From: Pseudomonas quebecensis
GTDB taxonomy: Bacteria; Pseudomonadota; Gammaproteobacteria; Pseudomonadales; Pseudomonadaceae
Assembly (NCBI RefSeq): GCF_026410085.1
Contig: NZ_CP112866.1
Location: 3,781,001-3,845,000, forward strand
Length of the DNA stretch: 64,000 nucleotides
Reading direction: 5' to 3'
A program made the translations under genes and the position numbers. The notes under the pieces were generated by a model, which did not search any database, had not been told where the DNA came from, and saw only the letters and a list, made by a program, of their open reading frames with translations. Below, piece after piece: positions 1-64,000 of the stretch; within the stretch, counting starts at the first letter, position 1, and every line of letters starts with the position of its first letter.

Positions 1-1085
1 ATGCCGGCGACCAGCACCAGGGTGGCCAGTAGCGTGATATTGCCCAGGCTCTGCCCGACCGCGTAGGCAAATACCCCGGCCAACAGGTAAAACGTGCCGA
101 TCACCTTGTGCGGATTGAACCGATCCATCGCCCAACCTACGCCGACCGCGCTCAACACGCCGCCGAACTGGAACAACGCGCCGATAAACGCGGCCTGCTC
201 CATACTTGCGCCGCTGTCGCGCATCAGGGTCGGCAGCCAACTGGTCAACAGGTACACGATTACCAGGCCCATGAAGTACGTCAGCCACAGCAGCAAGGTG
301 CCGGCGCTGTAGGTACCGGAGAAGATCACCGCGAACACGTTGCGGGCCTTCACGGTTTTTTGTTCGGGCACGCTGAAATGAGTGGCCTGGGCGACCAGGT
401 TGGGTTCGATGGGCGAGAGGGTCCGGCGCACGTTGTCGGCGCCACGGTTGCGTACCACCAGATAACGCGCCGATTCCGGCAACCACACCAGCAATACCAC
501 GGCCAGGATCAACGGCAGGATGCCGCCGACCAGCAGCAGACTGTGCCAGCCGAATGCCGGAATCAGCTTGGCCGAAATAAACCCGCCGCCGGCCATGCCC
601 AGGTTGAAGCCGCAGAACATGCTGGTCACCAGCAGCGACTTGTGGCGTTCAGGAGTGTATTCGGAGAGCAAGGTGGTGGCGTTGGGCATCCCCGCCCCCA
701 GGCCCAGCCCGGTGAGAAAACGCAGCACCAGCAACTGATCGACGTTGCTGCTGTAGGCCGAAGCCAGGCTGAAGGCACCGAATACCAGCACCGCGCCTAC
801 CAGCACGACTTTGCGCCCGAAGCGGTCGGCCAGCGGGCCGGAGCCGAGGGCGCCGAACACCATGCCGATCAACGCGGCGCTCATCACCGGGCCGAGGCTG
901 GCGCGGTCAATGCCCCAGTCCTGGGACAACGCCGGTGCAATAAAGCCCATGGCTGCCGTATCGAGGCCATCGAGGAACACAATCAGGAAACACAGGATAA
1001 CCACGCGCCACTGATAGCGTGACAGCGGCTGGGCATTAATAAAGGACTGCACGTCCAGGGTGGTACCGACAGAAGGCTGATTCAT
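1..1085 (-). CDS. pcaK: 4-hydroxybenzoate/protocatechuate MFS permease PcaK, 3' end cut off by window edge
   Basis: Inner-membrane proton symporter that imports 4-hydroxybenzoate and protocatechuate for the beta-ketoadipate pathway. About 361 codons are visible and the frame is open to the left edge, so the C-terminal part is missing. The translation starts MNQPSVGTTLDVQSF and shows the DGLDTAAMG motif in the first membrane helix, typical of the aromatic acid:H+ symporter branch, and the MFS loop motif GPLADRFGRK between helices 2 and 3. A weak GGAAT SD lies about 8 bases before the ATG. It follows pcaR on the same strand after 146 bases, as in P. putida-type pca clusters. That gap holds an inverted repeat (1134-1141 with 1169-1176) of unknown role. 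The assignment to PcaK rather than another aromatic acid permease rests on sequence resemblance plus the pcaR neighbour. Confidence 0.9.
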   Translation of the reverse strand, partial: MNQPSVGTTLDVQSFINAQPLSRYQWRVVILCFLIVFLDGLDTAAMGFIAPALSQDWGIDRASLGPVMSAALIGMVFGALGSGPLADRFGRKVVLVGAVLVFGAFSLASAYSSNVDQLLVLRFLTGLGLGAGMPNATTLLSEYTPERHKSLLVTSMFCGFNLGMAGGGFISAKLIPAFGWHSLLLVGGILPLILAVVLLVWLPESARYLVVRNRGADNVRRTLSPIEPNLVAQATHFSVPEQKTVKARNVFAVIFSGTYSAGTLLLWLTYFMGLVIVYLLTSWLPTLMRDSGASMEQAAFIGALFQFGGVLSAVGVGWAMDRFNPHKVIGTFYLLAGVFAYAVGQSLGNITLLATLVLVAG

Positions 1086-1231
1086 TATTTTTATTCCACA
1101 CCGATGGCGGGCGGACGGCCTGGGGCCGTCATTCTTATTAAGTGGCGCTTGAACAGCGCTGCCGCACATTAATAAGCCGGGGGAAACAGCGTCAATTGAT
1201 CAGCTCGGGATCTGTGCGGTCACCGAACAGC

Positions 1232-2074
1232 TTACGCAAATAATTGCGCACTCAGCTCGCGGCTGGCGCTGAGCATGCTCGGCAGGAAGCGCTGCTCCAG
1301 CTCGCTGCGGCTGACACGCCCGGCGTGGGTGCTGACGTTCAGCGCCGCGAGCACCTGCCCGGAAGCGTCATAGACCGGCACCGCGATGGAACGCAGGCCT
1401 TGCTCGAGCTCCTGGTCGACGATGCACCAGCCTTGCTGGCGTACCTGCTGCAGGCATTCGAACAACGCTTCGGGGGTGGTGAGGGTGCGGCTGGTCTTGG
1501 TTTGCAGGTCGGCATGATCGAGGTAGTCCTGCAGCGAAGCGTCGTCCAGCGCCGCCAAAAGGATGCGCCCCATGGACGTGCAGTAGGCCGGCAAACGCCC
1601 GCCGACGGACAGATCGACCGAGATCAGCCGCTGGGTGGTCGCCGAACGCGCGATGTAGAGGATGTCGTCGCCTTCGAGGGTAGCCATGTTGCATGCCTCG
1701 TGCAGTTGCTCACTCATGCGGTCCAGATAAGGTTGGGCCGACACCGCCAGTGGCGTGGACGACAGGTACGCATGGCCCAGGGTCAGCACCTTGGGCAATA
1801 ACGAATAGGTACGCCCGTCGGTGGTGGCGTAGCCGAGCTTGATCAGGGTGTGCAGACAACGGCGCACGGCGGCACGCGGGATTTCGGTGCGGTGGCTGAT
1901 CTGGGCGATGGTGAGGTGGCGCTTGCGCTCCTGGAACGCCTGCACCACCGCCAGGCCGCGAGCCAGGGAGGTCATGAAGTCGGGGTCACCGGTGAACGCC
2001 TGGATGCGCTTGGCCGGCGAAGCAACGATCGGAGGCGCCACGGACGCGAAGGAATTGCGCAATTGATCGTTCAT
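1232..2074 (-). CDS. pcaR: Beta-ketoadipate pathway regulator PcaR, IclR family
   Basis: IclR-family activator that binds beta-ketoadipate and switches on the pca genes for protocatechuate breakdown. The 280-residue protein has an N-terminal winged helix-turn-helix (around residues 30-90, containing LTIAQISHRTEIPRAAVRR) followed by the IclR effector domain. The sequence closely resembles pseudomonad PcaR from PAKRIQAFTGDPDF onward. I chose the ATG at 2074 (MNDQLRNSF) because AGAGAAGG sits 6-8 bases upstream. A longer reading from 2167 exists but has no such site and would run into the operator region. Two PcaR-like boxes lie about 100 bases upstream, implying autoregulation. pcaK follows on the same strand. 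Confidence 0.93.
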   Translation of the reverse strand: MNDQLRNSFASVAPPIVASPAKRIQAFTGDPDFMTSLARGLAVVQAFQERKRHLTIAQISHRTEIPRAAVRRCLHTLIKLGYATTDGRTYSLLPKVLTLGHAYLSSTPLAVSAQPYLDRMSEQLHEACNMATLEGDDILYIARSATTQRLISVDLSVGGRLPAYCTSMGRILLAALDDASLQDYLDHADLQTKTSRTLTTPEALFECLQQVRQQGWCIVDQELEQGLRSIAVPVYDASGQVLAALNVSTHAGRVSRSELEQRFLPSMLSASRELSAQLFA

Positions 2075-2627
2075 CTCGATGCCTTCTCTTATTGTCAGCC
2101 GCTGGGGAGGTTTGCCAGGTATTACAAGCCGCGCCGGCTGCGGGATACAAGATTGCGCCGACATCACTGTGCGATTATCGGACGATGATTCGATAATCGC
2201 AATTTAGCGCGAGCACACCGCAGAGTGCTCAGCCGTGAGTGTGCCAAGGGAAAGTTGTACAAATGCATTAACAGCGTTTAACCAATTGTGAAGCGCAGGC
2301 ACTTATTAAATGCTCACACACCGATGTAACAAAAGCCTCATACAAAGTTGAAGCTTTTTAACTCTATGCCGATAGTGTTATACAAATGCGCCGCTATAAT
2401 GCACCCTGCGCCCGGATCGCGGTCTGCAGGTTCGCCGACCACGCCTGCCGCCACTGCACAGGAGTGCGGGGCAAGCGCACTATCAGCCTGGAATGACCCG
2501 CACGTCGCATGCAAAGGCACCTGTGTTTCATAAGTTGGCGTTGCAAGGGGTCAACTTTGTTCGCCTTGAGACGCCATCCAGGCATAACGCTTTAACTTAC
2601 TTACACCCAACTCAATTAGGTAACGAT
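2075..2627. other. 553-base intergenic region upstream of pcaR
   Basis: No convincing gene. The left end carries the pcaR leader and the PcaR boxes. The middle (about 2200-2400) is clearly AT-richer than its surroundings and has several copies of a TACAAATG-like string (near 2258 and 2380, with a related one near 2899). A TATAAT at 2395-2400 could be a -10 element for rightward transcription towards the small gene at 2628, but I find no good -35 at the usual spacing. The short open frames here have neither SD sites nor family resemblance. Confidence 0.5.
2169..2202. promoter_or_regulatory. Pair of PcaR operator boxes, inverted
   Basis: Two 15-base boxes face each other: GTGCGATTATCGGAC at 2169-2183 and ATTCGATAATCGCAA at 2188-2202. 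The known PcaR site in P. putida is, as I recall it, GTTCGATAATCGCAC. The first box on the minus strand differs from it at one position and the second at two. They lie about 95-130 bases upstream of the pcaR ATG, where the pcaR promoter should be. This fits autoregulation of pcaR. Confidence 0.75.
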
Positions 2628-2828
2628 GTGACGAAAGATGAACTGCGCGCGGAACTAGAGCGCCAGGAACAACGTTACAAGGACGTTTACGGCGGGGAAG
2701 TCACCACCTACGCCGCCCAGCCTGAACCTGAGCGTAAGCCATGGCGCAAGCGCGCCAGCCTGCTGGACCAGGCCTTTGCCCAGGAAATCCAGAAGATTGA
2801 AGAGGAACTCAAGACCGAAGAGCCGTAG
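2628..2828 (+). CDS. Small charged conserved Pseudomonas protein, unknown function
   Basis: A 66-residue protein starting [15 protein letters not shown], very rich in Glu, Arg and Lys, predicted mostly helical or disordered, with no signal peptide or membrane segment. I chose the GTG at 2628 because AGG at 2618-2620 gives usable spacing. An ATG at 2493 in the same frame would give 111 residues, but its extra 45 residues look non-coding and it has no SD. I remember a similar short protein near the pit phosphate transporter in other pseudomonads, but I cannot assign a function. It is a separate gene from pit, with 290 bases between them. Confidence 0.6.
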
Positions 2829-3074
2829 GCGCAGCACAAAAGGATGGCGCATAGCCAGCTCGAGCCAATCCGCCTCTCTGCGCCCTCGGTAAAATTTCAT
2901 ACAAATGTTTCAGAGATGACGTTTTGGCGACAATCGCCCTCGCAAAGGGGCCGCGGCTATATAAATCAATGACTTGTCAAAGCCCCGGAAACCCTGGGAT
3001 GCACAGCGCTCCCCGGTGTTTTTCCAGTGAAGATTGTTACCGATGAGCAGCTAGTGCATCGATTACTGAGGTTT

Positions 3075-3085
3075 TCTGGCATAAT
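3075..3085 (+). promoter_or_regulatory. Possible extended -10 promoter of pit
   Basis: The string TTCTGGCATAAT ends at 3085, 34 bases before the pit ATG. It combines a TGG extension with a CATAAT -10 hexamer. A good -35 at 16-18 bases is not visible, consistent with an extended -10 type but also with chance. No Pho box was seen, in keeping with a constitutive low-affinity transporter. Confidence 0.35.
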
Positions 3086-3118
3086 CGCGCCCCCTTACGA
3101 CCGGGTCAGAAAACCTTC

Positions 3119-4594
3119 ATGATCGATTTATTCAGCGGACTGGATGCGTGGGTTCTAGTGAGCCTGTTGCTCGCCCTGGCCTTTGTCCTCGCCTTCGAGT
3201 TCATCAATGGCTTTCATGACACCGCTAACGCGGTGGCCACAGTCATCTATACCAAAGCCATGCCGCCGCACCTGGCCGTGTTCTTCTCCGGGGTGTTCAA
3301 CTTCCTCGGCGTGTTGCTCGGTGGTGTCGGTGTCGCCTACGCCATCGTGCACCTGCTGCCGGTGGAGCTGTTGATCAATGTGAACACCGGTCATGGTCTA
3401 GCCATGGTCTTCTCATTGCTGGCGGCGGCGATCACCTGGAACCTGGGCACCTGGTACTTCGGTATCCCCGCGTCCAGCTCCCACACTCTGATCGGCTCGA
3501 TCCTCGGCGTCGGCCTGGCCAACGCACTGATCAACGATATCCCCCTGGCTGACGGTGTGAACTGGCAAAAGGCAGTCGATATCGGTGCCTCTCTGGTGTT
3601 CTCGCCGATGGCCGGTTTCCTGGTGGCAGCCCTGGTGCTGATCGGCCTGAAGTGGTGGCGCCCGCTGTCGAAGATGCACAAGACTCCGGACCAGCGCCGC
3701 AAGCTCGACGACAAAAAGCACCCGCCGTTCTGGAACCGTCTGGTGCTGGTGATCTCGGCCATGGCCGTGAGCTTCGTGCACGGTTCAAACGACGGTCAGA
3801 AAGGTATCGGCCTGATCATGCTGGTGCTGATCGGTATCGTGCCGGCGCAATTCGTTCTCGACCTGGGCAGCACCACTTACCAGATCGAACGCACCCGCGA
3901 CGCCACTGTGCATTTGAGTCAGTTCTATGAGCGCAATAACGCAACCCTCGGCGAGTTCCTGGCCCTGGGCAAAAGCGTGAAAGATGACCTGCCGGGCAAG
4001 TTCCAGTGCAACCCGCAGCAGACCGAGCCGACGATCAATGCGCTGGTCAACACCTTGAAAGGTGTATCCGACTACCACTCGCTGAGCGCCGATCACCGCA
4101 TCGAAGTGCGTCGCTACCTGCTCTGCCTGGACGATACCGCGAAGAAAGTCGGCAAGCTGCCAGGCCTGGATGCGCGCGAGAAGTCGGACCTCGACAAGCT
4201 GCGCAAAGACCTGACCGCCACGACCGAATACGCACCGTTCTGGGTAATCCTGGCCGTCGCATTGGCCTTGGGCCTGGGCACCATGGTGGGCTGGAAGCGC
4301 GTAGTGCTGACCATCGGCGAGAAGATCGGCAAACAGGGCATGACCTACGCACAAGGCATGTCGGCGCAGATCACCACGGCGAGCATGATTGGCCTGGCCA
4401 ACATCTTCAGCCTGCCGGTATCGACCACCCACGTGCTGTCGTCGGGTGTCGCCGGCACCATGGTTGCCAACAAAAGCGGCCTGCAAGGCGGCACGGTCAA
4501 GACCATCCTGATGGCCTGGGTGCTGACCCTGCCGGCGACCGTTGCGCTGTCGGCCGGGTTGTTCTGGCTGGCGTCCAAAGCGCTGGGCAGCTGA
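3119..4594 (+). CDS. pit: Low-affinity inorganic phosphate transporter, PiT family
   Basis: Inner-membrane carrier that takes up phosphate (as neutral metal phosphate in the family) driven by the proton gradient. The protein has 491 residues. The two repeated PiT signatures are visible: GFHDTANAVAT near residues 31-41 and HGSNDGQKGIGL near 221-232. The N- and C-terminal halves are each several membrane helices, separated by a hydrophilic loop of about 110 residues (roughly 260-370, starting with QIERTRDATVHLSQF). This length and the long central loop match the PitA type. It is a single-gene unit with a strong terminator directly downstream. Confidence 0.93.
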   Translation: MIDLFSGLDAWVLVSLLLALAFVLAFEFINGFHDTANAVATVIYTKAMPPHLAVFFSGVFNFLGVLLGGVGVAYAIVHLLPVELLINVNTGHGLAMVFSLLAAAITWNLGTWYFGIPASSSHTLIGSILGVGLANALINDIPLADGVNWQKAVDIGASLVFSPMAGFLVAALVLIGLKWWRPLSKMHKTPDQRRKLDDKKHPPFWNRLVLVISAMAVSFVHGSNDGQKGIGLIMLVLIGIVPAQFVLDLGSTTYQIERTRDATVHLSQFYERNNATLGEFLALGKSVKDDLPGKFQCNPQQTEPTINALVNTLKGVSDYHSLSADHRIEVRRYLLCLDDTAKKVGKLPGLDAREKSDLDKLRKDLTATTEYAPFWVILAVALALGLGTMVGWKRVVLTIGEKIGKQGMTYAQGMSAQITTASMIGLANIFSLPVSTTHVLSSGVAGTMVANKSGLQGGTVKTILMAWVLTLPATVALSAGLFWLASKALGS

Positions 4595-4614
4595 TCGCCC
4601 TACGCTGAAAAAAG

Positions 4615-4650
4615 AAGGTGCGGCCTCGCAAGAGGACCGCACCTTTTTTT
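4615..4650 (+). terminator. Rho-independent terminator of pit
   Basis: The arms AAGGTGCGG-CCTC and GAGG-A-CCGCACCTT enclose a GCAA loop and are followed by a run of T, 20 bases after the pit stop codon. The stem is long and GC-rich, with one bulged A. Confidence 0.92.
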
Positions 4651-4685
4651 ATGACTGGGCATTAGCGAAGAGCTCAAATCGCAGG

Positions 4686-4712
4686 TAAAAAAAAGGGCGA
4701 CCGAAGTCGCCC
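4686..4712 (-). terminator. Rho-independent terminator of ccoM with UUCG tetraloop
   Basis: Read on the minus strand: GGGCGAC, then the TTCG tetraloop closed by C-G, then GTCGCCC, then eight or nine T. It lies 36 bases after the ccoM stop. A perfect seven-base stem with a stable tetraloop and an uninterrupted U tract is a textbook intrinsic terminator, and it independently supports a real minus-strand transcript here. Confidence 0.93.
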
Positions 4713-4747
4713 AAAATGCCTTGCGTGCTCATGTAATCCAGAAAGAC

Positions 4748-4864
4748 CTATGGTTTTTTACGCTTATTCGCGTCTTTCCAGATAAAAAATCCAAACCCTA
4801 CAAAGAACATCACCATGAGGCTGACGGTCAGCACTCCGGCAAACACCACATTATCGATGAACAT
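4748..4864 (-). CDS. ccoM: cbb3-type cytochrome c oxidase small subunit CcoM
   Basis: A 38-residue single-helix membrane protein, MFIDNVVFAGVLTV...FFIWKDANKRKKP. It resembles CcoM, the extra helix found in the P. stutzeri cbb3 oxidase structure, which stabilises the oxidase. One hydrophobic helix spans roughly residues 7-29, followed by a positively charged tail that should face the cytoplasm. GGGAGG sits 6 bases before the ATG. An Anr-type box lies about 70 bases upstream and a strong terminator follows, so it is a free-standing gene far from any cco operon in this window. It is easily missed by gene finders because of its length. Confidence 0.88.
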   Translation of the reverse strand: MFIDNVVFAGVLTVSLMVMFFVGFGFFIWKDANKRKKP

Positions 4865-4929
4865 GACCGCCCTCCCGTGCTTGCCCTGTTGCGATGGGGC
4901 TAAGTTAACGGAGATGGTGCAGGGGAAAA

Positions 4930-4943
4930 TTGACGAGGATCAA
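4930..4943 (-). promoter_or_regulatory. Anr/FNR box upstream of ccoM
   Basis: TTGATCCTCGTCAA on the minus strand matches the Anr/Dnr/FNR consensus TTGAT-N4-ATCAA with one mismatch. It is centred 72 bases upstream of the ccoM ATG. With class II spacing (centre at -41.5) the transcript would start near 4895, leaving a leader of about 30 bases. A GTTAACTTA stretch at about the -10 position is compatible. The expected role is induction of ccoM at low oxygen. Confidence 0.72.
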
Positions 4944-5007
4944 TGTCGCCCGCAACGGGGCGTAAAGAAGGGCAATAACTGACCTGCATCAATAGATGCA
5001 GGGCATT

Positions 5008-5169
5008 TCAACGCTTTTTGGGTTTGTTTTTCGGTTTTTTCTTGGTTTTCCCAAGCGGCATGGCCTGTTCAAACGCCTGGCGCACTTCGTTCAGACGCTT
5101 GTCGTTCAGGTCATGCACGCGCTTGGCACGTTCGGCATTCAGGTCGATCAGCTTGGGTTCATCACTCAT
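5008..5169 (-). CDS. Small basic conserved protein, unknown function
   Basis: A 53-residue protein, MSDEPKLIDLNAERAKRV..., with an acidic/amphipathic N-terminal half and a very basic C-terminal tail (KTKKKPKNKPKKR). I chose the ATG at 5169. The longer frame from 5382 would overlap the start of the LysR gene on the other strand, and its extra part looks non-coding. The SD is weak. A perfect hairpin at 4983-5003 follows the stop but lacks a T run. The lysine tail suggests nucleic acid or ribosome contact, but this is only composition. I have no function for it. Confidence 0.65.
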   Translation of the reverse strand: MSDEPKLIDLNAERAKRVHDLNDKRLNEVRQAFEQAMPLGKTKKKPKNKPKKR

Positions 5170-5302
5170 GGCTTGGCTTACGTGGTGGCGGGGAGGCCTC
5201 AATAATGCGGCCTCGCCCGCCCGACGGCAAATCAGCGGGCGACAAAAGGCAGGCCATCGACCAAAATCGACGCGTCTGTCCAACCTTTTGAGGCGTCCCC
5301 AG

Positions 5303-6175
5303 GTGGCACTGCACAAAGACCTTCCACCGCTGCTGGCCCTGCGCGCTTTCGAAGCCGTGGCACGACATTTGAGCTTTATCAAGGCAGCGTCTGAATTGTC
5401 GGTGACCCAGAGCGCGTTGAGCCATCAAGTGCAGAAACTGGAGCAGCATCTGGGTAAATCACTGTTTGTCCGGCGCACACGTGCGATTGATCTGACCGCC
5501 GACGGCCAACAGTATTACGACGACATTCGCCCGGCCCTCGACGCGATCGCCGTCGCCACCCGTGCGCAACGGGCGGCGCCCAGTACGACGGTCTTGCGCA
5601 TCGGTCTGCTGGCCTCGTTCGCCACCCTGTGGCTGGCCCCCCGCCTGGCCGGATTTCTCAACCGCTACCCGTCTATTCAGGTTGAGTTGCTGCCGGCCAT
5701 TCAACTGGCCAATGTCCCCGCCGCCGAAGTCGATCTGGCGATCCGCTATGGCAAAGGCGACTGGCCCGACGTACATGCCACACGATTGATGCCGGAGGTG
5801 ATTTCCCCGGTGTGCAGTCCTGCGTTCAAGGCCGGCCCATTGCACAAGGGGCCGTTGCTGATGGCCACTTCGCACCGGCCGTTCGAGTGGAGCGATTGGT
5901 CCGCGCATTACCAGGTCGATCTGGAGCACCACCCCCGCGTGCTGCTGCACGACTACAACATCGTCGTCGAAGCAGCCGTGGCCGGCCAGGGCATTGCCAT
6001 GGGCCGGCATCGTTTGATCGAAAGGCGTTTGCAGGATGGCAGCCTGGTGCCAGCCTTCGATTGGCCGCCTTATCACAGCGATATCGGTTACTGGCTGATC
6101 GCCCCGCCAGGCGGTATCAGCCCAGCGGCCGAATGCTTCGTTGAGTGGCTGAAGGACGCCTGCACTGACGCGTGA
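5303..6175 (+). CDS. LysR-family transcriptional regulator, GcvA-like
   Basis: A 290-residue LysR regulator. The N-terminal helix-turn-helix (about residues 8-65) contains LRAFEAVARHLSFIKAASELSVTQSALSHQVQKLE, with the GcvA-type 'SALSHQV' recognition helix. The substrate-binding domain follows and lacks any extra module. I chose the GTG at 5303, preceded by GAGG at about 9 bases. The longer frame from 5018 runs through the neighbouring minus-strand gene and is not credible. It reads into a RidA/aminotransferase pair on the same strand after 91 bases and probably controls it. The inducer is unknown. Confidence 0.85.
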   Translation: MALHKDLPPLLALRAFEAVARHLSFIKAASELSVTQSALSHQVQKLEQHLGKSLFVRRTRAIDLTADGQQYYDDIRPALDAIAVATRAQRAAPSTTVLRIGLLASFATLWLAPRLAGFLNRYPSIQVELLPAIQLANVPAAEVDLAIRYGKGDWPDVHATRLMPEVISPVCSPAFKAGPLHKGPLLMATSHRPFEWSDWSAHYQVDLEHHPRVLLHDYNIVVEAAVAGQGIAMGRHRLIERRLQDGSLVPAFDWPPYHSDIGYWLIAPPGGISPAAECFVEWLKDACTDA

Positions 6176-6266
6176 GTTATTTCGATACGTCGGGTGAGAT
6201 CTATCCGTTTGTCGCCGCCGCTCAAGGCCAACATGCTCACGCCTCCCACTCTTAAGAGGTTTGACC

Positions 6267-6734
6267 ATGGACTCCCTCCGCGCCCGCGTAAATGCTCTGG
6301 GCCTGACGCTGCCCTCCCCCAGCCAGCCGATTGCCAATTACATCAACCATGTCGCCAGCCACCATCAACTGTTTATCTCCGGGCAAATCCCGCTGGTGGA
6401 CGGCAAGCCTGCTTATGTGGGCCGATTGGGCGAGACCCTCGGCGATGAAGAAGGCGTTCGGGCCGCGGAGCTGGCGGCCCTGGGATTGCTCGCGCAATTG
6501 AGCGATGCCCTGGGCGATGACCTGTCGCGCCTGGTACGAACGCTGCGCCTGGGCGTGTTCATTGCCGCCAGCAGCGATTTTCAACGCCATGGCATGGTGG
6601 CCAACGGCGCATCGAACCTATTGGTCAACGTCCTGGGCGAAAAAGGCCGGCATGTCCGCACTGCGATAGGCGTGGCCAGCCTGCCCGCCGGCGTGGCGGT
6701 GGAGGTTGATGCGGTGTTCGAGGTGCAGCCGTGA
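6267..6734 (+). CDS. RidA-family protein
   Basis: A 155-residue member of the RidA (YjgF/YER057c/UK114) superfamily. RidA itself hydrolyses reactive enamine/imine intermediates released by PLP enzymes. The body shows FISGQIPLVDGKPAYVGRLG and the final HVRTAIGVASLPAGVAVEVDA. In the latter the Arg of HVRTA aligns with the catalytic Arg of RidA, so activity is plausible. I chose the ATG at 6267, with AAGAGG 7 bases upstream; a TTG at 6261 is also in frame. Its stop overlaps the GTG of the next gene, a PLP enzyme, so the two are translationally coupled. RidA may detoxify that enzyme's product. Confidence 0.87.
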   Translation: MDSLRARVNALGLTLPSPSQPIANYINHVASHHQLFISGQIPLVDGKPAYVGRLGETLGDEEGVRAAELAALGLLAQLSDALGDDLSRLVRTLRLGVFIAASSDFQRHGMVANGASNLLVNVLGEKGRHVRTAIGVASLPAGVAVEVDAVFEVQP

Positions 6735-7912
6735 GCCCGCTGGAGGTTCGGCAATTGCGCGCGGCCACGCCGGGCTGCCAGTCGGGGTTGGTGCATTTCA
6801 ATCATGCCGGCGCCTCCCTGCCGAGCCAGGCGACCGTCGATGCCATCATCGAGCAACTGCAGCGCGAGGCGCGCGACGGGCCAATGGAAGCCGGCGAGCA
6901 CGGCGCCGTAATGGCGGACAATGCCAGGCGCGCCGCCGCGCGGTTGCTCAACGCCCCGCCCTCCTCGATCGCCTTCGCCGGCAGCGGTTCGAGCGCCTGG
7001 AACCTGGCATTCCAGGCCCTTGGTCCCTGGCAGCCGGGGGACCGGATCCTGGTCGGGCGCCATGAATGGGGCGGCAACCTGGCGAGCATGCAAGTGGCCG
7101 TAAAAGCGGGCGCCCGTGTGGAAGTGATCCCCTGCGATGCCAGCGGCGCCGTATGCCCGCTGGCGCTGACGGCAATGATCGACGCGCGGGTCAAGCTTAT
7201 CGACCTGACCTGGCTGCCCGCCAACGGTGGCCTGATCAACCCGGCCCAGGCCATCGGCGAAGTGGCCAGGCGCCATGGCATTGCCTACTTTATCGATGCC
7301 GGCCAAGCCGTCGGCCAGATCCCGGTGGATGTGCAGGCGCTGCACTGCGATGTACTCAAGTGCGCCGGGCGCAAGCACCTGCGCGGGCCACGCGCAACGG
7401 CACTGCTGTATGTGCGGCCGGCGTTTCTGCCGCGCCTCGACCCGGCCCAGCGCGATGTGTTTTCCGCACCGTGGAGCGCGCAAGGTTTCGACCTGCGCAA
7501 TGACGCCCGGCGTTTTGAAACCAGCGAAGTGTCCTACGCCCTATTGGCCGGATTGGGCAATGCATTGCACGAGATCAATCAGCTTGGGATCGAGCGAGTC
7601 TGGGAAAGGGTTGCGCAGACAAGTGCGAGAATTCGCCAGGCATTGGGTGAGATCGAGGGCATCTCGCTGCATGACCTGGGCGAGCATCGATCGGGCTTGA
7701 TCGCCTTCAACCTGGAAGGCTGGGACGGGTTCGAACTCAAACGGCAACTGGCCTTGCAACGCATCAATATCGGCGCCAATAACGTGGCCTATACCCCGCT
7801 GGACATGCAGGCAAGGAGCCTGCCCGGCATCGCGCGCATCTCCGTCAGCCCGCTTAACGACGAGGGCGATATCGAGATCTTGCTGAACGCCCTGCGCGCA
7901 CTGCGTGGCTAG
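6731..7912 (+). CDS. Class V aminotransferase-fold PLP enzyme, substrate unknown
   Basis: A 393-residue fold-type I PLP enzyme of the class V aminotransferase/cysteine desulfurase/selenocysteine lyase group. The cofactor lysine is K215 in KCAGRKHLRGPR; D189 and Q192 in FIDAGQAVGQ are the usual pyridine-nitrogen and phenolate contacts. I see no active-site cysteine loop like that of IscS, so sulphur transfer is unlikely. It starts with GTG overlapping the ridA-type stop (GTGA), a sign of coupling. A lyase or transaminase making an unstable enamine, with the RidA partner as scavenger and the LysR upstream as regulator, is the natural inference. The true substrate cannot be read from the sequence. 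Confidence 0.87.
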   Translation: MSPLEVRQLRAATPGCQSGLVHFNHAGASLPSQATVDAIIEQLQREARDGPMEAGEHGAVMADNARRAAARLLNAPPSSIAFAGSGSSAWNLAFQALGPWQPGDRILVGRHEWGGNLASMQVAVKAGARVEVIPCDASGAVCPLALTAMIDARVKLIDLTWLPANGGLINPAQAIGEVARRHGIAYFIDAGQAVGQIPVDVQALHCDVLKCAGRKHLRGPRATALLYVRPAFLPRLDPAQRDVFSAPWSAQGFDLRNDARRFETSEVSYALLAGLGNALHEINQLGIERVWERVAQTSARIRQALGEIEGISLHDLGEHRSGLIAFNLEGWDGFELKRQLALQRINIGANNVAYTPLDMQARSLPGIARISVSPLNDEGDIEILLNALRALRG

Positions 7913-8250
7913 ACTTCGACGTCTACCCACAATCCCTGGCGCGGCGCATCTTCAATCAGCGGCACGACCGGCACGGTGTTATCGGCGTTGAGCACATCGC
8001 CAGGAATGGCCAGGTGCTGCTCCGGGTCTTCATCCGCCTCCCGCCGACGCTTCTGCTGTTCCTGCTGGCGACGCTGTTCCTCGCGCAGCAGAAAGGTGGA
8101 TTGCTCGGCGTCGCCCTTTTTCAGATCGATCGTACTTTCGTTGGAGCCCTGTTGCACGGGCACCACGGGCGGGATATCCGGCTTCTGGCGCACCGGGTCA
8201 AGTTGTGACGTGACCGGCACGACGCTGACGGGCAGCATGGGTGGCAGCAT
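7909..8250 (-). CDS. Conserved Pseudomonas protein of low complexity, unknown function
   Basis: A 113-residue hydrophilic protein beginning MLPPMLPVSVVPVTS, Pro/Val-rich at the N-terminus. It has a strongly charged coiled-coil-like middle (LLREEQRRQQEQQKRRREADED) and a short Val/Pro-rich C-terminus. AGGAGAG lies about 9 bases before the ATG at 8250. The longer frame from 8451 has no SD and runs across the rapA promoter. Its 3' end overlaps that of the aminotransferase gene by 4 bases (convergent), and it is divergent from rapA. I recall homologues next to rapA in other pseudomonads wrongly labelled aspartate-semialdehyde dehydrogenase; nothing in the sequence supports that enzyme. Confidence 0.7.
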   Translation of the reverse strand: MLPPMLPVSVVPVTSQLDPVRQKPDIPPVVPVQQGSNESTIDLKKGDAEQSTFLLREEQRRQQEQQKRRREADEDPEQHLAIPGDVLNADNTVPVVPLIEDAPRQGLWVDVEV

Positions 8251-8468
8251 AAGTTTTTCTCTCCTGATCTCAGGCTGTCGGCGCGGCGCAGAGCGACTTG
8301 AGCACCAAGGTTGGAACCTGTGACCCAGTCGACACTCGCAAGTGCCCGCCACCCGTCGACTCGACGCACATCGCTGCCCGCGAACGGCGTAGTTTTTGTC
8401 AGAGTCCTTGGGCGGTGGACCTTGTTCCGTTAAGATAGTCGGCTTTTTCACGGCGGGAGTCAGGCAGC

Positions 8469-11315
8469 ATGGCGCAGCAGTATCAACCGGGGCAACGCTG
8501 GATTAGTGACAGCGAAGCAGAGCTGGGGTTAGGCACCGTTCTGGCACAGGACGGCCGCTTGTTGACCGTGCTCTATCCGGCCACTGGCGACACCCGCCAG
8601 TATGCGCTACGGAATGCGCCCCTCACCCGCGTGCGGTTCTCGCCGGGCGACTCCATCACCCATTTCGAAGGCTGGAAAATGACCGTGCAGGAAGTCGACG
8701 ACGTCGACGGCCTGCTGGTGTACCACGGCCTCAATGGGCAGAACGAGCAGGTCACCCTGCCGGAAACCCAACTCTCCAATTTCATCCAGTTCCGTTTGGC
8801 CAGCGACCGTCTGTTCGCCGGGCAGATCGACCCATTGGCCTGGTTCTCGCTGCGTTACCACACCCTGGAACACACCAGCCGCCAACTCCAATCCTCGCTG
8901 TGGGGCCTGGGTGGCGTGCGTGCGCAACCCATTGCGCACCAACTGCACATCGCCCGTGAAGTCGCTGACCGTATCGCACCGCGCGTATTGCTGGCCGACG
9001 AAGTGGGCCTGGGCAAGACCATCGAAGCCGGCCTGGTGATCCATCGCCAACTGCTGTCGGGCCGCGCCAACCGCGTATTGATCCTGGTCCCGGAAAACCT
9101 GCAGCACCAGTGGCTGGTGGAAATGCGCCGCCGCTTCAACCTGCAGGTGGCGCTGTTCGACGAAGAACGCTTTATCGAAAGCGATGCCACCAACCCGTTC
9201 GAAGACACTCAACTGGCCCTGGTTGCGCTGGAATGGCTGGTGGACGACGAGAAAGCTCAGGACGCGCTGTTCGCCGCCGGCTGGGACCTGCTGGTGGTCG
9301 ACGAGGCTCACCACCTGGTCTGGCATGAAGACAAGGCCAGCCCGGAATACGCGCTGGTCGAGCAACTGGCCGAAGTGATTCCGGGCGTATTGCTGCTCAC
9401 CGCCACCCCGGAGCAATTGGGCCAGGACAGCCATTTCGCGCGTCTGCGCCTGCTTGACCCGAACCGCTTCCACGATCTGCAGGCCTTCCGCGCCGAGAGC
9501 GAGAACTATCGCCCCGTCGCCGAAGCCGTGCAGGAACTGCTGGACAAAGGTCGCCTGTCGCCTGCCGCGCACAAGACCATCCAGGGTTTCCTCGGCAACG
9601 AAGGTGAAGCGCTGCTCACCGCCGTCAACGATGGCGACACCGAAGCCAGTGCACGCCTGGTGCGCGAGCTGCTCGACCGTCACGGCACCGGCCGCGTGCT
9701 GTTTCGCAACACCCGCGCCGCGGTGCAAGGGTTCCCGGAGCGCAAGCTGCACGCTTACCCGCTGCCGAACCCGGACGAATACCTCGAATTGCCGCTGGGC
9801 GAGCACGCCGAGTTGTACCCGGAAGTCAGCTTCCAGTCGCAGCCGGACATCGAAGAAGAACATCGCTGGTGGCGTTTCGACCCACGCGTGGAGTGGCTGA
9901 TCGATCAGCTCAAAATGCTCAAGCGCACCAAGGTCCTGGTGATCTGCGCCCACGCCGAAACCGCCATGGACCTGGAAGATGCACTGCGCGTGCGCTCCGG
10001 CATTCCAGCCACGGTGTTCCACGAGGGTATGAATATCCTTGAGCGCGATCGCGCCGCCGCCTACTTCGCCGACGAAGAATTCGGCGCCCAAGTGTTGATC
10101 TGCTCGGAAATCGGCAGTGAAGGCCGCAACTTCCAGTTCTCCCACCACCTGGTGTTGTTCGACCTGCCGTCCCACCCGGACCTGCTGGAACAGCGGATCG
10201 GCCGCCTGGACCGGATCGGCCAGAAACATGTAATCGAACTGCATGTGCCCTACCTGGAAACCAGCCCGCAGGAGCGCCTGTTCCAGTGGTACCACGAAGC
10301 GCTGAACGCTTTTCTCAACACCTGCCCGACCGGTAACGCCTTGCAGCATCAGTTCGGCCCGCGCCTGCTACCGCTGCTGGAAAACGCCGACGATGGCGAG
10401 TGGCAAGCGCTGATCGACGAAGCGCGTGCCGAGCGCGAACGCCTGGAAGAGGAACTGCACACAGGTCGCGACCGTCTGCTGGAGCTCAACTCCGGCGGCG
10501 CAGGCGAAGGCGATGCGCTGGTGGAGGCCATTCTGGAGCAGGACGATCAGTTCGCGCTGCCGATCTACATGGAAACCCTGTTCGATGCGTTCGGCATCGA
10601 CAGCGAAGACCATTCGGAAAACGCCCTGATCCTCAAGCCCAGCGAAAAAATGCTCGACGCCAGCTTCCCCCTGGGCGACGACGAAGGCGTGACCATTACC
10701 TACGATCGTGACCAGGCGCTGTCGCGTGAAGACATGCAGTTCATCACCTGGGAACACCCGATGGTGCAGGGCGGCATGGACCTGGTGCTGTCCGGCTCCA
10801 TGGGCAATACCGCCGTGGCGCTGATCAAGAACAAGGCGCTCAAGCCGGGCACCGTGCTGCTTGAACTGCTGTACGTCAGTGAAGTGGTGGCGCCGCGCTC
10901 GCTGCAATTGGGCCGCTACCTGCCACCGGCCGCCCTGCGCTGCCTGCTGGACGCCAACGGCAACGACCTGTCCGGCCGCGTGTCGTTCGAAACCCTGAAT
11001 GATCAGTTGGAAAGCGTGCCACGGGCCAGCGCCAACAAGTTCGTCCAGGCCCAGCGCGATCAACTCACGCCGCGCATCAATGCCGGCGAAGAAAAGATCA
11101 GCCCTCGCCATGCCGAACGCGTGGCCGAAGCCAAACGGCGCCTGGCGGCGGACACCGATGAAGAACTGGCTCGCCTGACGGCACTGCAGGCGGTCAACCC
11201 GACCGTGCGCGACAGTGAACTGATTGCCCTGCGCCAGCAACGCGAACAGGGCCTGGCCATGCTCGACAAGGCTGCGCTGCGCCTGGAGGCGATTCGGGTG
11301 CTGGTGGCGGGTTGA
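8469..11315 (+). CDS. rapA: RNA polymerase-recycling SWI2/SNF2 ATPase RapA (HepA)
   Basis: A 948-residue Swi2/Snf2-type ATPase that binds RNA polymerase and promotes its release and reuse after transcription. The N-terminal Tudor-like region begins FQPG-like ([20 protein letters not shown]). The helicase core has motif I DEVGLGKT at residues 177-184 and motif II DEAH at about 278-281. The C-terminal lobe shows [14 protein letters not shown] and [11 protein letters not shown], the motif V/VI signatures. The length matches E. coli RapA (968). The upstream region from 8251 is shared with the divergent small gene. A REPIN lies directly downstream. Confidence 0.96.
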
Positions 11316-11340
11316 TGACCCTCCTGCCCTGCTGACCTTA

Positions 11341-11419
11341 TCGGGGGCAAGCCCCCTCCCACAGTTGACCGAGTTGTCATGTCGGTCACTGATCAATGTG
11401 GGAGGGGGCTTGCCCCCGA
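11341..11419. repeat. REPIN: two inverted REP sequences between convergent genes
   Basis: Two perfect inverse 23-base copies (11341-11363 and 11397-11419), each a palindromic core GGGGGCTTGCCCCC with a GTGGGAG-type flank, are separated by 33 bases. The spacer itself holds an inverted GACCGA/TCGGTC pair. This is the typical P. fluorescens REP doublet. It lies between the 3' ends of rapA and the MFS gene, where the folded RNA could also serve as a bidirectional transcript end. A related doublet is at 60287-60375. Confidence 0.9.
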
Positions 11420-11435
11420 TGGCTTCACCCCAGTC

Positions 11436-12782
11436 TCAAGCGGTCGCGGCAACAGCCGGCACCTCAACCGCACTCAACCCCTCCTTCATGCGCTTGGCAT
11501 CCCGCACAAAGCTGCGCGAGGCCTGGAACAGAAACAGCATCGTCAAGAACAGCGCCACCGGGATCAGGTACATGGCGTCGTGCAGGCCCACGGCTTTGTA
11601 GGCTTCCGTCATCTGTTGCGCACCGTCGGCGTACATCGCCGAATGGGCAAAGTGGTCGGACAAACCGCCCACCACAATCGGCCCCATGCCGCCGCCCAGC
11701 AGGTACAACCCGGCAAAAAACAGCGCCATCGCCGTGGCCCGCAGGCGCGGTTCCACTACGTCCTGAATCGCGGTGTAGACGCAGGTGTAGAAGTTGTACG
11801 CAAACAGCCAGCCGACACTGAACAGCGCGACAAACACGCCGATCTCGATGCGCCCGGCATGCAGGGCCCAAGCGGTGGTGACGGTGGAAATAATCAGGCT
11901 GCACGCGGCAAATAACAGCCGGCCATTGGCAATCCGCTGATGGATCTTGTCGGCGATCCAGCCGCCCAGTGTCAGGCCGATCAGGCCTGTGACGCCGACG
12001 ATGAAACCGGTGGCCACCGCCGCGTCCTGCAACGGCAACAGGAAATAGCGCTGCAGCATCGGCACCAGGAACGAGTTGCAGGCATAGGTGGCGAAGTTGA
12101 AGCACAACCCGGCCAGCACCAGCCATAGGAACGTCGGCACCGCCAGCACGCGGCGGATCGGGCGGTCGACGCGCGCCTGGGACACCTGCACCGCCTCCGC
12201 CGCGCCACGCTTGGGTTCTTTGATATAGAACATGAACACCGCCAGGATCAGCCCCGGCACCGCGGCGATAAAGAACGGCGCGCGCCAGCTGTCGAACGCC
12301 TTGACCATCGCCCCGATGGTAAAGAACGCCAATAGCAGGCCCAACGGTAGCCCGAGCATGAAAATCCCCATGGCGCGGGCGCGGCGGTGCGCCGGGAACA
12401 AGTCGCCGATCAGCGAGTTGGCCGCCGGCGCGTAGCTCGCTTCACCGATGCCGATCCCCATGCGCACCAGCAGAAAACTCCAGAAACTGCCTACCAGGCC
12501 GTTGATCGCCGTGAGCCCGCTCCAGGCAAACAGCCCCCAGCCCATCAACTTGCTGCGCGAGCCGGTGTCGGCCAGACGCCCAAGGGGCAGGCCGGCGATG
12601 GCATAGACGATGGTAAAGGCGGTGCCGATGATGCCGAGCTGAAAGTCACTCAGGTGCCATTCCATGCGGATGGGTTCGATGATGATTGCCGGAATGGTTC
12701 GATCGAAGAAATTGAACAGGTTGGCGAGGAACAGCAGGAACAGAATGCGCCAGGCATTCGCCGCTTGGGTCGAGTTCTGCAT
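11436..12782 (-). CDS. MFS transporter, spinster-like
   Basis: A 448-residue major facilitator with twelve predicted helices. The first helix has the NLFNFFDRTIPAIIIEP motif and loop 2-3 has GLPLGRLADTGSRSKLMGWG, both usual in the spinster-like/anion-organic acid branch. RMGIGIGEASYAPAANSLIGDLFP is the helix 4-5 signature of the same group. The substrate cannot be inferred. It is convergent with rapA and divergent from the CxxCxxCC gene at 13028, with a 245-base gap in between that holds promoters only. Confidence 0.85.
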   Translation of the reverse strand: MQNSTQAANAWRILFLLFLANLFNFFDRTIPAIIIEPIRMEWHLSDFQLGIIGTAFTIVYAIAGLPLGRLADTGSRSKLMGWGLFAWSGLTAINGLVGSFWSFLLVRMGIGIGEASYAPAANSLIGDLFPAHRRARAMGIFMLGLPLGLLLAFFTIGAMVKAFDSWRAPFFIAAVPGLILAVFMFYIKEPKRGAAEAVQVSQARVDRPIRRVLAVPTFLWLVLAGLCFNFATYACNSFLVPMLQRYFLLPLQDAAVATGFIVGVTGLIGLTLGGWIADKIHQRIANGRLLFAACSLIISTVTTAWALHAGRIEIGVFVALFSVGWLFAYNFYTCVYTAIQDVVEPRLRATAMALFFAGLYLLGGGMGPIVVGGLSDHFAHSAMYADGAQQMTEAYKAVGLHDAMYLIPVALFLTMLFLFQASRSFVRDAKRMKEGLSAVEVPAVAATA

Positions 12783-13027
12783 GGGTCCGTCTCTTTTATT
12801 GTTATGAGAGCTGCGATGCCCGATGCATCCCGCTCAGGTAACTGCAACATAGTCACGCCGGCGGTGGTTGTCTGTAATGATTCGTAAAGCTGATAGGACG
12901 TAATTTCACCCGGCACTGCGGGACTTCGCCTACACAAAATATATGTGTGCCCCCCTCTTCCCAATGGCGTTGGCGTGGATAGAATGGCGAGCCTTCCTGC
13001 AGTGCCCCTATCCCACTTTTCTTATCG

Positions 13028-13402
13028 ATGACGCCCATGTCCGAAGCCAGTCCGTGTCTGAGTTGCGGTGCCTGCTGTTCCTATTTTCGCGTGTCGTTCT
13101 TCTGGGGCGAGTGCGCCTCGTCGGGTGGTACGGTGCCCGATGATCTGGTGGAACAGATCAATCCCACTCGCGTGGCGATGATCGGCACCGACCGCAAACC
13201 TGCGCGCTGCTGCAGCCTTGAAGGCACGGTGGGCGAAGGGACGCGCTGCACGATCTATGAGCAGCGCTCCAGTGTATGCCGCGAGTTCGAATCGTCCTGG
13301 AGCCAGGGCGTGCAGAACGTCGATTGCGATGCCGCGCGCGCCGCCTTCGGCCTGCCGCCCCTGCAGGCACCGTTTGAATTCGAGCTGCCCATCAGCGCTT
13401 AG
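13028..13402 (+). CDS. YkgJ family cysteine-cluster protein
   Basis: A 124-residue protein of the YkgJ/Fe-S cluster-like CxxCxxCC family. The N-terminus carries CLSCGACCSYF, and further cysteines follow in ARCCSLEG, GTRCTIYEQR and SSVCREF, the standard arrangement thought to bind zinc or an Fe-S centre. Two starts (13028 and the ATG at 13037, MSEASPCLSC) are possible and neither has a strong SD. By position (rapA, then this gene, then an MHYT-GGDEF-EAL gene) it corresponds to P. aeruginosa PA3310, next to nbdA. The function of the family is not established. Confidence 0.82.
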   Translation: MTPMSEASPCLSCGACCSYFRVSFFWGECASSGGTVPDDLVEQINPTRVAMIGTDRKPARCCSLEGTVGEGTRCTIYEQRSSVCREFESSWSQGVQNVDCDAARAAFGLPPLQAPFEFELPISA

Positions 13403-13540
13403 CATCAAACGCTATGGGCAGCATGCCGAAAAGGTTCTTAGCAAAGTGCCATTATCCCTGGCAAATTCCGCGAGGCTTCTATACTCGACCTCATAGGTCA
13501 TCGCCTTAGGCCGTGACGTGACGCTATGACAGGACATGCT

Positions 13541-15805
13541 ATGGAATGGCTGGGTCTGCATTTCTTTACCGACCTCCCCACCAACGGGCATTTATTACTC
13601 AATTGCAGTCATAACCCGTTTCTGGTGCTGCTGGCTTATCTGGTGGCCTGCGCGGCAGGGTTCGGCACGCTGGACATGGCCGAGCGGGTCGGCCATGTCG
13701 AGGCCCCCACCGCGCGCCGACATTGGCGCTGGCTGGGGGCCGGCTGCCTGGCTGGGGGCATCTGGTCGACACATTTCATCAGCATGCTGGCCTTCCAGGC
13801 GCCCATCGCAATTCACTACGAACTGACGATGACCTTCGTGTCATTGCTGATCGCGCTGATTGCGTCGTTGTTTGCCATGAAAACCCTCAGCCATCCCAAG
13901 CTGCGGCTGCTTCAATACCTGCTGGCCTCGGTGTGGATGGGACTTGGCATCGCCTTGATGCATTACGTCGGCATGTCAGCGATACGCTCCCAGGCATGGA
14001 TGTACTTCGACTCATGGCTGCTGCTGGCCTCGATCGGCATTGCCATCGGTGCCAGCCTCGCCGCGTTGTTGCTGTCGAATTATCTGCGCACCGGGGCCGG
14101 GATCTTCCACCAACTGCTTAAATATGCCGCCAGCCTGGTCCTGGGCGCGGGCATTATCAGCATGCATTTCACTGGCATGGCCGCCATGCAGATGGTAGTG
14201 CCTACCGGTGCTGACCTCTCGGTTGCGCCCAACAATAACCCCATGCAGCTGGGCCTGTCGGTGGCGGTGATCACCTTGCTGGTAATCGGCAGCAGCATCA
14301 GCGCGGCGCTGGCGGACAAGAAACTGCAACACAAGGAACGCGACCTGCGTCGGGTCAACGCCCTGCTCAGCGAATTGGACCAGGCCCGCGCGTCCCTGCA
14401 GCAGGTGGCCCATTACGATGCGTTGACCAGCCTTCTCAACCGTCGCGGGTTCAACCAGATTTTTGCGGAAAAAGTCGCGGAAAAGACCGCCACCCACGGC
14501 ATGATGGCGGTGATCTTCCTCGATATAGACCACTTCAAGCGCATCAATGACAGCCTCGGGCACGACGCCGGCGATCAACTGCTGACCGTACTGGCCAGCC
14601 ATATAAAAGGCTCGGTGCGCAGTCATGCCGACGTAGTCGCGCGCTTTGGCGGCGATGAATTCTGCATCCTGATCAGCATCCATCACCGCGACGAAGCGCG
14701 CCATCTGGCCCAGCGCATCATGCAAAAAATGAAAGAACCCGTGGAACTGGCCGGCCGTCGGATGGTGATGACCACCAGCATTGGCATCAGCCTGTTTCCC
14801 GATGACGGCATGACCTGTGAAGAACTGTTGAAAACCGCCGACCTGGCGCTGTATCAGTCCAAGGATGCGGGACGCAACAGCCTGAATTTTTTCAGCTCCA
14901 ACTTAAAGACCCGCGCCACCCTCGAACTGCAGTTGGAAGAAGAGCTGCGCAACGCCCTGCGCACCGGCACCCAACTGGTGCTGTTCTATCAACCGATCTT
15001 CGACATGAAACTGGGCAAGGTCAGCCGCCTGGAGGCTCTGGTGCGCTGGCAGCACCCACAGCACGGGCTGCTCGCACCCGACCGGTTTATCGAGATCGCC
15101 GAAAGCAACGGCCTGATCGCCGAGCTGGACCATTGGGTACTGCGCCAGGCCTGTCATGACCTCAGCCAGCTCACCGACCGAGGCTACACCCAGCTCACGC
15201 TATCGGTGAATTGCTCGGCCCTGAACCTGGCGCGCGACGAGCTGGCGGATGAAATCGAAGATGCCCTGCGCTTCAGCGGCCTGGCCGCCAACCGCCTGGA
15301 ACTGGAAGTGACCGAGAATGCGCTGATGGGCAATATCAGCAGCACCCTGGCGCTGTTGCGGCAAATACGTTCGCTCGGGGTATCGCTGGCCATCGACGAT
15401 TTCGGCACTGGCTACTCGTCCCTTGCCTACCTCAAGCGCTTGCCGCTCAACACGCTGAAGATCGATCGCTCCTTTATCCAGGACATTCCCAAATCCACCG
15501 CCGACCTGGAAATCGTCCAAGCCATCATCGGCATGGCCCATACCCTGCACCTGCAGGTGGTGACAGAAGGCGTGGAAACCCACACCCAGTTCGAACTGCT
15601 TCATAGCCTTGATTGCGACTTCATCCAGGGCTACCTGTTGAGCCCGGCGGTGGGCATCGGCGAGATCATCGGCGTAGTACAAGGCATTGAGCGGCATAAT
15701 CCGCTGCATACCTTCACGCCTGCGGCGAACAAAGAGCCTGCACCGTCCAAAGCGGTGTCGCCAAACCGCGGCAGCGCCGGCTCAACCGTGAGGCCAATCC
15801 GCTGA
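13541..15805 (+). CDS. MHYT-GGDEF-EAL membrane protein, cyclic-di-GMP cyclase/phosphodiesterase
   Basis: A 754-residue inner-membrane protein. The N-terminal MHYT sensor domain has about seven helices with three motif copies (THFIS ~77, MHYVG 140-144, MHFTG ~208), proposed to bind copper and sense NO, O2 or CO. A GGDEF domain follows with an intact GGDEF at 370-374, then an EAL domain with EALVRW at 498-503 and DDFGTGYSS. I chose the ATG at 13541 because AGGA precedes it by 7 bases; an ATG at 13526 has no SD. Synteny with rapA and the YkgJ gene points to NbdA (PA3311), but P. aeruginosa NbdA has a degenerate cyclase motif, as I recall. MucR, of the same architecture, is the alternative. Confidence 0.9.
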   Translation: MEWLGLHFFTDLPTNGHLLLNCSHNPFLVLLAYLVACAAGFGTLDMAERVGHVEAPTARRHWRWLGAGCLAGGIWSTHFISMLAFQAPIAIHYELTMTFVSLLIALIASLFAMKTLSHPKLRLLQYLLASVWMGLGIALMHYVGMSAIRSQAWMYFDSWLLLASIGIAIGASLAALLLSNYLRTGAGIFHQLLKYAASLVLGAGIISMHFTGMAAMQMVVPTGADLSVAPNNNPMQLGLSVAVITLLVIGSSISAALADKKLQHKERDLRRVNALLSELDQARASLQQVAHYDALTSLLNRRGFNQIFAEKVAEKTATHGMMAVIFLDIDHFKRINDSLGHDAGDQLLTVLASHIKGSVRSHADVVARFGGDEFCILISIHHRDEARHLAQRIMQKMKEPVELAGRRMVMTTSIGISLFPDDGMTCEELLKTADLALYQSKDAGRNSLNFFSSNLKTRATLELQLEEELRNALRTGTQLVLFYQPIFDMKLGKVSRLEALVRWQHPQHGLLAPDRFIEIAESNGLIAELDHWVLRQACHDLSQLTDRGYTQLTLSVNCSALNLARDELADEIEDALRFSGLAANRLELEVTENALMGNISSTLALLRQIRSLGVSLAIDDFGTGYSSLAYLKRLPLNTLKIDRSFIQDIPKSTADLEIVQAIIGMAHTLHLQVVTEGVETHTQFELLHSLDCDFIQGYLLSPAVGIGEIIGVVQGIERHNPLHTFTPAANKEPAPSKAVSPNRGSAGSTVRPIR

Positions 15806-16009
15806 CGTCGAATCCTTGGCAGTTAGCCATCATTTATCTAAAGAACTCCGACGAACGGCCGATCCATGAACGTCCGGCCAGGTTTTGCCGAGCCCATCAA
15901 GCCTAAGGCCAATGGTTCAGGACAAGGACGCACTGCAAAGTCGCGAACAACCCAATCCGTGATGGCCCTTTGATATTTTCCAGCCATCCGCCCAGGCACA
16001 TGGCGCACA

Positions 16010-18187
16010 ATGACTTCTAAAAATAACTCTGCCACCGTGGTATCCGACGTGTTGCTCACAGCTCCTGCGGAAAAACCCTCAGGTTCCAAGTCATTGAGCT
16101 CCACCTCCGCGCTGGCCACCCAGCAATACCTGTACTTCACCGAGACCAATACCGACCGCATCCTCGACAATCTCGACGGTCTGCGTGACATGGTGTTCCC
16201 GCGTCCGCCTCACGCCGAGGGCGATGGCGAACAGCACAGCGACCAGGAATTCCCCTCGGTGTGCCTGATCGGCCTGGGTCGTTGCGGTTCGAACATCGCC
16301 CTGGATGTGGCAGAGCTGGTGTACAACGCGCGCAAGTTTTACCTGAACGAGTTCAGCACTGAAGACAAGTCGATCGATAAGGGTTACAGCCCGGCCCAGT
16401 GGATCCGCAACAACCTGCGCCTGGGCAATGGCAAGGCCAGCAAACCGGTATTCCTGGTGGAGCCGCTGGTCATGCTGGGCGATCTGGACAAGGACATCGC
16501 CGGGCGCATCCGCTTCTCGCGCAAGAACGAAAAAAGCGGGTTCCTGCGCGACTACAGCAAAATGAAAATCATGGACCTGTCGGAAGTGCACGCCGGTGGC
16601 GCCGGCAACGCGCCAATCCTGGGCCAGTACCTGGCCAAGATCATCCTCAATAAAGACACCCAGCGCTTTTCCAGCCCCGACTGGAAGATGATTCACTCGT
16701 ACCTCATCGATTCATGCGGCATCAAGGCCAACCAGTCGCGCCTGTATTTTTCGATCTTCAGCGCCGGCGGTGGCACCGGCTCGGGCATGGCTTCGGAGTT
16801 CGGCCTGGCCCAGCAGCATTCGTACATGAACAAGACATTCGACACCAAGCCCGCCGACGAGCACGACAGCAAGAGCGGCCACGCCTTCGTGTTCGAGCCG
16901 ATCTTTACCAGCGGCATTTGCGTGCTGCCGAATATTTCCGACCATCGCAGCGAGATGTCCGAGGCCTTGCACATCAACGCCGGGCGTCTGCTATGCAAAT
17001 ACCTGTCGGAAGAATGGGATTTCTCTTACAACTTCGCCAATGAAGACAGCAGCGAAGCCAGTGTGAAAGGGCGTATCCGGCCCTGGAACGCCATGATGCT
17101 GATCTCCAACGACATCATGCGTTATGCCGAAGAAAGCGATGACGGCAACATCCAGAACATTGATGTCAATGCCATGGAAAAACACGCCAACCAATACATC
17201 TCACAGCAGATCTTCAACATTCTTACGGCCCAGGCCGTGACCACCGACTACGATCAGAACTATTTCCGGCGCGCCGGCATCGACATCGGCGAGACCATTC
17301 GCCTGGATGCCAACGACTTGTTTATGAGCCTGGCCGGTCCTGTGGCGATTGCGTACGCTGAATCCGTCGTCCCCGAAACCCCGGCGCCCTCGAATGACAA
17401 ATTCAAGGTGTTCGAAAAAGAACCTCAGCGCCTGAACATCGACGACCTGTTCTTCCGGTCCATCGACCTGCCGCATTTCAACAAGGTCACCCAGGCCATC
17501 GAAGGCATCAGCCTGTTGCCGATCGAGTCCAAGCGCTACAAGGCATCCCTGGAGCAATACAAGAACTCCGGCTATGACGCAGCGGCGCTGCACGACCTGC
17601 ACTTCTTCAAGAACTGCTCGTCGGTGGTGTCGATCGTCTCATTGCCCAAGGACTACAAGCTGTCCTACATGGATCTGAATCGGCTCAAGACGCACCTCAA
17701 CAGCCTGTTCCCCAACACCACGCTCAAGCGTTATGCCCTGGTGATCGGCGCGTCGGCCAACCTGTCGCTGACCACCCTGATCGCTAAGAGCCCGTGCCTG
17801 TCGGACGACTTCCTGACGCTGATCGTGGCGTTTATCAAACGCTGTTTCGCCCGCAACCCCTACCGATTCGATGACACCCTGGACAACTCGATCCTGGACT
17901 TCATCATCCACGAGGATTTCGATGAGGAGCGCATCGACGAACTGCTCAACGAGTTCGAGAACCCGGCGAAAATCCTCGATACCAACTGGTACGCGATCAA
18001 ACCGATGTACGAGAAGAAGTACCGCGAGCTGATCAACGACAAAGAGAAGTTCGTGTCCATCAATGACATTCGCCTGTCACGGGACTGCGTGAAAAAGGCG
18101 ATCAAGTACCTGCGCGAGATTTACCGTCACCGCATCGGCAAGACCAAGGTGATTTCACTGAACAACCACACCGGCAAGACCGGCTAG
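16010..18187 (+). CDS. Tubulin/FtsZ-superfamily GTPase-like protein of 725 residues
   Basis: A large tubulin-superfamily protein of unknown function. After a Ser/Thr-rich, probably disordered N-terminus (1-80), the nucleotide-binding loops appear in the right order: GLGRCGSNIA (88-97, loop T1), GGAGNAPILG (196-205, T3), the tubulin signature GGGTGSG (253-259, T4), MLISND (363-368, T6, the Asn expected to touch guanine) and RLDAND (431-436, T7, keeping both acidic residues but with Arg for the usual Asn). About 290 residues follow with no recognised domain and a basic end. FtsZ is about 400 residues and phage PhuZ about 315, so this is neither. The SD is weak. It reads alone, after the MHYT-GGDEF-EAL gene (204-base gap), with no TubR-like partner nearby. 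Confidence 0.85.
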   Translation: MTSKNNSATVVSDVLLTAPAEKPSGSKSLSSTSALATQQYLYFTETNTDRILDNLDGLRDMVFPRPPHAEGDGEQHSDQEFPSVCLIGLGRCGSNIALDVAELVYNARKFYLNEFSTEDKSIDKGYSPAQWIRNNLRLGNGKASKPVFLVEPLVMLGDLDKDIAGRIRFSRKNEKSGFLRDYSKMKIMDLSEVHAGGAGNAPILGQYLAKIILNKDTQRFSSPDWKMIHSYLIDSCGIKANQSRLYFSIFSAGGGTGSGMASEFGLAQQHSYMNKTFDTKPADEHDSKSGHAFVFEPIFTSGICVLPNISDHRSEMSEALHINAGRLLCKYLSEEWDFSYNFANEDSSEASVKGRIRPWNAMMLISNDIMRYAEESDDGNIQNIDVNAMEKHANQYISQQIFNILTAQAVTTDYDQNYFRRAGIDIGETIRLDANDLFMSLAGPVAIAYAESVVPETPAPSNDKFKVFEKEPQRLNIDDLFFRSIDLPHFNKVTQAIEGISLLPIESKRYKASLEQYKNSGYDAAALHDLHFFKNCSSVVSIVSLPKDYKLSYMDLNRLKTHLNSLFPNTTLKRYALVIGASANLSLTTLIAKSPCLSDDFLTLIVAFIKRCFARNPYRFDDTLDNSILDFIIHEDFDEERIDELLNEFENPAKILDTNWYAIKPMYEKKYRELINDKEKFVSINDIRLSRDCVKKAIKYLREIYRHRIGKTKVISLNNHTGKTG

Positions 18188-18554
18188 GTTGAGGCGCGGC
18201 CATCGCGGCCTGGAAATCCATGGGCAGCCTCCTGACGCTGTGGTGAGCGGGCTTACTGGGTGAGCGGGCTTGCCGTGGTGAGCGGGCTTGCCCCGCGCTG
18301 GGCCGCGAAGCGGCCCCATTCCAGACGACACGGGGCAACCCCCTGCCCCACTCACTCACAAAATCACAACCTTTACTGCCACACCCGGAAACAATTCCCC
18401 ACGCATTCCTTCCCACGCAAAACTGTTCCCGTGACGTTTACGTCACCCTGATCTGTGACCTTTCTTCACGGCAAGGTGCCATCACCGGCGCAGCGGTTAC
18501 TCCGCTACACACTCGACGCGCAAAAATACATGCACCCTTTTAGTGCGCCGCTCC
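18188..18554. other. 367-base intergenic region with REP-type repeats
   Basis: Left two thirds: repeat cluster (see 18242-18352). Right third (about 18360-18554): no gene and no clear signal seen. Two genes converge here (the tubulin-like gene and the DUF2288 gene), so no promoter is required. Confidence 0.6.
18242..18352. repeat. REP-type cluster with a triplicated 13-base unit
   Basis: GGTGAGCGGGCTT occurs three times in tandem (18242-18254, 18259-18271, 18277-18289), spaced 17 and 18 bases apart. The third copy continues into GCCCCGCGCTGGGCCGCGAAGCGGCCCC-like sequence, the known pseudomonad repeat head. An oppositely oriented relative (ACGGGGCAACCCCCTGCCCC) follows near 18329-18348. The layout suggests a REP doublet whose left half expanded by slippage. 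It sits between convergent genes. Confidence 0.7.
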
Positions 18555-18857
18555 TCACACCGCCCTTTCCTGGATCAGAATCCACGGCGAAACCACAACC
18601 GCCCATAGGCTCGGGTCACGCTCGACCAAGTCCAGCGCCCGCGTCGCAGACACTTCGCCCAGGCTGCCGGAGGCCAGCCAGGCGGCGACTTTGTCGCGGT
18701 TATCTTCGGCCATGCCCTCAGCCGCCTCGATCAAATCCAGGCTGGCATCGACCCACAATAGGGCACCCTTGGCAAAGAACGGCTCAAGCTCCTTCCAGGA
18801 GATTTCGGCGGTTTCACCGAGCAGCTTGGCATAGAGGGTGCTAGGTTCTTGCGTCAT
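18555..18857 (-). CDS. DUF2288 family protein
   Basis: A 100-residue cytoplasmic protein, MTQEPSTLYAKLLGETAEISWKEL..., ending LWAVVVSPWILIQERAV. The pattern 'LYAKLLGET-SWKELEPFFAKGALLWVD' is the hallmark of DUF2288, a small family of unknown function found in many gamma-proteobacteria and cyanobacteria. I chose the ATG at 18857, preceded by AAGGTGG; the longer frame adds only ten residues without an SD. It is divergent from braC, as PA1075 appears to be in P. aeruginosa. I can name no function. Confidence 0.82.
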   Translation of the reverse strand: MTQEPSTLYAKLLGETAEISWKELEPFFAKGALLWVDASLDLIEAAEGMAEDNRDKVAAWLASGSLGEVSATRALDLVERDPSLWAVVVSPWILIQERAV

Positions 18858-19212
18858 GGGAGTCCACCTTGGAAAAAGTCGGCGCAATCATAGCGTCACG
18901 TCTCGTTTAGAAAAACCCAAGGCAGAAAAACCCGGTTGCAATTGAGTCATCGAGAAAAACGTCAGGAAAGCCAAGGATTGCCGAAGCGTCTGTCACCACC
19001 CGCGCCGCAATTCTGTCTTTTCCTGTCGTTAAAGCGACACCCACGGAATTTGCCCCTGGCAGCCAGCTTTTCAAGCGATCAACCGGCGCTCTACACTGTA
19101 CCGGTACAGTTGCCAGGCGGTTGCCGGGGGGATATTCCAGATATCCGATCCGGTTCAGCTGCCGATCAGGCCGCTAGAACTATAAAAAATACAACAGTAA
19201 GAGTGGAGCACT
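18858..19212. promoter_or_regulatory. 355-base divergent promoter region, DUF2288 gene / braC
   Basis: No gene. Close to braC there is a TATAAA at 19181-19186, a candidate -10 about 27 bases before the ATG, without a clear -35. The SD GAGTGGAG precedes braC. The stretch near 18950-19030 holds a short open frame without SD or similarity. I could not identify a leucine-responsive (Lrp) or NtrC site with confidence. Confidence 0.45.
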
Positions 19213-20340
19213 ATGAATAAGGCTACTAAGCAGATTTCCAAACTGTTTGCCGCTATGGTCCTGGCTGGGGTTGCGGGCCATTCGTTCGCTGCCGACACCA
19301 TCAAGATCGGCATCGCCGGTCCGAAGACCGGCCCTGTGACCCAGTACGGTGACATGCAGTTCATGGGCGCCAAGCAGGCCATCGCCGACATCAACGCCAA
19401 GGGCGGCGTCGACGGCAAGATGCTCGAAGCCAAGGAATACGACGACGCCTGCGATCCCAAGCAAGCCGTGGCCGTGGCCAACAAAGTGGTGAACGACGGC
19501 GTCAAGTTCGTGGTCGGTCACCTGTGCTCCAGCTCTACTCAACCCGCCTCGGATATTTATGAAGACGAAGGCGTCATCATGATTACCCCGGCAGCCACCA
19601 GCCCGGAAATCACTGCCCGTGGCTACAAGCTGATCTTCCGCACCATCGGCCTGGACAGCGCCCAGGGCCCCGCGGCCGGTAACTACATCGCCGACCACGT
19701 GAAGCCCAAAGTCGTTGCGGTACTGCACGACAAACAGCAATACGGTGAAGGCATCGCCACCGCGGTCAAGCAGACCCTTGAGAAGAAAGGCGTAAAAGTT
19801 GCCGTCTTCGAAGGCCTGAACGCCGGTGACAAAGATTTCTCCTCGATCATCCAGAAACTCAAGCAAGCCAACGTCGACTTTGTCTACTACGGCGGCTACC
19901 ACCCTGAACTGGGTCTGATCCTGCGCCAGTCCAAGGAAAAAGGCCTGAACGCCAAGTTCATGGGGCCGGAAGGCGTCGGCAACGACTCCATCTCCCAGAT
20001 CGCCCAGGACGCTTCCGAAGGCCTGCTGGTAACCCTGCCGAAATCCTTCGACACCGATCCGGCCAACAAAGCCATCGTGGAAGAGTTCACCAAGAACAAG
20101 CAGGACCCGACCGGTCCGTTCGTGTTCCCGGCCTACTCGGCCATCGAAGTCATCGCCGGCGGTATCAAAGCCGCCAAGAGCGAAGACACCGCCAAAGTGG
20201 CTGAAGCCATCCACGCCGGCACCTTCAAGACCCCTACCGGCGACCTGAGCTTTGACAAAAAGGGCGACCTGAAAGACTTCAAGTTCGTGGTCTACGAATG
20301 GCACTTCGGCAAACCTAAAACCGAAGTTTCTCCTCAGTAA
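19213..20340 (+). CDS. braC: Branched-chain amino acid-binding protein BraC
   Basis: Periplasmic solute-binding protein for leucine, isoleucine and valine (also alanine/threonine in P. aeruginosa). It is 375 residues with a signal peptide ending VAGHSFAADTIKIG (cleavage after SFA, around residue 26). The type I periplasmic fold begins DTIKIGIAGPKTGPVTQYG, and the Cys pair in DDACDPKQ and VGHLCSSS is that of LivJ/LivK/BraC. A terminator-like hairpin 20 bases after the stop separates it from braDEFG, which should leave more BraC transcript than permease transcript, as expected for a binding protein. Confidence 0.95.
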   Translation: MNKATKQISKLFAAMVLAGVAGHSFAADTIKIGIAGPKTGPVTQYGDMQFMGAKQAIADINAKGGVDGKMLEAKEYDDACDPKQAVAVANKVVNDGVKFVVGHLCSSSTQPASDIYEDEGVIMITPAATSPEITARGYKLIFRTIGLDSAQGPAAGNYIADHVKPKVVAVLHDKQQYGEGIATAVKQTLEKKGVKVAVFEGLNAGDKDFSSIIQKLKQANVDFVYYGGYHPELGLILRQSKEKGLNAKFMGPEGVGNDSISQIAQDASEGLLVTLPKSFDTDPANKAIVEEFTKNKQDPTGPFVFPAYSAIEVIAGGIKAAKSEDTAKVAEAIHAGTFKTPTGDLSFDKKGDLKDFKFVVYEWHFGKPKTEVSPQ

Positions 20341-20360
20341 GCCAGGCATTACTGGTCAAC

Positions 20361-20390
20361 AAGCCCACTGTGAAAGCAGTGGGCTTTGTT
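20361..20390 (+). terminator. Partial terminator between braC and braD
   Basis: AAGCCCACTG-TGAAAG-CAGTGGGCTT followed by TGTTTT. A perfect 10-base stem with a broken T run, positioned to end some braC transcripts while letting others continue into braDEFG. Confidence 0.85.
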
Positions 20391-20569
20391 TTACGAGGTT
20401 TATGGGCCATGTCACCCGCGATCCGGGCGCTGGCTCACCTGAAAATCTTAAAACCGTCACCAGCGGTTCGCTGGCAAACGCTACGTGCAAATGTGCTCAC
20501 AGAACACAGCACGGGGCCGGAACATGACTCCACCAGTGAAATGCGTATCGGGTTTTTAGGAGCGCTGTA

Positions 20570-21489
20570 ATGCCTGAGATCTATCATTTTTTCCAACAGC
20601 TGGTTAATGGCCTGACCATTGGCAGCACCTATGCCTTGATAGCCATTGGCTACACAATGGTTTACGGCATCATTGGAATGATCAACTTCGCCCATGGCGA
20701 GGTGTACATGATTGGTTCCTACGTGGCCTTCATCGCCCTTGCCGGGCTGGCCATGATGGGTATCCACTCCCTGCCGCTGTTGATGACCGCTGCCTTCATT
20801 GCATCGATCGTCGTAACCAGTGCCTATGGCTACAGTATCGAACGCGTTGCCTACCGCCCCCTGCGCGGCAGCAACCGTCTGATCCCGTTGATTTCCGCCA
20901 TCGGCATGTCGATTTTCCTGCAGAACACCGTATTGCTGTCCCAGGACTCCAAGGATAAATCCATCCCCAACCTGATCCCGGGGAGCATCTCTTTCGGCCC
21001 AGGCGGCGCGGAAGAAGTCCTGATTTCCTACATGCAGATCCTGGTCTTCGTGGTCACACTGGTGGCGATGCTGGGCCTGACCGTGTTTATCTCTCGCTCC
21101 CGTCTGGGCCGCGCCTGCCGGGCCTGCGCCGAAGACATCAAGATGGCCAACCTGTTGGGCATCAATACCAACAACATCATCGCCCTGACCTTCGTGATCG
21201 GTGCCGCGCTCGCTGCCGTCGCGGCGGTGCTGCTGAGCATGCAGTACGGCGTGATCAACCCCAACGCCGGTTTCCTGGTAGGCCTCAAGGCCTTTACCGC
21301 AGCGGTCTTGGGCGGTATCGGCAGTATCCCGGGCGCCATGCTCGGCGGGCTGGTGCTGGGTGTGGCCGAAGCGTTTGGCGCCGATATTTTCGGCGACCAG
21401 TACAAGGACGTCGTGGCGTTCGGCCTGTTGGTCCTGGTGTTGTTGTTCCGTCCGACCGGCATTTTGGGCCGTCCGGAGGTTGAGAAAGT

Positions 21490-21493
<4 letters not shown>
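20570..21493 (+). CDS. braD: Branched-chain amino acid ABC permease BraD (LivH)
   Basis: A 307-residue inner-membrane permease subunit of the high-affinity branched-chain amino acid importer. It starts [33 protein letters not shown], the LivH signature, and contains [20 protein letters not shown], the cytoplasmic EAA-like loop that docks on the ATPases. TTTTAGGAGC gives a good SD. A 229-base leader separates it from braC and holds the hairpin at 20361. The stop overlaps the braE start by 4 bases. Confidence 0.96.
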
Positions 21494-22739
<1,246 letters not shown>

Positions 22740-22743
<4 letters not shown>

Positions 22744-23507
22744 GCCGCGAGATCCTGAAAGTCGAAAATCTGAGCATGCGCTTCGGCGGCCTGCTCGCGG
22801 TCAACGGCGTGGCCCTGACTGTGAAAGAGAAACAGGTTGTGGCGCTGATCGGCCCCAACGGCGCCGGCAAGACCACGGTGTTCAACTGCCTCACCGGCTT
22901 CTACAAACCGAGCGGCGGCAGCATCCTGCTGGACGGCCAGCCGATCCAGGGCCTGGCCGGTCACGAAATCGCGCGCAAGGGCGTGGTGCGCACGTTCCAG
23001 AACGTGCGGCTGTTCAAGGACATGACGGCGGTCGAGAACCTGCTGATTGCCCAGCACCGGCACCTGAATACCAACTTCTTCGCCGGCCTGTTCAAGACCC
23101 CGGCGTTCCGCAAGAGCGAGCGCGAGGCCATGGAATACGCCGCGTACTGGCTGGACAAGGTCAACCTCACCGAGTTTGCCAACCGTCCCGCCGGCACCCT
23201 GGCCTATGGTCAGCAACGTCGGCTGGAAATCGCCCGCTGCATGATGACCCGCCCACGGATCCTCATGCTCGACGAACCGGCCGCCGGCTTGAACCCCAAG
23301 GAAACCGAAGACCTCAAGGCGCTGATCAGCGTACTGCGTGAGGAAAATAACGTGACGGTGCTGCTGATCGAACACGACATGAAACTGGTCATGAGCATCT
23401 CCGATCATATCGTGGTGATCAACCAGGGCACACCGCTGGCCGACGGAACCCCGGAGCAGATCCGCGACAATCCCGAAGTGATCAAAGCCTATCTGGGGGA
23501 AGCGTAA
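22740..23507 (+). CDS. braF: Branched-chain amino acid ABC ATPase BraF (LivG)
   Basis: A 255-residue ABC ATPase. Walker A is GPNGAGKTT near residue 38, the signature is [13 protein letters not shown] (a LivG-type variant of LSGGQ), Walker B is [13 protein letters not shown], and the switch His is in IEHDMKLVM. It pairs with BraG as the energising heterodimer of the importer. It starts inside the braE stop codon and is followed by braG after one base. Confidence 0.96.
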
Positions 23508-23508
23508 A

Positions 23509-24210
23509 ATGCTGCAATTCGAAAACGTTTCCACTTTCTACGGCAAGATCCAGGCCCTGCACAGCGTCAATGTGGAAGTGCGCCAGGGTGAGATCGTCAC
23601 CCTGATCGGTGCCAACGGTGCCGGTAAGTCGACCCTGCTGATGACCTTGTGCGGTTCGCCCCAGGCCTACAGTGGCAGCATCCGCTATATGGGTGAGGAA
23701 CTGGTGGGCCAGCCGTCGTCGCAGATCATGCGCAAGAGCATTGCTGTGGTGCCGGAAGGCCGTCGGGTGTTTTCGCGTCTGACCGTGGAAGAGAACCTGG
23801 CAATGGGCGGGTTCTTCACCGACAAGGGCGACTATCAGGAGCAGATGGACAAGGTGCTGCACTTGTTTCCACGGCTCAAGGAACGCTTCAGCCAGCGCGG
23901 CGGCACCATGTCCGGCGGCGAGCAGCAAATGCTCGCCATCGGCCGAGCGCTGATGAGCAAGCCCAAGTTGCTGCTGTTGGACGAACCGTCCCTGGGCCTG
24001 GCCCCGATCATCATCCAGCAGATCTTCGACATCATCGAACAACTGCGCAAGGACGGTGTAACCGTGTTCCTGGTGGAGCAGAACGCCAACCAGGCGCTGA
24101 AGATCGCCGACCGTGCCTATGTGCTGGAGAACGGCCGGGTGGTGATGCAAGGCTCGGGCGAGCAACTGCTGACCGACCCGAAAGTGCGCGAGGCGTACCT
24201 GGGCGGTTAA
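23509..24210 (+). CDS. braG: Branched-chain amino acid ABC ATPase BraG (LivF)
   Basis: A 233-residue ABC ATPase, the second nucleotide-binding subunit. Walker A is GANGAGKST near residue 37, the signature MSGGEQQMLAIGRAL, Walker B LLLLDEPSLGLAP. The switch-region residue is Gln (VEQNANQAL) instead of His, as is normal in LivF. Last gene of the operon, closed by a strong terminator at 24243. Confidence 0.96.
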   Translation: MLQFENVSTFYGKIQALHSVNVEVRQGEIVTLIGANGAGKSTLLMTLCGSPQAYSGSIRYMGEELVGQPSSQIMRKSIAVVPEGRRVFSRLTVEENLAMGGFFTDKGDYQEQMDKVLHLFPRLKERFSQRGGTMSGGEQQMLAIGRALMSKPKLLLLDEPSLGLAPIIIQQIFDIIEQLRKDGVTVFLVEQNANQALKIADRAYVLENGRVVMQGSGEQLLTDPKVREAYLGG

Positions 24211-24242
24211 GAGAAGGTTGCTGAACGAACCGGACCCAAATG

Positions 24243-24272
24243 TGGGAGGGGGCAGCCCCTCCCATTTTTTTT
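24243..24272 (+). terminator. Rho-independent terminator of the bra operon
   Basis: TGGGAGGGG-GCAG-CCCCTCCCA followed by eight T. The stem resembles half a REP sequence (GTGGGAGGGGG), so a REP appears to be used as the terminator. Confidence 0.92.
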
Positions 24273-24384
24273 GCATTGTTTGAGGTTATTTCTCCCGCCC
24301 CTGTAACGAACCGCGTCCTCCTACCTCTAGTGGTGCAAGCAGGCATTCAAGCCCGCTTCTCAACCCACTGCTGGAGTTACCCCA

Positions 24385-24681
24385 ATGACGACCAAACTGT
24401 CCGCCACCGCCCTCATCCTCGCCCTGGGCTCGACCCTGAGCCTGTCCGCCCTGACCACCAGCGCCCACGCGGCCGATGACATGCAAAAGTGCTTCGGCGT
24501 TGCTGAAGCCGGCCAGAACGATTGCGCCGCCGGCCCCGGCACTTCCTGTGCGGGCACCTCGAAAACCAAGGATCAGGCCGATGCCTGGAAACTGGTCCCC
24601 GCCGGTACGTGCACCGAGACCCCCAGCACTACCTCGCCGACCGGCTTCGGCCAGGAAGCCGCGTTCGCCGCCAAATCCTGA
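24385..24681 (+). CDS. Bufferin-type RiPP precursor, DUF2282 family (BufA)
   Basis: A 98-residue exported peptide with a Sec signal ([10 protein letters not shown]... cleavage after TSAHA, around residue 29). The core has the DUF2282 layout: [19 protein letters not shown], then [15 protein letters not shown], then VPAGTC. It holds four cysteines (C36, C47, C55, C76). In the bufferin family these cysteines are converted to heterocycles by the neighbouring MNIO enzyme before export, giving a periplasmic copper-binding metallophore. CTGGAG lies about 8 bases upstream. It is first gene of a four-gene operon. A TGTAAC at 24302-24307 could be an ECF-sigma -35, but no matching -10 was found. Confidence 0.9.
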
Positions 24682-24712
24682 ACCCTCACCCGGCCGCGCC
24701 TGAGTATCGACG

Positions 24713-25588
24713 ATGACACCTATATTACCGCCCACATGCTCACCGGCTCAGGCGCCCGGCTTGCCTGATCGGGCCGGGCTGGGGCTCAAGCACGAGCACT
24801 TTGTCGAAGTGCTTGAAACCTTGCCCGACCTCGGTTTTTTTGAAGTGCATGCCGAAAACTACATGATGGCCGGCGGCCCGTTTCATCACTATCTGGGGCT
24901 GATCCGTGAACGCTACCCGCTGTCGCTGCACGGCGTGGGCCTGTCCATCGGCGGCGAAGGCCCGCTCGACCGTGACCACCTGGCACGCCTGGCTGCGCTG
25001 CTTGAGCGCTATCAACCCCAGGCTTTTTCCGAACACCTGGCCTGGTCCAGTCATGGCCCGGTGTTTCTCAACGACCTGCTGCCCCTGGCCTATGACAGCG
25101 CCACCCTGCACCGTGTGTGCGATCACATCGACCAGGTCCAGAGCACGCTCAAGCGGCCAATGCTGCTGGAGAACCCGTCGACTTACCTGTTATTGGAACG
25201 TTCGACCCTGGACGAGACTGACTTCATCAGGGAGGTCATCCGCCGCACTGGCTGCGGTTTGCTGCTGGACGTGAACAATGTCTATGTGACGTGCACCAAC
25301 CACCAGCGTGATCCGGATGCCTACCTGAACGCCCTGCCCTTGCATGCCGTGGGGGAGATACATCTGGCCGGCTTTGCCGAAGACACCGACAGCCTGGGCG
25401 ATCGCCTGCTGATTGACGACCATGGCGCCTCCATTGATAACGCCGTATGGCAGCTGTATCAACGGGTGCTGGGGCGGATCGGCGCGGTACCGACGCTGAT
25501 CGAGCGGGACAACCAGGTGCCCGCCTTATCGGTGTTGTTGGCCCAAGCGTGGCAGGCCGAATGGCAGCTGTCGCAGGTGCGCCCATGA
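24713..25588 (+). CDS. MNIO (DUF692) iron-dependent oxidase, bufferin maturase BufB
   Basis: A 291-residue TIM-barrel multinuclear non-haem iron-dependent oxidase. Conserved metal-ligand stretches are visible: EVHAENYM (44-51), LHGVGLSIG (72-80), SEHLAW (106-111), LENPSTY (152-158), LLDVNNVYV (184-192), EIHLAGF (215-221), IDDHG (235-239). It should act on the cysteines of the DUF2282 peptide encoded 31 bases upstream. The next gene starts inside its stop codon. An active enzyme is expected, as no key His/Glu/Asp appears to be missing. Confidence 0.92.
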
Positions 25589-26361
25589 CTACCCACGGCA
25601 CATTTGCCCGCGCACTGCTGGAACCCGACCGGGCCTGCCCGGCTGGTTTGTTCAGCCGTAACGGTGCCGATCCGGCCAGCCGCTTTGCGGTATACCGCAA
25701 TAACGTGCACAACGGCTTGATCAATGCGCTGGCATCGGCGTACCCGGTCACTCTGCAACTGGTGGGCGATGCCTTCTTTCGCGCCATGGCCGGCCTCTAC
25801 GTGCAGGCGCATCCGCCCACCAGTCCATTGATCGGCGAATACGGCAGCACCTTCGCCGGGTTTATCCAAGACTTCGAACCGGCGGCCAGCGTGCGCTACC
25901 TGGCGGATATCGCACGCCTGGAGCGCCTGCGGGTACGTGCTTACCACGCCGCCGATGACCAGCCGCTGGCGCCACAGGCCGTGCTCGACGCCTTGCAAGG
26001 TCGCGCCGACCTCGGCGCGGTGCGCCTGCAGCTGCATCCCAGCGTCGCCACGCTGATGTCACCGTATGCCGTAGTCACAGTATGGGCGGCGCATCAGACC
26101 GAAGGCGGCCTGGCCACCCTCGATCCCGGGTACGCGCAAGGCGCGTTGGTCCTGCGCCAGGGCTTGGAGGTCAAGGTGTTCGCCATCGACGCCGGCTCCG
26201 TGACCTTCATCCAGCGCCTCGTCTGGGGCGAAACATTGCAGACCGCCGTAGAAGGGGCCCTGGACGCCAGCAACGACTTCGACCTGCACCAATGCCTGAC
26301 GCTGTTGATCAGCCACCACGCCATCACTTATTTACACCTGGACTCAAAGGTATCGCCATGA
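25585..26361 (+). CDS. DUF2063 partner protein, bufferin operon (BufC)
   Basis: A 258-residue protein starting [15 protein letters not shown]. The N-terminal DUF2063 domain shows the typical [32 protein letters not shown]. This family is the usual companion of DUF692 enzymes and is thought to present the precursor peptide to the oxidase. The ATG at 25585 overlaps the bufB-type stop (ATGA); a longer reading from 25447 is a shadow of the upstream gene. Its own stop overlaps the next start in the same way, so the operon is tightly coupled. Confidence 0.9.
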
Positions 26362-26843
26362 ACACCCACGCACAGTGCCTGATCAAACGGGCCATCCAGC
26401 TTTTTGAACAAATGCCTTACAGCCTGATCGGGTTTTTCGCGCGCTTCTCCATCGCCGCGGTGTTCTGGAAATCCGGGCAGACCAAGGTCCAGGGCTTCGC
26501 GATTGACCTGGTCAACGGCACCTTCGAGCTGGGGGAGCCGCGCTTGGCAGCCTCGACGCTGCCGCTGTTTCGCAGCGAATACAAGGTGCCGTTACTGACC
26601 CCGGAAGTGGCCGCGCACCTGGCCGCATTCGCCGAGCATTTTTTCCCGTTACTGATCCTGCTGGGGCTGGCCACACGGTTCTCGGCGCTGGCCCTGATCG
26701 GCATGACCCTGGTGATTCAGCTGTTCGTCTACCCGGACGCTTATCCGACCCACGGCACCTGGCTCGCCCTGTTATTGCTGTTAGTCGCCAAAGGGCCGGG
26801 GCGTCTGTCCATCGATCACCTGATTGCCCGTCGCTACCGTTAA
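26358..26843 (+). CDS. DoxX family membrane protein of the bufferin operon
   Basis: A 161-residue inner-membrane protein with about four helices (for example LIGFFARFSIAAVFWKSGQTKVQG and FFPLLILLGLATRFSALALIGMTLVIQLF), typical of DoxX/DoxD. DoxX genes often close DUF2282-DUF692-DUF2063 operons; a redox or transport role at the membrane is assumed, not shown. I chose the ATG at 26358, which overlaps the previous stop. The last four bases overlap the convergent LysR gene. Confidence 0.87.
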   Translation: MNTHAQCLIKRAIQLFEQMPYSLIGFFARFSIAAVFWKSGQTKVQGFAIDLVNGTFELGEPRLAASTLPLFRSEYKVPLLTPEVAAHLAAFAEHFFPLLILLGLATRFSALALIGMTLVIQLFVYPDAYPTHGTWLALLLLLVAKGPGRLSIDHLIARRYR

Positions 26844-27748
26844 AGCCGATCGAGGGCCTCGCCGCCGCGCTTGAACCAATCCACCAGGTAATCGGCCAAC
26901 ACCTGGGTGCGACGCGGCAGGCCACCCTGATAGGGATGAACCAGGTACATCGGCTGGCTGGCCGTCTGGTAATCGCGCAGCAGCCAGCGTAAACGTCCGT
27001 CAGCCAGCTCCGCCGGCAACACGTAGGACGGCAGCCGCGCGATCCCCGCGCCCACCAGTGCGGCTTTTTTCAACAGGTTGTAGTGATTGGACGCGAACGT
27101 GCCGCTGACCCGTACCCGCAACAATTCGTGCTGCTGGTGGTAGAGCCACTCTTCGCGCCCGCTGTAGTGGCTGTTGAGCAGGCAACGGTGCAGGGCCAGA
27201 TCCGCCGGGGTCCGCGGTTCGCCATGCTGCTCCAGGTAGGCCGGGCTGGCGCAGGTCATTTCGCGCCAGGCCAGCAGCGGTCTGGCCACCAGGCGCTCGT
27301 TCTCGACCGCGCCTGATCGCACCCCCAGGTCGAAACCGTCGCGCGCCAGGTCGCGATAGCGGTTGTTGAGCTCCAGCTCGATCTGCACCTGGGGGTACTG
27401 CTCGGTAAATTCCAGCAGCAAGCCATCAAAGAAGGTTTCGCCCAGCGACACCGGCACCGTCATTCGCACCGGTCCCGCCAGGTCGTCCTTGAGCCGCGCC
27501 AGGGCCTGGCGCGCCCGCTCCACCTGCGCCACCAACGCCTGAGCCTGGGGCAGTAACGCCGCGCCGGCCGCGGTGAGGCTGAGCCGCCGCGTGGTGCGAT
27601 GCAACAACACCACGCTGAACTGTGCTTCCAACTGGCTGATGCGCTTGGATAACTGGCCCTTGCTGCAGCCCAATTGCTCGGCGGCCACGGTAAAGCTGCC
27701 GGCCTCGATCAACACGGCGAAGGCCGCAAGGTCATCCATCTCGCTCAT
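26840..27748 (-). CDS. LysR-family transcriptional regulator (CrgA/DsdC-like group)
   Basis: A 302-residue LysR regulator. The DNA-binding domain covers about residues 5-62 (MDDLAAFAVLIEAGSFTVAAEQLGCSKGQLSKRISQLE), followed by the effector domain. The ATG at 27748 has GGAAAC upstream; a second Met lies at 27739. The longer frame from 27829 would cover the promoter. It is divergent from a short-chain dehydrogenase gene with a 103-base gap, the usual arrangement of a LysR regulator and its target. Its 3' end overlaps the DoxX gene by 4 bases, which is not evidence that it controls the bufferin operon. Confidence 0.85.
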   Translation of the reverse strand: MSEMDDLAAFAVLIEAGSFTVAAEQLGCSKGQLSKRISQLEAQFSVVLLHRTTRRLSLTAAGAALLPQAQALVAQVERARQALARLKDDLAGPVRMTVPVSLGETFFDGLLLEFTEQYPQVQIELELNNRYRDLARDGFDLGVRSGAVENERLVARPLLAWREMTCASPAYLEQHGEPRTPADLALHRCLLNSHYSGREEWLYHQQHELLRVRVSGTFASNHYNLLKKAALVGAGIARLPSYVLPAELADGRLRWLLRDYQTASQPMYLVHPYQGGLPRRTQVLADYLVDWFKRGGEALDRL

Positions 27749-27851
27749 GGATTGTTTCCAAATGAAAACCAAAGGTTGCCTATTAGCGCGTTTATCCCGT
27801 TCAAAAGCCACCCTAGACTGGGTCGACATTCACCCTTGAAGGAACAGCACC

Positions 27852-28451
27852 ATGAAAATCCTATTGATTGGCGCCAACGGCACGGTCGGCTCGGCGGTCA
27901 AGGCGGAGCTCGCCCAACGTCATGACGTTATCAGCATCGGCCGCACCCGCGGCGACTTCCAGATGGACATCAGCGACAGCGCGTCCATCCGCAGCCTGTT
28001 CGAACAGACCGGCAGGTTCGATGCGCTGGTCTGCGCCGCCGGCAGCGTGACGTTCGCCGCCTTGGGTGAGATGCATGAGGGTGACTTCGAACTGGGCCTG
28101 CGGGACAAATTGATGGGCCAGGTCAACCTGCTGCTGATCGGCCGAGAGTACGCCAATGACGGCGCCTCCTTCACCTTCACCAGCGGCATCCTCAACCGCG
28201 ATCCGATTCGTACCGGCGCGTCGGCCGCCTTGGTCAACGGTGCCATCGACGGGTTTGTCAAAGCCGCGGCGATCGAATTGCCACGCGGGCTGCGCATCAA
28301 CGCGGTAAGCCCCACAGTGCTGGTGGAAGCGATGGACAGCTACGCGCCGTATTTCCGTGGCTACAAACCGGTCAGCGCTGCCGATGTGGCACTGGCCTAC
28401 GCCAAAAGCGTAGAAGGCCTACAAACCGGCCAGACGTTTATCGTTGGGTGA
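27852..28451 (+). CDS. Short-chain dehydrogenase/reductase, short form
   Basis: A 199-residue SDR with the nucleotide-binding motif GANGTVGSAV (residues 7-16) and a CAAGSVTFA motif resembling NNAG. The Tyr-x3-Lys catalytic pair is not evident: the expected region reads SGILNRDPIRTGASAALVNGAIDGFVKAAA, where Lys is kept and Tyr is replaced. I therefore call it an SDR of the atypical, short (about 200-residue) group. Such genes commonly sit divergent from a LysR regulator, as here. Substrate unknown. Confidence 0.82.
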   Translation: MKILLIGANGTVGSAVKAELAQRHDVISIGRTRGDFQMDISDSASIRSLFEQTGRFDALVCAAGSVTFAALGEMHEGDFELGLRDKLMGQVNLLLIGREYANDGASFTFTSGILNRDPIRTGASAALVNGAIDGFVKAAAIELPRGLRINAVSPTVLVEAMDSYAPYFRGYKPVSAADVALAYAKSVEGLQTGQTFIVG

Positions 28452-28546
28452 AAGTCCATTCCGTAAGAATTGCCTGATGCTGGCGGGTGGGCTTGTGATG
28501 CGACGCCAGCCTGCGTAACGTGGCGGCACTTGCCTGGAGACCCTTT

Positions 28547-29218
28547 ATGCGTGCCGCCCGTACCCTCGCCCTGTTCGCCTTGCTTCCCCTGTTCGCCGCG
28601 TGCCAGCTGTTCGAAAGCGAGCCGGCCAAGCCCTCCCTCGCCGGGTTGACCCGCATGCAGGGCGAGCTGACGGCGGCAGGCGACAAGCTGCTGTTCCAGC
28701 CGTGCAACGACAAACGCAACTACGTGGTCAAGGACACCGGCGGCACCAGCATCCTGCAGGAAGCTGCGTCCCTGGCCGGGCAGCAGGGCGCTTTGTTTGC
28801 CGACCTGCGCGGCAAGTTCTCCGGCGTCGCCAGCGGTACCCAGGGCGAAGTGGAGTTGCAGCAGCTGTACCGCGTCGAACGGTCCACCTCCGCCTGCGAC
28901 GATCCCGACTTCAAGCGCATGATCCTGCGCGCCAATGGCCACAAGCCTGCGTGGGCCCTGAATGTCGCGGCCAAGGGCATGGTGCTCGAGCGCGAAGGCT
29001 TGCCGCCGTTGGCAGTGCCCTATGTGGAGGAGCAGCTCGGAGACGGCCGCTTCAACCTGATGACCGAAGCCAACAACGAACACATCGAACTGTGGGTGGC
29101 CCCGCAACGCTGCGTGGACAGCGTCAGCGGCAGCCTGCAGCACATGAGCGCCGAATTGCGGATCAACGGTAAAGTCCAGCGTGGCTGCGCGGCGTTCGGC
29201 GGCTCGCGGGACGATTGA
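28547..29218 (+). CDS. Conserved lipoprotein, COG3650-like
   Basis: A 223-residue predicted lipoprotein: MRAARTLALFALLPLFAACQLFESE, with the lipobox FAAC placing the acylated Cys at about residue 19. The body contains Cys residues in QPCNDKRNY, TSACDDPDF, PQRCVDSV and RGCAAFGG that could form two disulphides. Resembles the COG3650 (YbaY/HslJ-like) putative lipoproteins. I chose the ATG at 28547 with TGGAGA upstream; the longer reading from 28520 breaks the signal peptide. Stands alone before the FAD dehydrogenase gene. Confidence 0.75.
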   Translation: MRAARTLALFALLPLFAACQLFESEPAKPSLAGLTRMQGELTAAGDKLLFQPCNDKRNYVVKDTGGTSILQEAASLAGQQGALFADLRGKFSGVASGTQGEVELQQLYRVERSTSACDDPDFKRMILRANGHKPAWALNVAAKGMVLEREGLPPLAVPYVEEQLGDGRFNLMTEANNEHIELWVAPQRCVDSVSGSLQHMSAELRINGKVQRGCAAFGGSRDD

Positions 29219-29324
29219 TCGGCGCCCGCGCTGTTTTAACATGACGGGACACCCGCGTTGGGGCTTATAATCGCCGGTTTGCAAAACCGCCGGCCTTACC
29301 AGGCGCCGCACACCGGATCCCGTC

Positions 29325-30941
29325 ATGTTACGAATCACCGAACTCAAGCTGCCCATCGACCATCCCGAAGAAGACCTGCGGCCCGCCATCGTGCAGCGCC
29401 TGGGCATCGCCAGTGATGACCTGCTCGATTTCACGCTGTTCAAACGCAGCTACGACGCGCGCAAGAAATCGTCGGAGCTGTGCTTTATCTACACCATCGA
29501 CCTGACCGTCAAAGGTGACGAAGCCGCGCTGCTGCGCAAGTTTGCCGATGACCGCAACGTCAACCCGGCCCCGGACGTCAGCTACAAAGTGGTCGGCCAC
29601 GCGCCGGCCGATCTGGTGCAGCGCCCGGTGGTGGTCGGGTTCGGCCCATGCGGCATCTTTGCCGGGCTATTGCTGGCGCAGATGGGCTTCAAGCCGATCA
29701 TTCTCGAACGCGGCAAGGAAGTGCGCCAGCGCACCAAGGATACCTGGGGCCTATGGCGTAAAAGCGTGCTCAACCCCGAGTCCAACGTGCAGTTCGGTGA
29801 GGGCGGCGCCGGGACCTTTTCCGATGGAAAGCTGTACAGCCAGATCAAAGACCCGCAGTTCCACGGCCGCAAAGTACTGCACGAGTTCGTCAAGGCCGGT
29901 GCGCCGGAAGAGATCCTCTACGTCAGCAAGCCCCATATCGGCACCTTCCGCCTGACCGGCGTGGTGGAAAATATGCGCCAGCAGATCATCGCCCTCGGCG
30001 GTGAAGTGCGCTTCGAGCAACGGGTAACCGACGTGCTGATCGAAGACGGCCAACTGAACGGCGTGGTGCTCGATGGCGGCGAGCAGATCCTGTCCAGGCA
30101 TGTGATCCTGGCCCTCGGCCACAGCGCCCGCGATACGTTCCGCATGCTGCACAGCCGGGGCGTGTACATGGAAGCCAAGCCGTTCTCGGTAGGCTTTCGT
30201 ATCGAACACCCGCAGTCGCTGATCGATGCCGCGCGCCTGGGCAAGTATGCGGGCCACCCGAAACTCGGCGCCGCCGACTACAAATTGGTTCACCACGCCA
30301 AGAACGGCCGTTCGGTCTACAGCTTCTGCATGTGCCCGGGTGGCACCGTAGTCGCGGCCACGTCCGAGCCGCACCGCGTGGTGACCAACGGCATGAGCCA
30401 GTACTCGCGTAACGAGCGCAATGCCAACTCCGGTATCGTGGTCGGCATCACGCCGGAAGTGGACTACCCCGGTGGCCCGCTGGCCGGTATCGAGCTGCAG
30501 GAGCGCCTGGAATCCCACGCTTATGTTCTCGGTGGCAGCAACTACGAGGCACCGGCGCAACTGGTCGGTGACTTTATTGCAGGCAAGCCCTCCACCGCCT
30601 TGGGCAGCGTGGAACCGTCCTACAAACCGGGCGTGTCGCTGGGCGATCTGGCCTTGGCGCTGCCGGACTTCGCCATCGAAGCGATTCGTGAAGCGTTGCC
30701 AGCGTTCGAAAAGCAGATCAAGGGCTACTCGCTGCACGATGCGGTTTTGACCGGTATCGAGACCCGCACCTCGTCGCCGCTGCGGATTACCCGTAACGAA
30801 TCGATGCAGAGCCTGAACGTCAAGGGCCTGTTCCCGGCCGGCGAAGGTGCGGGTTATGCCGGCGGGATTCTATCGGCGGGCGTGGACGGGATCCGGATCG
30901 CCGAGGCATTGGCGCGGGACATGTTGGCCAGGCGGGGCTGA
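29325..30941 (+). CDS. FAD-dependent dehydrogenase, COG2509 family
   Basis: A 538-residue flavoprotein. The N-terminal ~95 residues form a small domain (LRITELKLPIDHPEEDLRPAI) seen in this family. The FAD-binding GFGPCG lies at 105-110, followed by LERGKEVRQR. FGEGGAGTFSDGKLY is the family-specific flavin/substrate segment, and LFPAGEGAGYAGGILSAGVDG is the C-terminal FAD motif. The substrate is not established for this family. It converges with the cysteine desulfhydrase-like gene across a hairpin. Confidence 0.88.
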   Translation: MLRITELKLPIDHPEEDLRPAIVQRLGIASDDLLDFTLFKRSYDARKKSSELCFIYTIDLTVKGDEAALLRKFADDRNVNPAPDVSYKVVGHAPADLVQRPVVVGFGPCGIFAGLLLAQMGFKPIILERGKEVRQRTKDTWGLWRKSVLNPESNVQFGEGGAGTFSDGKLYSQIKDPQFHGRKVLHEFVKAGAPEEILYVSKPHIGTFRLTGVVENMRQQIIALGGEVRFEQRVTDVLIEDGQLNGVVLDGGEQILSRHVILALGHSARDTFRMLHSRGVYMEAKPFSVGFRIEHPQSLIDAARLGKYAGHPKLGAADYKLVHHAKNGRSVYSFCMCPGGTVVAATSEPHRVVTNGMSQYSRNERNANSGIVVGITPEVDYPGGPLAGIELQERLESHAYVLGGSNYEAPAQLVGDFIAGKPSTALGSVEPSYKPGVSLGDLALALPDFAIEAIREALPAFEKQIKGYSLHDAVLTGIETRTSSPLRITRNESMQSLNVKGLFPAGEGAGYAGGILSAGVDGIRIAEALARDMLARRG

Positions 30942-30948
30942 AGCGGTA

Positions 30949-30980
30949 AGCGGCAAGTGCGTCTGCTCTGACTTGCCGCT
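30949..30980. repeat. Perfect hairpin at a convergent gene junction
   Basis: AGCGGCAAGT at 30949-30958 and its exact inverse at 30971-30980, with a 12-base loop. There is no T run on either side. It resembles the CAAGCTGCAAG hairpin at 42793-42820 (both built on CTTGC/GCAAG with GC-rich arms), which is also at a convergent junction. Likely a bidirectional transcript-end or stability structure. Confidence 0.65.
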
Positions 30981-30986
30981 GCCCTC

Positions 30987-32081
30987 TTAAATATTCGCCC
31001 GCAGTACGTTGGCGGGCAGCGGTTCGCCGCGCTCCACGCTGGCGGCAACGGCCGATATCAAAGCACCCAGTTCATACCCCTGCCCCGCGAGCCACGCCTG
31101 ATCGTAATAAGTGGTGGCGTAGCGCTCGCCACCGTCACATAAAATCGCCACGATCGAGCCCGACTCCCCCGCCGCTTTCATCTGCTGCGCGGCCATCAGC
31201 GCGCCGATCAGGTTGGTCCCGCTGGACCCGCCGACGCGTCGTCCCAGGCGCTCGGCCAGGTAATGCATCGCGGCCAGGGACAGCGCATCAGGCACCTTGA
31301 CCATCGCGTCGATGACCTTCGGCAGAAACGACGCTTCGACCCGTGGTCGGCCGATGCCTTCGATGCGCGAACCGCAGTCCAGGCGCAGGGTGGCGTCGCC
31401 GCTCTGGTAGAAGTCGAAGAACACCGAACGCTCGGCATCGGCGCATAACACGCGGGTGCAATGCTGGCGATAGCGAACATAACGTCCCAGGGTGGCGGTC
31501 GTGCCGCCGGTGCCCGGACTGGAGATCAGCCAGCTTGGTTCGGGGTGCTGCTCAAAGCGCATCTGCTGGAAGATCGACTCGGCAATGTTGTTGTTCGCTC
31601 GCCAATCGGTGGCACGTTCGGCATAAGTGAACTGATCCATGAAATGACCGCCACTTTCCTGGGCCAGACGCTCCGACTCGGCGTAAATCCGCGTCGGATC
31701 CTGCACCAGATGGCTCTTGCCGCCATAGAACGCGATCTGCGCGATCTTTTCCTGGGACGTGGTCGCGGGCATCACCGCAATGAACGGCAGGCCGAGCAGA
31801 CGCGCAAAGTACGCCTCCGAAATCGCCGTGGAGCCACTGGACGCTTCAATGACCGGCGCGCCCGGCTTGAGCCAGCCGTTACACAGCGCATACAGAAACA
31901 ACGAGCGCGCCAGCCGATGCTTCAGGCTCCCGGTGGGGTGGCTGGACTCATCCTTGAAATACAACTCGATACCCGGCAGGCCCGGTAATGGCAGTGGGAT
32001 CAGGTGGGTGTCGGCGCTGCGCTGGAAGTCCGCTTCAATGATGCGAATGGCTTCGCGGGCCCAGGGACGGTGGTCGCTCAT
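30987..32081 (-). CDS. Cds1-like L-cysteine desulfhydrase, PLP-dependent
   Basis: A 364-residue fold-type II PLP enzyme of the cysteine synthase superfamily. The cofactor lysine is K54 in [28 protein letters not shown] holds the Asn-like/phosphate loop, and [14 protein letters not shown] is the phosphate-binding glycine loop. The N-terminal [20 protein letters not shown] and the whole layout closely match Cds1 (Rv3684) of M. tuberculosis, which degrades cysteine to pyruvate, ammonia and H2S. I chose the ATG at 32081; the SD is weak. Divergent from nhaA with a 216-base gap. Other activities within this superfamily remain possible. Confidence 0.82.
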
Positions 32082-32297
32082 CGGGGATATCTCTAAGGAT
32101 GTTGAACGCAATCTTAGGATGTTTCCTACACTCCACACAGATACAGTGAAGACTGAATTGGACACACAATTGCTAGTCTTTGGCGCAACGCCTTTGCCAC
32201 CCGCCACTTATAACAAATAAGAATATAACTTTTGTTTTAACAACTAACGGTACGGGTTAGGGTACCCACCTATTGAACCTGGATTGGAGAGCATCCC

Positions 32298-33473
32298 TTG
32301 CCTCTGCGTAGCACGTTTACCCGTTTCTTTCAGCTCGAAGCCGCCAGTGGCCTGCTGCTGATCGCCGCCGCAGCGTTGGCGCTGATCATCAACAACTCAC
32401 CGTTGTCGCACCTCTACGCCGCGTTTCTGGACGTGCCGGTGGTGGCGCAGATCGGCGCATTGCAAATCGCCAAGCCGGCCCTGCTGTGGATCAACGATGG
32501 CCTGATGGCCCTGTTCTTCCTGCTGATTGGCCTGGAGGTCAAGCGCGAGCTGCTCGATGGCCATCTGTCCAAACCGTCCCAAGTGGTGTTGCCGGGCGCG
32601 GCGGCAATTGGCGGCATGGTGGTGCCGGCGCTGATCTACTGGGCCATCAACAAGGACTTCCCTGCCGCGCTGTCCGGCTGGGCGATCCCGATGGCGACCG
32701 ACATTGCCTTCGCCCTCGGCGTGCTGGCCCTGCTGGGCAAGCGCGTGCCGGTGTCGCTGAAGCTGTTCCTGATGACCCTGGCCATCATCGATGACCTGGG
32801 CGCGATCATTGTGATCGCCGTGTTCTACTCCACCGACCTGTCCGGTGCCGCCCTGGCCGGTGCGGGCGCCTGCCTGGTGGCGTTGATCGCGATGAATCGC
32901 CTCGGCGTGATCAAGCTGGCTCCCTACTTGATCGTCGGGCTGATCCTGTGGGTGTGCGTGCTCAAGAGCGGCGTGCATGCCACGCTGGCCGGTGTGACCC
33001 TGGCGTTCTGCATCCCGCTGCGCACCAGAAATGCCGAGCCTTCGCCGCTGCTGACCCTGGAACACGCCCTGCACCCGTGGGTGGCCTACGGCATTCTGCC
33101 GTTGTTTGCCTTCGCCAACGCCGGTGTGTCTCTCACCGGCGTCAGCCTGGAAAGCTTTACCCACCATGTGCCCATGGGCATCGCCGCCGGCCTGCTGTTC
33201 GGCAAGACTATCGGCGTGTTCGGCCTGACCTGGCTGGCCATCAAGACCGGGCTTGCCGCCCTGCCGACCGGTGCCAACTGGGGCCAGGTGTTCGGTGTGG
33301 CGATCCTGTGCGGTATCGGCTTCACCATGAGCCTGTTCGTCGGCTCCCTGGCGTTTGCGCCGGGGGCCAGCGAGTTTGCCGGTGAAGATCGCATGGGTAT
33401 CCTGACCGGGTCGATACTGGCGGCTTGCATCGGTTACGCCGTCACCGCGATGGCGAGCCGCAAAAAAGTCTGA
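32298..33473 (+). CDS. nhaA: Na+/H+ antiporter NhaA
   Basis: A 391-residue inner-membrane antiporter that expels sodium in exchange for protons, important at alkaline pH and high salt. The ion-binding Asp pair is visible in [18 protein letters not shown], and the pH-sensor-side [16 protein letters not shown] motif precedes it. It starts with TTG, preceded by TGGAGAG at 7 bases; no ATG start preserves the first helix. It ends at a bidirectional terminator. Confidence 0.95.
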
Positions 33474-33495
33474 CTACGCGCGTAAACAGCGCAAC

Positions 33496-33530
33496 AAAAA
33501 ACCCCAACCGGTCACCCGGTTGGGGTTTTT
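33496..33530. terminator. Bidirectional rho-independent terminator
   Basis: AAAAACCCCAACCGG-TCAC-CCGGTTGGGGTTTTT: a perfect 15-base palindrome with A on one side and T on the other. It serves both nhaA (+) and the glycine-zipper lipoprotein gene (-). Confidence 0.94.
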
Positions 33531-33550
33531 CTTTACCCGTCGATTAACCC

Positions 33551-34015
33551 TCAGCGGGTAACGCGGCTGGTACCGTCAACGGTCATGATGCGCACACGAT
33601 CGCCGATGCGGAAGATTTCATTCTCCTGCACGGCCTGAACATAGGCGCGCATGCTGCCATCGTCTTCGCGTACGGTGATTTCAACACCCTGTGTACGAGT
33701 CAGGCCTTCTTCGGTCGCCGAACCCAGCAGGCCGCCGGCTACCGCACCGATCACCGCCGTGACGATGCTGCCGCGACCGCCGCCGATGGCACTGCCACCC
33801 ACGCCGCCGACGACTGCACCGGCAGCGCCGCCGATAGGCGTCTTGGTGCCTTCGATTTTCACCGGACGCAGGGATTCGATGGTACCCATGCGAACGGTCT
33901 GTACACGACGCGCTTCGTCACGGGAGTACGAGTCGCCGGTCAGACTCGAGGCGCAGCCACCCAACAGCAACGACAAGGTGGTAAAGCAGGCAACCAGTAA
34001 AACAGACTTACGCAT
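33551..34015 (-). CDS. Glycine-zipper outer-membrane lipoprotein, SlyB/Pcp-like
   Basis: A 154-residue lipoprotein: MRKSVLLVACFTTLSLLLGGCASS, lipobox LGGC with Cys at about residue 21. The centre (about 70-110) is a two-helix glycine zipper (GGAAGAVVGGVGGSAIGGGRG...VIGAVAGGLLG), as in SlyB and Pcp/Lpp-like proteins. The C-terminal part is a small beta-rich domain (ITVREDDGSMRAYVQA). I chose the ATG at 34015 with TTGGAG at 8 bases. In this family the protein helps outer-membrane integrity and is often PhoP-linked; no PhoP box was looked up here. Confidence 0.85.
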   Translation of the reverse strand: MRKSVLLVACFTTLSLLLGGCASSLTGDSYSRDEARRVQTVRMGTIESLRPVKIEGTKTPIGGAAGAVVGGVGGSAIGGGRGSIVTAVIGAVAGGLLGSATEEGLTRTQGVEITVREDDGSMRAYVQAVQENEIFRIGDRVRIMTVDGTSRVTR

Positions 34016-34172
34016 AGCATCAACTCCAAAGGACAGGTATTCATTAAACGCTGCCGCTTGACGCCTGTCACGGCAAGCCCGGCAGAAAACTGTTTTCATT
34101 CAGCCCCAGTACAGACAGCCCGTACCCGACAACTCGACGAACAGTAACACCCCGGTCGTCATCAGGACATCC

Positions 34173-34415
34173 ATGGACTATTTCATCATTGTAGTCACAA
34201 CCCTCGCCGGCCTGTATTTCCACGGCTGGCTCTACGTGCGCATCCGCCGCTGGGTGGATCGCGACCTCGCGCTGTCACTGGCAGGTGATGACCCGCATAA
34301 ACGCAGTTTCATGCTGCAACGACTGGAGACGGCGCGCGCCCTGAGGATCAAACGCAGGGACTTGCCAGGCTGGCTGAAAGACGCCGCGCAGCACTACACG
34401 CCCGCAGTCTCTTGA
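34173..34415 (+). CDS. Small conserved membrane-anchored protein, unknown function
   Basis: An 80-residue protein, MDYFIIVVTTLAGLYFHGWLYVRIRRWVDRD..., with one N-terminal membrane helix (about 2-22) and a basic cytoplasmic part (HKRSFMLQRLETARALRIKRRDLPGWL). The start is supported by the signal-anchor pattern. It lies between the lipoprotein gene (divergent) and pdxH (convergent). I recall similar proteins in other pseudomonads but no function. Confidence 0.65.
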   Translation: MDYFIIVVTTLAGLYFHGWLYVRIRRWVDRDLALSLAGDDPHKRSFMLQRLETARALRIKRRDLPGWLKDAAQHYTPAVS

Positions 34416-34469
34416 ACAGAGACCGCGGGGTGAAGGGCATCATTCAGTTGAAGTGACGAAAGGTGAAGC

Positions 34470-35120
34470 TCAGGGCGCCAGGCGCTCGCGGACCCACTGG
34501 GTGTCGTCTTGCAGACGATAGTTGAGGCGGTCATGCAGGCGGCTGGCGCGGCCCTGCCAGAACTCAATGCGCTCGGGCAACAGGCGGTAGCCACCCCAAT
34601 GCTCGGGGCAGTCGGGCTGACTGTCGCTGAAGCGTTGTTCAGTGGCCTTGAGCAGCTCCTGCAGCGCTTCACGGTCGCGAATCACCCGGCTCTGCGGTGA
34701 GGCCCAGGCGCCCAGGCGGCTACCCAGTGGACGAACCTGGAAATAAGCGTCCGACTCCTGAGGCGTGACCTTGACCACCCGCCCTTCGATGCGCACCTGG
34801 CGTTCCAGGGTCGGCCAGAAGAAGGTCATGGCCGCGAACGGCCGCGCCGCGAGCTGCTGGCCCTTGGCGCTTTCGTAGTTGGTGAAGAAGGTAAAGCCCT
34901 GGGTATCCAGGCCCTTGAGCAACAGGATACGACAGTGAGGTCGACCGTCCTGATCGACCGTGGCCAGGGTCATGGCATTGGCCTCCACCGGCGGCTGCTC
35001 GGTTTTCACCGCATCGGCAAACCACTGGTGAAACAACGCAAACGGCTCGCTCGGGGCTTGGGCCTCGCTCAAACCGTCCCGTGTGTAGTCACGACGCATA
35101 TCGGCCAGTGCCTGGGTCAT
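34470..35120 (-). CDS. pdxH: Pyridoxamine/pyridoxine 5'-phosphate oxidase
   Basis: A 216-residue FMN enzyme that oxidises pyridoxamine 5'-phosphate or pyridoxine 5'-phosphate to PLP, the last step of B6 synthesis and salvage. FMN and substrate segments are visible: [55 protein letters not shown] and the C-terminal [12 protein letters not shown]. Length and motifs fit PdxH throughout. It is followed on the same strand by the OmpA-type gene after 27 bases in the upstream direction, so pdxH is probably co-transcribed behind it. Confidence 0.96.
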
Positions 35121-35147
35121 GCGGCTTTATCCTTTTGGTTCAGCGGG

Positions 35148-36317
35148 TCAGTTTTTCGCCTGGTCGTTTGCAGCCGGATCTGCCGCCTTGGCCTTGGCCG
35201 GAGCAGGTTTCTTCGCGGCAGGCTTGGCAGGCGCCTTTTTGGCAGCCGGCTTGGCGGCGGCTTTCTTGGCGGCAGGTTTGGCGGCAGCGGCTTTTTTTGC
35301 CGGCGCCTTGGCGGCCGGCGCAGGGGCCGGCACGTTCTGCACGGCTACCATTTCAGCCACGGGCGGGGTCTTGCCGGAGTTGTACTTGTTCAGCAACGCC
35401 AGCATGGTGGTGCGCTGGGTGAACATGATTTCCATGCGACGGTTCAGGGCGCGTCCCTGGTTGCTGTCGTTGGCCGCACGCGGCATCAGGTCACCCATGC
35501 CACGCAGCATCAGGCGGTCTTGCTTGAGGCCGCTGAGGCTGAAAATCGAGGCGATGGACTGCGCACGTTCCTTGGTCAACGCCTGGCTGGCCGGGGCACT
35601 GCCGGTAGCGTCGACATGACCCAGGACCAGCACGGCGGTCTTGGGATCGGACTCAACCGCCTTGGCCACACGGGTAAACGGCCCCAGCGTCACTGGCAAC
35701 AACATTGCCGGGCGCTTGGGGTTGTAGGAACCGTCGACCGGGGCAATCACCACCAGCACGTTGTCGCGGCGTTCCAGTTGCAGGTTGCTGTCCTTGATGG
35801 CAGCACGCAGGCGCGGCTCGTAGTCGTCCAGCCAGGCCTGAGTGATTTTCGGGTCAGGCATTTGCACGTTGGCGACGTCGACCTTGGCCAATGGCTTTGG
35901 CTTGCTTTCGAACGGCCACCACCAATGGGTCTCCGTGTCGGTCTTGGCCACGGCTGGGGCCGGGTCTGCGGCTTTGAGATCGGCTTTCAGATCGGCCTTG
36001 GCGTCGGCGGCCTTGTCATCGGCGCTCTTGGATGAAAACGGCCACCAGCTGGAGCCGGTGTCGGCCTTGGCCACCGGAGCAGGCGCTGGGGCAGGCGTCG
36101 CCGCAGGAGCAGCAGCGGTGGCCGGTGCGGCAGGCTTGGCGCCAGCGGCGGGTTTAGCCTCCGGCTTGGCATCGGCCTGGCTCACAACGTCCTTGGTAGC
36201 CGCCTTGTCCGATCCGAATGACCACCAATGCCCACCTTCGGCATCATTTTGTGGAGTTTGTGCACAGCCGGTAACAGTGAGGCAAAGCGCCAGAGCCAAG
36301 GACTTGTTCGATAACAT
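35148..36317 (-). CDS. OmpA-family lipoprotein with WWxF motifs and Lys/Ala/Pro tail
   Basis: A 389-residue predicted lipoprotein (MLSNKSLALALCLTVTGCAQ, lipobox VTGC). Residues ~30-150 are a low-complexity Ala/Pro/Lys/Asp linker in which HWWSFGSDK, SWWPFSSK and HWWWPFESK occur as three spaced aromatic motifs. An OmpA-C peptidoglycan-binding domain follows (about 190-320: VLVLGHVDATGSAPASQALTKERAQSI, GRALNRRMEIMF). The last ~70 residues are PAAKK-type repeats like those of AlgP, PhaF or histone H1. Upstream neighbour of pdxH, as PA1048-PA1049 in P. aeruginosa. The tail composition is unusual for an envelope protein. Confidence 0.85.
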   Translation of the reverse strand: MLSNKSLALALCLTVTGCAQTPQNDAEGGHWWSFGSDKAATKDVVSQADAKPEAKPAAGAKPAAPATAAAPAATPAPAPAPVAKADTGSSWWPFSSKSADDKAADAKADLKADLKAADPAPAVAKTDTETHWWWPFESKPKPLAKVDVANVQMPDPKITQAWLDDYEPRLRAAIKDSNLQLERRDNVLVVIAPVDGSYNPKRPAMLLPVTLGPFTRVAKAVESDPKTAVLVLGHVDATGSAPASQALTKERAQSIASIFSLSGLKQDRLMLRGMGDLMPRAANDSNQGRALNRRMEIMFTQRTTMLALLNKYNSGKTPPVAEMVAVQNVPAPAPAAKAPAKKAAAAKPAAKKAAAKPAAKKAPAKPAAKKPAPAKAKAADPAANDQAKN

Positions 36318-36459
36318 GAGATATCCACAAAATGAGAAAAGAAACGGGGGTCTGAGTGACCCGTTAAACAGACGCTTACAGAACATTTAAGTTACATGAT
36401 TTCGTTCAGCGCCTTTTATAGTTGCCTTTGTAACAAAAAATTGTGAAACGGCAAGGGTT

Positions 36460-37605
36460 TTACAGACAACCGGCCAATATTCCGACCAACTTCTGCGCAC
36501 GCGGGTCCATAAGTACATAAGGGCCGAGTGTATTAGTGACGAACCCAAACGCTACATCATGTTCAGGATCGGCAAAACCTACCGAACCGCCCGCCCCCGG
36601 ATGCCCGAAAGCGCGGGCGCCAAGGCCGAATGTGGCATTGGGCAAGTGGGGTTGATCCAACATGCAGCCCAGGCCGAAGCGGGTTTGGGTCAATAATGTT
36701 TTATCCGGCCCGATACTGTGTTCGCGCGTCAATTGTTCGAGCATGTCAGCTTCCAGCAAACTACCGTCCAACAAACCACTATAAAAACCGGCCAGGCTGC
36801 GCGCATTACCGTGACCATTTGCCGCTGGCTGCTGCATACGTCGCCATTCGGGTTTATTAGTGCTGGTCAGAATAGACGGTGGGTTGGTAAAAGCCCGCGT
36901 GGTCATGGCCGCCGGTTCACGCATCATTACTTGCAGTAAACGTTGCGCGGCTTCATCGCCCATATTGCCTTTGCTGCGGGCTATATGCGCAACCCGATGA
37001 AACTGGTCATCGGCCAGGCCTACATGAAAGTCCAGCCCCAGCGGCTGCGCGACCCGCGCCACAATCGATTCGCCTGGCCCACGGCCATCGGCACGCCGCA
37101 GCAGCTCGCCGACCAGCCAGCCATAGGTGATCGCCGCATAGCCATGGCCCTGCCCCGGTGTCCACCACGGGGCTTCGGCAGCCAGGGTGTCTACCATCAG
37201 CTTCCAGTCATACAGGGCTTCGGCGGGCAGGGCCTCGCGGATCGCCGGCAAACCGGCCTTGTGGCACAGCAATTGGCGCAGGGTGATGTCTTGCTTGCCG
37301 GCCGCCGCGAATTCCGGCCAGTACTGGGCGACCGGTGCGTCCAATTGCAGCTTGCCCTCGGCCACCAGTTGCAGGGCCGTGACGGCGGCGAAGGTTTTGG
37401 TACAGGAGAACAGATTGACGATGGTGTCGCTGTGCCAGGCTTGAGCGCCGTCCTTGTCGGCGGTGCCGGCCCACAGGTCGACCACGCTCTCACCGCCGAT
37501 CTGAATGCACAGCGCCGCTCCACGCTCCTGCGGGTCATCGAACAACGCGGCGAAGGCTTCACGTACCGCTTCGAACTGGAGCTCGTAATGACCCTGAATC
37601 TGCAC
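36460..37605 (-). CDS. Serine hydrolase, class C beta-lactamase fold (EstB/family VIII esterase-like)
   Basis: A 381-residue cytoplasmic-looking protein of the beta-lactamase/transpeptidase fold. The catalytic SxxK motif is SCTK at 67-70 in VNLFSCTKTFAAV; a GYAAITYGWLVGEL segment carries the Tyr motif, and GHPGAGGSVGFADP replaces the KTG box, as in family VIII carboxylesterases. No signal peptide is seen, so a role against beta-lactams in the periplasm is unlikely and esterase activity is more plausible. Followed on the same strand, towards the OmpA gene, by a 142-base gap with an AT-rich promoter-like stretch. Confidence 0.85.
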   Translation of the reverse strand: MQIQGHYELQFEAVREAFAALFDDPQERGAALCIQIGGESVVDLWAGTADKDGAQAWHSDTIVNLFSCTKTFAAVTALQLVAEGKLQLDAPVAQYWPEFAAAGKQDITLRQLLCHKAGLPAIREALPAEALYDWKLMVDTLAAEAPWWTPGQGHGYAAITYGWLVGELLRRADGRGPGESIVARVAQPLGLDFHVGLADDQFHRVAHIARSKGNMGDEAAQRLLQVMMREPAAMTTRAFTNPPSILTSTNKPEWRRMQQPAANGHGNARSLAGFYSGLLDGSLLEADMLEQLTREHSIGPDKTLLTQTRFGLGCMLDQPHLPNATFGLGARAFGHPGAGGSVGFADPEHDVAFGFVTNTLGPYVLMDPRAQKLVGILAGCL

Positions 37606-37687
37606 CTAAGCCCCCTCGTGAAGCACCATGAAAAGTGGGCGACATTGTTCCAGCCCTTGTGGGGTTTGTGAACCCGTCAGCGCTGAA

Positions 37688-39985
37688 TCAATGACCATTT
37701 CCAGAATGCCCACCCGCGTGCCCGGCGCCCTGCGCAGCGCCTTTGCCGTCATGGGCCGAGCGACCACCTGCCTTTTCCTGCGCTGCCGCGGCCGCATTGG
37801 CTTTCTCGGCTTCCTTGCCCAGTTGCTCGACCGCCGCCAGGTTGCTTTTGCGCACGCTCTCGACGAAGCCCTGAAATGGCACATCGGTGATGCCTGCCAG
37901 GCCGAAATGGCCGTTTTCACCGTCCAGCAAACGGCCGGTCACGGGTTGGTCCAGATATTGGAACCAATGCACGCCGACAATGGACGGCTCGGCCATGGCT
38001 TGCTTGAGGAAGTTGGCATACGCCGCGCCGCGATCCTCTTCCCTGGCCAACTGCGTCACACCGCCCCAGAACGGACCACGGTCGGCCGAGCCAACGTTGA
38101 ACTCGGTGATCAGCACCGGCTTGTCCAGCGCACGCAGGGCGGCGAAGTCATAACCATCCTGGGGTTTGAGGGTGTACATGTTAAAGCTCAGCACGTCGCA
38201 ATACTGCGCGCAGGACGCCACGGCCTCCGGCGTACTCACCGCAAAGCGGCCGCCGAGCAGCAACTGGTTGGGGGCGTGCCATTTGAGCGAGTCGGAGATG
38301 GTCTTGAAATACGCATCGGCGAAGGTTTTTTGGAAGTATTTGAAGTCGGCCTCGATTTCCGGGTGCGCAGGGTTGGGCATCGGCGGCTCGAAACCGGGAT
38401 CTTCCATCAGCTCCCAGCCTGTAAGCTCGATCCCCCAGGCTTTCGACAGGCCCTCCTCGTTGCGGTATTTGTCGCGCAATTGCTTAAGAAACGCACGCTT
38501 GGCCGGTACATCGGTGGTCATGCGCAAGGTGCCATATGCCAGCGCATAGCGGGCTTTGGGGTCATCGCCAGGACCGGCCCAGGCCAGTTCGTTATCGGCG
38601 AAGAAGCCGATCAGCCAAGGGTCGTCGCGATGATCGCGGGCGGCGATGGCCACGGCGCGTTCGGTGGCCATGGCAAAGCGTGGGTCGAACGGGTCAGGCA
38701 TGCCACCCCACCAATCGGTGCCCGTGCTGATGCTGGCGTAGTCGCCGACGATGGACAGCGGCAAGGTGTACGGCACACGGTCGGCGGTGGCCAGGTCCGG
38801 GTCGCTCCAATTGCCTACGGTGTTAAAGCCCCAGGCCTGCAGACGGTCGAGGGTGTGGTTGACCCAGCGTTTCTGGTCGAACCCTGCCGTGCCGTAGGCG
38901 CGTTCCAGATTGGCGCGGTAAAAATCGTACCAGCGCCCGGCGCCGAAGCTGCGGCCTTCGCCCGAACCGTTGCCGGTGCGGTGATCAGCACTGCCGTAAT
39001 ATTTATCGAAGGGCTCGCCGGCCTTGGGCAAGGCGGCAAACATCCATTCACGACCGGCCACATAAGTCTGGCTATTGTCCGCAGCCACGGTGTTTACGCC
39101 GAGGGAATAGAACGGATGTCCCTGAGGGGTCACCAGGTACCAGCGGCCGTCGCGTTTTTCGGTGCGGAAAAAGCCGCTGGCGGTGAACGCAGGGCCTTTG
39201 TTCCAGCCGCCGTAAGGGTCCAGCGAGGATTTGTCCCGCGTGGCCAGCCATGCCTGCAGTTGCTGCTGCTCCCTGGCGGCGCCAGCCTTGAGTTGCTCAT
39301 CACTGCTGACCTTCTCCGGCCAGCGCGCACGAGTGGATTGACCATAGGCGTCGACCAGTTCGCTGTAGGCTGCCTTGATGACCGGTTCCACGTCCTGTAC
39401 GCCGAAGCGCTCCAGCAGGATGCTCTGGGCCACATTGGGATTGAGCATCGACACGCTGACCGACACCACTTGGCTGCGGTCGATCTCGCCGGCGCTGCTG
39501 GCCAACAGTACACGCTGGCCGTCCACCGTGATCGGCATCGGCGGGCCGGCCTTCATGCCCTGGCTCAGCGCCGAGTTGGCTTGCAGCGGGATCAGCAAGG
39601 TCTGGGCCGGGCCGGCCGGCAGGTCGATGCGGCTGGTCAACGTGCGGCCGTCATTGCTCTGCACCTTGACATACAAGGTCAGCGCCCAGTCCATGGCACT
39701 TTGAATGCGCAGGCTCACGGCCCCGGACTGCGACCAGTCCCATGCACCGCTTTGCGGGCTGAGCACCAGGCTCGGTTCGGCCGCCGGGTTAAAGGTGATG
39801 CGCCGCAGCACCTCGCCCTCGGGAGTTTGCTCGGCATTGTATTGCGGCAGGCTGGCGTCCTGGGTCGCCACCTTGACCACATCGGCAGGTCGGACGAAGT
39901 TGAACAGTGTTTGCTGCCCGGCGGGCGCGGCGATCAAGGGCGCTGCGAACAGCAAGGCAAAAAGAGCAGGCAGCGTGCGAATCAT
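37688..39985 (-). CDS. Secreted clan-A glycoside hydrolase, beta-agarase-like
   Basis: A 765-residue exported enzyme (signal peptide MIRTLPALFALLFAAPLIAAPAG). An N-terminal carbohydrate-binding-like beta domain (~25-230) precedes a TIM barrel of the GH42/GH50 kind. The probable acid/base Glu is in FFADNELAW and the nucleophile Glu in VLITEFNVGS, both in the right order. The C-terminal ~50 residues are a Lys/Ala-rich then Gly/His-rich tail (GAGHAGGHSGNGH). I chose the ATG at 39985 for the signal peptide, with GGGAGAA upstream. Annotated as beta-agarase in relatives, as I recall, but the true polysaccharide is unknown. Confidence 0.82.
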   Translation of the reverse strand: MIRTLPALFALLFAAPLIAAPAGQQTLFNFVRPADVVKVATQDASLPQYNAEQTPEGEVLRRITFNPAAEPSLVLSPQSGAWDWSQSGAVSLRIQSAMDWALTLYVKVQSNDGRTLTSRIDLPAGPAQTLLIPLQANSALSQGMKAGPPMPITVDGQRVLLASSAGEIDRSQVVSVSVSMLNPNVAQSILLERFGVQDVEPVIKAAYSELVDAYGQSTRARWPEKVSSDEQLKAGAAREQQQLQAWLATRDKSSLDPYGGWNKGPAFTASGFFRTEKRDGRWYLVTPQGHPFYSLGVNTVAADNSQTYVAGREWMFAALPKAGEPFDKYYGSADHRTGNGSGEGRSFGAGRWYDFYRANLERAYGTAGFDQKRWVNHTLDRLQAWGFNTVGNWSDPDLATADRVPYTLPLSIVGDYASISTGTDWWGGMPDPFDPRFAMATERAVAIAARDHRDDPWLIGFFADNELAWAGPGDDPKARYALAYGTLRMTTDVPAKRAFLKQLRDKYRNEEGLSKAWGIELTGWELMEDPGFEPPMPNPAHPEIEADFKYFQKTFADAYFKTISDSLKWHAPNQLLLGGRFAVSTPEAVASCAQYCDVLSFNMYTLKPQDGYDFAALRALDKPVLITEFNVGSADRGPFWGGVTQLAREEDRGAAYANFLKQAMAEPSIVGVHWFQYLDQPVTGRLLDGENGHFGLAGITDVPFQGFVESVRKSNLAAVEQLGKEAEKANAAAAAQEKAGGRSAHDGKGAAQGAGHAGGHSGNGH

Positions 39986-40075
39986 ACGAGCAAGGTTCTC
40001 CCAGACGGCCGATGAATGGCCTGTGATGACGGTGATGAGATAGACCACAAAGTGGGCGAATTCGCCCACGGTGAA

Positions 40076-42220
40076 TTAAGAAATTTCGCGCCGGAACGGC
40101 GGCAATGCGTTAAGGATAGCCTTGCCATAGCGCTGGGTGACCAGTCGGCGGTCGAGCAAGGTGATGGTGCCCCGATCCTGTTCGGTACGCAGCAGCCGGC
40201 CGCAGGCCTGCACCAGCTTCAGCGAGGCATCCGGCACCGAGATTTCCATGAACGGGTTGCCGCCCCGCGCTTCGATCCATTCGGCCAGCGCCGCTTCGAC
40301 CGGATCGTCCGGAACCGAGAAAGGGATCTTGGCGATCACCACGTGTTCGCAGTAGGCCCCCGGCAAGTCCACGCCCTCGGCGAAACTCGCCAGGCCGAAC
40401 AGCACGCTGGAGTCGCCGCCGTCCACCCGCGCCTTGTGCTTGTTGAGGGTCTCCTGCTTGGACAGGTTGCCCTGGATAAACACCTGCTTGCGCCAGTCGC
40501 GATCCAGGCCGTCGAACACATCCTGCATCTGCTTGCGCGACGAGAACAGCACCAGGGTGCCGCGCGAGCCTTCGACCAGTTCCGGCAGGTCGCGGATGAT
40601 TGCCGCGGTATGGGCCGCCGCGTCCCGTGGGTCGGCCTTGAGGTCGGGCACCCTCAGCACGCCGGCGTCGGCGTGGTGGAAGGGGCTCGGCACCACGGCG
40701 GTGACGGCTTTTTTCGGCAGCCCGGCGCGCATGCGGAAACGATCGAACGTACCCAGCGCGGTCAACGTGGCCGACGTCACCAAGGCCCCATAGGCCACGT
40801 TCCACAGGTTGCGACGCAGCATGTCGGCGGCAAGGATCGGGCTGGCGTTGACCTCGATATCGAATAGCGCACCACTTTCGGCCAGGGTCAGCCAGCGCGC
40901 CATGGGCGGGTTGTCTTCCGGGTCTTCGACGGTAAAGGCGGTCCACAGCTCCCAGTTGCCCTGCGCGCGCGACAGCAGGCTGCCGAACAGCGGGTACCAC
41001 TCCTCGGCCTGGTTGCTGGCGATGCCGATGTTGACCTCGCCATCCATGCCTTCCTTGAGCAGGTCGGTGAGACGGGTGAACAGGTCGGTCAGGCGTGAAA
41101 AACCCTTCTTCAGCTCGATGCCCATTTCGCGCATGTGCTCGGGGATCAGGCCGCCGACGAAACGGTGGCGTGGCCGTTCGCGGCCTTCCACGTCTTCGCC
41201 GGGCTTGAAGTCGGCCACCTGCTCGCAGGCACTGAACATGAACTGCTGCTGGGTCTTGATCTCCCGCGCCAGCTCCGGCACCTGCTCGATCAGCTTGCCC
41301 AGATCGCCGGGCAGCGGGTGCTGGGCCAGCAGTTTGGTCAGATTTTTTGCGGTGGACTCTAGCCAATCGGCGGTAGAGCGCAGGCGCGTGTAATGGGCGA
41401 AGTGGCCGATGGCCTTGTCGGGCAGGTGGTGGCCTTCGTCGAAGACATAGAGCGTGTCGCGCGGATCGGGCAACACCGCACCGCCGCCCAGCGCCAGGTC
41501 GGCCAGCACCATGTCGTGGTTGGTGACGATCACATCGACCTTGCCCATGCCTTCGCGGGCCTTGTAAAAGGCGCACTGGCCGAAGTTGGGGCAATGCCGG
41601 TTGGTGCACTGGCTGTGGTCAGTGGTCAGGCGCGCCCAGTCGGAATCTTCCAGGGCGGTGGGCCAACTGTCGCGGTCACCGTCCCATTTATTGCCGGCCA
41701 GTTTCTCGATCATGCTGGTAAACAGCTTCTGGCTGGCCTCATCGACTTCAATCCTGAAGCCTTCTTCTTCGAACAGCTGCGCGGTGGCGGTTTGCGCGTG
41801 GCCTTCCTGCAGCAGCACGTCGAGCTTGGACAGGCACATATAGCGGCCACGGCCCTTGGCCAGGGCGAACGTGAAGTTCAGGCCGCTGTTGCGCATCAGG
41901 TCGGGCAGGTCCTTATAGACGATCTGCTCCTGCAGCGCGACCGTGGCGGTGGCGATCACCAGGCGCTTGCCGGCGGCCTTGGCGGTCGGGATCGCGGCCA
42001 GGCTGTAGGCCACGGTCTTGCCGGTACCGGTGCCGGCCTCGACGGCCACGACCGCAGGCTCGCCTTCGCGGCGGCCTTCGTCGTCGGTGTCGATATCCCC
42101 GAGGACTTTTGCCACTTCGGCAATCATCAGGCGTTGGCCGTAGCGCGGTTTCAAGCTCTTGGCTTCGAGAAAACGCGTGTAGGCGCCCTGGATCGTGGTT
42201 TTGAGTTCAGTGCTGATCAT
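40076..42220 (-). CDS. dinG: ATP-dependent DNA helicase DinG
   Basis: A 714-residue XPD-like superfamily 2 helicase (5'-3') that resolves R-loops and unusual DNA structures. Walker A is EAGTGTGKT (61-69), followed by an Fe-S domain. Its cysteines are visible in YMCLSKLDVL and the cluster QCTNRHCPNFGQC. Motif II is VFDEGHHL, and motif VI lies in QACGRLLRTEQDRGTI near the C-terminus. The length and cysteine layout match DinG rather than YoaA. The SD is not strong. Divergent from the CopD-like gene with 99 bases between. Confidence 0.95.
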   Translation of the reverse strand: MISTELKTTIQGAYTRFLEAKSLKPRYGQRLMIAEVAKVLGDIDTDDEGRREGEPAVVAVEAGTGTGKTVAYSLAAIPTAKAAGKRLVIATATVALQEQIVYKDLPDLMRNSGLNFTFALAKGRGRYMCLSKLDVLLQEGHAQTATAQLFEEEGFRIEVDEASQKLFTSMIEKLAGNKWDGDRDSWPTALEDSDWARLTTDHSQCTNRHCPNFGQCAFYKAREGMGKVDVIVTNHDMVLADLALGGGAVLPDPRDTLYVFDEGHHLPDKAIGHFAHYTRLRSTADWLESTAKNLTKLLAQHPLPGDLGKLIEQVPELAREIKTQQQFMFSACEQVADFKPGEDVEGRERPRHRFVGGLIPEHMREMGIELKKGFSRLTDLFTRLTDLLKEGMDGEVNIGIASNQAEEWYPLFGSLLSRAQGNWELWTAFTVEDPEDNPPMARWLTLAESGALFDIEVNASPILAADMLRRNLWNVAYGALVTSATLTALGTFDRFRMRAGLPKKAVTAVVPSPFHHADAGVLRVPDLKADPRDAAAHTAAIIRDLPELVEGSRGTLVLFSSRKQMQDVFDGLDRDWRKQVFIQGNLSKQETLNKHKARVDGGDSSVLFGLASFAEGVDLPGAYCEHVVIAKIPFSVPDDPVEAALAEWIEARGGNPFMEISVPDASLKLVQACGRLLRTEQDRGTITLLDRRLVTQRYGKAILNALPPFRREIS

Positions 42221-42319
42221 GAATAGTCGGGCGCAAAAAACGCTGGATAAATTTTCAGTGGTTCGGATCGGCGGCTATCATACCCCGCTAATTAATCCCG
42301 CGCAGAACGGAGTACCGCA

Positions 42320-42784
42320 ATGACCGTCTTCAGCCTCGCTTACACCCTGCATGTATTGGCCGCCCTGGTATGGGTCGGCGGTATGTTTTTCGCCTGGATG
42401 ATCCTGCGCCCCGCCGCTGTGGCGGCCCTTGAAGGCCCTGCCCGGCTCAGGTTGTGGGCGAATGTGTTTCAACGTTTTTTTGTGTGGATCTGGGTGGCGG
42501 TGCTGATTTTGCCGATCAGCGGTGTCGGCCTGCTGCACCTGCGCTTCAACGGCTTTGAAACCGCGCCGCGTTATGTGCAGGTGATGATGGGCTTGTATCT
42601 GGTGATGACCGCATTGTTTATCCGCATCCAGGCGTTGAAATTCCCGGCGCTGCGCGCGGCGGTGGTGGCCGAGGACTGGCCGGCGGGCGCGGCGGCCCTG
42701 GGACAGATTCGCAGGTTGGTGGGGAGCAACCTGATCATCGGGCTGGTGGTGGTGGCTATTGCTTCGGCGCGACCGATGTTCTGA
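42320..42784 (+). CDS. CopD-like integral membrane protein
   Basis: A 154-residue protein with four predicted helices, beginning MTVFSLAYTLHVLAALVWVGGMFFAW. The His in YTLHVLAALVWVGG is the pattern seen in the CopD/DUF2269 group, which may bind copper or haem. No periplasmic domain is attached. It stands alone, divergent from dinG and convergent with the collagen-like gene. A copper role is only suggested by the family. Confidence 0.78.
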   Translation: MTVFSLAYTLHVLAALVWVGGMFFAWMILRPAAVAALEGPARLRLWANVFQRFFVWIWVAVLILPISGVGLLHLRFNGFETAPRYVQVMMGLYLVMTALFIRIQALKFPALRAAVVAEDWPAGAAALGQIRRLVGSNLIIGLVVVAIASARPMF

Positions 42785-42792
42785 GGGTCAGG

Positions 42793-42820
42793 CAAGCTGC
42801 AAGCCTTGACTTGCAGCTTG
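42793..42820. repeat. Perfect hairpin at a convergent gene junction
   Basis: CAAGCTGCAAG, loop CCTTGA, CTTGCAGCTTG: an exact 11-base stem, followed by a second small imperfect stem ACGCTG/CGGCGT. It separates the convergent CopD-like and collagen-like genes and lacks a U tract. Similar in make-up to the hairpin at 30949-30980. Confidence 0.68.
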
Positions 42821-42833
42821 ACGCTGCGGCGTT

Positions 42834-43592
42834 TCAGAGCCGCTGAATAGTCACGGCACCCGCCGGCCCGGCAGGCCCTGGCTGCCCTTCCAAACCTGGG
42901 CGGCCTTTTTCGCCGCCCTCGGTGCGGTACACCAGGCAGCCCTTGGATTGCCCACCTTTACCCGGCTTGCCCGCCGTTCCGGCAGGGCCGCCCGGACCGC
43001 CATCCACCCACACCTTGATCCGTTCGGCCGGGAAGTCTTTCGGCAATTCGACCCGCACCTGCGCGCCCGCCGCGCCTGGCAAACCATCGCCGCCATTATC
43101 CCCGTTGGCGCCTCGCCCGGCCGCGCCCCAGGTGCAGCCCGGGTCTTCGCCGTTAGCGCCATCCAGACCGGCGTAGCCCTGGGCACCGGCGCCGCCACGG
43201 GCGTCCACCGAGAGTTCTTCGGCCGTCAGGGCATTGATGCGCAAAGTCAGGTCGCGCCCGGCCTTGGCCGGTTTTTCATGGGTGCCGGGAGCCCCACGCG
43301 AGGTGATCTGGCTGCCAGGGTCCAGCTGCGCCTGGCGCACCTGCAATTGCAGCGCGGTACTGCCGGGAACAATGGCGATGCGCGCGTCGCGGCCCAGATG
43401 CAACTCTTCTACGGTGACCTGGCTGATGGTGGCCGGCACCAGCAAGGTGCCGTAGTCCGCCACGTCCAGGCGCTCCAGTTGCAACACGCTGGTGCTGCTG
43501 GGCAGACGCATCAACGAGTTGGTTTCCACACTGACGCTCTGGGCCAGGGCAATGGGGCTGACCAACAGGGCCAACAGAAAAACCTTACGCAT
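42834..43592 (-). CDS. Secreted collagen-like (Gly-X-Y) protein
   Basis: A 252-residue exported protein. The signal peptide is MRKVFLLALLVSPIALAQSVS. Residues ~25-135 look like a beta-helix or adhesin-type region (VTVEELHLGRDARIAIVPG...). The C-terminal ~120 residues are Gly-rich with Gly-X-Y runs, such as GLDGANGEDPG, GGPGGPAGTAGKPGKGG and GRPGLEGQPGPAGPAG. I chose the ATG at 43592: AGGAG is 7 bases upstream, while the adjacent ATG at 43595 is too close. Bacterial collagen-like proteins usually form trimeric stalks at the cell surface; no anchor domain is seen here. Confidence 0.78.
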   Translation of the reverse strand: MRKVFLLALLVSPIALAQSVSVETNSLMRLPSSTSVLQLERLDVADYGTLLVPATISQVTVEELHLGRDARIAIVPGSTALQLQVRQAQLDPGSQITSRGAPGTHEKPAKAGRDLTLRINALTAEELSVDARGGAGAQGYAGLDGANGEDPGCTWGAAGRGANGDNGGDGLPGAAGAQVRVELPKDFPAERIKVWVDGGPGGPAGTAGKPGKGGQSKGCLVYRTEGGEKGRPGLEGQPGPAGPAGAVTIQRL

Positions 43593-43950
43593 CATGGGGC
43601 TCCTGAGTATTTTCGAATTTTTCTTTGGACGCACAGTAACGACTTCCACGGACGGTTTGCCAGTGAAGGATCAAAAAACTTGAGAAGGGAACAATGCAGG
43701 AGGCTTGGCGGCAACATCCCAGCGGATCCCACTGGGGCAACGGCGGTCAGCGGTTGTTCTGGATTTGCGTAGTACAGTTTCAGCGCGCGACTTCTCGCGC
43801 CGGGGCCGCAGCATAAAGCGCGCTCTTTTCATCGGCACCAGCCCCGGATTCATTGGGATTGACCGCTTCACAGGACTTTTCGCCACCACCCGCTCTAGGC
43901 CCGCACGCTCAGCCGCGCTAGTCTCTATAGTCCTGATGTGAGGATCTGTG
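43593..43950. other. 358-base divergent intergenic region
   Basis: Lies between the collagen-like gene (-) and the DUF6231-like gene (+). Apart from the two SD sites I see no clear promoter, repeat or small gene; the short open frames inside have no SD and unusual amino acid make-up. Confidence 0.5.
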
Positions 43951-44448
43951 ATGACCGCCGGTAACTCTGCCCGTACGCCCCAGCAAGCCCTGGCCGCCCT
44001 CCTTGACCAGCACGCGCCCAAACGCTTGCTGGTGTTGAGCGTCGGTCGGTTCCCGGCGCTGGAGGCCTTTGAACAAGCGCACCCGGACAGCCAAGTGTGC
44101 TGTGCCGGGCCCGGCCCGTTGCCGGCAGACCTGGCGGCCCAGCGTTTTGACCTGGCGCTGGTGGTCGACTGCCTGGAACACTTGTCAAAACCCCAGGGCC
44201 TGACGCTGCTCGGCGGCATCCGCAACCTCAATGCCAGCCGCATTGCCGTGCTGGTCGACCTGGGCGCCTGCGACTGGAAGGACACCGACTTCTACTCCCT
44301 GGCGCTGCAGGCCGGCGAGCGTTTCCAGCGCGACGAGCAGGTCCTGACCTTGTTCACCTACGATCTGCTTGACTATAAACAGGTGCCCGACTGGCTCAAC
44401 GCCCGGTTCTGGGCCAACCCGGAAAACTTCGGAAAGTATTGGTGGTGA
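43951..44448 (+). CDS. DUF6231-like conserved protein
   Basis: A 165-residue protein, [40 protein letters not shown]..., followed by [39 protein letters not shown]. The alternating strands and 'DCLEHL' resemble a small Rossmann-like (methyltransferase-like) fold without the S-adenosylmethionine glycine loop. I believe it belongs to DUF6231, known mainly from pseudomonads. I chose the ATG at 43951 (AGGA 6 bases upstream) over a GTG at 43948. It is the first gene of a run of four same-strand genes. Function unknown. Confidence 0.7.
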
Positions 44449-44453
44449 TCCCG

Positions 44454-44924
44454 ATGAGTACATCCATTTGCCCCTGCGGCAGTGGCAACCTGCTGGATGC
44501 CTGCTGCGGCCATTATCACGCCGGCCACCCGGCGCCCTGTGCCACCGCGTTGATGCGCTCGCGCTACAGCGCGTACGTATTGGGCCTGGTGGATTATCTG
44601 GTGGCCACCACCCTGCCCGCGCAACAGGCCGGCCTGGACCGCGACGCCATCGCCGCGTGGAGCGCCCAAAGCACTTGGCTGGGCCTTGAGGTGGAAAGTT
44701 CGGAGGTGTTCGGCGGCCAGCCGGAACACGCGTTCGTGACCTTCACCGCACGCTGGCATGACAGCACCGGCGAACATAGCCACCGCGAACAGTCCTCTTT
44801 CGTACAGAATGACGGGCGCTGGTACTTCATTGACCCTACAGTGCAAGTCAAGGCCAGTCGCAACGATGCCTGCGTATGCGGCAGCGGGCAGAAATTCAAG
44901 AAGTGTTGTTCCAGCTACCTCTAA
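44454..44924 (+). CDS. YchJ family protein with two SEC-C zinc motifs
   Basis: A 156-residue YchJ (UPF0225) protein. The N-terminal SEC-C motif is [16 protein letters not shown] (C-x-C-x8-C-C type) and the C-terminal one is [17 protein letters not shown], both expected to hold zinc. Between them is an NTF2-like domain ([21 protein letters not shown]... [12 protein letters not shown]). The ATG at 44454 follows the previous stop by 5 bases. Role unknown; SEC-C motifs elsewhere (SecA, MecR1-type) mediate protein binding. Confidence 0.88.
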
Positions 44925-44941
44925 CCCCCAGGAATCGCGCC

Positions 44942-45424
44942 ATGCTTCGGATATACAGCTTGATGCTGGCGTTAACCCTCGGCCTGAGCGGCTGCGCGTC
45001 GTGGTTTGAAGACGACACGCCACCGCCTCACGTGTCGCTGGTGAAGGTCGAGGTGGTGCGCGCCAAATTGCTGGAGCAGAAATTCAAGCTGTACTTTCGT
45101 GTAGACAACCGCGACGACGCCGACCTGACCGTGCGCGGCTTGGTCTACAAGGTAAGCCTGGGCGATTTCGTGCTGACCGAAGGCGAGTCCAATGAATGGC
45201 TGACTGTGGCGCCGCACGGCCACGCCGTTTTCAAGGTCACGGTGCGCACCAACCTGTGGCCGCAGATACGTGATGTGGTGCAGATGCTGAAAAAACCCGA
45301 CAAGCCCGTGCCTTACCGTCTGGAAGGCGAGCTGAAAACCGGATTATTCATCGGTTATGACGTGCAGGTCGCGCACAATGGGCAGATAATCCCCGGCGAT
45401 TTTATTCCGGAGCGACATCGATGA
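44942..45424 (+). CDS. LEA type 2 (LEA14-like) lipoprotein
   Basis: A 160-residue lipoprotein: [22 protein letters not shown], lipobox LSGC. The mature part is a single LEA14/WHy beta-sandwich ([41 protein letters not shown]). Such proteins relate to desiccation and hypersensitive-response proteins in plants and are common in Pseudomonas envelopes. I chose the ATG at 44942 with AGGAA 7 bases upstream. The stop overlaps the next gene (ATGA). Confidence 0.87.
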
Positions 45425-45627
45425 CTCAACAACCCCATGTCCATGGTCCTGACTGCAACCACGATCACGATCACGTTCACCATGATCATGACCACGGCCA
45501 TGTCCACGGCCCGAACTGCGGTCATGCTCACCAGGAGCCGGTGCGCAATGCGCTGAAGGACGTTGGTCGCAACGATCCTTGCCCATGCGGCAGCGAGAAA
45601 AAATTCAAGAAGTGCCACGGCGCCTGA
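45421..45627 (+). CDS. His-rich SEC-C motif small protein
   Basis: A 68-residue protein. Residues 1-38 hold alternating His/Asp, with about 14 His and 2 Cys ([30 protein letters not shown]). The C-terminus is a SEC-C motif, [20 protein letters not shown], with a final CH instead of CC as in SecA. The His stretch should bind zinc, copper or nickel. Translationally coupled to the LEA lipoprotein gene. A metal store or a binding partner of an exported protein is possible; nothing more can be read from sequence. Confidence 0.82.
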
Positions 45628-45656
45628 TCGCGACCGCTGACATTCACTTGACCCTC

Positions 45657-45690
45657 GTGGGAGGATTCCAAACGCCTCCCACACTGTTTT
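45657..45690 (+). terminator. Terminator of the SEC-C operon
   Basis: GTGGGAGG-ATTCCAAACG-CCTCCCAC, an 8-base perfect stem, followed by ACTGTTTT. The T run is short, so the stop may be partial; it lies about 30 bases after the last stop codon. Confidence 0.7.
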
Positions 45691-45790
45691 GCCCAAGGCT
45701 TACGCAATTACACAACTCCTGCTTGCGTCGTTTCACCGCGCTCACTAACGTAGCGCCTTTACTGACGCTACCCCCCGCAGGAGCTTTGCC

Positions 45791-48232
45791 ATGGCCTCGC
45801 CAGCCCTTTCACATTTTCTTCCCCGGTTCGGCGTTGCCGCGGCAGTGGCCAGTGCATTGAGCCTGGCCGGTTGCCAACTCCAAAGCACCCAGGACACCCT
45901 GCCGCCGGTGGCCGGCGTACAGCCGCTCAAGGGCCTGGCCCAGAATGTGTCGGTACGCCGCAATGCCCAGGGCATGCCGCTGATCGAAAGCAACACCTTC
46001 CACGATGCGCTGTTCAGCCTTGGGTACGTGCACGCCAGCGACCGGATCCAGCAGATGGTCACCCTGCGCCTGCTGGCCCAGGGCCGTCTGGCGGAAATGT
46101 CGGGCCCTGAGGTGTTGGACGTGGACCGCTTTATGCGAGCGGTCAACCTGAAAAAAAGTGCCGGCGAGCTGTATAACGCCTCGTCGCCGCGCCTCAAGCG
46201 GTTCTTCGAAGTGTACGCCCGCGGTGTCAATGCCTATCTGTTCCGCTACCGCGACAAGCTGCCGCCGGATCTGGCCCAGACCGGCTACACGCCCGAGTAC
46301 TGGAAACCGGAAGATTCCGCACTGCTGTTCTGCCTGCTCAATTTCAGCGAGTCGGCCAACCTGCAGGAGGAATTGGCGTCCCTGGTGCTGGCGCAGAAAG
46401 TTGGCGTCGACAAGCTCGCCTGGCTTACACCAAGCGCGCCGGATGAGCCGATCCCACTGGCCGAAGCCGACAAACTCAAAGGCATCAATCTGGGCCAGAT
46501 CACCGGCCTGGTGGGACTCGACGCGGTCAGTCAGCAGTTGAGCAGCCTCAACGCGCTGGCGGTCACCACGTCAAGCAACTGGGCCATCGGTCCGCAGCGC
46601 AGCCGCGCCGGCAAGAGCCTGCTGGCCAGCGATTTCGCAGCCCAGCCACAGGCACCGTCGCCGTGGAGCTACGTGCAGATCCGCGCCCCGAAATACCAGG
46701 CCGTGGGTGCCTCGATTGCCGGGCTGCCCACACTGCTGTCCGGGTTCAACGGCAAAGTGGCGTGGAGCATGAGCGCGGTCAAGGGCGACACCCAGGACCT
46801 GTTCCTGGAAAAGGTCAAACGCCAGGGCTCCGCCCTGTATTACGAAAACAACGGCAAATGGCTGCCGGCCGGCGTGCGTAACGAAACCTTCTTTATCAAG
46901 GGCCAACGCTCGATCCGCGAAGTCGTCTACGAAACCCGCCACGGTGCTCTGCTCAACAGCAGCCAGGCCTTGACCAGCGGTTTGGGCCTGGCCCTGCAAA
47001 GCGCCGACTTCAAAGATGATAAGAGCCTGGACGCGTTCTTCGACCTGTCCCGCGCGCAAAATGCCGGTAAAGCCTCGGACGCCACCCGGGAAATCCGCGC
47101 GATCGCCCTGAACATGATCTTCGCCGACGCCAGCAATATCGGCTGGCAGGTCACCGGTCGCTTTCCCAACCGCCGTGAAGGTGAAGGCCTGTTGCCGTCG
47201 CCGGGCTGGGAGGGTCGCTTTGACTGGGACGGTTACGCCGATGCGATGCTGCACCCCTATGATCAGGACCCGCCCCAGGGCTGGATCGGCACCGCCAACC
47301 AGCGCACCGCGCCACGCGGCTATGGCATGCAGCTATCCAACTCCTGGGATGCGCCGGAGCGCAGCGAACGCCTGGCGCAACTGGCCAATGCCGGCAAACA
47401 CGACAGCCGCAGCGTGATCGCCATGCAATACGACCAGACCACGGCCTTCGCCGCCAAGCTCAAGAGCATGTTCCAGGCGCCGGGCATGACCCAGCCATTG
47501 AAGCAGGCGATGGATGGGTTGCCGGCCGCCGAGCAGGCCAAGGCACGGGAAGCGCTGAAGCGCTTGATGGCATTCGATGGTCGCCTGGTATCGACGTCCT
47601 CGGACGCAGCGCTCTACGAACTGTTCCTGCAGGAGAGCACCCGACAGATCTTTCTCGACGAACTCGGCCCGGAAAACAGCGCCAGCTGGAAAGCCTTCGT
47701 GAGCAACGCCGGCCTCTCCTACGCCGCCCAGGCCGACCACCTGCTGGGCCGTGAAGACAGCCCGTTCTGGGACGACGTGCGCACCGCACAGAAGGAAGAC
47801 AAGCCGACGATCCTCGCACGCAGCCTGGCGGCCGCCATTACCGCTGGCGACAGCCAACTGGGTACGGACCACAAGGCGTGGCAGTGGGGCAAGTTGCACA
47901 GCACCACCTGGAAAAACGCGCAAGGCCAAGTGATCCGTGGGCCGCTGGCCAGTGGCGGCGACCATAACACCTTGAACTCGGCGCCTTACAGTTGGGGCCA
48001 GGATTTCAACACTACCCAGGTGTCGGCATTGCGCATGATCGTCGACTTCGGCCTGGCGGAACCGATGATGGGCCAGGGTGGCATCGGCCAATCCGGTAAC
48101 CCGGCCAGTCCGAACTATGCCAATGGCATCGACCCGTCGCTCAAGGCGCAATACCTGAGCTTCCCGATGCAGCCGCAGAACTTCGACAAGGTGTACGGCA
48201 AGACCCGCCTGACCCTGACCCCAGGCAAGTAA
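45791..48232 (+). CDS. quiP: Acyl-homoserine lactone acylase QuiP-like, penicillin acylase family
   Basis: An 813-residue Ntn-hydrolase precursor that is exported and cleaves itself into alpha and beta chains. The beta chain should begin at S262 in [11 protein letters not shown], which becomes the nucleophile; the 'SNW' motif is that of QuiP/PvdQ-type acylases. Other family stretches: [25 protein letters not shown] and the C-terminal [10 protein letters not shown]. The N-terminus LSLAGCQLQ also looks like a lipobox, so the precursor may be membrane-anchored. The order relative to YchJ, dinG and pdxH matches P. aeruginosa PA1032-PA1049. QuiP cleaves long-chain homoserine lactones; the exact range here is inferred. 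Confidence 0.87.
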
Positions 48233-48490
48233 ACGCTGGAAAATGCAGGAGGGGCTTGTTGTGGTAAACCGGCTCACCACAGAGTCAGGTGTCTGCCTTT
48301 AGATTGATGCAGATGCCTATGCCCCTCCCACCTTTTCAGCCAGTGTCGAACGTCTATTGAAGTACGATCAGCCGGTTTCGCCGTTGATCATCGGTAGCCT
48401 GCTGGAACAACCAGGATCCACATGCATTCAGATAGAACTTCTGCGCTCGCCCCTGCCTCATAAGTAACAAGCCCCTCTTGCGGTCATCCC

Positions 48491-49495
48491 ATGGACCTTG
48501 TCATCGCCCGCCCCGAAGGCCTCTATTGCCCCGCCGGGGATTTCTACATTGACCCCTGGCGCCCGGTGGAACGCTCCGTAATCACCCACGCCCATGGCGA
48601 CCATGCCCGCACCGGCAACACCCACTACCTCGCAGCCGCGCCCGGCGAAGGTATCCTGCGCTCGCGACTGGGGCAGGACATCAACCTGCAGACCTTGCCC
48701 TACGGCGAACGTCTGGTGCACCACGGGGTAACCTTGAGTTTCCATCCGGCGGGGCATGTACTCGGTTCGGCCCAGGTGCGCCTCGAATATCAGGGCGAAG
48801 TCTGGGTAGCGTCCGGCGACTATAAAGTCGAGCCCGATGGCACCTGCGCGCCCTTCGAGCCGGTGCAGTGCCACACGTTTATTACCGAATCCACCTTCGG
48901 CCTGCCGATCTACCGCTGGCAGCCGCAGGCGCAGATCTTTGCGGGAATCAACGAGTGGTGGCGTGGGAATATCGCCAACGGCAAAGCCAGCGTGTTGTTC
49001 TGTTATTCCTTCGGCAAAGCCCAGCGCATCCTGCATGGCATCGACGCCAGCATCGGCCCGATCCTCTGCCACGGCGCGGTCGAGCCGTTGAACCGGGTGT
49101 ATCGCGATGCCGGCATCTATATCCCCGAAACCCTGTACGCCGGCGATTTCAAGAAAAACGACCCGCTGCTGCGCCAGGCGCTGATCATCGCGCCGCCCTC
49201 CACCGGCGGCGGCACATGGATACGCCGCTTCGGCGATTACAGCGATGCCTTCGCCAGCGGTTGGATGCGCCTGCGCGGCACCCGACGGCGGCGCGGAGTG
49301 GATCGCGGTTTTGTCCTGTCGGACCACGCAGACTGGCCGGGCCTGTTGTGGGCCATCGAGCAAACCGGCGCCGAGCGGGTGATGGTGACCCACGGCTCCG
49401 TCGGCGTCCTGGTTCGCCATCTGCGTGAAAAAGGCTTGGATGCCCAGGGCTTCACCACCGAATACGGGGACGACGAAGAAGAGGTCTCGGCATGA
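48491..49495 (+). CDS. Ligase-associated DNA exonuclease, metallo-beta-lactamase fold
   Basis: A 334-residue member of the beta-CASP/metallo-beta-lactamase nucleases that accompany Lhr-type helicases and ATP-dependent ligases in repair clusters. The metal motif HAHGDH is at 33-38 and the second His in HPAGHVLGSAQV. The C-terminal half contains RGFVLSDHADWPGLL and VMVTHGSVGVLV, which complete the metal sites. Its stop overlaps the ligase start (ATGA), so the two are coupled. The helicase and PdeM phosphoesterase are displaced 4.4 kb to the right. Confidence 0.92.
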   Translation: MDLVIARPEGLYCPAGDFYIDPWRPVERSVITHAHGDHARTGNTHYLAAAPGEGILRSRLGQDINLQTLPYGERLVHHGVTLSFHPAGHVLGSAQVRLEYQGEVWVASGDYKVEPDGTCAPFEPVQCHTFITESTFGLPIYRWQPQAQIFAGINEWWRGNIANGKASVLFCYSFGKAQRILHGIDASIGPILCHGAVEPLNRVYRDAGIYIPETLYAGDFKKNDPLLRQALIIAPPSTGGGTWIRRFGDYSDAFASGWMRLRGTRRRRGVDRGFVLSDHADWPGLLWAIEQTGAERVMVTHGSVGVLVRHLREKGLDAQGFTTEYGDDEEEVSA

Positions 49496-51126
49496 AGGCC
49501 TTCGCCGAGCTGTACGCCAACCTCGACGCCACCACCTCCAGCAACGCCAAGCTTGCCGCTTTGCAAACCTACTTCCGCCAGGCCCCGCCGGCCGACGCCG
49601 CGTGGGCGGTGTATTTCCTCTCCGGTGGGCGGCCACGGCAACTGGTGCCGACCCGCCTGCTGCGTGACATGGCCACCGAGGCGTCGGGCATCGAGCCGTG
49701 GCTGTTCGAAGAAAGCTACCAATCGGTGGGCGACCTGGCCGAGACAGTTTCCCTGCTGCTGCCGGAGTCGCCCTACACCTCAGAGGACGGCCTGGCCGTG
49801 TGGCTGGAGGAAAAACTGCTGCCCTTACGTGGCCTGCCGCCGGCGGAGCTGGCCGAACGCTTGCCGGCGCTGTGGGCGCAACTGGATCAACCGAGCCTGA
49901 TGGTGTGTATCAAGCTGATCACCGGCAGCTTCCGTGTGGGGGTGTCCAAACTGCTGGTCACCCGCGCCCTCGCGGCGATGGCCGGGTTGGACAGCAAGCG
50001 CGTGGCACAAAGGCTGGTGGGCTACACCGATCTGTCCAATCGCCCTACGCCGCAAGGGTATCTGAAGCTGATCGCCGCCGAATCTTCGGACGAACACGCT
50101 CAACGTGGCGGGCAGCCGTATCCGTTTTTTCTGGCCCATGGCCTGGCGCAACCGGTGGAGCAATTCGACACCTTGCTTGGTTCACCCAGCGACTGGCAGG
50201 TGGAGTGGAAGTGGGACGGCATTCGCGCGCAAGTGGTCAAGCGCGAGGGCCGCCTGTGGGTCTGGTCCCGAGGCGAAGAGCTGGTGACGGAGCGTTTTCC
50301 TGAACTGCACAGCCTGGTGAGCGGCCTGCCCGACGGCACGGTGATCGACGGCGAGATCGTGGTGTGGAAGGACGCAGTGCAACCTTTTGCCCTGCTGCAA
50401 CAGCGGATCGGTCGCAAGACCCTGAGCAAAAAAGTCCTGGAAGACGCGCCAGTGGCAGTGCTCGCCTATGACCTGCTGGAACACCAGGGTCACGATTGGC
50501 GCAACCATCCCCAGGCCGAGCGCCGGGCACAGTTGGAACAGGTGATCGCCCAGTGCAACCAACCCGTGCTGCTGCCTTCGCCGCTGCTGACGGGCGCGAC
50601 CTGGCAGGATCTGGCGCAGCAGCGCGAGGATTCGCGAAGGCTGGGGGTGGAAGGCATGATGCTCAAGGCACGCGACGGCCTTTACGGCGTGGGCCGCACC
50701 AAGGACATGGGCGTGTGGTGGAAATGGAAGGTCGACCCGTTCAGCGTCGACGCGGTGCTGATCTACGCCCAGCGCGGCCACGGGCGGCGCGCCAGCCTTT
50801 ACAGCGACTACACCTTTGCGGTGTGGGATGGCCCGCCGGGCAGCGAACGCACGCTGGTGCCGTTCGCCAAGGCCTACTCCGGGCTGACCGACGAGGAAAT
50901 GCGCAAGGTCGATGCCATCGTGCGCAAGACCACCGTGGAAAAATTCGGCCCGGTCAGCAGCGTCACGCCGAGCATGGTGTTCGAGTTGGGGTTTGAGGGC
51001 ATCGCCCTGTCCAAGCGCCATAAAAGCGGGATTGCGGTACGGTTCCCGCGAATGTTGCGCTGGCGCCAGGATAAAAGTGTGGAAGACGCCGACAACCTCG
51101 CGACCTTGCAGGACCTGTTGGCCTGA
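49492..51126 (+). CDS. ATP-dependent DNA ligase of the Lhr repair cluster
   Basis: A 544-residue ATP-dependent DNA ligase. The N-terminal domain (1-215) resembles that of LIG1-type ligases (ITGSFRVGVSKLLVTRAL). The nucleotidyl-transfer lysine is K240 in EWKWDGIRAQ (motif I KWDG). Motif III DGTVIDGEIVV, motif IV GVEGMMLKARDG and motif V WWKWKVDPFSVDAVLI follow in order, and an OB-fold ends the protein. It lacks LigD polymerase and phosphoesterase modules, so it is not the NHEJ ligase. It acts with the exonuclease in front and probably with the Lhr helicase and PdeM further right. Confidence 0.93.
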   Translation: MKAFAELYANLDATTSSNAKLAALQTYFRQAPPADAAWAVYFLSGGRPRQLVPTRLLRDMATEASGIEPWLFEESYQSVGDLAETVSLLLPESPYTSEDGLAVWLEEKLLPLRGLPPAELAERLPALWAQLDQPSLMVCIKLITGSFRVGVSKLLVTRALAAMAGLDSKRVAQRLVGYTDLSNRPTPQGYLKLIAAESSDEHAQRGGQPYPFFLAHGLAQPVEQFDTLLGSPSDWQVEWKWDGIRAQVVKREGRLWVWSRGEELVTERFPELHSLVSGLPDGTVIDGEIVVWKDAVQPFALLQQRIGRKTLSKKVLEDAPVAVLAYDLLEHQGHDWRNHPQAERRAQLEQVIAQCNQPVLLPSPLLTGATWQDLAQQREDSRRLGVEGMMLKARDGLYGVGRTKDMGVWWKWKVDPFSVDAVLIYAQRGHGRRASLYSDYTFAVWDGPPGSERTLVPFAKAYSGLTDEEMRKVDAIVRKTTVEKFGPVSSVTPSMVFELGFEGIALSKRHKSGIAVRFPRMLRWRQDKSVEDADNLATLQDLLA

Positions 51127-51327
51127 GACAAATCCCCTAAATGGTGCATTGAAAAATCGGTGCCCATTTTTGGGCATCTCCTACACTCTCGACGCTACCT
51201 TCCTACCTTTTAAAACGCTCATTCGGAACTATGGTGCAGAAATTGCTACTTGGGATCCGTCTGACACCGTTCAGTAACAGTCCTAATCGCGCCACAAGCG
51301 CTTATCTTGGTTTCAAGGGATTACATA

Positions 51328-52107
51328 ATGAAAAAAGCATTGCTGACCCTTTCTGCACTGGCTCTGTGCATGGCCGCCGGTACCGCGCTGGCCAAGGAAT
51401 ACAAGGAATTGCGTTTTGGTGTCGACCCGTCCTACGCCCCGTTCGAATCCAAGGCGGCCGACGGCAGCCTGGTGGGCTTCGATATCGACTTGGGCAATGC
51501 CATCTGCGCCGAGCTGAAGGTCAAGTGCAAGTGGGTCGAAAGCGATTTCGACGGCATGATTCCGGGTCTCAAGGCCAACAAATTCGACGGCGTGATTTCG
51601 TCCATGACCGTCACCGATGCCCGCATGAAGGCCATCGACTTCTCCAACGAGCTGTTCTCCGGCCCGACCTCGCTGGTGTTCAAGAAAGGCGCGGGCTACT
51701 CCACGCCGGAGTCGCTCAAGGGCAAAACCGTTGGCTACGAGCAAGGCACCATTCAGGAAGCCTACGCCAAGGCCGTACTGGATAAAGCCGGTGTAACCAC
51801 CAAGGCCTACGCGAACCAGGACCAGGTTTACGCTGACTTGACCTCCGGCCGCCTCGACGCTTCGGTACAAGACATGCTGCAAGCCGAACTGGGCTTTTTG
51901 AAGTCGCCGGCCGGCGCCGGCTATGAAGTCAGCGCGGCCATCGACGACCCTTTGCTGCCGTCCAAAACCGCCGTCGGTATCAAAAAAGGTAACACTGAGT
52001 TGAAGGCCCTTTTGGATAAAGGTATCAAAGCGTTACACGATGATGGCACCTACGCCACCATTCAGAAGAAACACTTTGGCGATCTGAACCTGTACAGCGG
52101 CAAATAA
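51328..52107 (+). CDS. Polar amino acid ABC transporter, periplasmic binding protein
   Basis: A 259-residue solute-binding protein of the HisJ/ArgT/AotJ class, which usually binds Lys/Arg/Orn/His-type amino acids. It has a signal peptide (MKKALLTLSALALCMAAGTALAKEY) and the standard opening LRFGVDPSYAPFESKAADGSLVGFDIDLG. DGMIPGLKANKFDGVISSMTVTDAR is the family's ligand-pocket stretch. I chose the ATG at 51328 (AAGGG upstream). A terminator-like hairpin at 52115 follows, then the permease genes, so the binding protein is probably made in excess. Confidence 0.93.
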   Translation: MKKALLTLSALALCMAAGTALAKEYKELRFGVDPSYAPFESKAADGSLVGFDIDLGNAICAELKVKCKWVESDFDGMIPGLKANKFDGVISSMTVTDARMKAIDFSNELFSGPTSLVFKKGAGYSTPESLKGKTVGYEQGTIQEAYAKAVLDKAGVTTKAYANQDQVYADLTSGRLDASVQDMLQAELGFLKSPAGAGYEVSAAIDDPLLPSKTAVGIKKGNTELKALLDKGIKALHDDGTYATIQKKHFGDLNLYSGK

Positions 52108-52114
52108 TGCCTGG

Positions 52115-52144
52115 GCGCCCCTGTTTATTCAGGGGCGCTTTTTT
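52115..52144 (+). terminator. Partial terminator after the binding-protein gene
   Basis: GCGCCCCTG-TTTATT-CAGGGGCGC followed by TTTTTT: a perfect 9-base stem 8 bases after the stop. It separates the binding protein from the permease and ATPase genes. Confidence 0.92.
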
Positions 52145-52164
52145 ATCGCCATAGGTCCCGATTT

Positions 52165-52893
52165 ATGTTCGAAGAACTGTTGCAAACCCTCGGGCTGAGC
52201 GCACTCAGCTTGAAGGGTTTCGGCCCGCTGTTGCTGCAAGGCACCTGGATGACCATCAAATTGTCGGTGCTGTCCCTGGCCGTCAGCGTATTGCTGGGGT
52301 TGCTCGGCGCCAGCGCCAAACTGTCCAGCCTGCCCTTTCTGCGTATCCCCGCGCAGCTCTACACCACGCTGATCCGCGGCGTACCCGACCTGGTGCTGAT
52401 GCTGTTGATTTTCTACAGCCTGCAAACCTGGCTCACTGGTCTGACCGACTTGATGGAATGGGAGTACATCGAGATCGACCCATTCAGCGCCGGGGTAATC
52501 ACCCTGGGCTTTATCTACGGTGCCTACTTCACCGAGACGTTTCGCGGCGCGATTCTCGCCGTACCCCGTGGCCAACTGGAAGCCGCCACCGCCTACGGGC
52601 TCAAGCGCGGCCAGCGGTTTCGCTACGTGACTTTCCCGCAGATGATGCGCTTTGCCCTGCCGGGCATCGGCAATAACTGGATGGTGATGCTCAAGGCCAC
52701 CGCGCTGGTGTCGATCATCGGCCTGGCGGACTTGGTCAAGGCGGCACAGGATGCCGGCAAAAGCACTTATCAGCTGTTCTACTTCCTGGTACTGGCCGCG
52801 TTGATCTACCTGTTGATCACCAGTGCCTCCAACTTTGTCCTGCGCCGTCTTGAACGCCGCTACTCCGCTGGCGCCCGGGAGGCCGTGCGATGA
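52165..52893 (+). CDS. Polar amino acid ABC permease, HisQ-like
   Basis: A 242-residue inner-membrane permease of the His/Glu/Gln/Arg/opine family. The FKGFGPLLLQGTWMTIKLSVLSL-type first helix and the EAA loop GAILAVPRGQLEAATAYGLKRGQRFRYVTFPQMM are clear. Stop and next start overlap (TGA/ATG). It forms a heterodimer with the following HisM-like subunit. SD not strong; position and length fit the family. Confidence 0.93.
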   Translation: MFEELLQTLGLSALSLKGFGPLLLQGTWMTIKLSVLSLAVSVLLGLLGASAKLSSLPFLRIPAQLYTTLIRGVPDLVLMLLIFYSLQTWLTGLTDLMEWEYIEIDPFSAGVITLGFIYGAYFTETFRGAILAVPRGQLEAATAYGLKRGQRFRYVTFPQMMRFALPGIGNNWMVMLKATALVSIIGLADLVKAAQDAGKSTYQLFYFLVLAALIYLLITSASNFVLRRLERRYSAGAREAVR

Positions 52894-53600
52894 TCGAACT
52901 CCTGCAGGAATACTGGCGCCCGTTTCTGTATAGCGACGGCCAGCACGTCACCGGCCTGGCCATGACCCTGTGGCTGCTCAGCGCCGCACTGGTCATCGGG
53001 TTTCTGGTGTCGATCCCGCTGTCCATTGCCCGCGTCTCGCGCAACCCGCTGGTGCGCTGGCCGGTGCAGTTCTACACCTACCTGTTTCGCGGCACGCCGC
53101 TCTATATACAGCTGCTGATCTGCTACACCGGCATCTACAGCATTGCCGCCGTGCGCGCGCAACCGGTGCTGGACGCGTTTTTCCGCGATGCGATGAACTG
53201 CACCATCCTGGCCTTTGCCCTCAACACCTGCGCCTACACCACGGAGATCTTCGCCGGCGCGATCCGCAGCATGGCCCACGGCGAGGTCGAAGCCGCCAAG
53301 GCCTACGGGCTCAGCGGCTGGAAGCTGTATGCCTACGTGATCATGCCCTCGGCGCTGCGCCGGTCGCTGCCGTACTACAGCAACGAAGTGATCCTGATGC
53401 TGCACTCGACCACAGTGGCGTTTACCGCGACGATTCCGGACATCCTCAAGGTGGCTCGGGACGCCAACTCGGCCACCTTTATGACCTTTCAGTCATTCGG
53501 TATTGCCGCGCTGATCTACCTGACCGTGACCTTCGCCCTGGTCGGCCTGTTTCGCCTGGCGGAGCGGCGTTGGCTGGCGTTTCTCGGCCCCAGCCACTAA
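52890..53600 (+). CDS. Polar amino acid ABC permease, HisM-like
   Basis: A 236-residue second permease of the importer. It shows TLWLLSAALVIGFLVSIPLSIARVSRN and the EAA loop AGAIRSMAHGEVEAAKAYGLSGWKLYAYVIMPSALRRSL. The stop is 9 bases before the deacylase gene, keeping the operon tight. Confidence 0.93.
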   Translation: MIELLQEYWRPFLYSDGQHVTGLAMTLWLLSAALVIGFLVSIPLSIARVSRNPLVRWPVQFYTYLFRGTPLYIQLLICYTGIYSIAAVRAQPVLDAFFRDAMNCTILAFALNTCAYTTEIFAGAIRSMAHGEVEAAKAYGLSGWKLYAYVIMPSALRRSLPYYSNEVILMLHSTTVAFTATIPDILKVARDANSATFMTFQSFGIAALIYLTVTFALVGLFRLAERRWLAFLGPSH

Positions 53601-53609
53601 GGAGCGTTC

Positions 53610-54728
53610 ATGCGTCATCGGATTCATCAATTGATCGCGCCGGTGCCCGGCACCGCGCGGCAGATCCACAGTTTTCACTTTGGCCCGGAACACAGCCACG
53701 GCAAGGTCTACCTCCAGGCGTCGCTGCATGCCGACGAATTGCCGGGCATGCTGGTGGCCTGGCATTTAAAGGCGCGCCTGGCCGAACTGGCCGCCGCCGG
53801 GCGCCTGCGCAGCGAAATCGTGTTGGTGCCGGTCGCCAACCCGGCGGGCCTGGAACAGGTGTTGATGGACACCCCGCTGGGCCGCTATGAACTGGAGAGC
53901 GGACAGAACTTCAATCGGCTGTTCGTCGACCTCAGTGACGAGGTAGGCAATCAGGTCCAAGCGTTGCTCGGCGACGATCCGCAGCACAACGTGCGAGTGA
54001 TCCGTGCCGCCCTGGTCAGCACCCTGGCCGGGCAAAGCGCAACGACCCAGTTGCAGTCCCAGCGCCTGGTGCTGCAACGCCTGGCCTGCGACGCCGATCT
54101 GGTGCTGGACCTGCACTGCGATTTCGAAGCGGTGGCGCATCTGTACACCACACCTGAAGCCTGGCCCCAGGTCGAAGCGTTGGCGCGCTACCTTGGCTCG
54201 GAGGCCAACCTGCTGGCCACGGACTCGGGCGGCCAGTCCTTCGACGAATGCTTCAGCCTGGTGTGGTGGCAGTTGCAGCAGCGCTTCGGCGCGCGGTTTC
54301 CGATCCCCTTGGGCAGTTTGTCGGTGACCGTCGAACTGCGCGGCCAGGGCGACGTCAACCATGGCCTGGCGAGCCTCGACAGCCAGGCGATCATCGATTA
54401 TCTGATCCGCTTCGGCGCCATCGCCGGCGACGCACCGCCCCTGCCCGAGCTGCCCTACCCGGCCACCCCGCTGGCCGGCGTGGAGCCGGTGGCCACGCCG
54501 GTGGGCGGCTTGCTGGTGTTTGCCGCCCTACCCGGCGAGTACCTGGAAGCCGGGCAATTGCTCGCTGAAATCATCGACCCCATTACCGACCGCGTAACGC
54601 CCGTGCGCTGCCGCACGGCCGGCCTGCTTTACGCCCGTTCGCTGCGCCGCATGGCCACTGCCGGGATGGTCATCGGCCATGTCGCAGGCACCGAAGCCTA
54701 CCGCAGCGGCTATCTACTTTCGCCTTGA
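53610..54728 (+). CDS. M14-type zinc deacylase (AstE/aspartoacylase-like) in an amino acid importer operon
   Basis: A 372-residue zinc hydrolase of the succinylglutamate desuccinylase/aspartoacylase group. Zinc ligands are visible: H and E in LQASLHADELPGML (first pair) and H in LVLDLHCDFEAV (third). The substrate segment GQNFNRLF fits the family, which removes acyl groups from N-acyl amino acids. There is no signal peptide, so it acts in the cytoplasm. It sits between the permease and the ATPase of the ABC operon, suggesting that the importer brings in acylated amino acids or opine-like conjugates that this enzyme then frees. Confidence 0.87.
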   Translation: MRHRIHQLIAPVPGTARQIHSFHFGPEHSHGKVYLQASLHADELPGMLVAWHLKARLAELAAAGRLRSEIVLVPVANPAGLEQVLMDTPLGRYELESGQNFNRLFVDLSDEVGNQVQALLGDDPQHNVRVIRAALVSTLAGQSATTQLQSQRLVLQRLACDADLVLDLHCDFEAVAHLYTTPEAWPQVEALARYLGSEANLLATDSGGQSFDECFSLVWWQLQQRFGARFPIPLGSLSVTVELRGQGDVNHGLASLDSQAIIDYLIRFGAIAGDAPPLPELPYPATPLAGVEPVATPVGGLLVFAALPGEYLEAGQLLAEIIDPITDRVTPVRCRTAGLLYARSLRRMATAGMVIGHVAGTEAYRSGYLLSP

Positions 54729-54741
54729 GGATGCACGCCCC

Positions 54742-55506
54742 ATGTACAAATTGACCGTTGAAGGCCTGCATAAAAGCTATGGCGACAATGAGGTGCTCAA
54801 AGGTGTTTCGCTCAAGGCCAGGACCGGTGACGTGATCAGCCTGATCGGCGCGAGCGGCTCGGGCAAGAGCACCTTTTTGCGTTGCATCAATTTTCTGGAA
54901 ACGCCCAACGATGGCGCCATGACCCTCGACGGCCAGCCGATCCGCATGGTCAGCGACCGCCACGGCATGCGCGTGGCCGACGACGCCGAACTGCAACGCT
55001 TGCGCACGCGGCTGGCGATGGTGTTCCAGCACTTCAACCTGTGGAGCCACATGAGCGTGCTGGAGAACATCACCATGGCTCCGCGCCGGGTGCTGGGCTG
55101 CAGTAAGAAGGACGCCGAAGACCGCGCCCGCCGTTACCTGGACAAGGTCGGCCTGCCGGCTCGCGTGGCCGATCAGTACCCGGCGTTTCTCTCCGGCGGG
55201 CAGCAACAGCGCGTCGCCATCGCCCGCGCATTGGCGATGGAGCCGGAGGTGATGCTGTTCGACGAGCCCACCTCGGCCCTCGATCCGGAACTGGTGGGCG
55301 AAGTGCTGAAGGTGATCCAGGGCCTGGCGGAGGAAGGCCGCACCATGATCATGGTCACCCACGAAATGAGCTTTGCGCGCAAAGTGTCCAGCCAGGTGCT
55401 GTTTCTGCACAAAGGCCTGGTGGAGGAGCAAGGCGCGCCGGAAGACGTGCTGGGCAACCCCAAGAGCGAACGCCTGCAACAGTTCCTGAGCGGTAATTTG
55501 AAGTAA
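54742..55506 (+). CDS. Polar amino acid ABC ATPase, HisP-like
   Basis: A 254-residue ATPase. Walker A is GASGSGKST (about 37-45), Q-loop VFQHFNLWSHMSVLENI, signature LSGGQQQRVAIARAL, Walker B MLFDEPTSALDPE, and switch His in VTHEMSFAR. I chose the ATG at 54742 (GAGGA upstream); the longer frame from 54679 reads into the end of the deacylase gene. It completes the importer. The Lhr helicase gene starts 58 bases further on. Confidence 0.94.
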   Translation: MYKLTVEGLHKSYGDNEVLKGVSLKARTGDVISLIGASGSGKSTFLRCINFLETPNDGAMTLDGQPIRMVSDRHGMRVADDAELQRLRTRLAMVFQHFNLWSHMSVLENITMAPRRVLGCSKKDAEDRARRYLDKVGLPARVADQYPAFLSGGQQQRVAIARALAMEPEVMLFDEPTSALDPELVGEVLKVIQGLAEEGRTMIMVTHEMSFARKVSSQVLFLHKGLVEEQGAPEDVLGNPKSERLQQFLSGNLK

Positions 55507-55563
55507 ACCTTTGTGATGCCTGGGGGGTCTGTGGAATAAGCCCTCCAGAGCGTCAGCCGCCGC

Positions 55564-58044
55564 ATGGCAAAACCCCACGACTTCGCCAGGCAATGGTTCG
55601 CCGCCAAAGGCTGGAAACCGTTCGCCTTCCAAAAAGCCGTGTGGACGGCGGTCAAGGAGGGAAATTCCGGCTTGCTGCATGCCAGCACCGGTGCCGGCAA
55701 GACTTACGCACTGTGGTTTGCCGCGCTCAATCGCTTCGCCATCACGCGCCCACCGGCCACCGGCAAACGCAAGCCACCGGCCGAGCCGCTGACGGTGTTG
55801 TGGATCACGCCGATGCGAGCCCTCGCCGCCGACACCGCGCGCGCCTTGGAAGCGCCGCTGGCGGCGTTGCAAATCCCGTGGAGTGTCGGCCTGCGCACCG
55901 GCGACACCAGCAGTGCCGAACGCGCCCGACAAACCCGTCGCCAGCCGACCACACTGGTCACCACCCCGGAAAGCCTGACCCTGATGCTGGCCCGCGCCGA
56001 CAGCGAAGCCAGCCTGGCCCATGTGCGCATGGTGGTAGTGGATGAATGGCACGAACTGATCGGCAACAAACGCGGGGTGCAGTTGCAACTGGCCCTGGCG
56101 CGCTTGCGACGTTGGCAGCCTGAATTGCTGGTGTGGGGGATTTCCGCGACGCTGGGCAATCAATCCCACGCCTTGGAGGTACTGGTCCCACAAGGCGGAG
56201 GAATCAATGTGCAGGGGCAAACGGCCAAGGCGCTGCACGTCGATACGCTGTTGCCACCCGTGGCCGAGCGCTTCCCCTGGGCCGGACATATTGGTTTGAA
56301 AATGCTGCCGCAGGTGGTGGCCGAGGTGGACACCAGCAGCAGTTGCCTGGTGTTCACCAACACCCGGGCACAGTCGGAAATCTGGTACCAGGCATTGCTC
56401 GATGCGCGGCCGGATTGGGCCGGAGTGATAGCCCTTCACCATGGTTCGTTGTCCCGGGAGACGCGCGACTGGGTCGAACGGGCGCTGAAAGACGGGCAAC
56501 TCAAGGCGGTGGTGTGCACCTCGAGCCTGGACCTGGGGGTGGATTTCCTGCCGGTCGAGCGCGTGCTGCAGATCGGTTCGGCCAAGGGCGTGGCGCGCCT
56601 GATGCAGCGCGCCGGGCGCTCCGGCCACGCACCCGGGCGGCCGTCGCGGGTGACGCTGGTGCCGACTCACAGCCTGGAACTGATCGAAGCCGCGGCGGCG
56701 CAGGATGCAATTGCCGAGCGACGCATCGAAGCCAGGGAATCTCCTTACAAACCACTGGATGTGCTCGTACAACACTTGGTGAGTATGGCCTTGGGTGGCG
56801 GCTTTATGCCCGCATCGTTGCTGGAGGAAGTACGCGGCGCCTGGGCCTATCGCGACCTCACTGACGCCGACTGGGCCTGGGCCCTGGGCTTTGTGCGCCA
56901 CGGCGGCTTATCACTGACCGCTTACCCGGATTACCGCCGCGTGGAGCCCGACGAGCACGGCATCTGGCGGGTGCCGGATGCACGGTTGGCCAGGCGCCAT
57001 CGCATGAGCGTGGGCACTATCGTCAGCGATGCGAGCATCCAGCTTAAATTCTGGAGCAAGGGCGGTGGCGGCAAGAACCTGGGCAGTGTGGAAGAAGGCT
57101 TTATTGCGCGACTCAAACCGGGGGACGGTTTCCTGTTTGCCGGTCGCTTGTTGGAGCTGGTGCGGGTGGAAAACATGACCGCCTACGTACGCCGCAGTAC
57201 CGCCAAAAAGGCCGCAGTGCCGCGTTGGAATGGCGGGCGCATGCCCCTTTCCAACGAACTGGCCCAGGCCGTGGTGGAACGCTTCGATGCCGCTGCCCAG
57301 GGTCACTTCGACGGCCCGGAGATGCAGGCGGTACAACCACTCCTGCAGACGCAGCTGCGTTGGTCCGGCCTGCCGACCCGCGCGCACTTGCTGGCCGAAG
57401 CCCTGAAATCCCGCGAGGGTTGGCACCTGTTCCTTTACCCGTTCGCCGGGCGCCAGGTGCACCTGGGCCTGGCCAGTTTGCTGGCGTGGCGCGTCAGCCA
57501 GGGGCAACCCGTCACATTCTCCATCGCGGTCAACGACTATGGCCTGGAATTGCTCAGCGCCACTCCGGTGGATTGGCCCGCGCTGTTGAACGCCCCGCTG
57601 CTGAGCCCGGACCGCTTGCTGGAGGACGTCGCCGCCAGCCTGAACGCCGGTGAACTGGCCCTGCGGCGCTTTCGCGAAATCGCGCGCATCGCCGGGCTGG
57701 TGTTTGCCGGCTACCCCGGCGCGCCGAAAAGCACCCGGCAAGTGCAGGCCTCCAGCGGCTTGTTCTTTGAAGTGTTCAAGCAGTATGACCCGCACAACCT
57801 GTTACTGGCTCAGGCCGGCGAAGAAGTATTGCGCGACGAATTGGACATTCGTCGACTGGAAGCGGCGCTACGGCACCTGTCCACTCTGACACTGGAGCTG
57901 CACCTGATTGAACGGCCCACGCCCCTGGCATTTCCGCTGCTGGTTGAGCGCATGCGCGAAAGTATGAGCTCGGAAAAACTCTCGGAGCGCATCGCGCGGA
58001 TGGTCAAGGATTTGGAAAAAGTCGCGGATAACGGAAAAGCTTGA
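55564..58044 (+). CDS. Lhr-type (Lhr-Core) DEXH helicase of the ligase-associated DNA damage response
   Basis: An 826-residue superfamily 2 3'-5' DNA translocase/helicase of the Lhr-Core type, half the length of full Lhr (about 1500). Motif I is STGAGKT (41-47). Motif II is VVVDEWHEL, the DExH variant. ISATLGNQS is motif [24 protein letters not shown] and MQRAGRSGH are motifs V and VI. Behind the two RecA domains come the winged-helix and Lhr-C domains. The next gene, PdeM, overlaps its stop. In the repair cluster it belongs with the exonuclease and ligase at 48491-51126. Confidence 0.93.
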
Positions 58045-58694
58045 TGTATTGCTCAGTTCAATTGGAAGGCGAAGAGCTATGGCTGCTGGCCCAGAAGGCC
58101 ATCTACTGGCCCGCGCGCCGGTGCTTGCTGGTCGCCGACGCGCATTTTGGCAAGGCATCGGCCTATCGCAGCCTGGGACAGCCGGTGCCCCAGGGCACCA
58201 CCACCGACAACCTGGCGCGCCTGGACCGGGTGCTGGAGGCATTCGATTGTGCGCGAGTGGTGTTTCTGGGTGACTTCCTGCACGGCCCAGGCTCCCATGC
58301 CAGCGGCACGTTGGGCGCCCTGCGAGCGTGGCGCGAACAGCATCGTGACCTGCCGCTGACGTTGATTCGCGGCAATCACGATAAGCGTGCGGGTGACCCG
58401 CCTGGCGACCTCGGGATCGACGTGGTGCCAGAACCGCTGTTGATGGGCCCGTTTGCCTTGCAGCACGAACCCGACGCTCATCCCAGCCACCATGTGCTGG
58501 CAGGTCATGTGCATCCGGTGTACCGCTTGCGCGGCAAGGGGCGCCAGAGCCTGCGCCTGCCCTGCTTTCAGCTCGGGCCACGGGTCAGCCTGCTACCGGC
58601 GTTCGGGGCGTTTACAGGAGGCTATGCGGTCGAGCCGGACGCCAACCACCGGATTCTGGTGATTGGCGATCAGGAGGTATGGCCTGTCAGGTGA
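58044..58694 (+). CDS. pdeM: Ligase-associated DNA repair phosphoesterase PdeM
   Basis: A 216-residue calcineurin-type binuclear metallophosphoesterase (MPE). The metal motifs are ADAHFGK (D32, H34), GDFLHG, RGNHDKR and AGHVHP, all intact and in order. In other bacteria MPE of the Lhr cluster is a Mn-dependent nuclease/phosphodiesterase. The ATG at 58044 shares one base with the helicase stop (TGATG); a TTG at 58041 is also in frame. Coupling to the helicase confirms membership of the repair cluster. Confidence 0.91.
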   Translation: MYCSVQLEGEELWLLAQKAIYWPARRCLLVADAHFGKASAYRSLGQPVPQGTTTDNLARLDRVLEAFDCARVVFLGDFLHGPGSHASGTLGALRAWREQHRDLPLTLIRGNHDKRAGDPPGDLGIDVVPEPLLMGPFALQHEPDAHPSHHVLAGHVHPVYRLRGKGRQSLRLPCFQLGPRVSLLPAFGAFTGGYAVEPDANHRILVIGDQEVWPVR

Positions 58695-58715
58695 TGCAGG
58701 CCAACCCTAAAGGCT

Positions 58716-58913
58716 TCAAGCAACGGGCGCGGGTGGCGGCTCGTCCGGCAGGGTAGGCTCACTGGGCTCGGTGGGCTGCGGGTAATCCGGCTCAGGTTCG
58801 CCGGGGATGCCGCCCGCATAGGCAGGATCGGCCATCAGAGACCATGCCAGAACGCCAATCTGATTGGGTTCAAGGCGAGCGAGTTCTGCGCTGATTCGGG
58901 GGTCGATCTTCAT
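58716..58913 (-). CDS. Small Pro/Glu-rich conserved protein, unknown function
   Basis: A 65-residue protein, MKIDPRISAELARLEPNQIGVLAWSLMADPAYAGG..., with a helical N-terminal half and a Pro/Glu/Pro-rich tail (PEPDYPQPTEPSEPTLPDEPPP). The ATG at 58913 has a strong GAGGAG about 6 bases upstream; the longer frame from 58967 does not. Convergent with pdeM. No function known to me. Confidence 0.65.
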   Translation of the reverse strand: MKIDPRISAELARLEPNQIGVLAWSLMADPAYAGGIPGEPEPDYPQPTEPSEPTLPDEPPPAPVA

Positions 58914-59020
58914 AAGGTACTCCTCAAGCGTGGCTCGACACGTTTTACACGTGCCGAGGCAGTACACCCAATAGAGTCACTTTCTTCAGACTAATTCCCT
59001 TTGCGTGTCGGAGCTTTCGA

Positions 59021-59587
59021 TCAAGCGCGCGGCAGCGTGACGCCGAGCTGGCCCTGATACTTGCCGCCACGGTCCTTGTAGGACACTTCACAGGCCTCGT
59101 CGGACTGCAGGAACAGCATCTGCGCCACCCCTTCGTTGGCGTAGATTTTCGCCGGCAACGTGGTGGTGTTGGAGAACTCCAGCGTCACATGGCCTTCCCA
59201 TTCCGGCTCAAGGGGGGTCACGTTAACGATGATGCCGCAACGGGCGTAAGTGCTTTTGCCGAGGCAGATGGTCAGCACGTCGCGCGGGATACGAAAGAAC
59301 TCCACGGTGCGCGCCAGCGCGAACGAGTTCGGCGGGATAATGCACACATCGCTCTTGATATCGACGAAGCTTTTTTCATCGAAGTTTTTCGGATCGACGG
59401 TTGCCGAATTGATATTGGTGAACACCTTGAATTCATCGGCGCAACGCACGTCGTAGCCGTAGCTGGACACACCGTACGAAATCAGGCGTTCGGCGCCCTC
59501 TCCACGCATCTGGCGCTCGACAAAGGGTTCGATCATGCCGTGCTCTTGCGCCATGCGGCGAATCCACTTGTCCGATTTGATGCTCAT
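59021..59587 (-). CDS. dcd: dCTP deaminase
   Basis: A 188-residue trimeric enzyme that deaminates dCTP to dUTP for thymidylate synthesis. Family stretches: [55 protein letters not shown] (Ser-Arg phosphate contacts and catalytic Glu region), and [12 protein letters not shown] at the C-terminus. Length matches E. coli Dcd (193). Starts at the ATG at 59587 (MSIKSDKWI). Confidence 0.96.
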
Positions 59588-59976
59588 GGCGGGTGTCCTG
59601 AATAGCGAGGTGGAAAAATTCTGTGAGGCATCTTACCGGGGCCGGCGTTGGGGTTCAAAGGGCGTGGGGGTTTTCTTGATGAATGCGCCCTGGACCTGGA
59701 GCCGCAGCCAGCGGGGCCGGGAGCCATCGCGTTGCGTGGGGTGTCGGTAAATACCACCGCCAGTCACGAAAATAGAGAAACCTTCGGAAATACCATTGGC
59801 ACGTTCCGGAAAAAGGGTTAAGGTGGCGCCACTGTGCTGCTTGTGTCACTGAGAATCTCTACACGATATGTTGAATTTCGATCCAACCATCTCCAAGAAT
59901 TTTTCCTGCTCTTTGCACTCAGTCTCGGCCAGGGCTTTTCCTGAGTCGCAGTTAACTTTGTCCAAGGAGATACACC
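59588..59976. promoter_or_regulatory. 389-base divergent region, dcd / capB, with probable cold-shock leader
   Basis: No gene. The right half (from about 59800) becomes AT-richer and should hold the capB promoter and a long 5' untranslated leader, as is usual for cold-shock genes; the SD AAGGAG lies just before the ATG. A TTGGCAC at about 59795 recalls a sigma-54 -24 element, but the -12 GC is absent. No cold-box sequence was recognised with certainty. Confidence 0.45.
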
Positions 59977-60186
59977 ATGTCTAATCGCCAAACTGGTACC
60001 GTTAAGTGGTTCAACGATGAAAAAGGCTTCGGCTTCATCACTCCACAATCCGGTGACGACCTGTTCGTTCACTTCAAAGCTATCCAATCCGACGGCTTCA
60101 AAAGCCTGAAAGAAGGCCAACAGGTTTCTTTCATCGCTACCCGCGGTCAGAAAGGCATGCAAGCTGAAGAAGTTCAAGTTATCTAA
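59977..60186 (+). CDS. capB: Cold-shock protein CapB (CspA family)
   Basis: A 69-residue single cold-shock domain that binds single-stranded RNA/DNA. RNP1 KGFGFI and RNP2 LFVHF are both intact. The sequence [23 protein letters not shown] closely resembles CapB of P. fragi and related CspA homologues in Pseudomonas. AAGGAG precedes the ATG by about 8 bases. Terminated by a strong hairpin. Whether it is cold-induced or constitutive cannot be told from sequence. Confidence 0.93.
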
Positions 60187-60204
60187 CTTGTACTGACTTA
60201 GTCG

Positions 60205-60237
60205 AAAAGACCCCGCCCTTAAAAGCGGGGTTTTTTT
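60205..60237 (+). terminator. Rho-independent terminator of capB
   Basis: CCCCGC-CCTTAAAA-GCGGGG with flanking A and a seven-T run, about 25 bases after the capB stop. The A tract on the left would let it work weakly in the other direction too. Confidence 0.92.
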
Positions 60238-60286
60238 ATGCCTGGGATTTGGTATCCAAACCCACTTGATGCTTGAAAAATAAAAA

Positions 60287-60375
60287 TGTGGAAGGGGGCT
60301 AGCCCCCGATGGCGGGTCAGCAGTCACATTTGCATTGACTGTCACACCGCTATCGAGGGCAAGCCCCCTCCCACA
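60287..60375. repeat. REPIN: inverted REP pair between capB and rpoS
   Basis: Left REP at 60287-60309 (GTGGAAGGGGGCT-AGCCCCCGA, one changed core base) and right REP at 60353-60375 (inverted, with TCGAGGGCAAGCCCCC), separated by 43 bases. Same family as 11341-11419. It sits just downstream of rpoS, where its hairpin could protect or end the rpoS message. Confidence 0.88.
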
Positions 60376-60395
60376 TTCAGGCATTCAAGCAGACG

Positions 60396-61400
60396 CTATT
60401 GAAACAGCGACTCACTCGACAGGCCATTTTTCTCCAGGATCTCACGCAGGCGCTTGAGCCCTTCAACCTGGATCTGCCGCACCCGCTCGCGGGTCAGACC
60501 GATCTCCAGGCCTACATCCTCCAAGGTACTGCTCTCATGGCCGCGCAGGCCGAAGCGGCGAATCACCACTTCACGTTGTTTGTCCGTAAGTTCAGACAAC
60601 CACTGGTCAATGCTTTGGGACAGATCATCGTCCTGCAACAGCTCACAAGGGTCTGTAGGGCGATCATCCGTGAGGGTGTCCAGCAGGGTTTTATCCGAAT
60701 CCGGACCCAGCGAGACGTCGACCGAAGACACGCGCTCGTTAAGACCAAGCATGCGCTTGACCTCCGCTACTGGTTTTTCCAGCAGGTTGGCGATTTCTTC
60801 GGGTGAGGGTTCATGATCGAGTTTTTGTGTCAGCTCACGCGCCGCCCGCAGATAGACGTTGAGCTCCTTGACCACATGGATCGGCAACCGGATCGTGCGG
60901 GTCTGATTCATGATCGCCCGTTCGATGGTCTGACGAATCCACCAGGTGGCGTAGGTCGAAAAACGGAAGCCGCGTTCAGGATCGAACTTTTCCACTGCTC
61001 GAATCAGGCCAAGATTGCCCTCCTCGATCAGGTCCAACAGGGACAGCCCACGATTGACGTAGCGCCGGGCAATTTTCACTACCAGCCGCAGGTTGCTTTC
61101 AATCATGCGCTTGCGCCCAGCCGGATCGCCTTTTTGCGACAAGCGCGCAAAATGGACTTCCTCTTCAGGGGTAAGCAGAGGGGAAAAGCCGATTTCATTG
61201 AGGTACAGCTGGGTCGCATCAAGCGCCCGGGTGTAATCAATGTATTTGTGTTGCTTTAACGCGGAGGAGTTCTTGGATTTGGTTCGAACTGAAGGTGTAG
61301 CAGGTCCCTCATTCGACATCGATTCCATAGCGATGCTGGTCTCCATAAGGAGAACCTCATCGTCGATGTCAAACTCCGGCGCTTCTTTACTGAGAGCCAT
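60396..61400 (-). CDS. rpoS: RNA polymerase sigma factor RpoS (sigma-38)
   Basis: A 334-residue stationary-phase and stress sigma factor. It begins [21 protein letters not shown], a pseudomonad RpoS N-terminus. Region 2 shows [41 protein letters not shown], and region 4 has [26 protein letters not shown]. Region 1.2 holds [24 protein letters not shown] lies about 8 bases before the ATG. The main promoter is expected inside nlpD, as in other gamma-proteobacteria; I did not locate it. Confidence 0.97.
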
Positions 61401-61504
61401 TGTTATAGTCCTTTGGTGAGTTCGACCTCAAGCTCAAGCGACGCCTTTATCCTTGGCAACGCTGGAGCCTGTTCCTTCTACGCTAGGAACAGGCTGGCAA
61501 CACA

Positions 61505-62341
61505 TCAACGACGGGGTAGGAATTGCAATGGATCTACAGGCTTCCCTTGACGGCGAATCTCAAAGTGCAGTTTCACCCGGTCCGTACCAGTTGACCCCAT
61601 TTCGGCAATTGTCTGTCCGACTTTGACCTGCTGTCCCTCCCGAACCAACAGCCTGCGGTTGTGACCGTAAGCACTGACGTAGGTGTCACTGTGTTTGATG
61701 ATGACGAGTTCGCCGTAACCCCGTAGACCACTCCCGGCGTACACCACTGTCCCATCAGACGCAGCTAAAACAGGCTGTCCCAAATCCCCGGCGATATCAA
61801 TGCCTTTATTCAAACTACCGTTTGAAGAGAATTTTCCAATCAACACTCCGTTTGAGGGCCATCCCCAACCGGTCGGCGCAGGCCCCGCAGGTGGCAACGG
61901 CGCGGGCGCCGGCTTGTTTGCGGGGGTCGGCACCGCCGTGCCTGCAGGCCGCGTAGTGATGGTGGTTTTGCTGGACGACGAGGCCGAAGATCCAGAGGTT
62001 GTCACAACTGTCGTAGGCGCAGAACCGCTACGCCCATCGAAGCGAATGGTCTGGCCTGGATGAATCGTATACGGCACGGGAATATTGTTTCTAGCTGCGA
62101 GCGCCTTGTAGTCCCAGCCATAACGGAAGGCAATGGAGAACAACGTATCGCCCTTGCGTACCACGTATTGTCCAGTGGTGACGGTAGGTTTTTGCGGTAC
62201 CGAGCTGTTGCGGTCAACGACTCGTGCGCCACTGCTTGGCGAGCTGGAGCAGCCGACCAACACGGAACTGAAGACGAGGCCAAGCACCAGTCGCTGAAAA
62301 CTTGTTTTACTCATACGCTGCGCAAGACCTGTGAGACTCAC
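61505..62341 (-). CDS. nlpD: NlpD, LysM/M23 murein hydrolase activator lipoprotein
   Basis: A 278-residue outer-membrane lipoprotein that activates the cell-separation amidase. Lipobox VLVGCSSS, LysM domain QYVVRKGDTLFSIAFRYGWDYKALAARNNI, a Ser/Thr/Pro linker, and a C-terminal M23 (LytM) domain. In that domain the first metal ligand is Asn (LNKGIDIAG in place of H-x3-D) and the HxH motif reads KLHFE, so it should be catalytically dead, the normal state of NlpD. I chose the GTG at 62341 because AGGGAG lies 6 bases upstream; an ATG at 62314 has a weaker site. Confidence 0.92.
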   Translation of the reverse strand: MSLTGLAQRMSKTSFQRLVLGLVFSSVLVGCSSSPSSGARVVDRNSSVPQKPTVTTGQYVVRKGDTLFSIAFRYGWDYKALAARNNIPVPYTIHPGQTIRFDGRSGSAPTTVVTTSGSSASSSSKTTITTRPAGTAVPTPANKPAPAPLPPAGPAPTGWGWPSNGVLIGKFSSNGSLNKGIDIAGDLGQPVLAASDGTVVYAGSGLRGYGELVIIKHSDTYVSAYGHNRRLLVREGQQVKVGQTIAEMGSTGTDRVKLHFEIRRQGKPVDPLQFLPRR

Positions 62342-62548
62342 CCGCCGCTCCCTTTGTGGTGGCTGAACATGGACGCCTGTATCAGGCTGGAAAGATGACG
62401 CAAGTATAACTGGGCATTGAAGTTTTACCGGCACGCGTGCGAAACGAATCTTTGAGAGTGCCGAATGTATCCACCCATCATGCTGACTTCATAGACCCCG
62501 CCGTAAGACACATCCGCGCCAGCAGAATTCACTGGCCGCGCAAATAGA

Positions 62549-63962
<1,414 letters not shown>

Positions 63963-63975
<13 letters not shown>

Positions 63976-64000
63976 GGGCTGTCCGTCTGCCCCACCGGCA
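63963..64000 (-). CDS. Possible 3' end of truD, cut off by the window edge
   Basis: One minus-strand frame stays open from the right edge and ends with TGA at 63963-63965, reading ...[11 protein letters not shown]. It would overlap the surE start by 13 bases. In other pseudomonads truD (tRNA pseudouridine synthase D) lies directly before surE, so this is the likely identity, but about a dozen codons are too few to prove it. Confidence 0.4.

Follow-up and report, generated by a model that had tools for sequence, protein, structure and literature searches.

FtsZl2-family protein of Pseudomonas quebecensis and its recurrent cyclic-di-GMP neighbours

The window, a stretch of 64,000 nt of Pseudomonas quebecensis contig NZ_CP112866.1, encodes a 725-aa FtsZ-like protein that can be assigned firmly to the FtsZl2 family of the tubulin/FtsZ superfamily by the published family description. 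The FtsZ-like gene lies beside a gene for a GGDEF-EAL protein of cyclic-di-GMP (c-di-GMP) metabolism, and such neighbours recur in a second genus, Marinomonas. As far as literature searches show, a recurrent c-di-GMP neighbour of FtsZl2 is new here. We regard this neighbour as the most informative feature of the locus, because its Marinomonas counterpart has another kind of sensor domain, and as a lead that makes FtsZl2 function testable.

The FtsZ-like protein and its family

The 725-aa open reading frame is a real gene under strong purifying selection, with a dN/dS of about 0.008–0.10 against four Pseudomonas relatives. As the initial annotation pointed out, the product is about twice the size of FtsZ (383 aa in E. 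coli). Its tubulin-type loops follow one another in the order T1, T3, T4, T6, and T7.

16010..18187, + strand: FtsZl2-family tubulin/FtsZ-like protein, 725 aa, ATG start; identified by its loops, its conservation, and the published family description
16271..16294, + strand: T1 loop GLGRCGSN, residues 88–95
16595..16624, + strand: T3 loop GGAGNAPILG, residues 196–205; pairs with FtsZ T3 in the profile comparison
16766..16786, + strand: T4 signature loop GGGTGSG, residues 253–259; pairs with FtsZ T4
17099..17113, + strand: T6 loop LISND, residues 364–368
17300..17317, + strand: T7 loop RLDAND, residues 431–436; Arg at the FtsZ Asn position, both acidic residues kept, invariant
17318..18184, + strand: conserved C-terminal region, the 289 residues that follow T7; no Pfam match reached the cut-off

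In the tubulin/FtsZ superfamily, GTP is bound by T1 to T6, and in a filament each T7 loop works on the GTP held by the adjoining subunit. The loops, which had been read from the window sequence, held across homologues and are no chance pattern: all five strings (GRCGSN for T1, HAGGAGN for T3, those of T4 and T6, and RLDANDL for T7) were found in 134 of 134 homologous loci, a pool of two collections in which some genomes are counted twice. Among 280 database homologues, T1 and T7 were present in every sequence, T4 (GGGTGSG) and T6 in 279 each, and the strict T3 string in 258. The replacement of the T7 Asn by Arg with retention of both acids was likewise borne out, as Arg431, Asp433, and Asp436 were invariant in 78 aligned sequences. 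The C-terminal region, estimated earlier at about 290 residues and left without assignment, agreed with the 289 residues listed above. The Ser-rich N-terminal extension is real in the window protein but variable across the family; Marinomonas proteins start shortly before a conserved YFTE motif. A short reading frame overlapping the start codon seemed conserved, but its ATG was lost in several relatives.

Placement of the window protein in the tubulin/FtsZ superfamily, as first proposed from the loops, is supported by their order, by PF00091 matches, and by a weak profile comparison. PF00091 (Tubulin) matched the window protein with 18.3 bits (E 0.003), which is below the curated cut-off of 33, and matched 40 of the 40 members of a family alignment at E up to 0.1, the best at 3.1e-5. 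Tubulin_2 (PF13809) gave 18.5 bits (E 0.0013) for the window protein, again below the curated cut-off (27), and matched 34 of the 40 members at E up to 0.1. The profile check proposed in the initial annotation thus returned both tubulin models, each below its curated cut-off for the window protein, and no match to FtsZ_C in the Pfam scan. Comparison by hhalign with an 8-sequence FtsZ-type profile brought T3 and T4, in order, opposite their FtsZ counterparts (P 0.007), a weak result with an hhalign probability of only 5%; in the comparison with E. coli FtsZ alone, T4 was the only loop paired. A PDB sequence search with the window protein gave no match, and a PDB search with the family profile returned only uL23 matches at chance level (best E 0.27). 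Matches to NCBIfam pip_yhgE (E 0.043) and to Pfam DUF6562 (13 of the 40 members, best E 0.0026) were also taken as chance.

The protein had been considered undescribed, which the literature corrects: Makarova & Koonin (2010; PMC2875224) named FtsZl2 as a proteobacterial family found by a GGGTG(S/T)G motif search, with PFL_1302 of P. fluorescens Pf-5 as its type, and since then it has counted as one of the most divergent branches of the superfamily. The window protein agrees with the family description in each feature examined. The T1, T4, T6, and T7 motifs of the nucleotide domain are all present; the C-terminal part, described for FtsZl2 as about 300 aa unlike other families, corresponds to the unmatched 289 residues; and homologues occur in the P. 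fluorescens group and in several other Proteobacteria. The published description further gives FtsZl2 a mixed alpha/beta structure in the C-terminal part and no coiled-coil domain. The legend of Figure 1 in the same paper includes Marinomonas sp. and P. fluorescens among its species, with the family of each row not stated; close homologues of the window protein come from both. That paper reports no associated genes for FtsZl2 and offers no hint of function from gene context; here, GGDEF-EAL neighbours recur in two genera. Among the open-access papers searched, PMC2875224 alone carries the locus tag PFL_1302 and, of those consulted, it alone describes FtsZl2; the string ‘FtsZl2’ also occurs in PMC7327170, and no later functional work on the family was found in these searches.

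According to its description in PMC2875224, FtsZl1 has no recognisable T6-H7, carries a coiled coil, and is often accompanied by VWA, kinase, GTPase, or OmpA genes; Tubulin_2 proteins were handled as divergent FtsZ-like sequences in PMC9871819. The window protein shares with them the superfamily and the weak PF13809 match. That match is under the cut-off, so membership in FtsZl1/Tubulin_2 was rejected, and none of the FtsZl1-type partner genes was found among the window ORFs scanned. With FtsZ, the window protein shares the T3, T4, T6, and T7 loops and both T7 acids, but it differs in its nearly doubled length, in the Arg of T7, and in having no FtsZ_C match. PhuZ and TubZ carry the GTPase loops of the superfamily, as does the window protein. 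They differ from it in that the FtsZ-like gene was not found in the phage and plasmid collections searched and has no partition partner among the neighbours scanned.

Distribution of the FtsZ-like gene

The description of the protein as an orphan did not survive the survey of its distribution, as 566 stretches of genome contigs encode a relative. Counting the window genome, 27 of 36 Pseudomonas genomes carry it (28 of the 57 genomes of that sample overall), as do 29 of 48 Marinomonas genomes. Wider samples, which overlap and each contain the window genome, gave 16 of 293 genomes for the order, 2 of 274 for the class, and 5 of 299 for the phylum. Among the best 120 of about 650 matches, the other named sources were Rheinheimera, Arsukibacterium, Cellvibrio, Alkalimonas, Celerinatantimonas, Agarivorans, Paraglaciecola, and one Vibrio. 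For the remotest members of the alignments, identity was still about 56%. High identity together with patchy presence suggests horizontal spread and loss of the gene.

No match to the FtsZ-like protein was found in 50,697 phage records, in 72,556 plasmid records, or in PHROG, and a pattern scan designed for close relatives found none in viral contigs. Absence from these collections contradicts a role in phage or plasmid partition. The FtsZ-like gene represents a chromosomal, patchily spread gammaproteobacterial family. In keeping with the initial annotation, there was no phage or Tub gene among the neighbouring ORFs scanned (8 and 9 proteins in two scans, the FtsZ-like protein included). Anti-phage defence was rejected, since neither the FtsZ-like protein nor six neighbouring ORFs had a PADLOC match.

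Gene neighbourhoods in Pseudomonas and Marinomonas

In the window, the FtsZ-like gene and the c-di-GMP gene that had been reported beside it occupy a variable slot between an MFS transporter gene and the liv genes.

11436..12782, - strand: MFS transporter, left border of the variable slot
13526..15805, + strand: MHYT-GGDEF-EAL membrane c-di-GMP enzyme, 205 bp upstream of the FtsZ-like gene on the same strand
18555..18887, - strand: small conserved gene of about 100 aa, right border of the slot
19213..22743, + strand: livK-livH-livM branched-chain amino acid ABC transporter genes, right border of the slot

The neighbourhood survey across Pseudomonas, which had been suggested as a check, revealed that 20 of the 27 gene-bearing genomes have MHYT-GGDEF-EAL immediately upstream, in the same orientation; it was elsewhere in 2 and had no orthologue above the cut in 5. 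According to PMC8846402, MHYT is an integral membrane sensor domain whose activity is unknown. Among the best 80 genome-contig loci, 75 had a same-strand GGDEF-EAL gene at a distance of no more than 1.5 kb (one being an EAL-only piece), and these count as few events because the loci are close relatives. There was no GGDEF-EAL gene in the examined flanks of the remaining 5 loci, nor in those of 7 of 19 further Pseudomonas loci. Genes in related loci were called by a simple ORF script; L131 and L188 were assigned from other comparisons, and L029, for which an over-long ORF made the distance negative, was counted as adjacent. The GGDEF and EAL signatures were intact in nearly all such neighbours surveyed. 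Neighbours that look broken were one with an internal stop (G009), one with a split frame in Marinomonas (G909), and the EAL-only piece (L060).

Most Pseudomonas loci examined share the same chromosomal slot, and between MFS and liv it holds the FtsZ-like gene alone, MHYT-GGDEF-EAL alone, or both. In a close relative (G031), six flanking proteins are 86–99% identical to those of the window and the FtsZ-like gene is missing, with similarity to the window resuming at 18376. Hence, the FtsZ-like gene can probably be dispensed with. Its product is conserved to about the same degree as the adjacent liv transporter proteins, yet it is absent from some close relatives.

In Marinomonas, a gene for an Amt-PAS-GGDEF-EAL protein, whose ammonium-transporter (Amt) and PAS domains were seen in the three examples scanned with Pfam, adjoins the FtsZ-like gene on the same strand in 20 of the 29 gene-bearing genomes, downstream in 16 (including G909 with its split frame) and upstream in 4. 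Using the GGDEF-EAL part alone (420 residues) as the query, together with frame lengths, we located the orthologue elsewhere in 5 of the 29 genomes and found none at 400 bits or more in 4. In 7 of 11 loci examined from the 15 Marinomonas genomes that lack the FtsZ-like gene and keep the GGDEF-EAL gene, Amt-GGDEF-EAL still lies beside the same four-gene module. The FtsZ-like gene therefore most likely joined a resident c-di-GMP gene in this genus. In the tree of the FtsZ-like gene, the upstream and the downstream order each correspond to a well-supported clade (100/99 and 99/98), so the genes are adjacent on both sides of the order change. The order may have changed once while adjacency was preserved, two insertions may have flanked one gene, or a local duplication may have been followed by different losses.

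Outside these arrangements, G361 has a same-strand PAS-GAF-PAS-GGDEF-EAL gene 2.2 kb downstream, separated from the FtsZ-like gene by a single gene for a 640-residue protein without a Pfam match. Two other families were sampled with two genomes each: those of f20 had no GGDEF-EAL gene within about 7 kb, and those of f14 had none in the examined flanks, which were partly short.

Strength of the c-di-GMP link and possible roles

Presence and absence of the two genes did not co-vary significantly. The GGDEF-EAL gene is kept in 4 of 9 Pseudomonas and 15 of 19 Marinomonas genomes that lack the FtsZ-like gene, and Fisher tests gave p 0.08 and 0.70, respectively, for orthologue sets read by hand at cuts of 400 bits for Marinomonas and 268 bits for Pseudomonas, with at most 37 candidates scored per Marinomonas genome. 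A dependence of the FtsZ-like gene on the GGDEF-EAL gene is thus unsupported by this test. Five Marinomonas and two Pseudomonas genomes carry the two genes at separate sites. Each gene is also found without the other, so the link is not an obligate one. Under the same scoring of at most 37 candidates, each Marinomonas genome had 9 to 32 GGDEF-EAL-type matches. With about 0.5% of genes being of GGDEF-EAL type, at about one gene per kb, a same-strand neighbour would arise by chance in about 0.5% of insertions, a rough figure computed after seeing the data for a link that was itself noticed post hoc. Different GGDEF-EAL genes in two genera and adjacency in both gene orders make a chance origin unlikely, and we put a functional link between the FtsZ-like protein and c-di-GMP at slightly below even odds.

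We infer a cytoskeletal or membrane-shaping function, as the initial annotation had suggested, and from its sequence the FtsZ-like protein is likely to polymerise. GTP would be bound between T1 and T6, and subunits would polymerise head to tail, each GTPase site being completed by the T7 acids of the adjoining subunit. The C-terminal region may consist of a tubulin-type second domain and an extra part, and would carry partner or membrane contacts. The polymer may serve an accessory, non-essential envelope or polar function tuned to surface or motile life; an accessory role would follow from the absence of the gene in related genomes. Its local partner would be the membrane c-di-GMP enzyme encoded next to it. 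Amt domains are membrane-embedded. As MHYT and Amt are both membrane domains, both kinds of neighbour would put a c-di-GMP enzyme in the inner membrane. Taken as a whole, FtsZl2 as a divergent chromosomal branch of the superfamily that forms a GTP-binding polymer with an accessory envelope or polar role and a local c-di-GMP partner is the reading we tentatively prefer, at slightly less than an even chance. A more specific and rather unlikely version makes FtsZl2 a lifestyle cytoskeleton, in which a GTP-driven filament would work together with the membrane-anchored c-di-GMP enzyme beside it (with an MHYT sensor in Pseudomonas and one of ammonium-transporter type in Marinomonas), and a local c-di-GMP source would set filament assembly, or be positioned with its help, as cells switch between swimming and life on surfaces. 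If true, a tubulin-type filament would be tied to a central second messenger of bacterial lifestyle change. If the link to different c-di-GMP enzymes in two genera holds, it would offer a first handle on FtsZl2 function, one open to direct testing in laboratory strains of the P. fluorescens group.

A quite possible, if somewhat doubtful, alternative is that the FtsZl2 filament has a role of its own, with the GGDEF-EAL neighbours as mere passengers in variable chromosomal slots where lineage-specific genes accumulate. The pair sits in variable slots in both genera, so shared permissive sites could explain the adjacency. The three kinds of content of the Pseudomonas slot, the Amt-GGDEF-EAL gene that stays beside its four-gene module without the FtsZ-like gene, and the non-significant co-occurrence all fit such passengers. 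Such passengers fit less well with the differently built GGDEF-EAL proteins of two genera, whose genes share the strand of the FtsZ-like gene wherever they lie within 1.5 kb of it, and with adjacency in both Marinomonas orders when the rough chance estimate is so low. The protein could also be a GTP-binding regulator that keeps the tubulin pocket without polymerising. The invariant Arg of T7 and the long region after T7, which could block the longitudinal contact, would agree with this. We consider it improbable, since the invariant T7 acids and nearly invariant pocket loops are expected if inter-subunit GTP hydrolysis is kept, and filament formation was predicted for FtsZl2 in 2010 (PMC2875224).

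Modulation of cell division through FtsZ itself is suggested by the common superfamily and by the canonical FtsZ that P. fluorescens also has (PFLU0952 in SBW25; PMC6828691). It appears quite improbable, as no division gene was present among the neighbours scanned, and searches for the FtsZ-like gene came up empty in 9 of 36 Pseudomonas genomes and in 19 of the 48 from Marinomonas. The patchy distribution across genera might also reflect a positioning filament of PhuZ/TubZ type from a phage or plasmid that became stranded in the chromosome. The constant chromosomal slot in most Pseudomonas loci and the absence of matches in the phage, plasmid, viral contig, and PHROG searches make this highly improbable.

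Two further findings speak against the c-di-GMP link. Gaps between the paired genes were about 200–1000 bp, which does not point to a single transcript. In 85 non-redundant upstream regions, scanned with patterns for FleQ, sigma-54, sigma-28, and AlgU sites, no FleQ box and no strict sigma-54, sigma-28, or AlgU-like pattern was detected. A loose sigma-54-like pattern was present in 5 of the 85 regions.

Edges of the FtsZ-like gene in Pseudomonas

At many Pseudomonas loci, the start codon of the FtsZ-like gene is overlapped by a short frame (MAHNDF followed by a stop; window 16000-16020), the ATG of which is gone in several loci. Downstream of the 3' end, short repeats of the GAGCGGGCTTGC type, which we take to be REP-like, are clustered at window 18240-18310. 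Short repeats resembling this cluster were also found in G031, a close relative, at the site without the FtsZ-like gene. Elsewhere in the window, G+C content was lowest (0.542 among 2-kb steps) at 60001-62000, and our own gene calls gave no gene at 59588-60395, a stretch that overlaps this step.

Neighbouring genes in other lineages

In Marinomonas, an ammonium-transporter domain is fused to PAS-GGDEF-EAL, and this fusion is possibly an ammonium-sensing c-di-GMP enzyme. The GGDEF-EAL part, searched alone, scored at least 400 bits in 40 of 48 Marinomonas genomes, mostly in frames of approximately 1000 residues.

L118:4726-7785 (-), ammonium transporter-PAS-GGDEF-EAL fusion, Marinomonas
L119:10199-13309 (+), the same fusion, Marinomonas
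L123:10295-13345 (-), the same fusion, Marinomonas
L126:5004-6923 (-), 640-residue protein directly 3' of the FtsZ-like gene, G361 (another lineage)
L124:167-1549 (-), lipoprotein-like gene (judged by eye)

The lipoprotein-like gene lies 5' of the FtsZ-like gene and divergent from it in both genomes of the family-level group f14. A Pfam scan of the 640-residue protein returned no match; by eye, it probably has a membrane segment close to its N-terminus.

A plasmid FtsZ-like gene

A divergent FtsZ-like gene, annotated as hypothetical, adjoins a PcfJ-domain gene on a Marinomonas algicola plasmid.

L223:2911-3873 (NZ_CP061942.1, 104746-105708), divergent FtsZ-like gene, 320 residues

Its product is possibly a plasmid tubulin-like protein.
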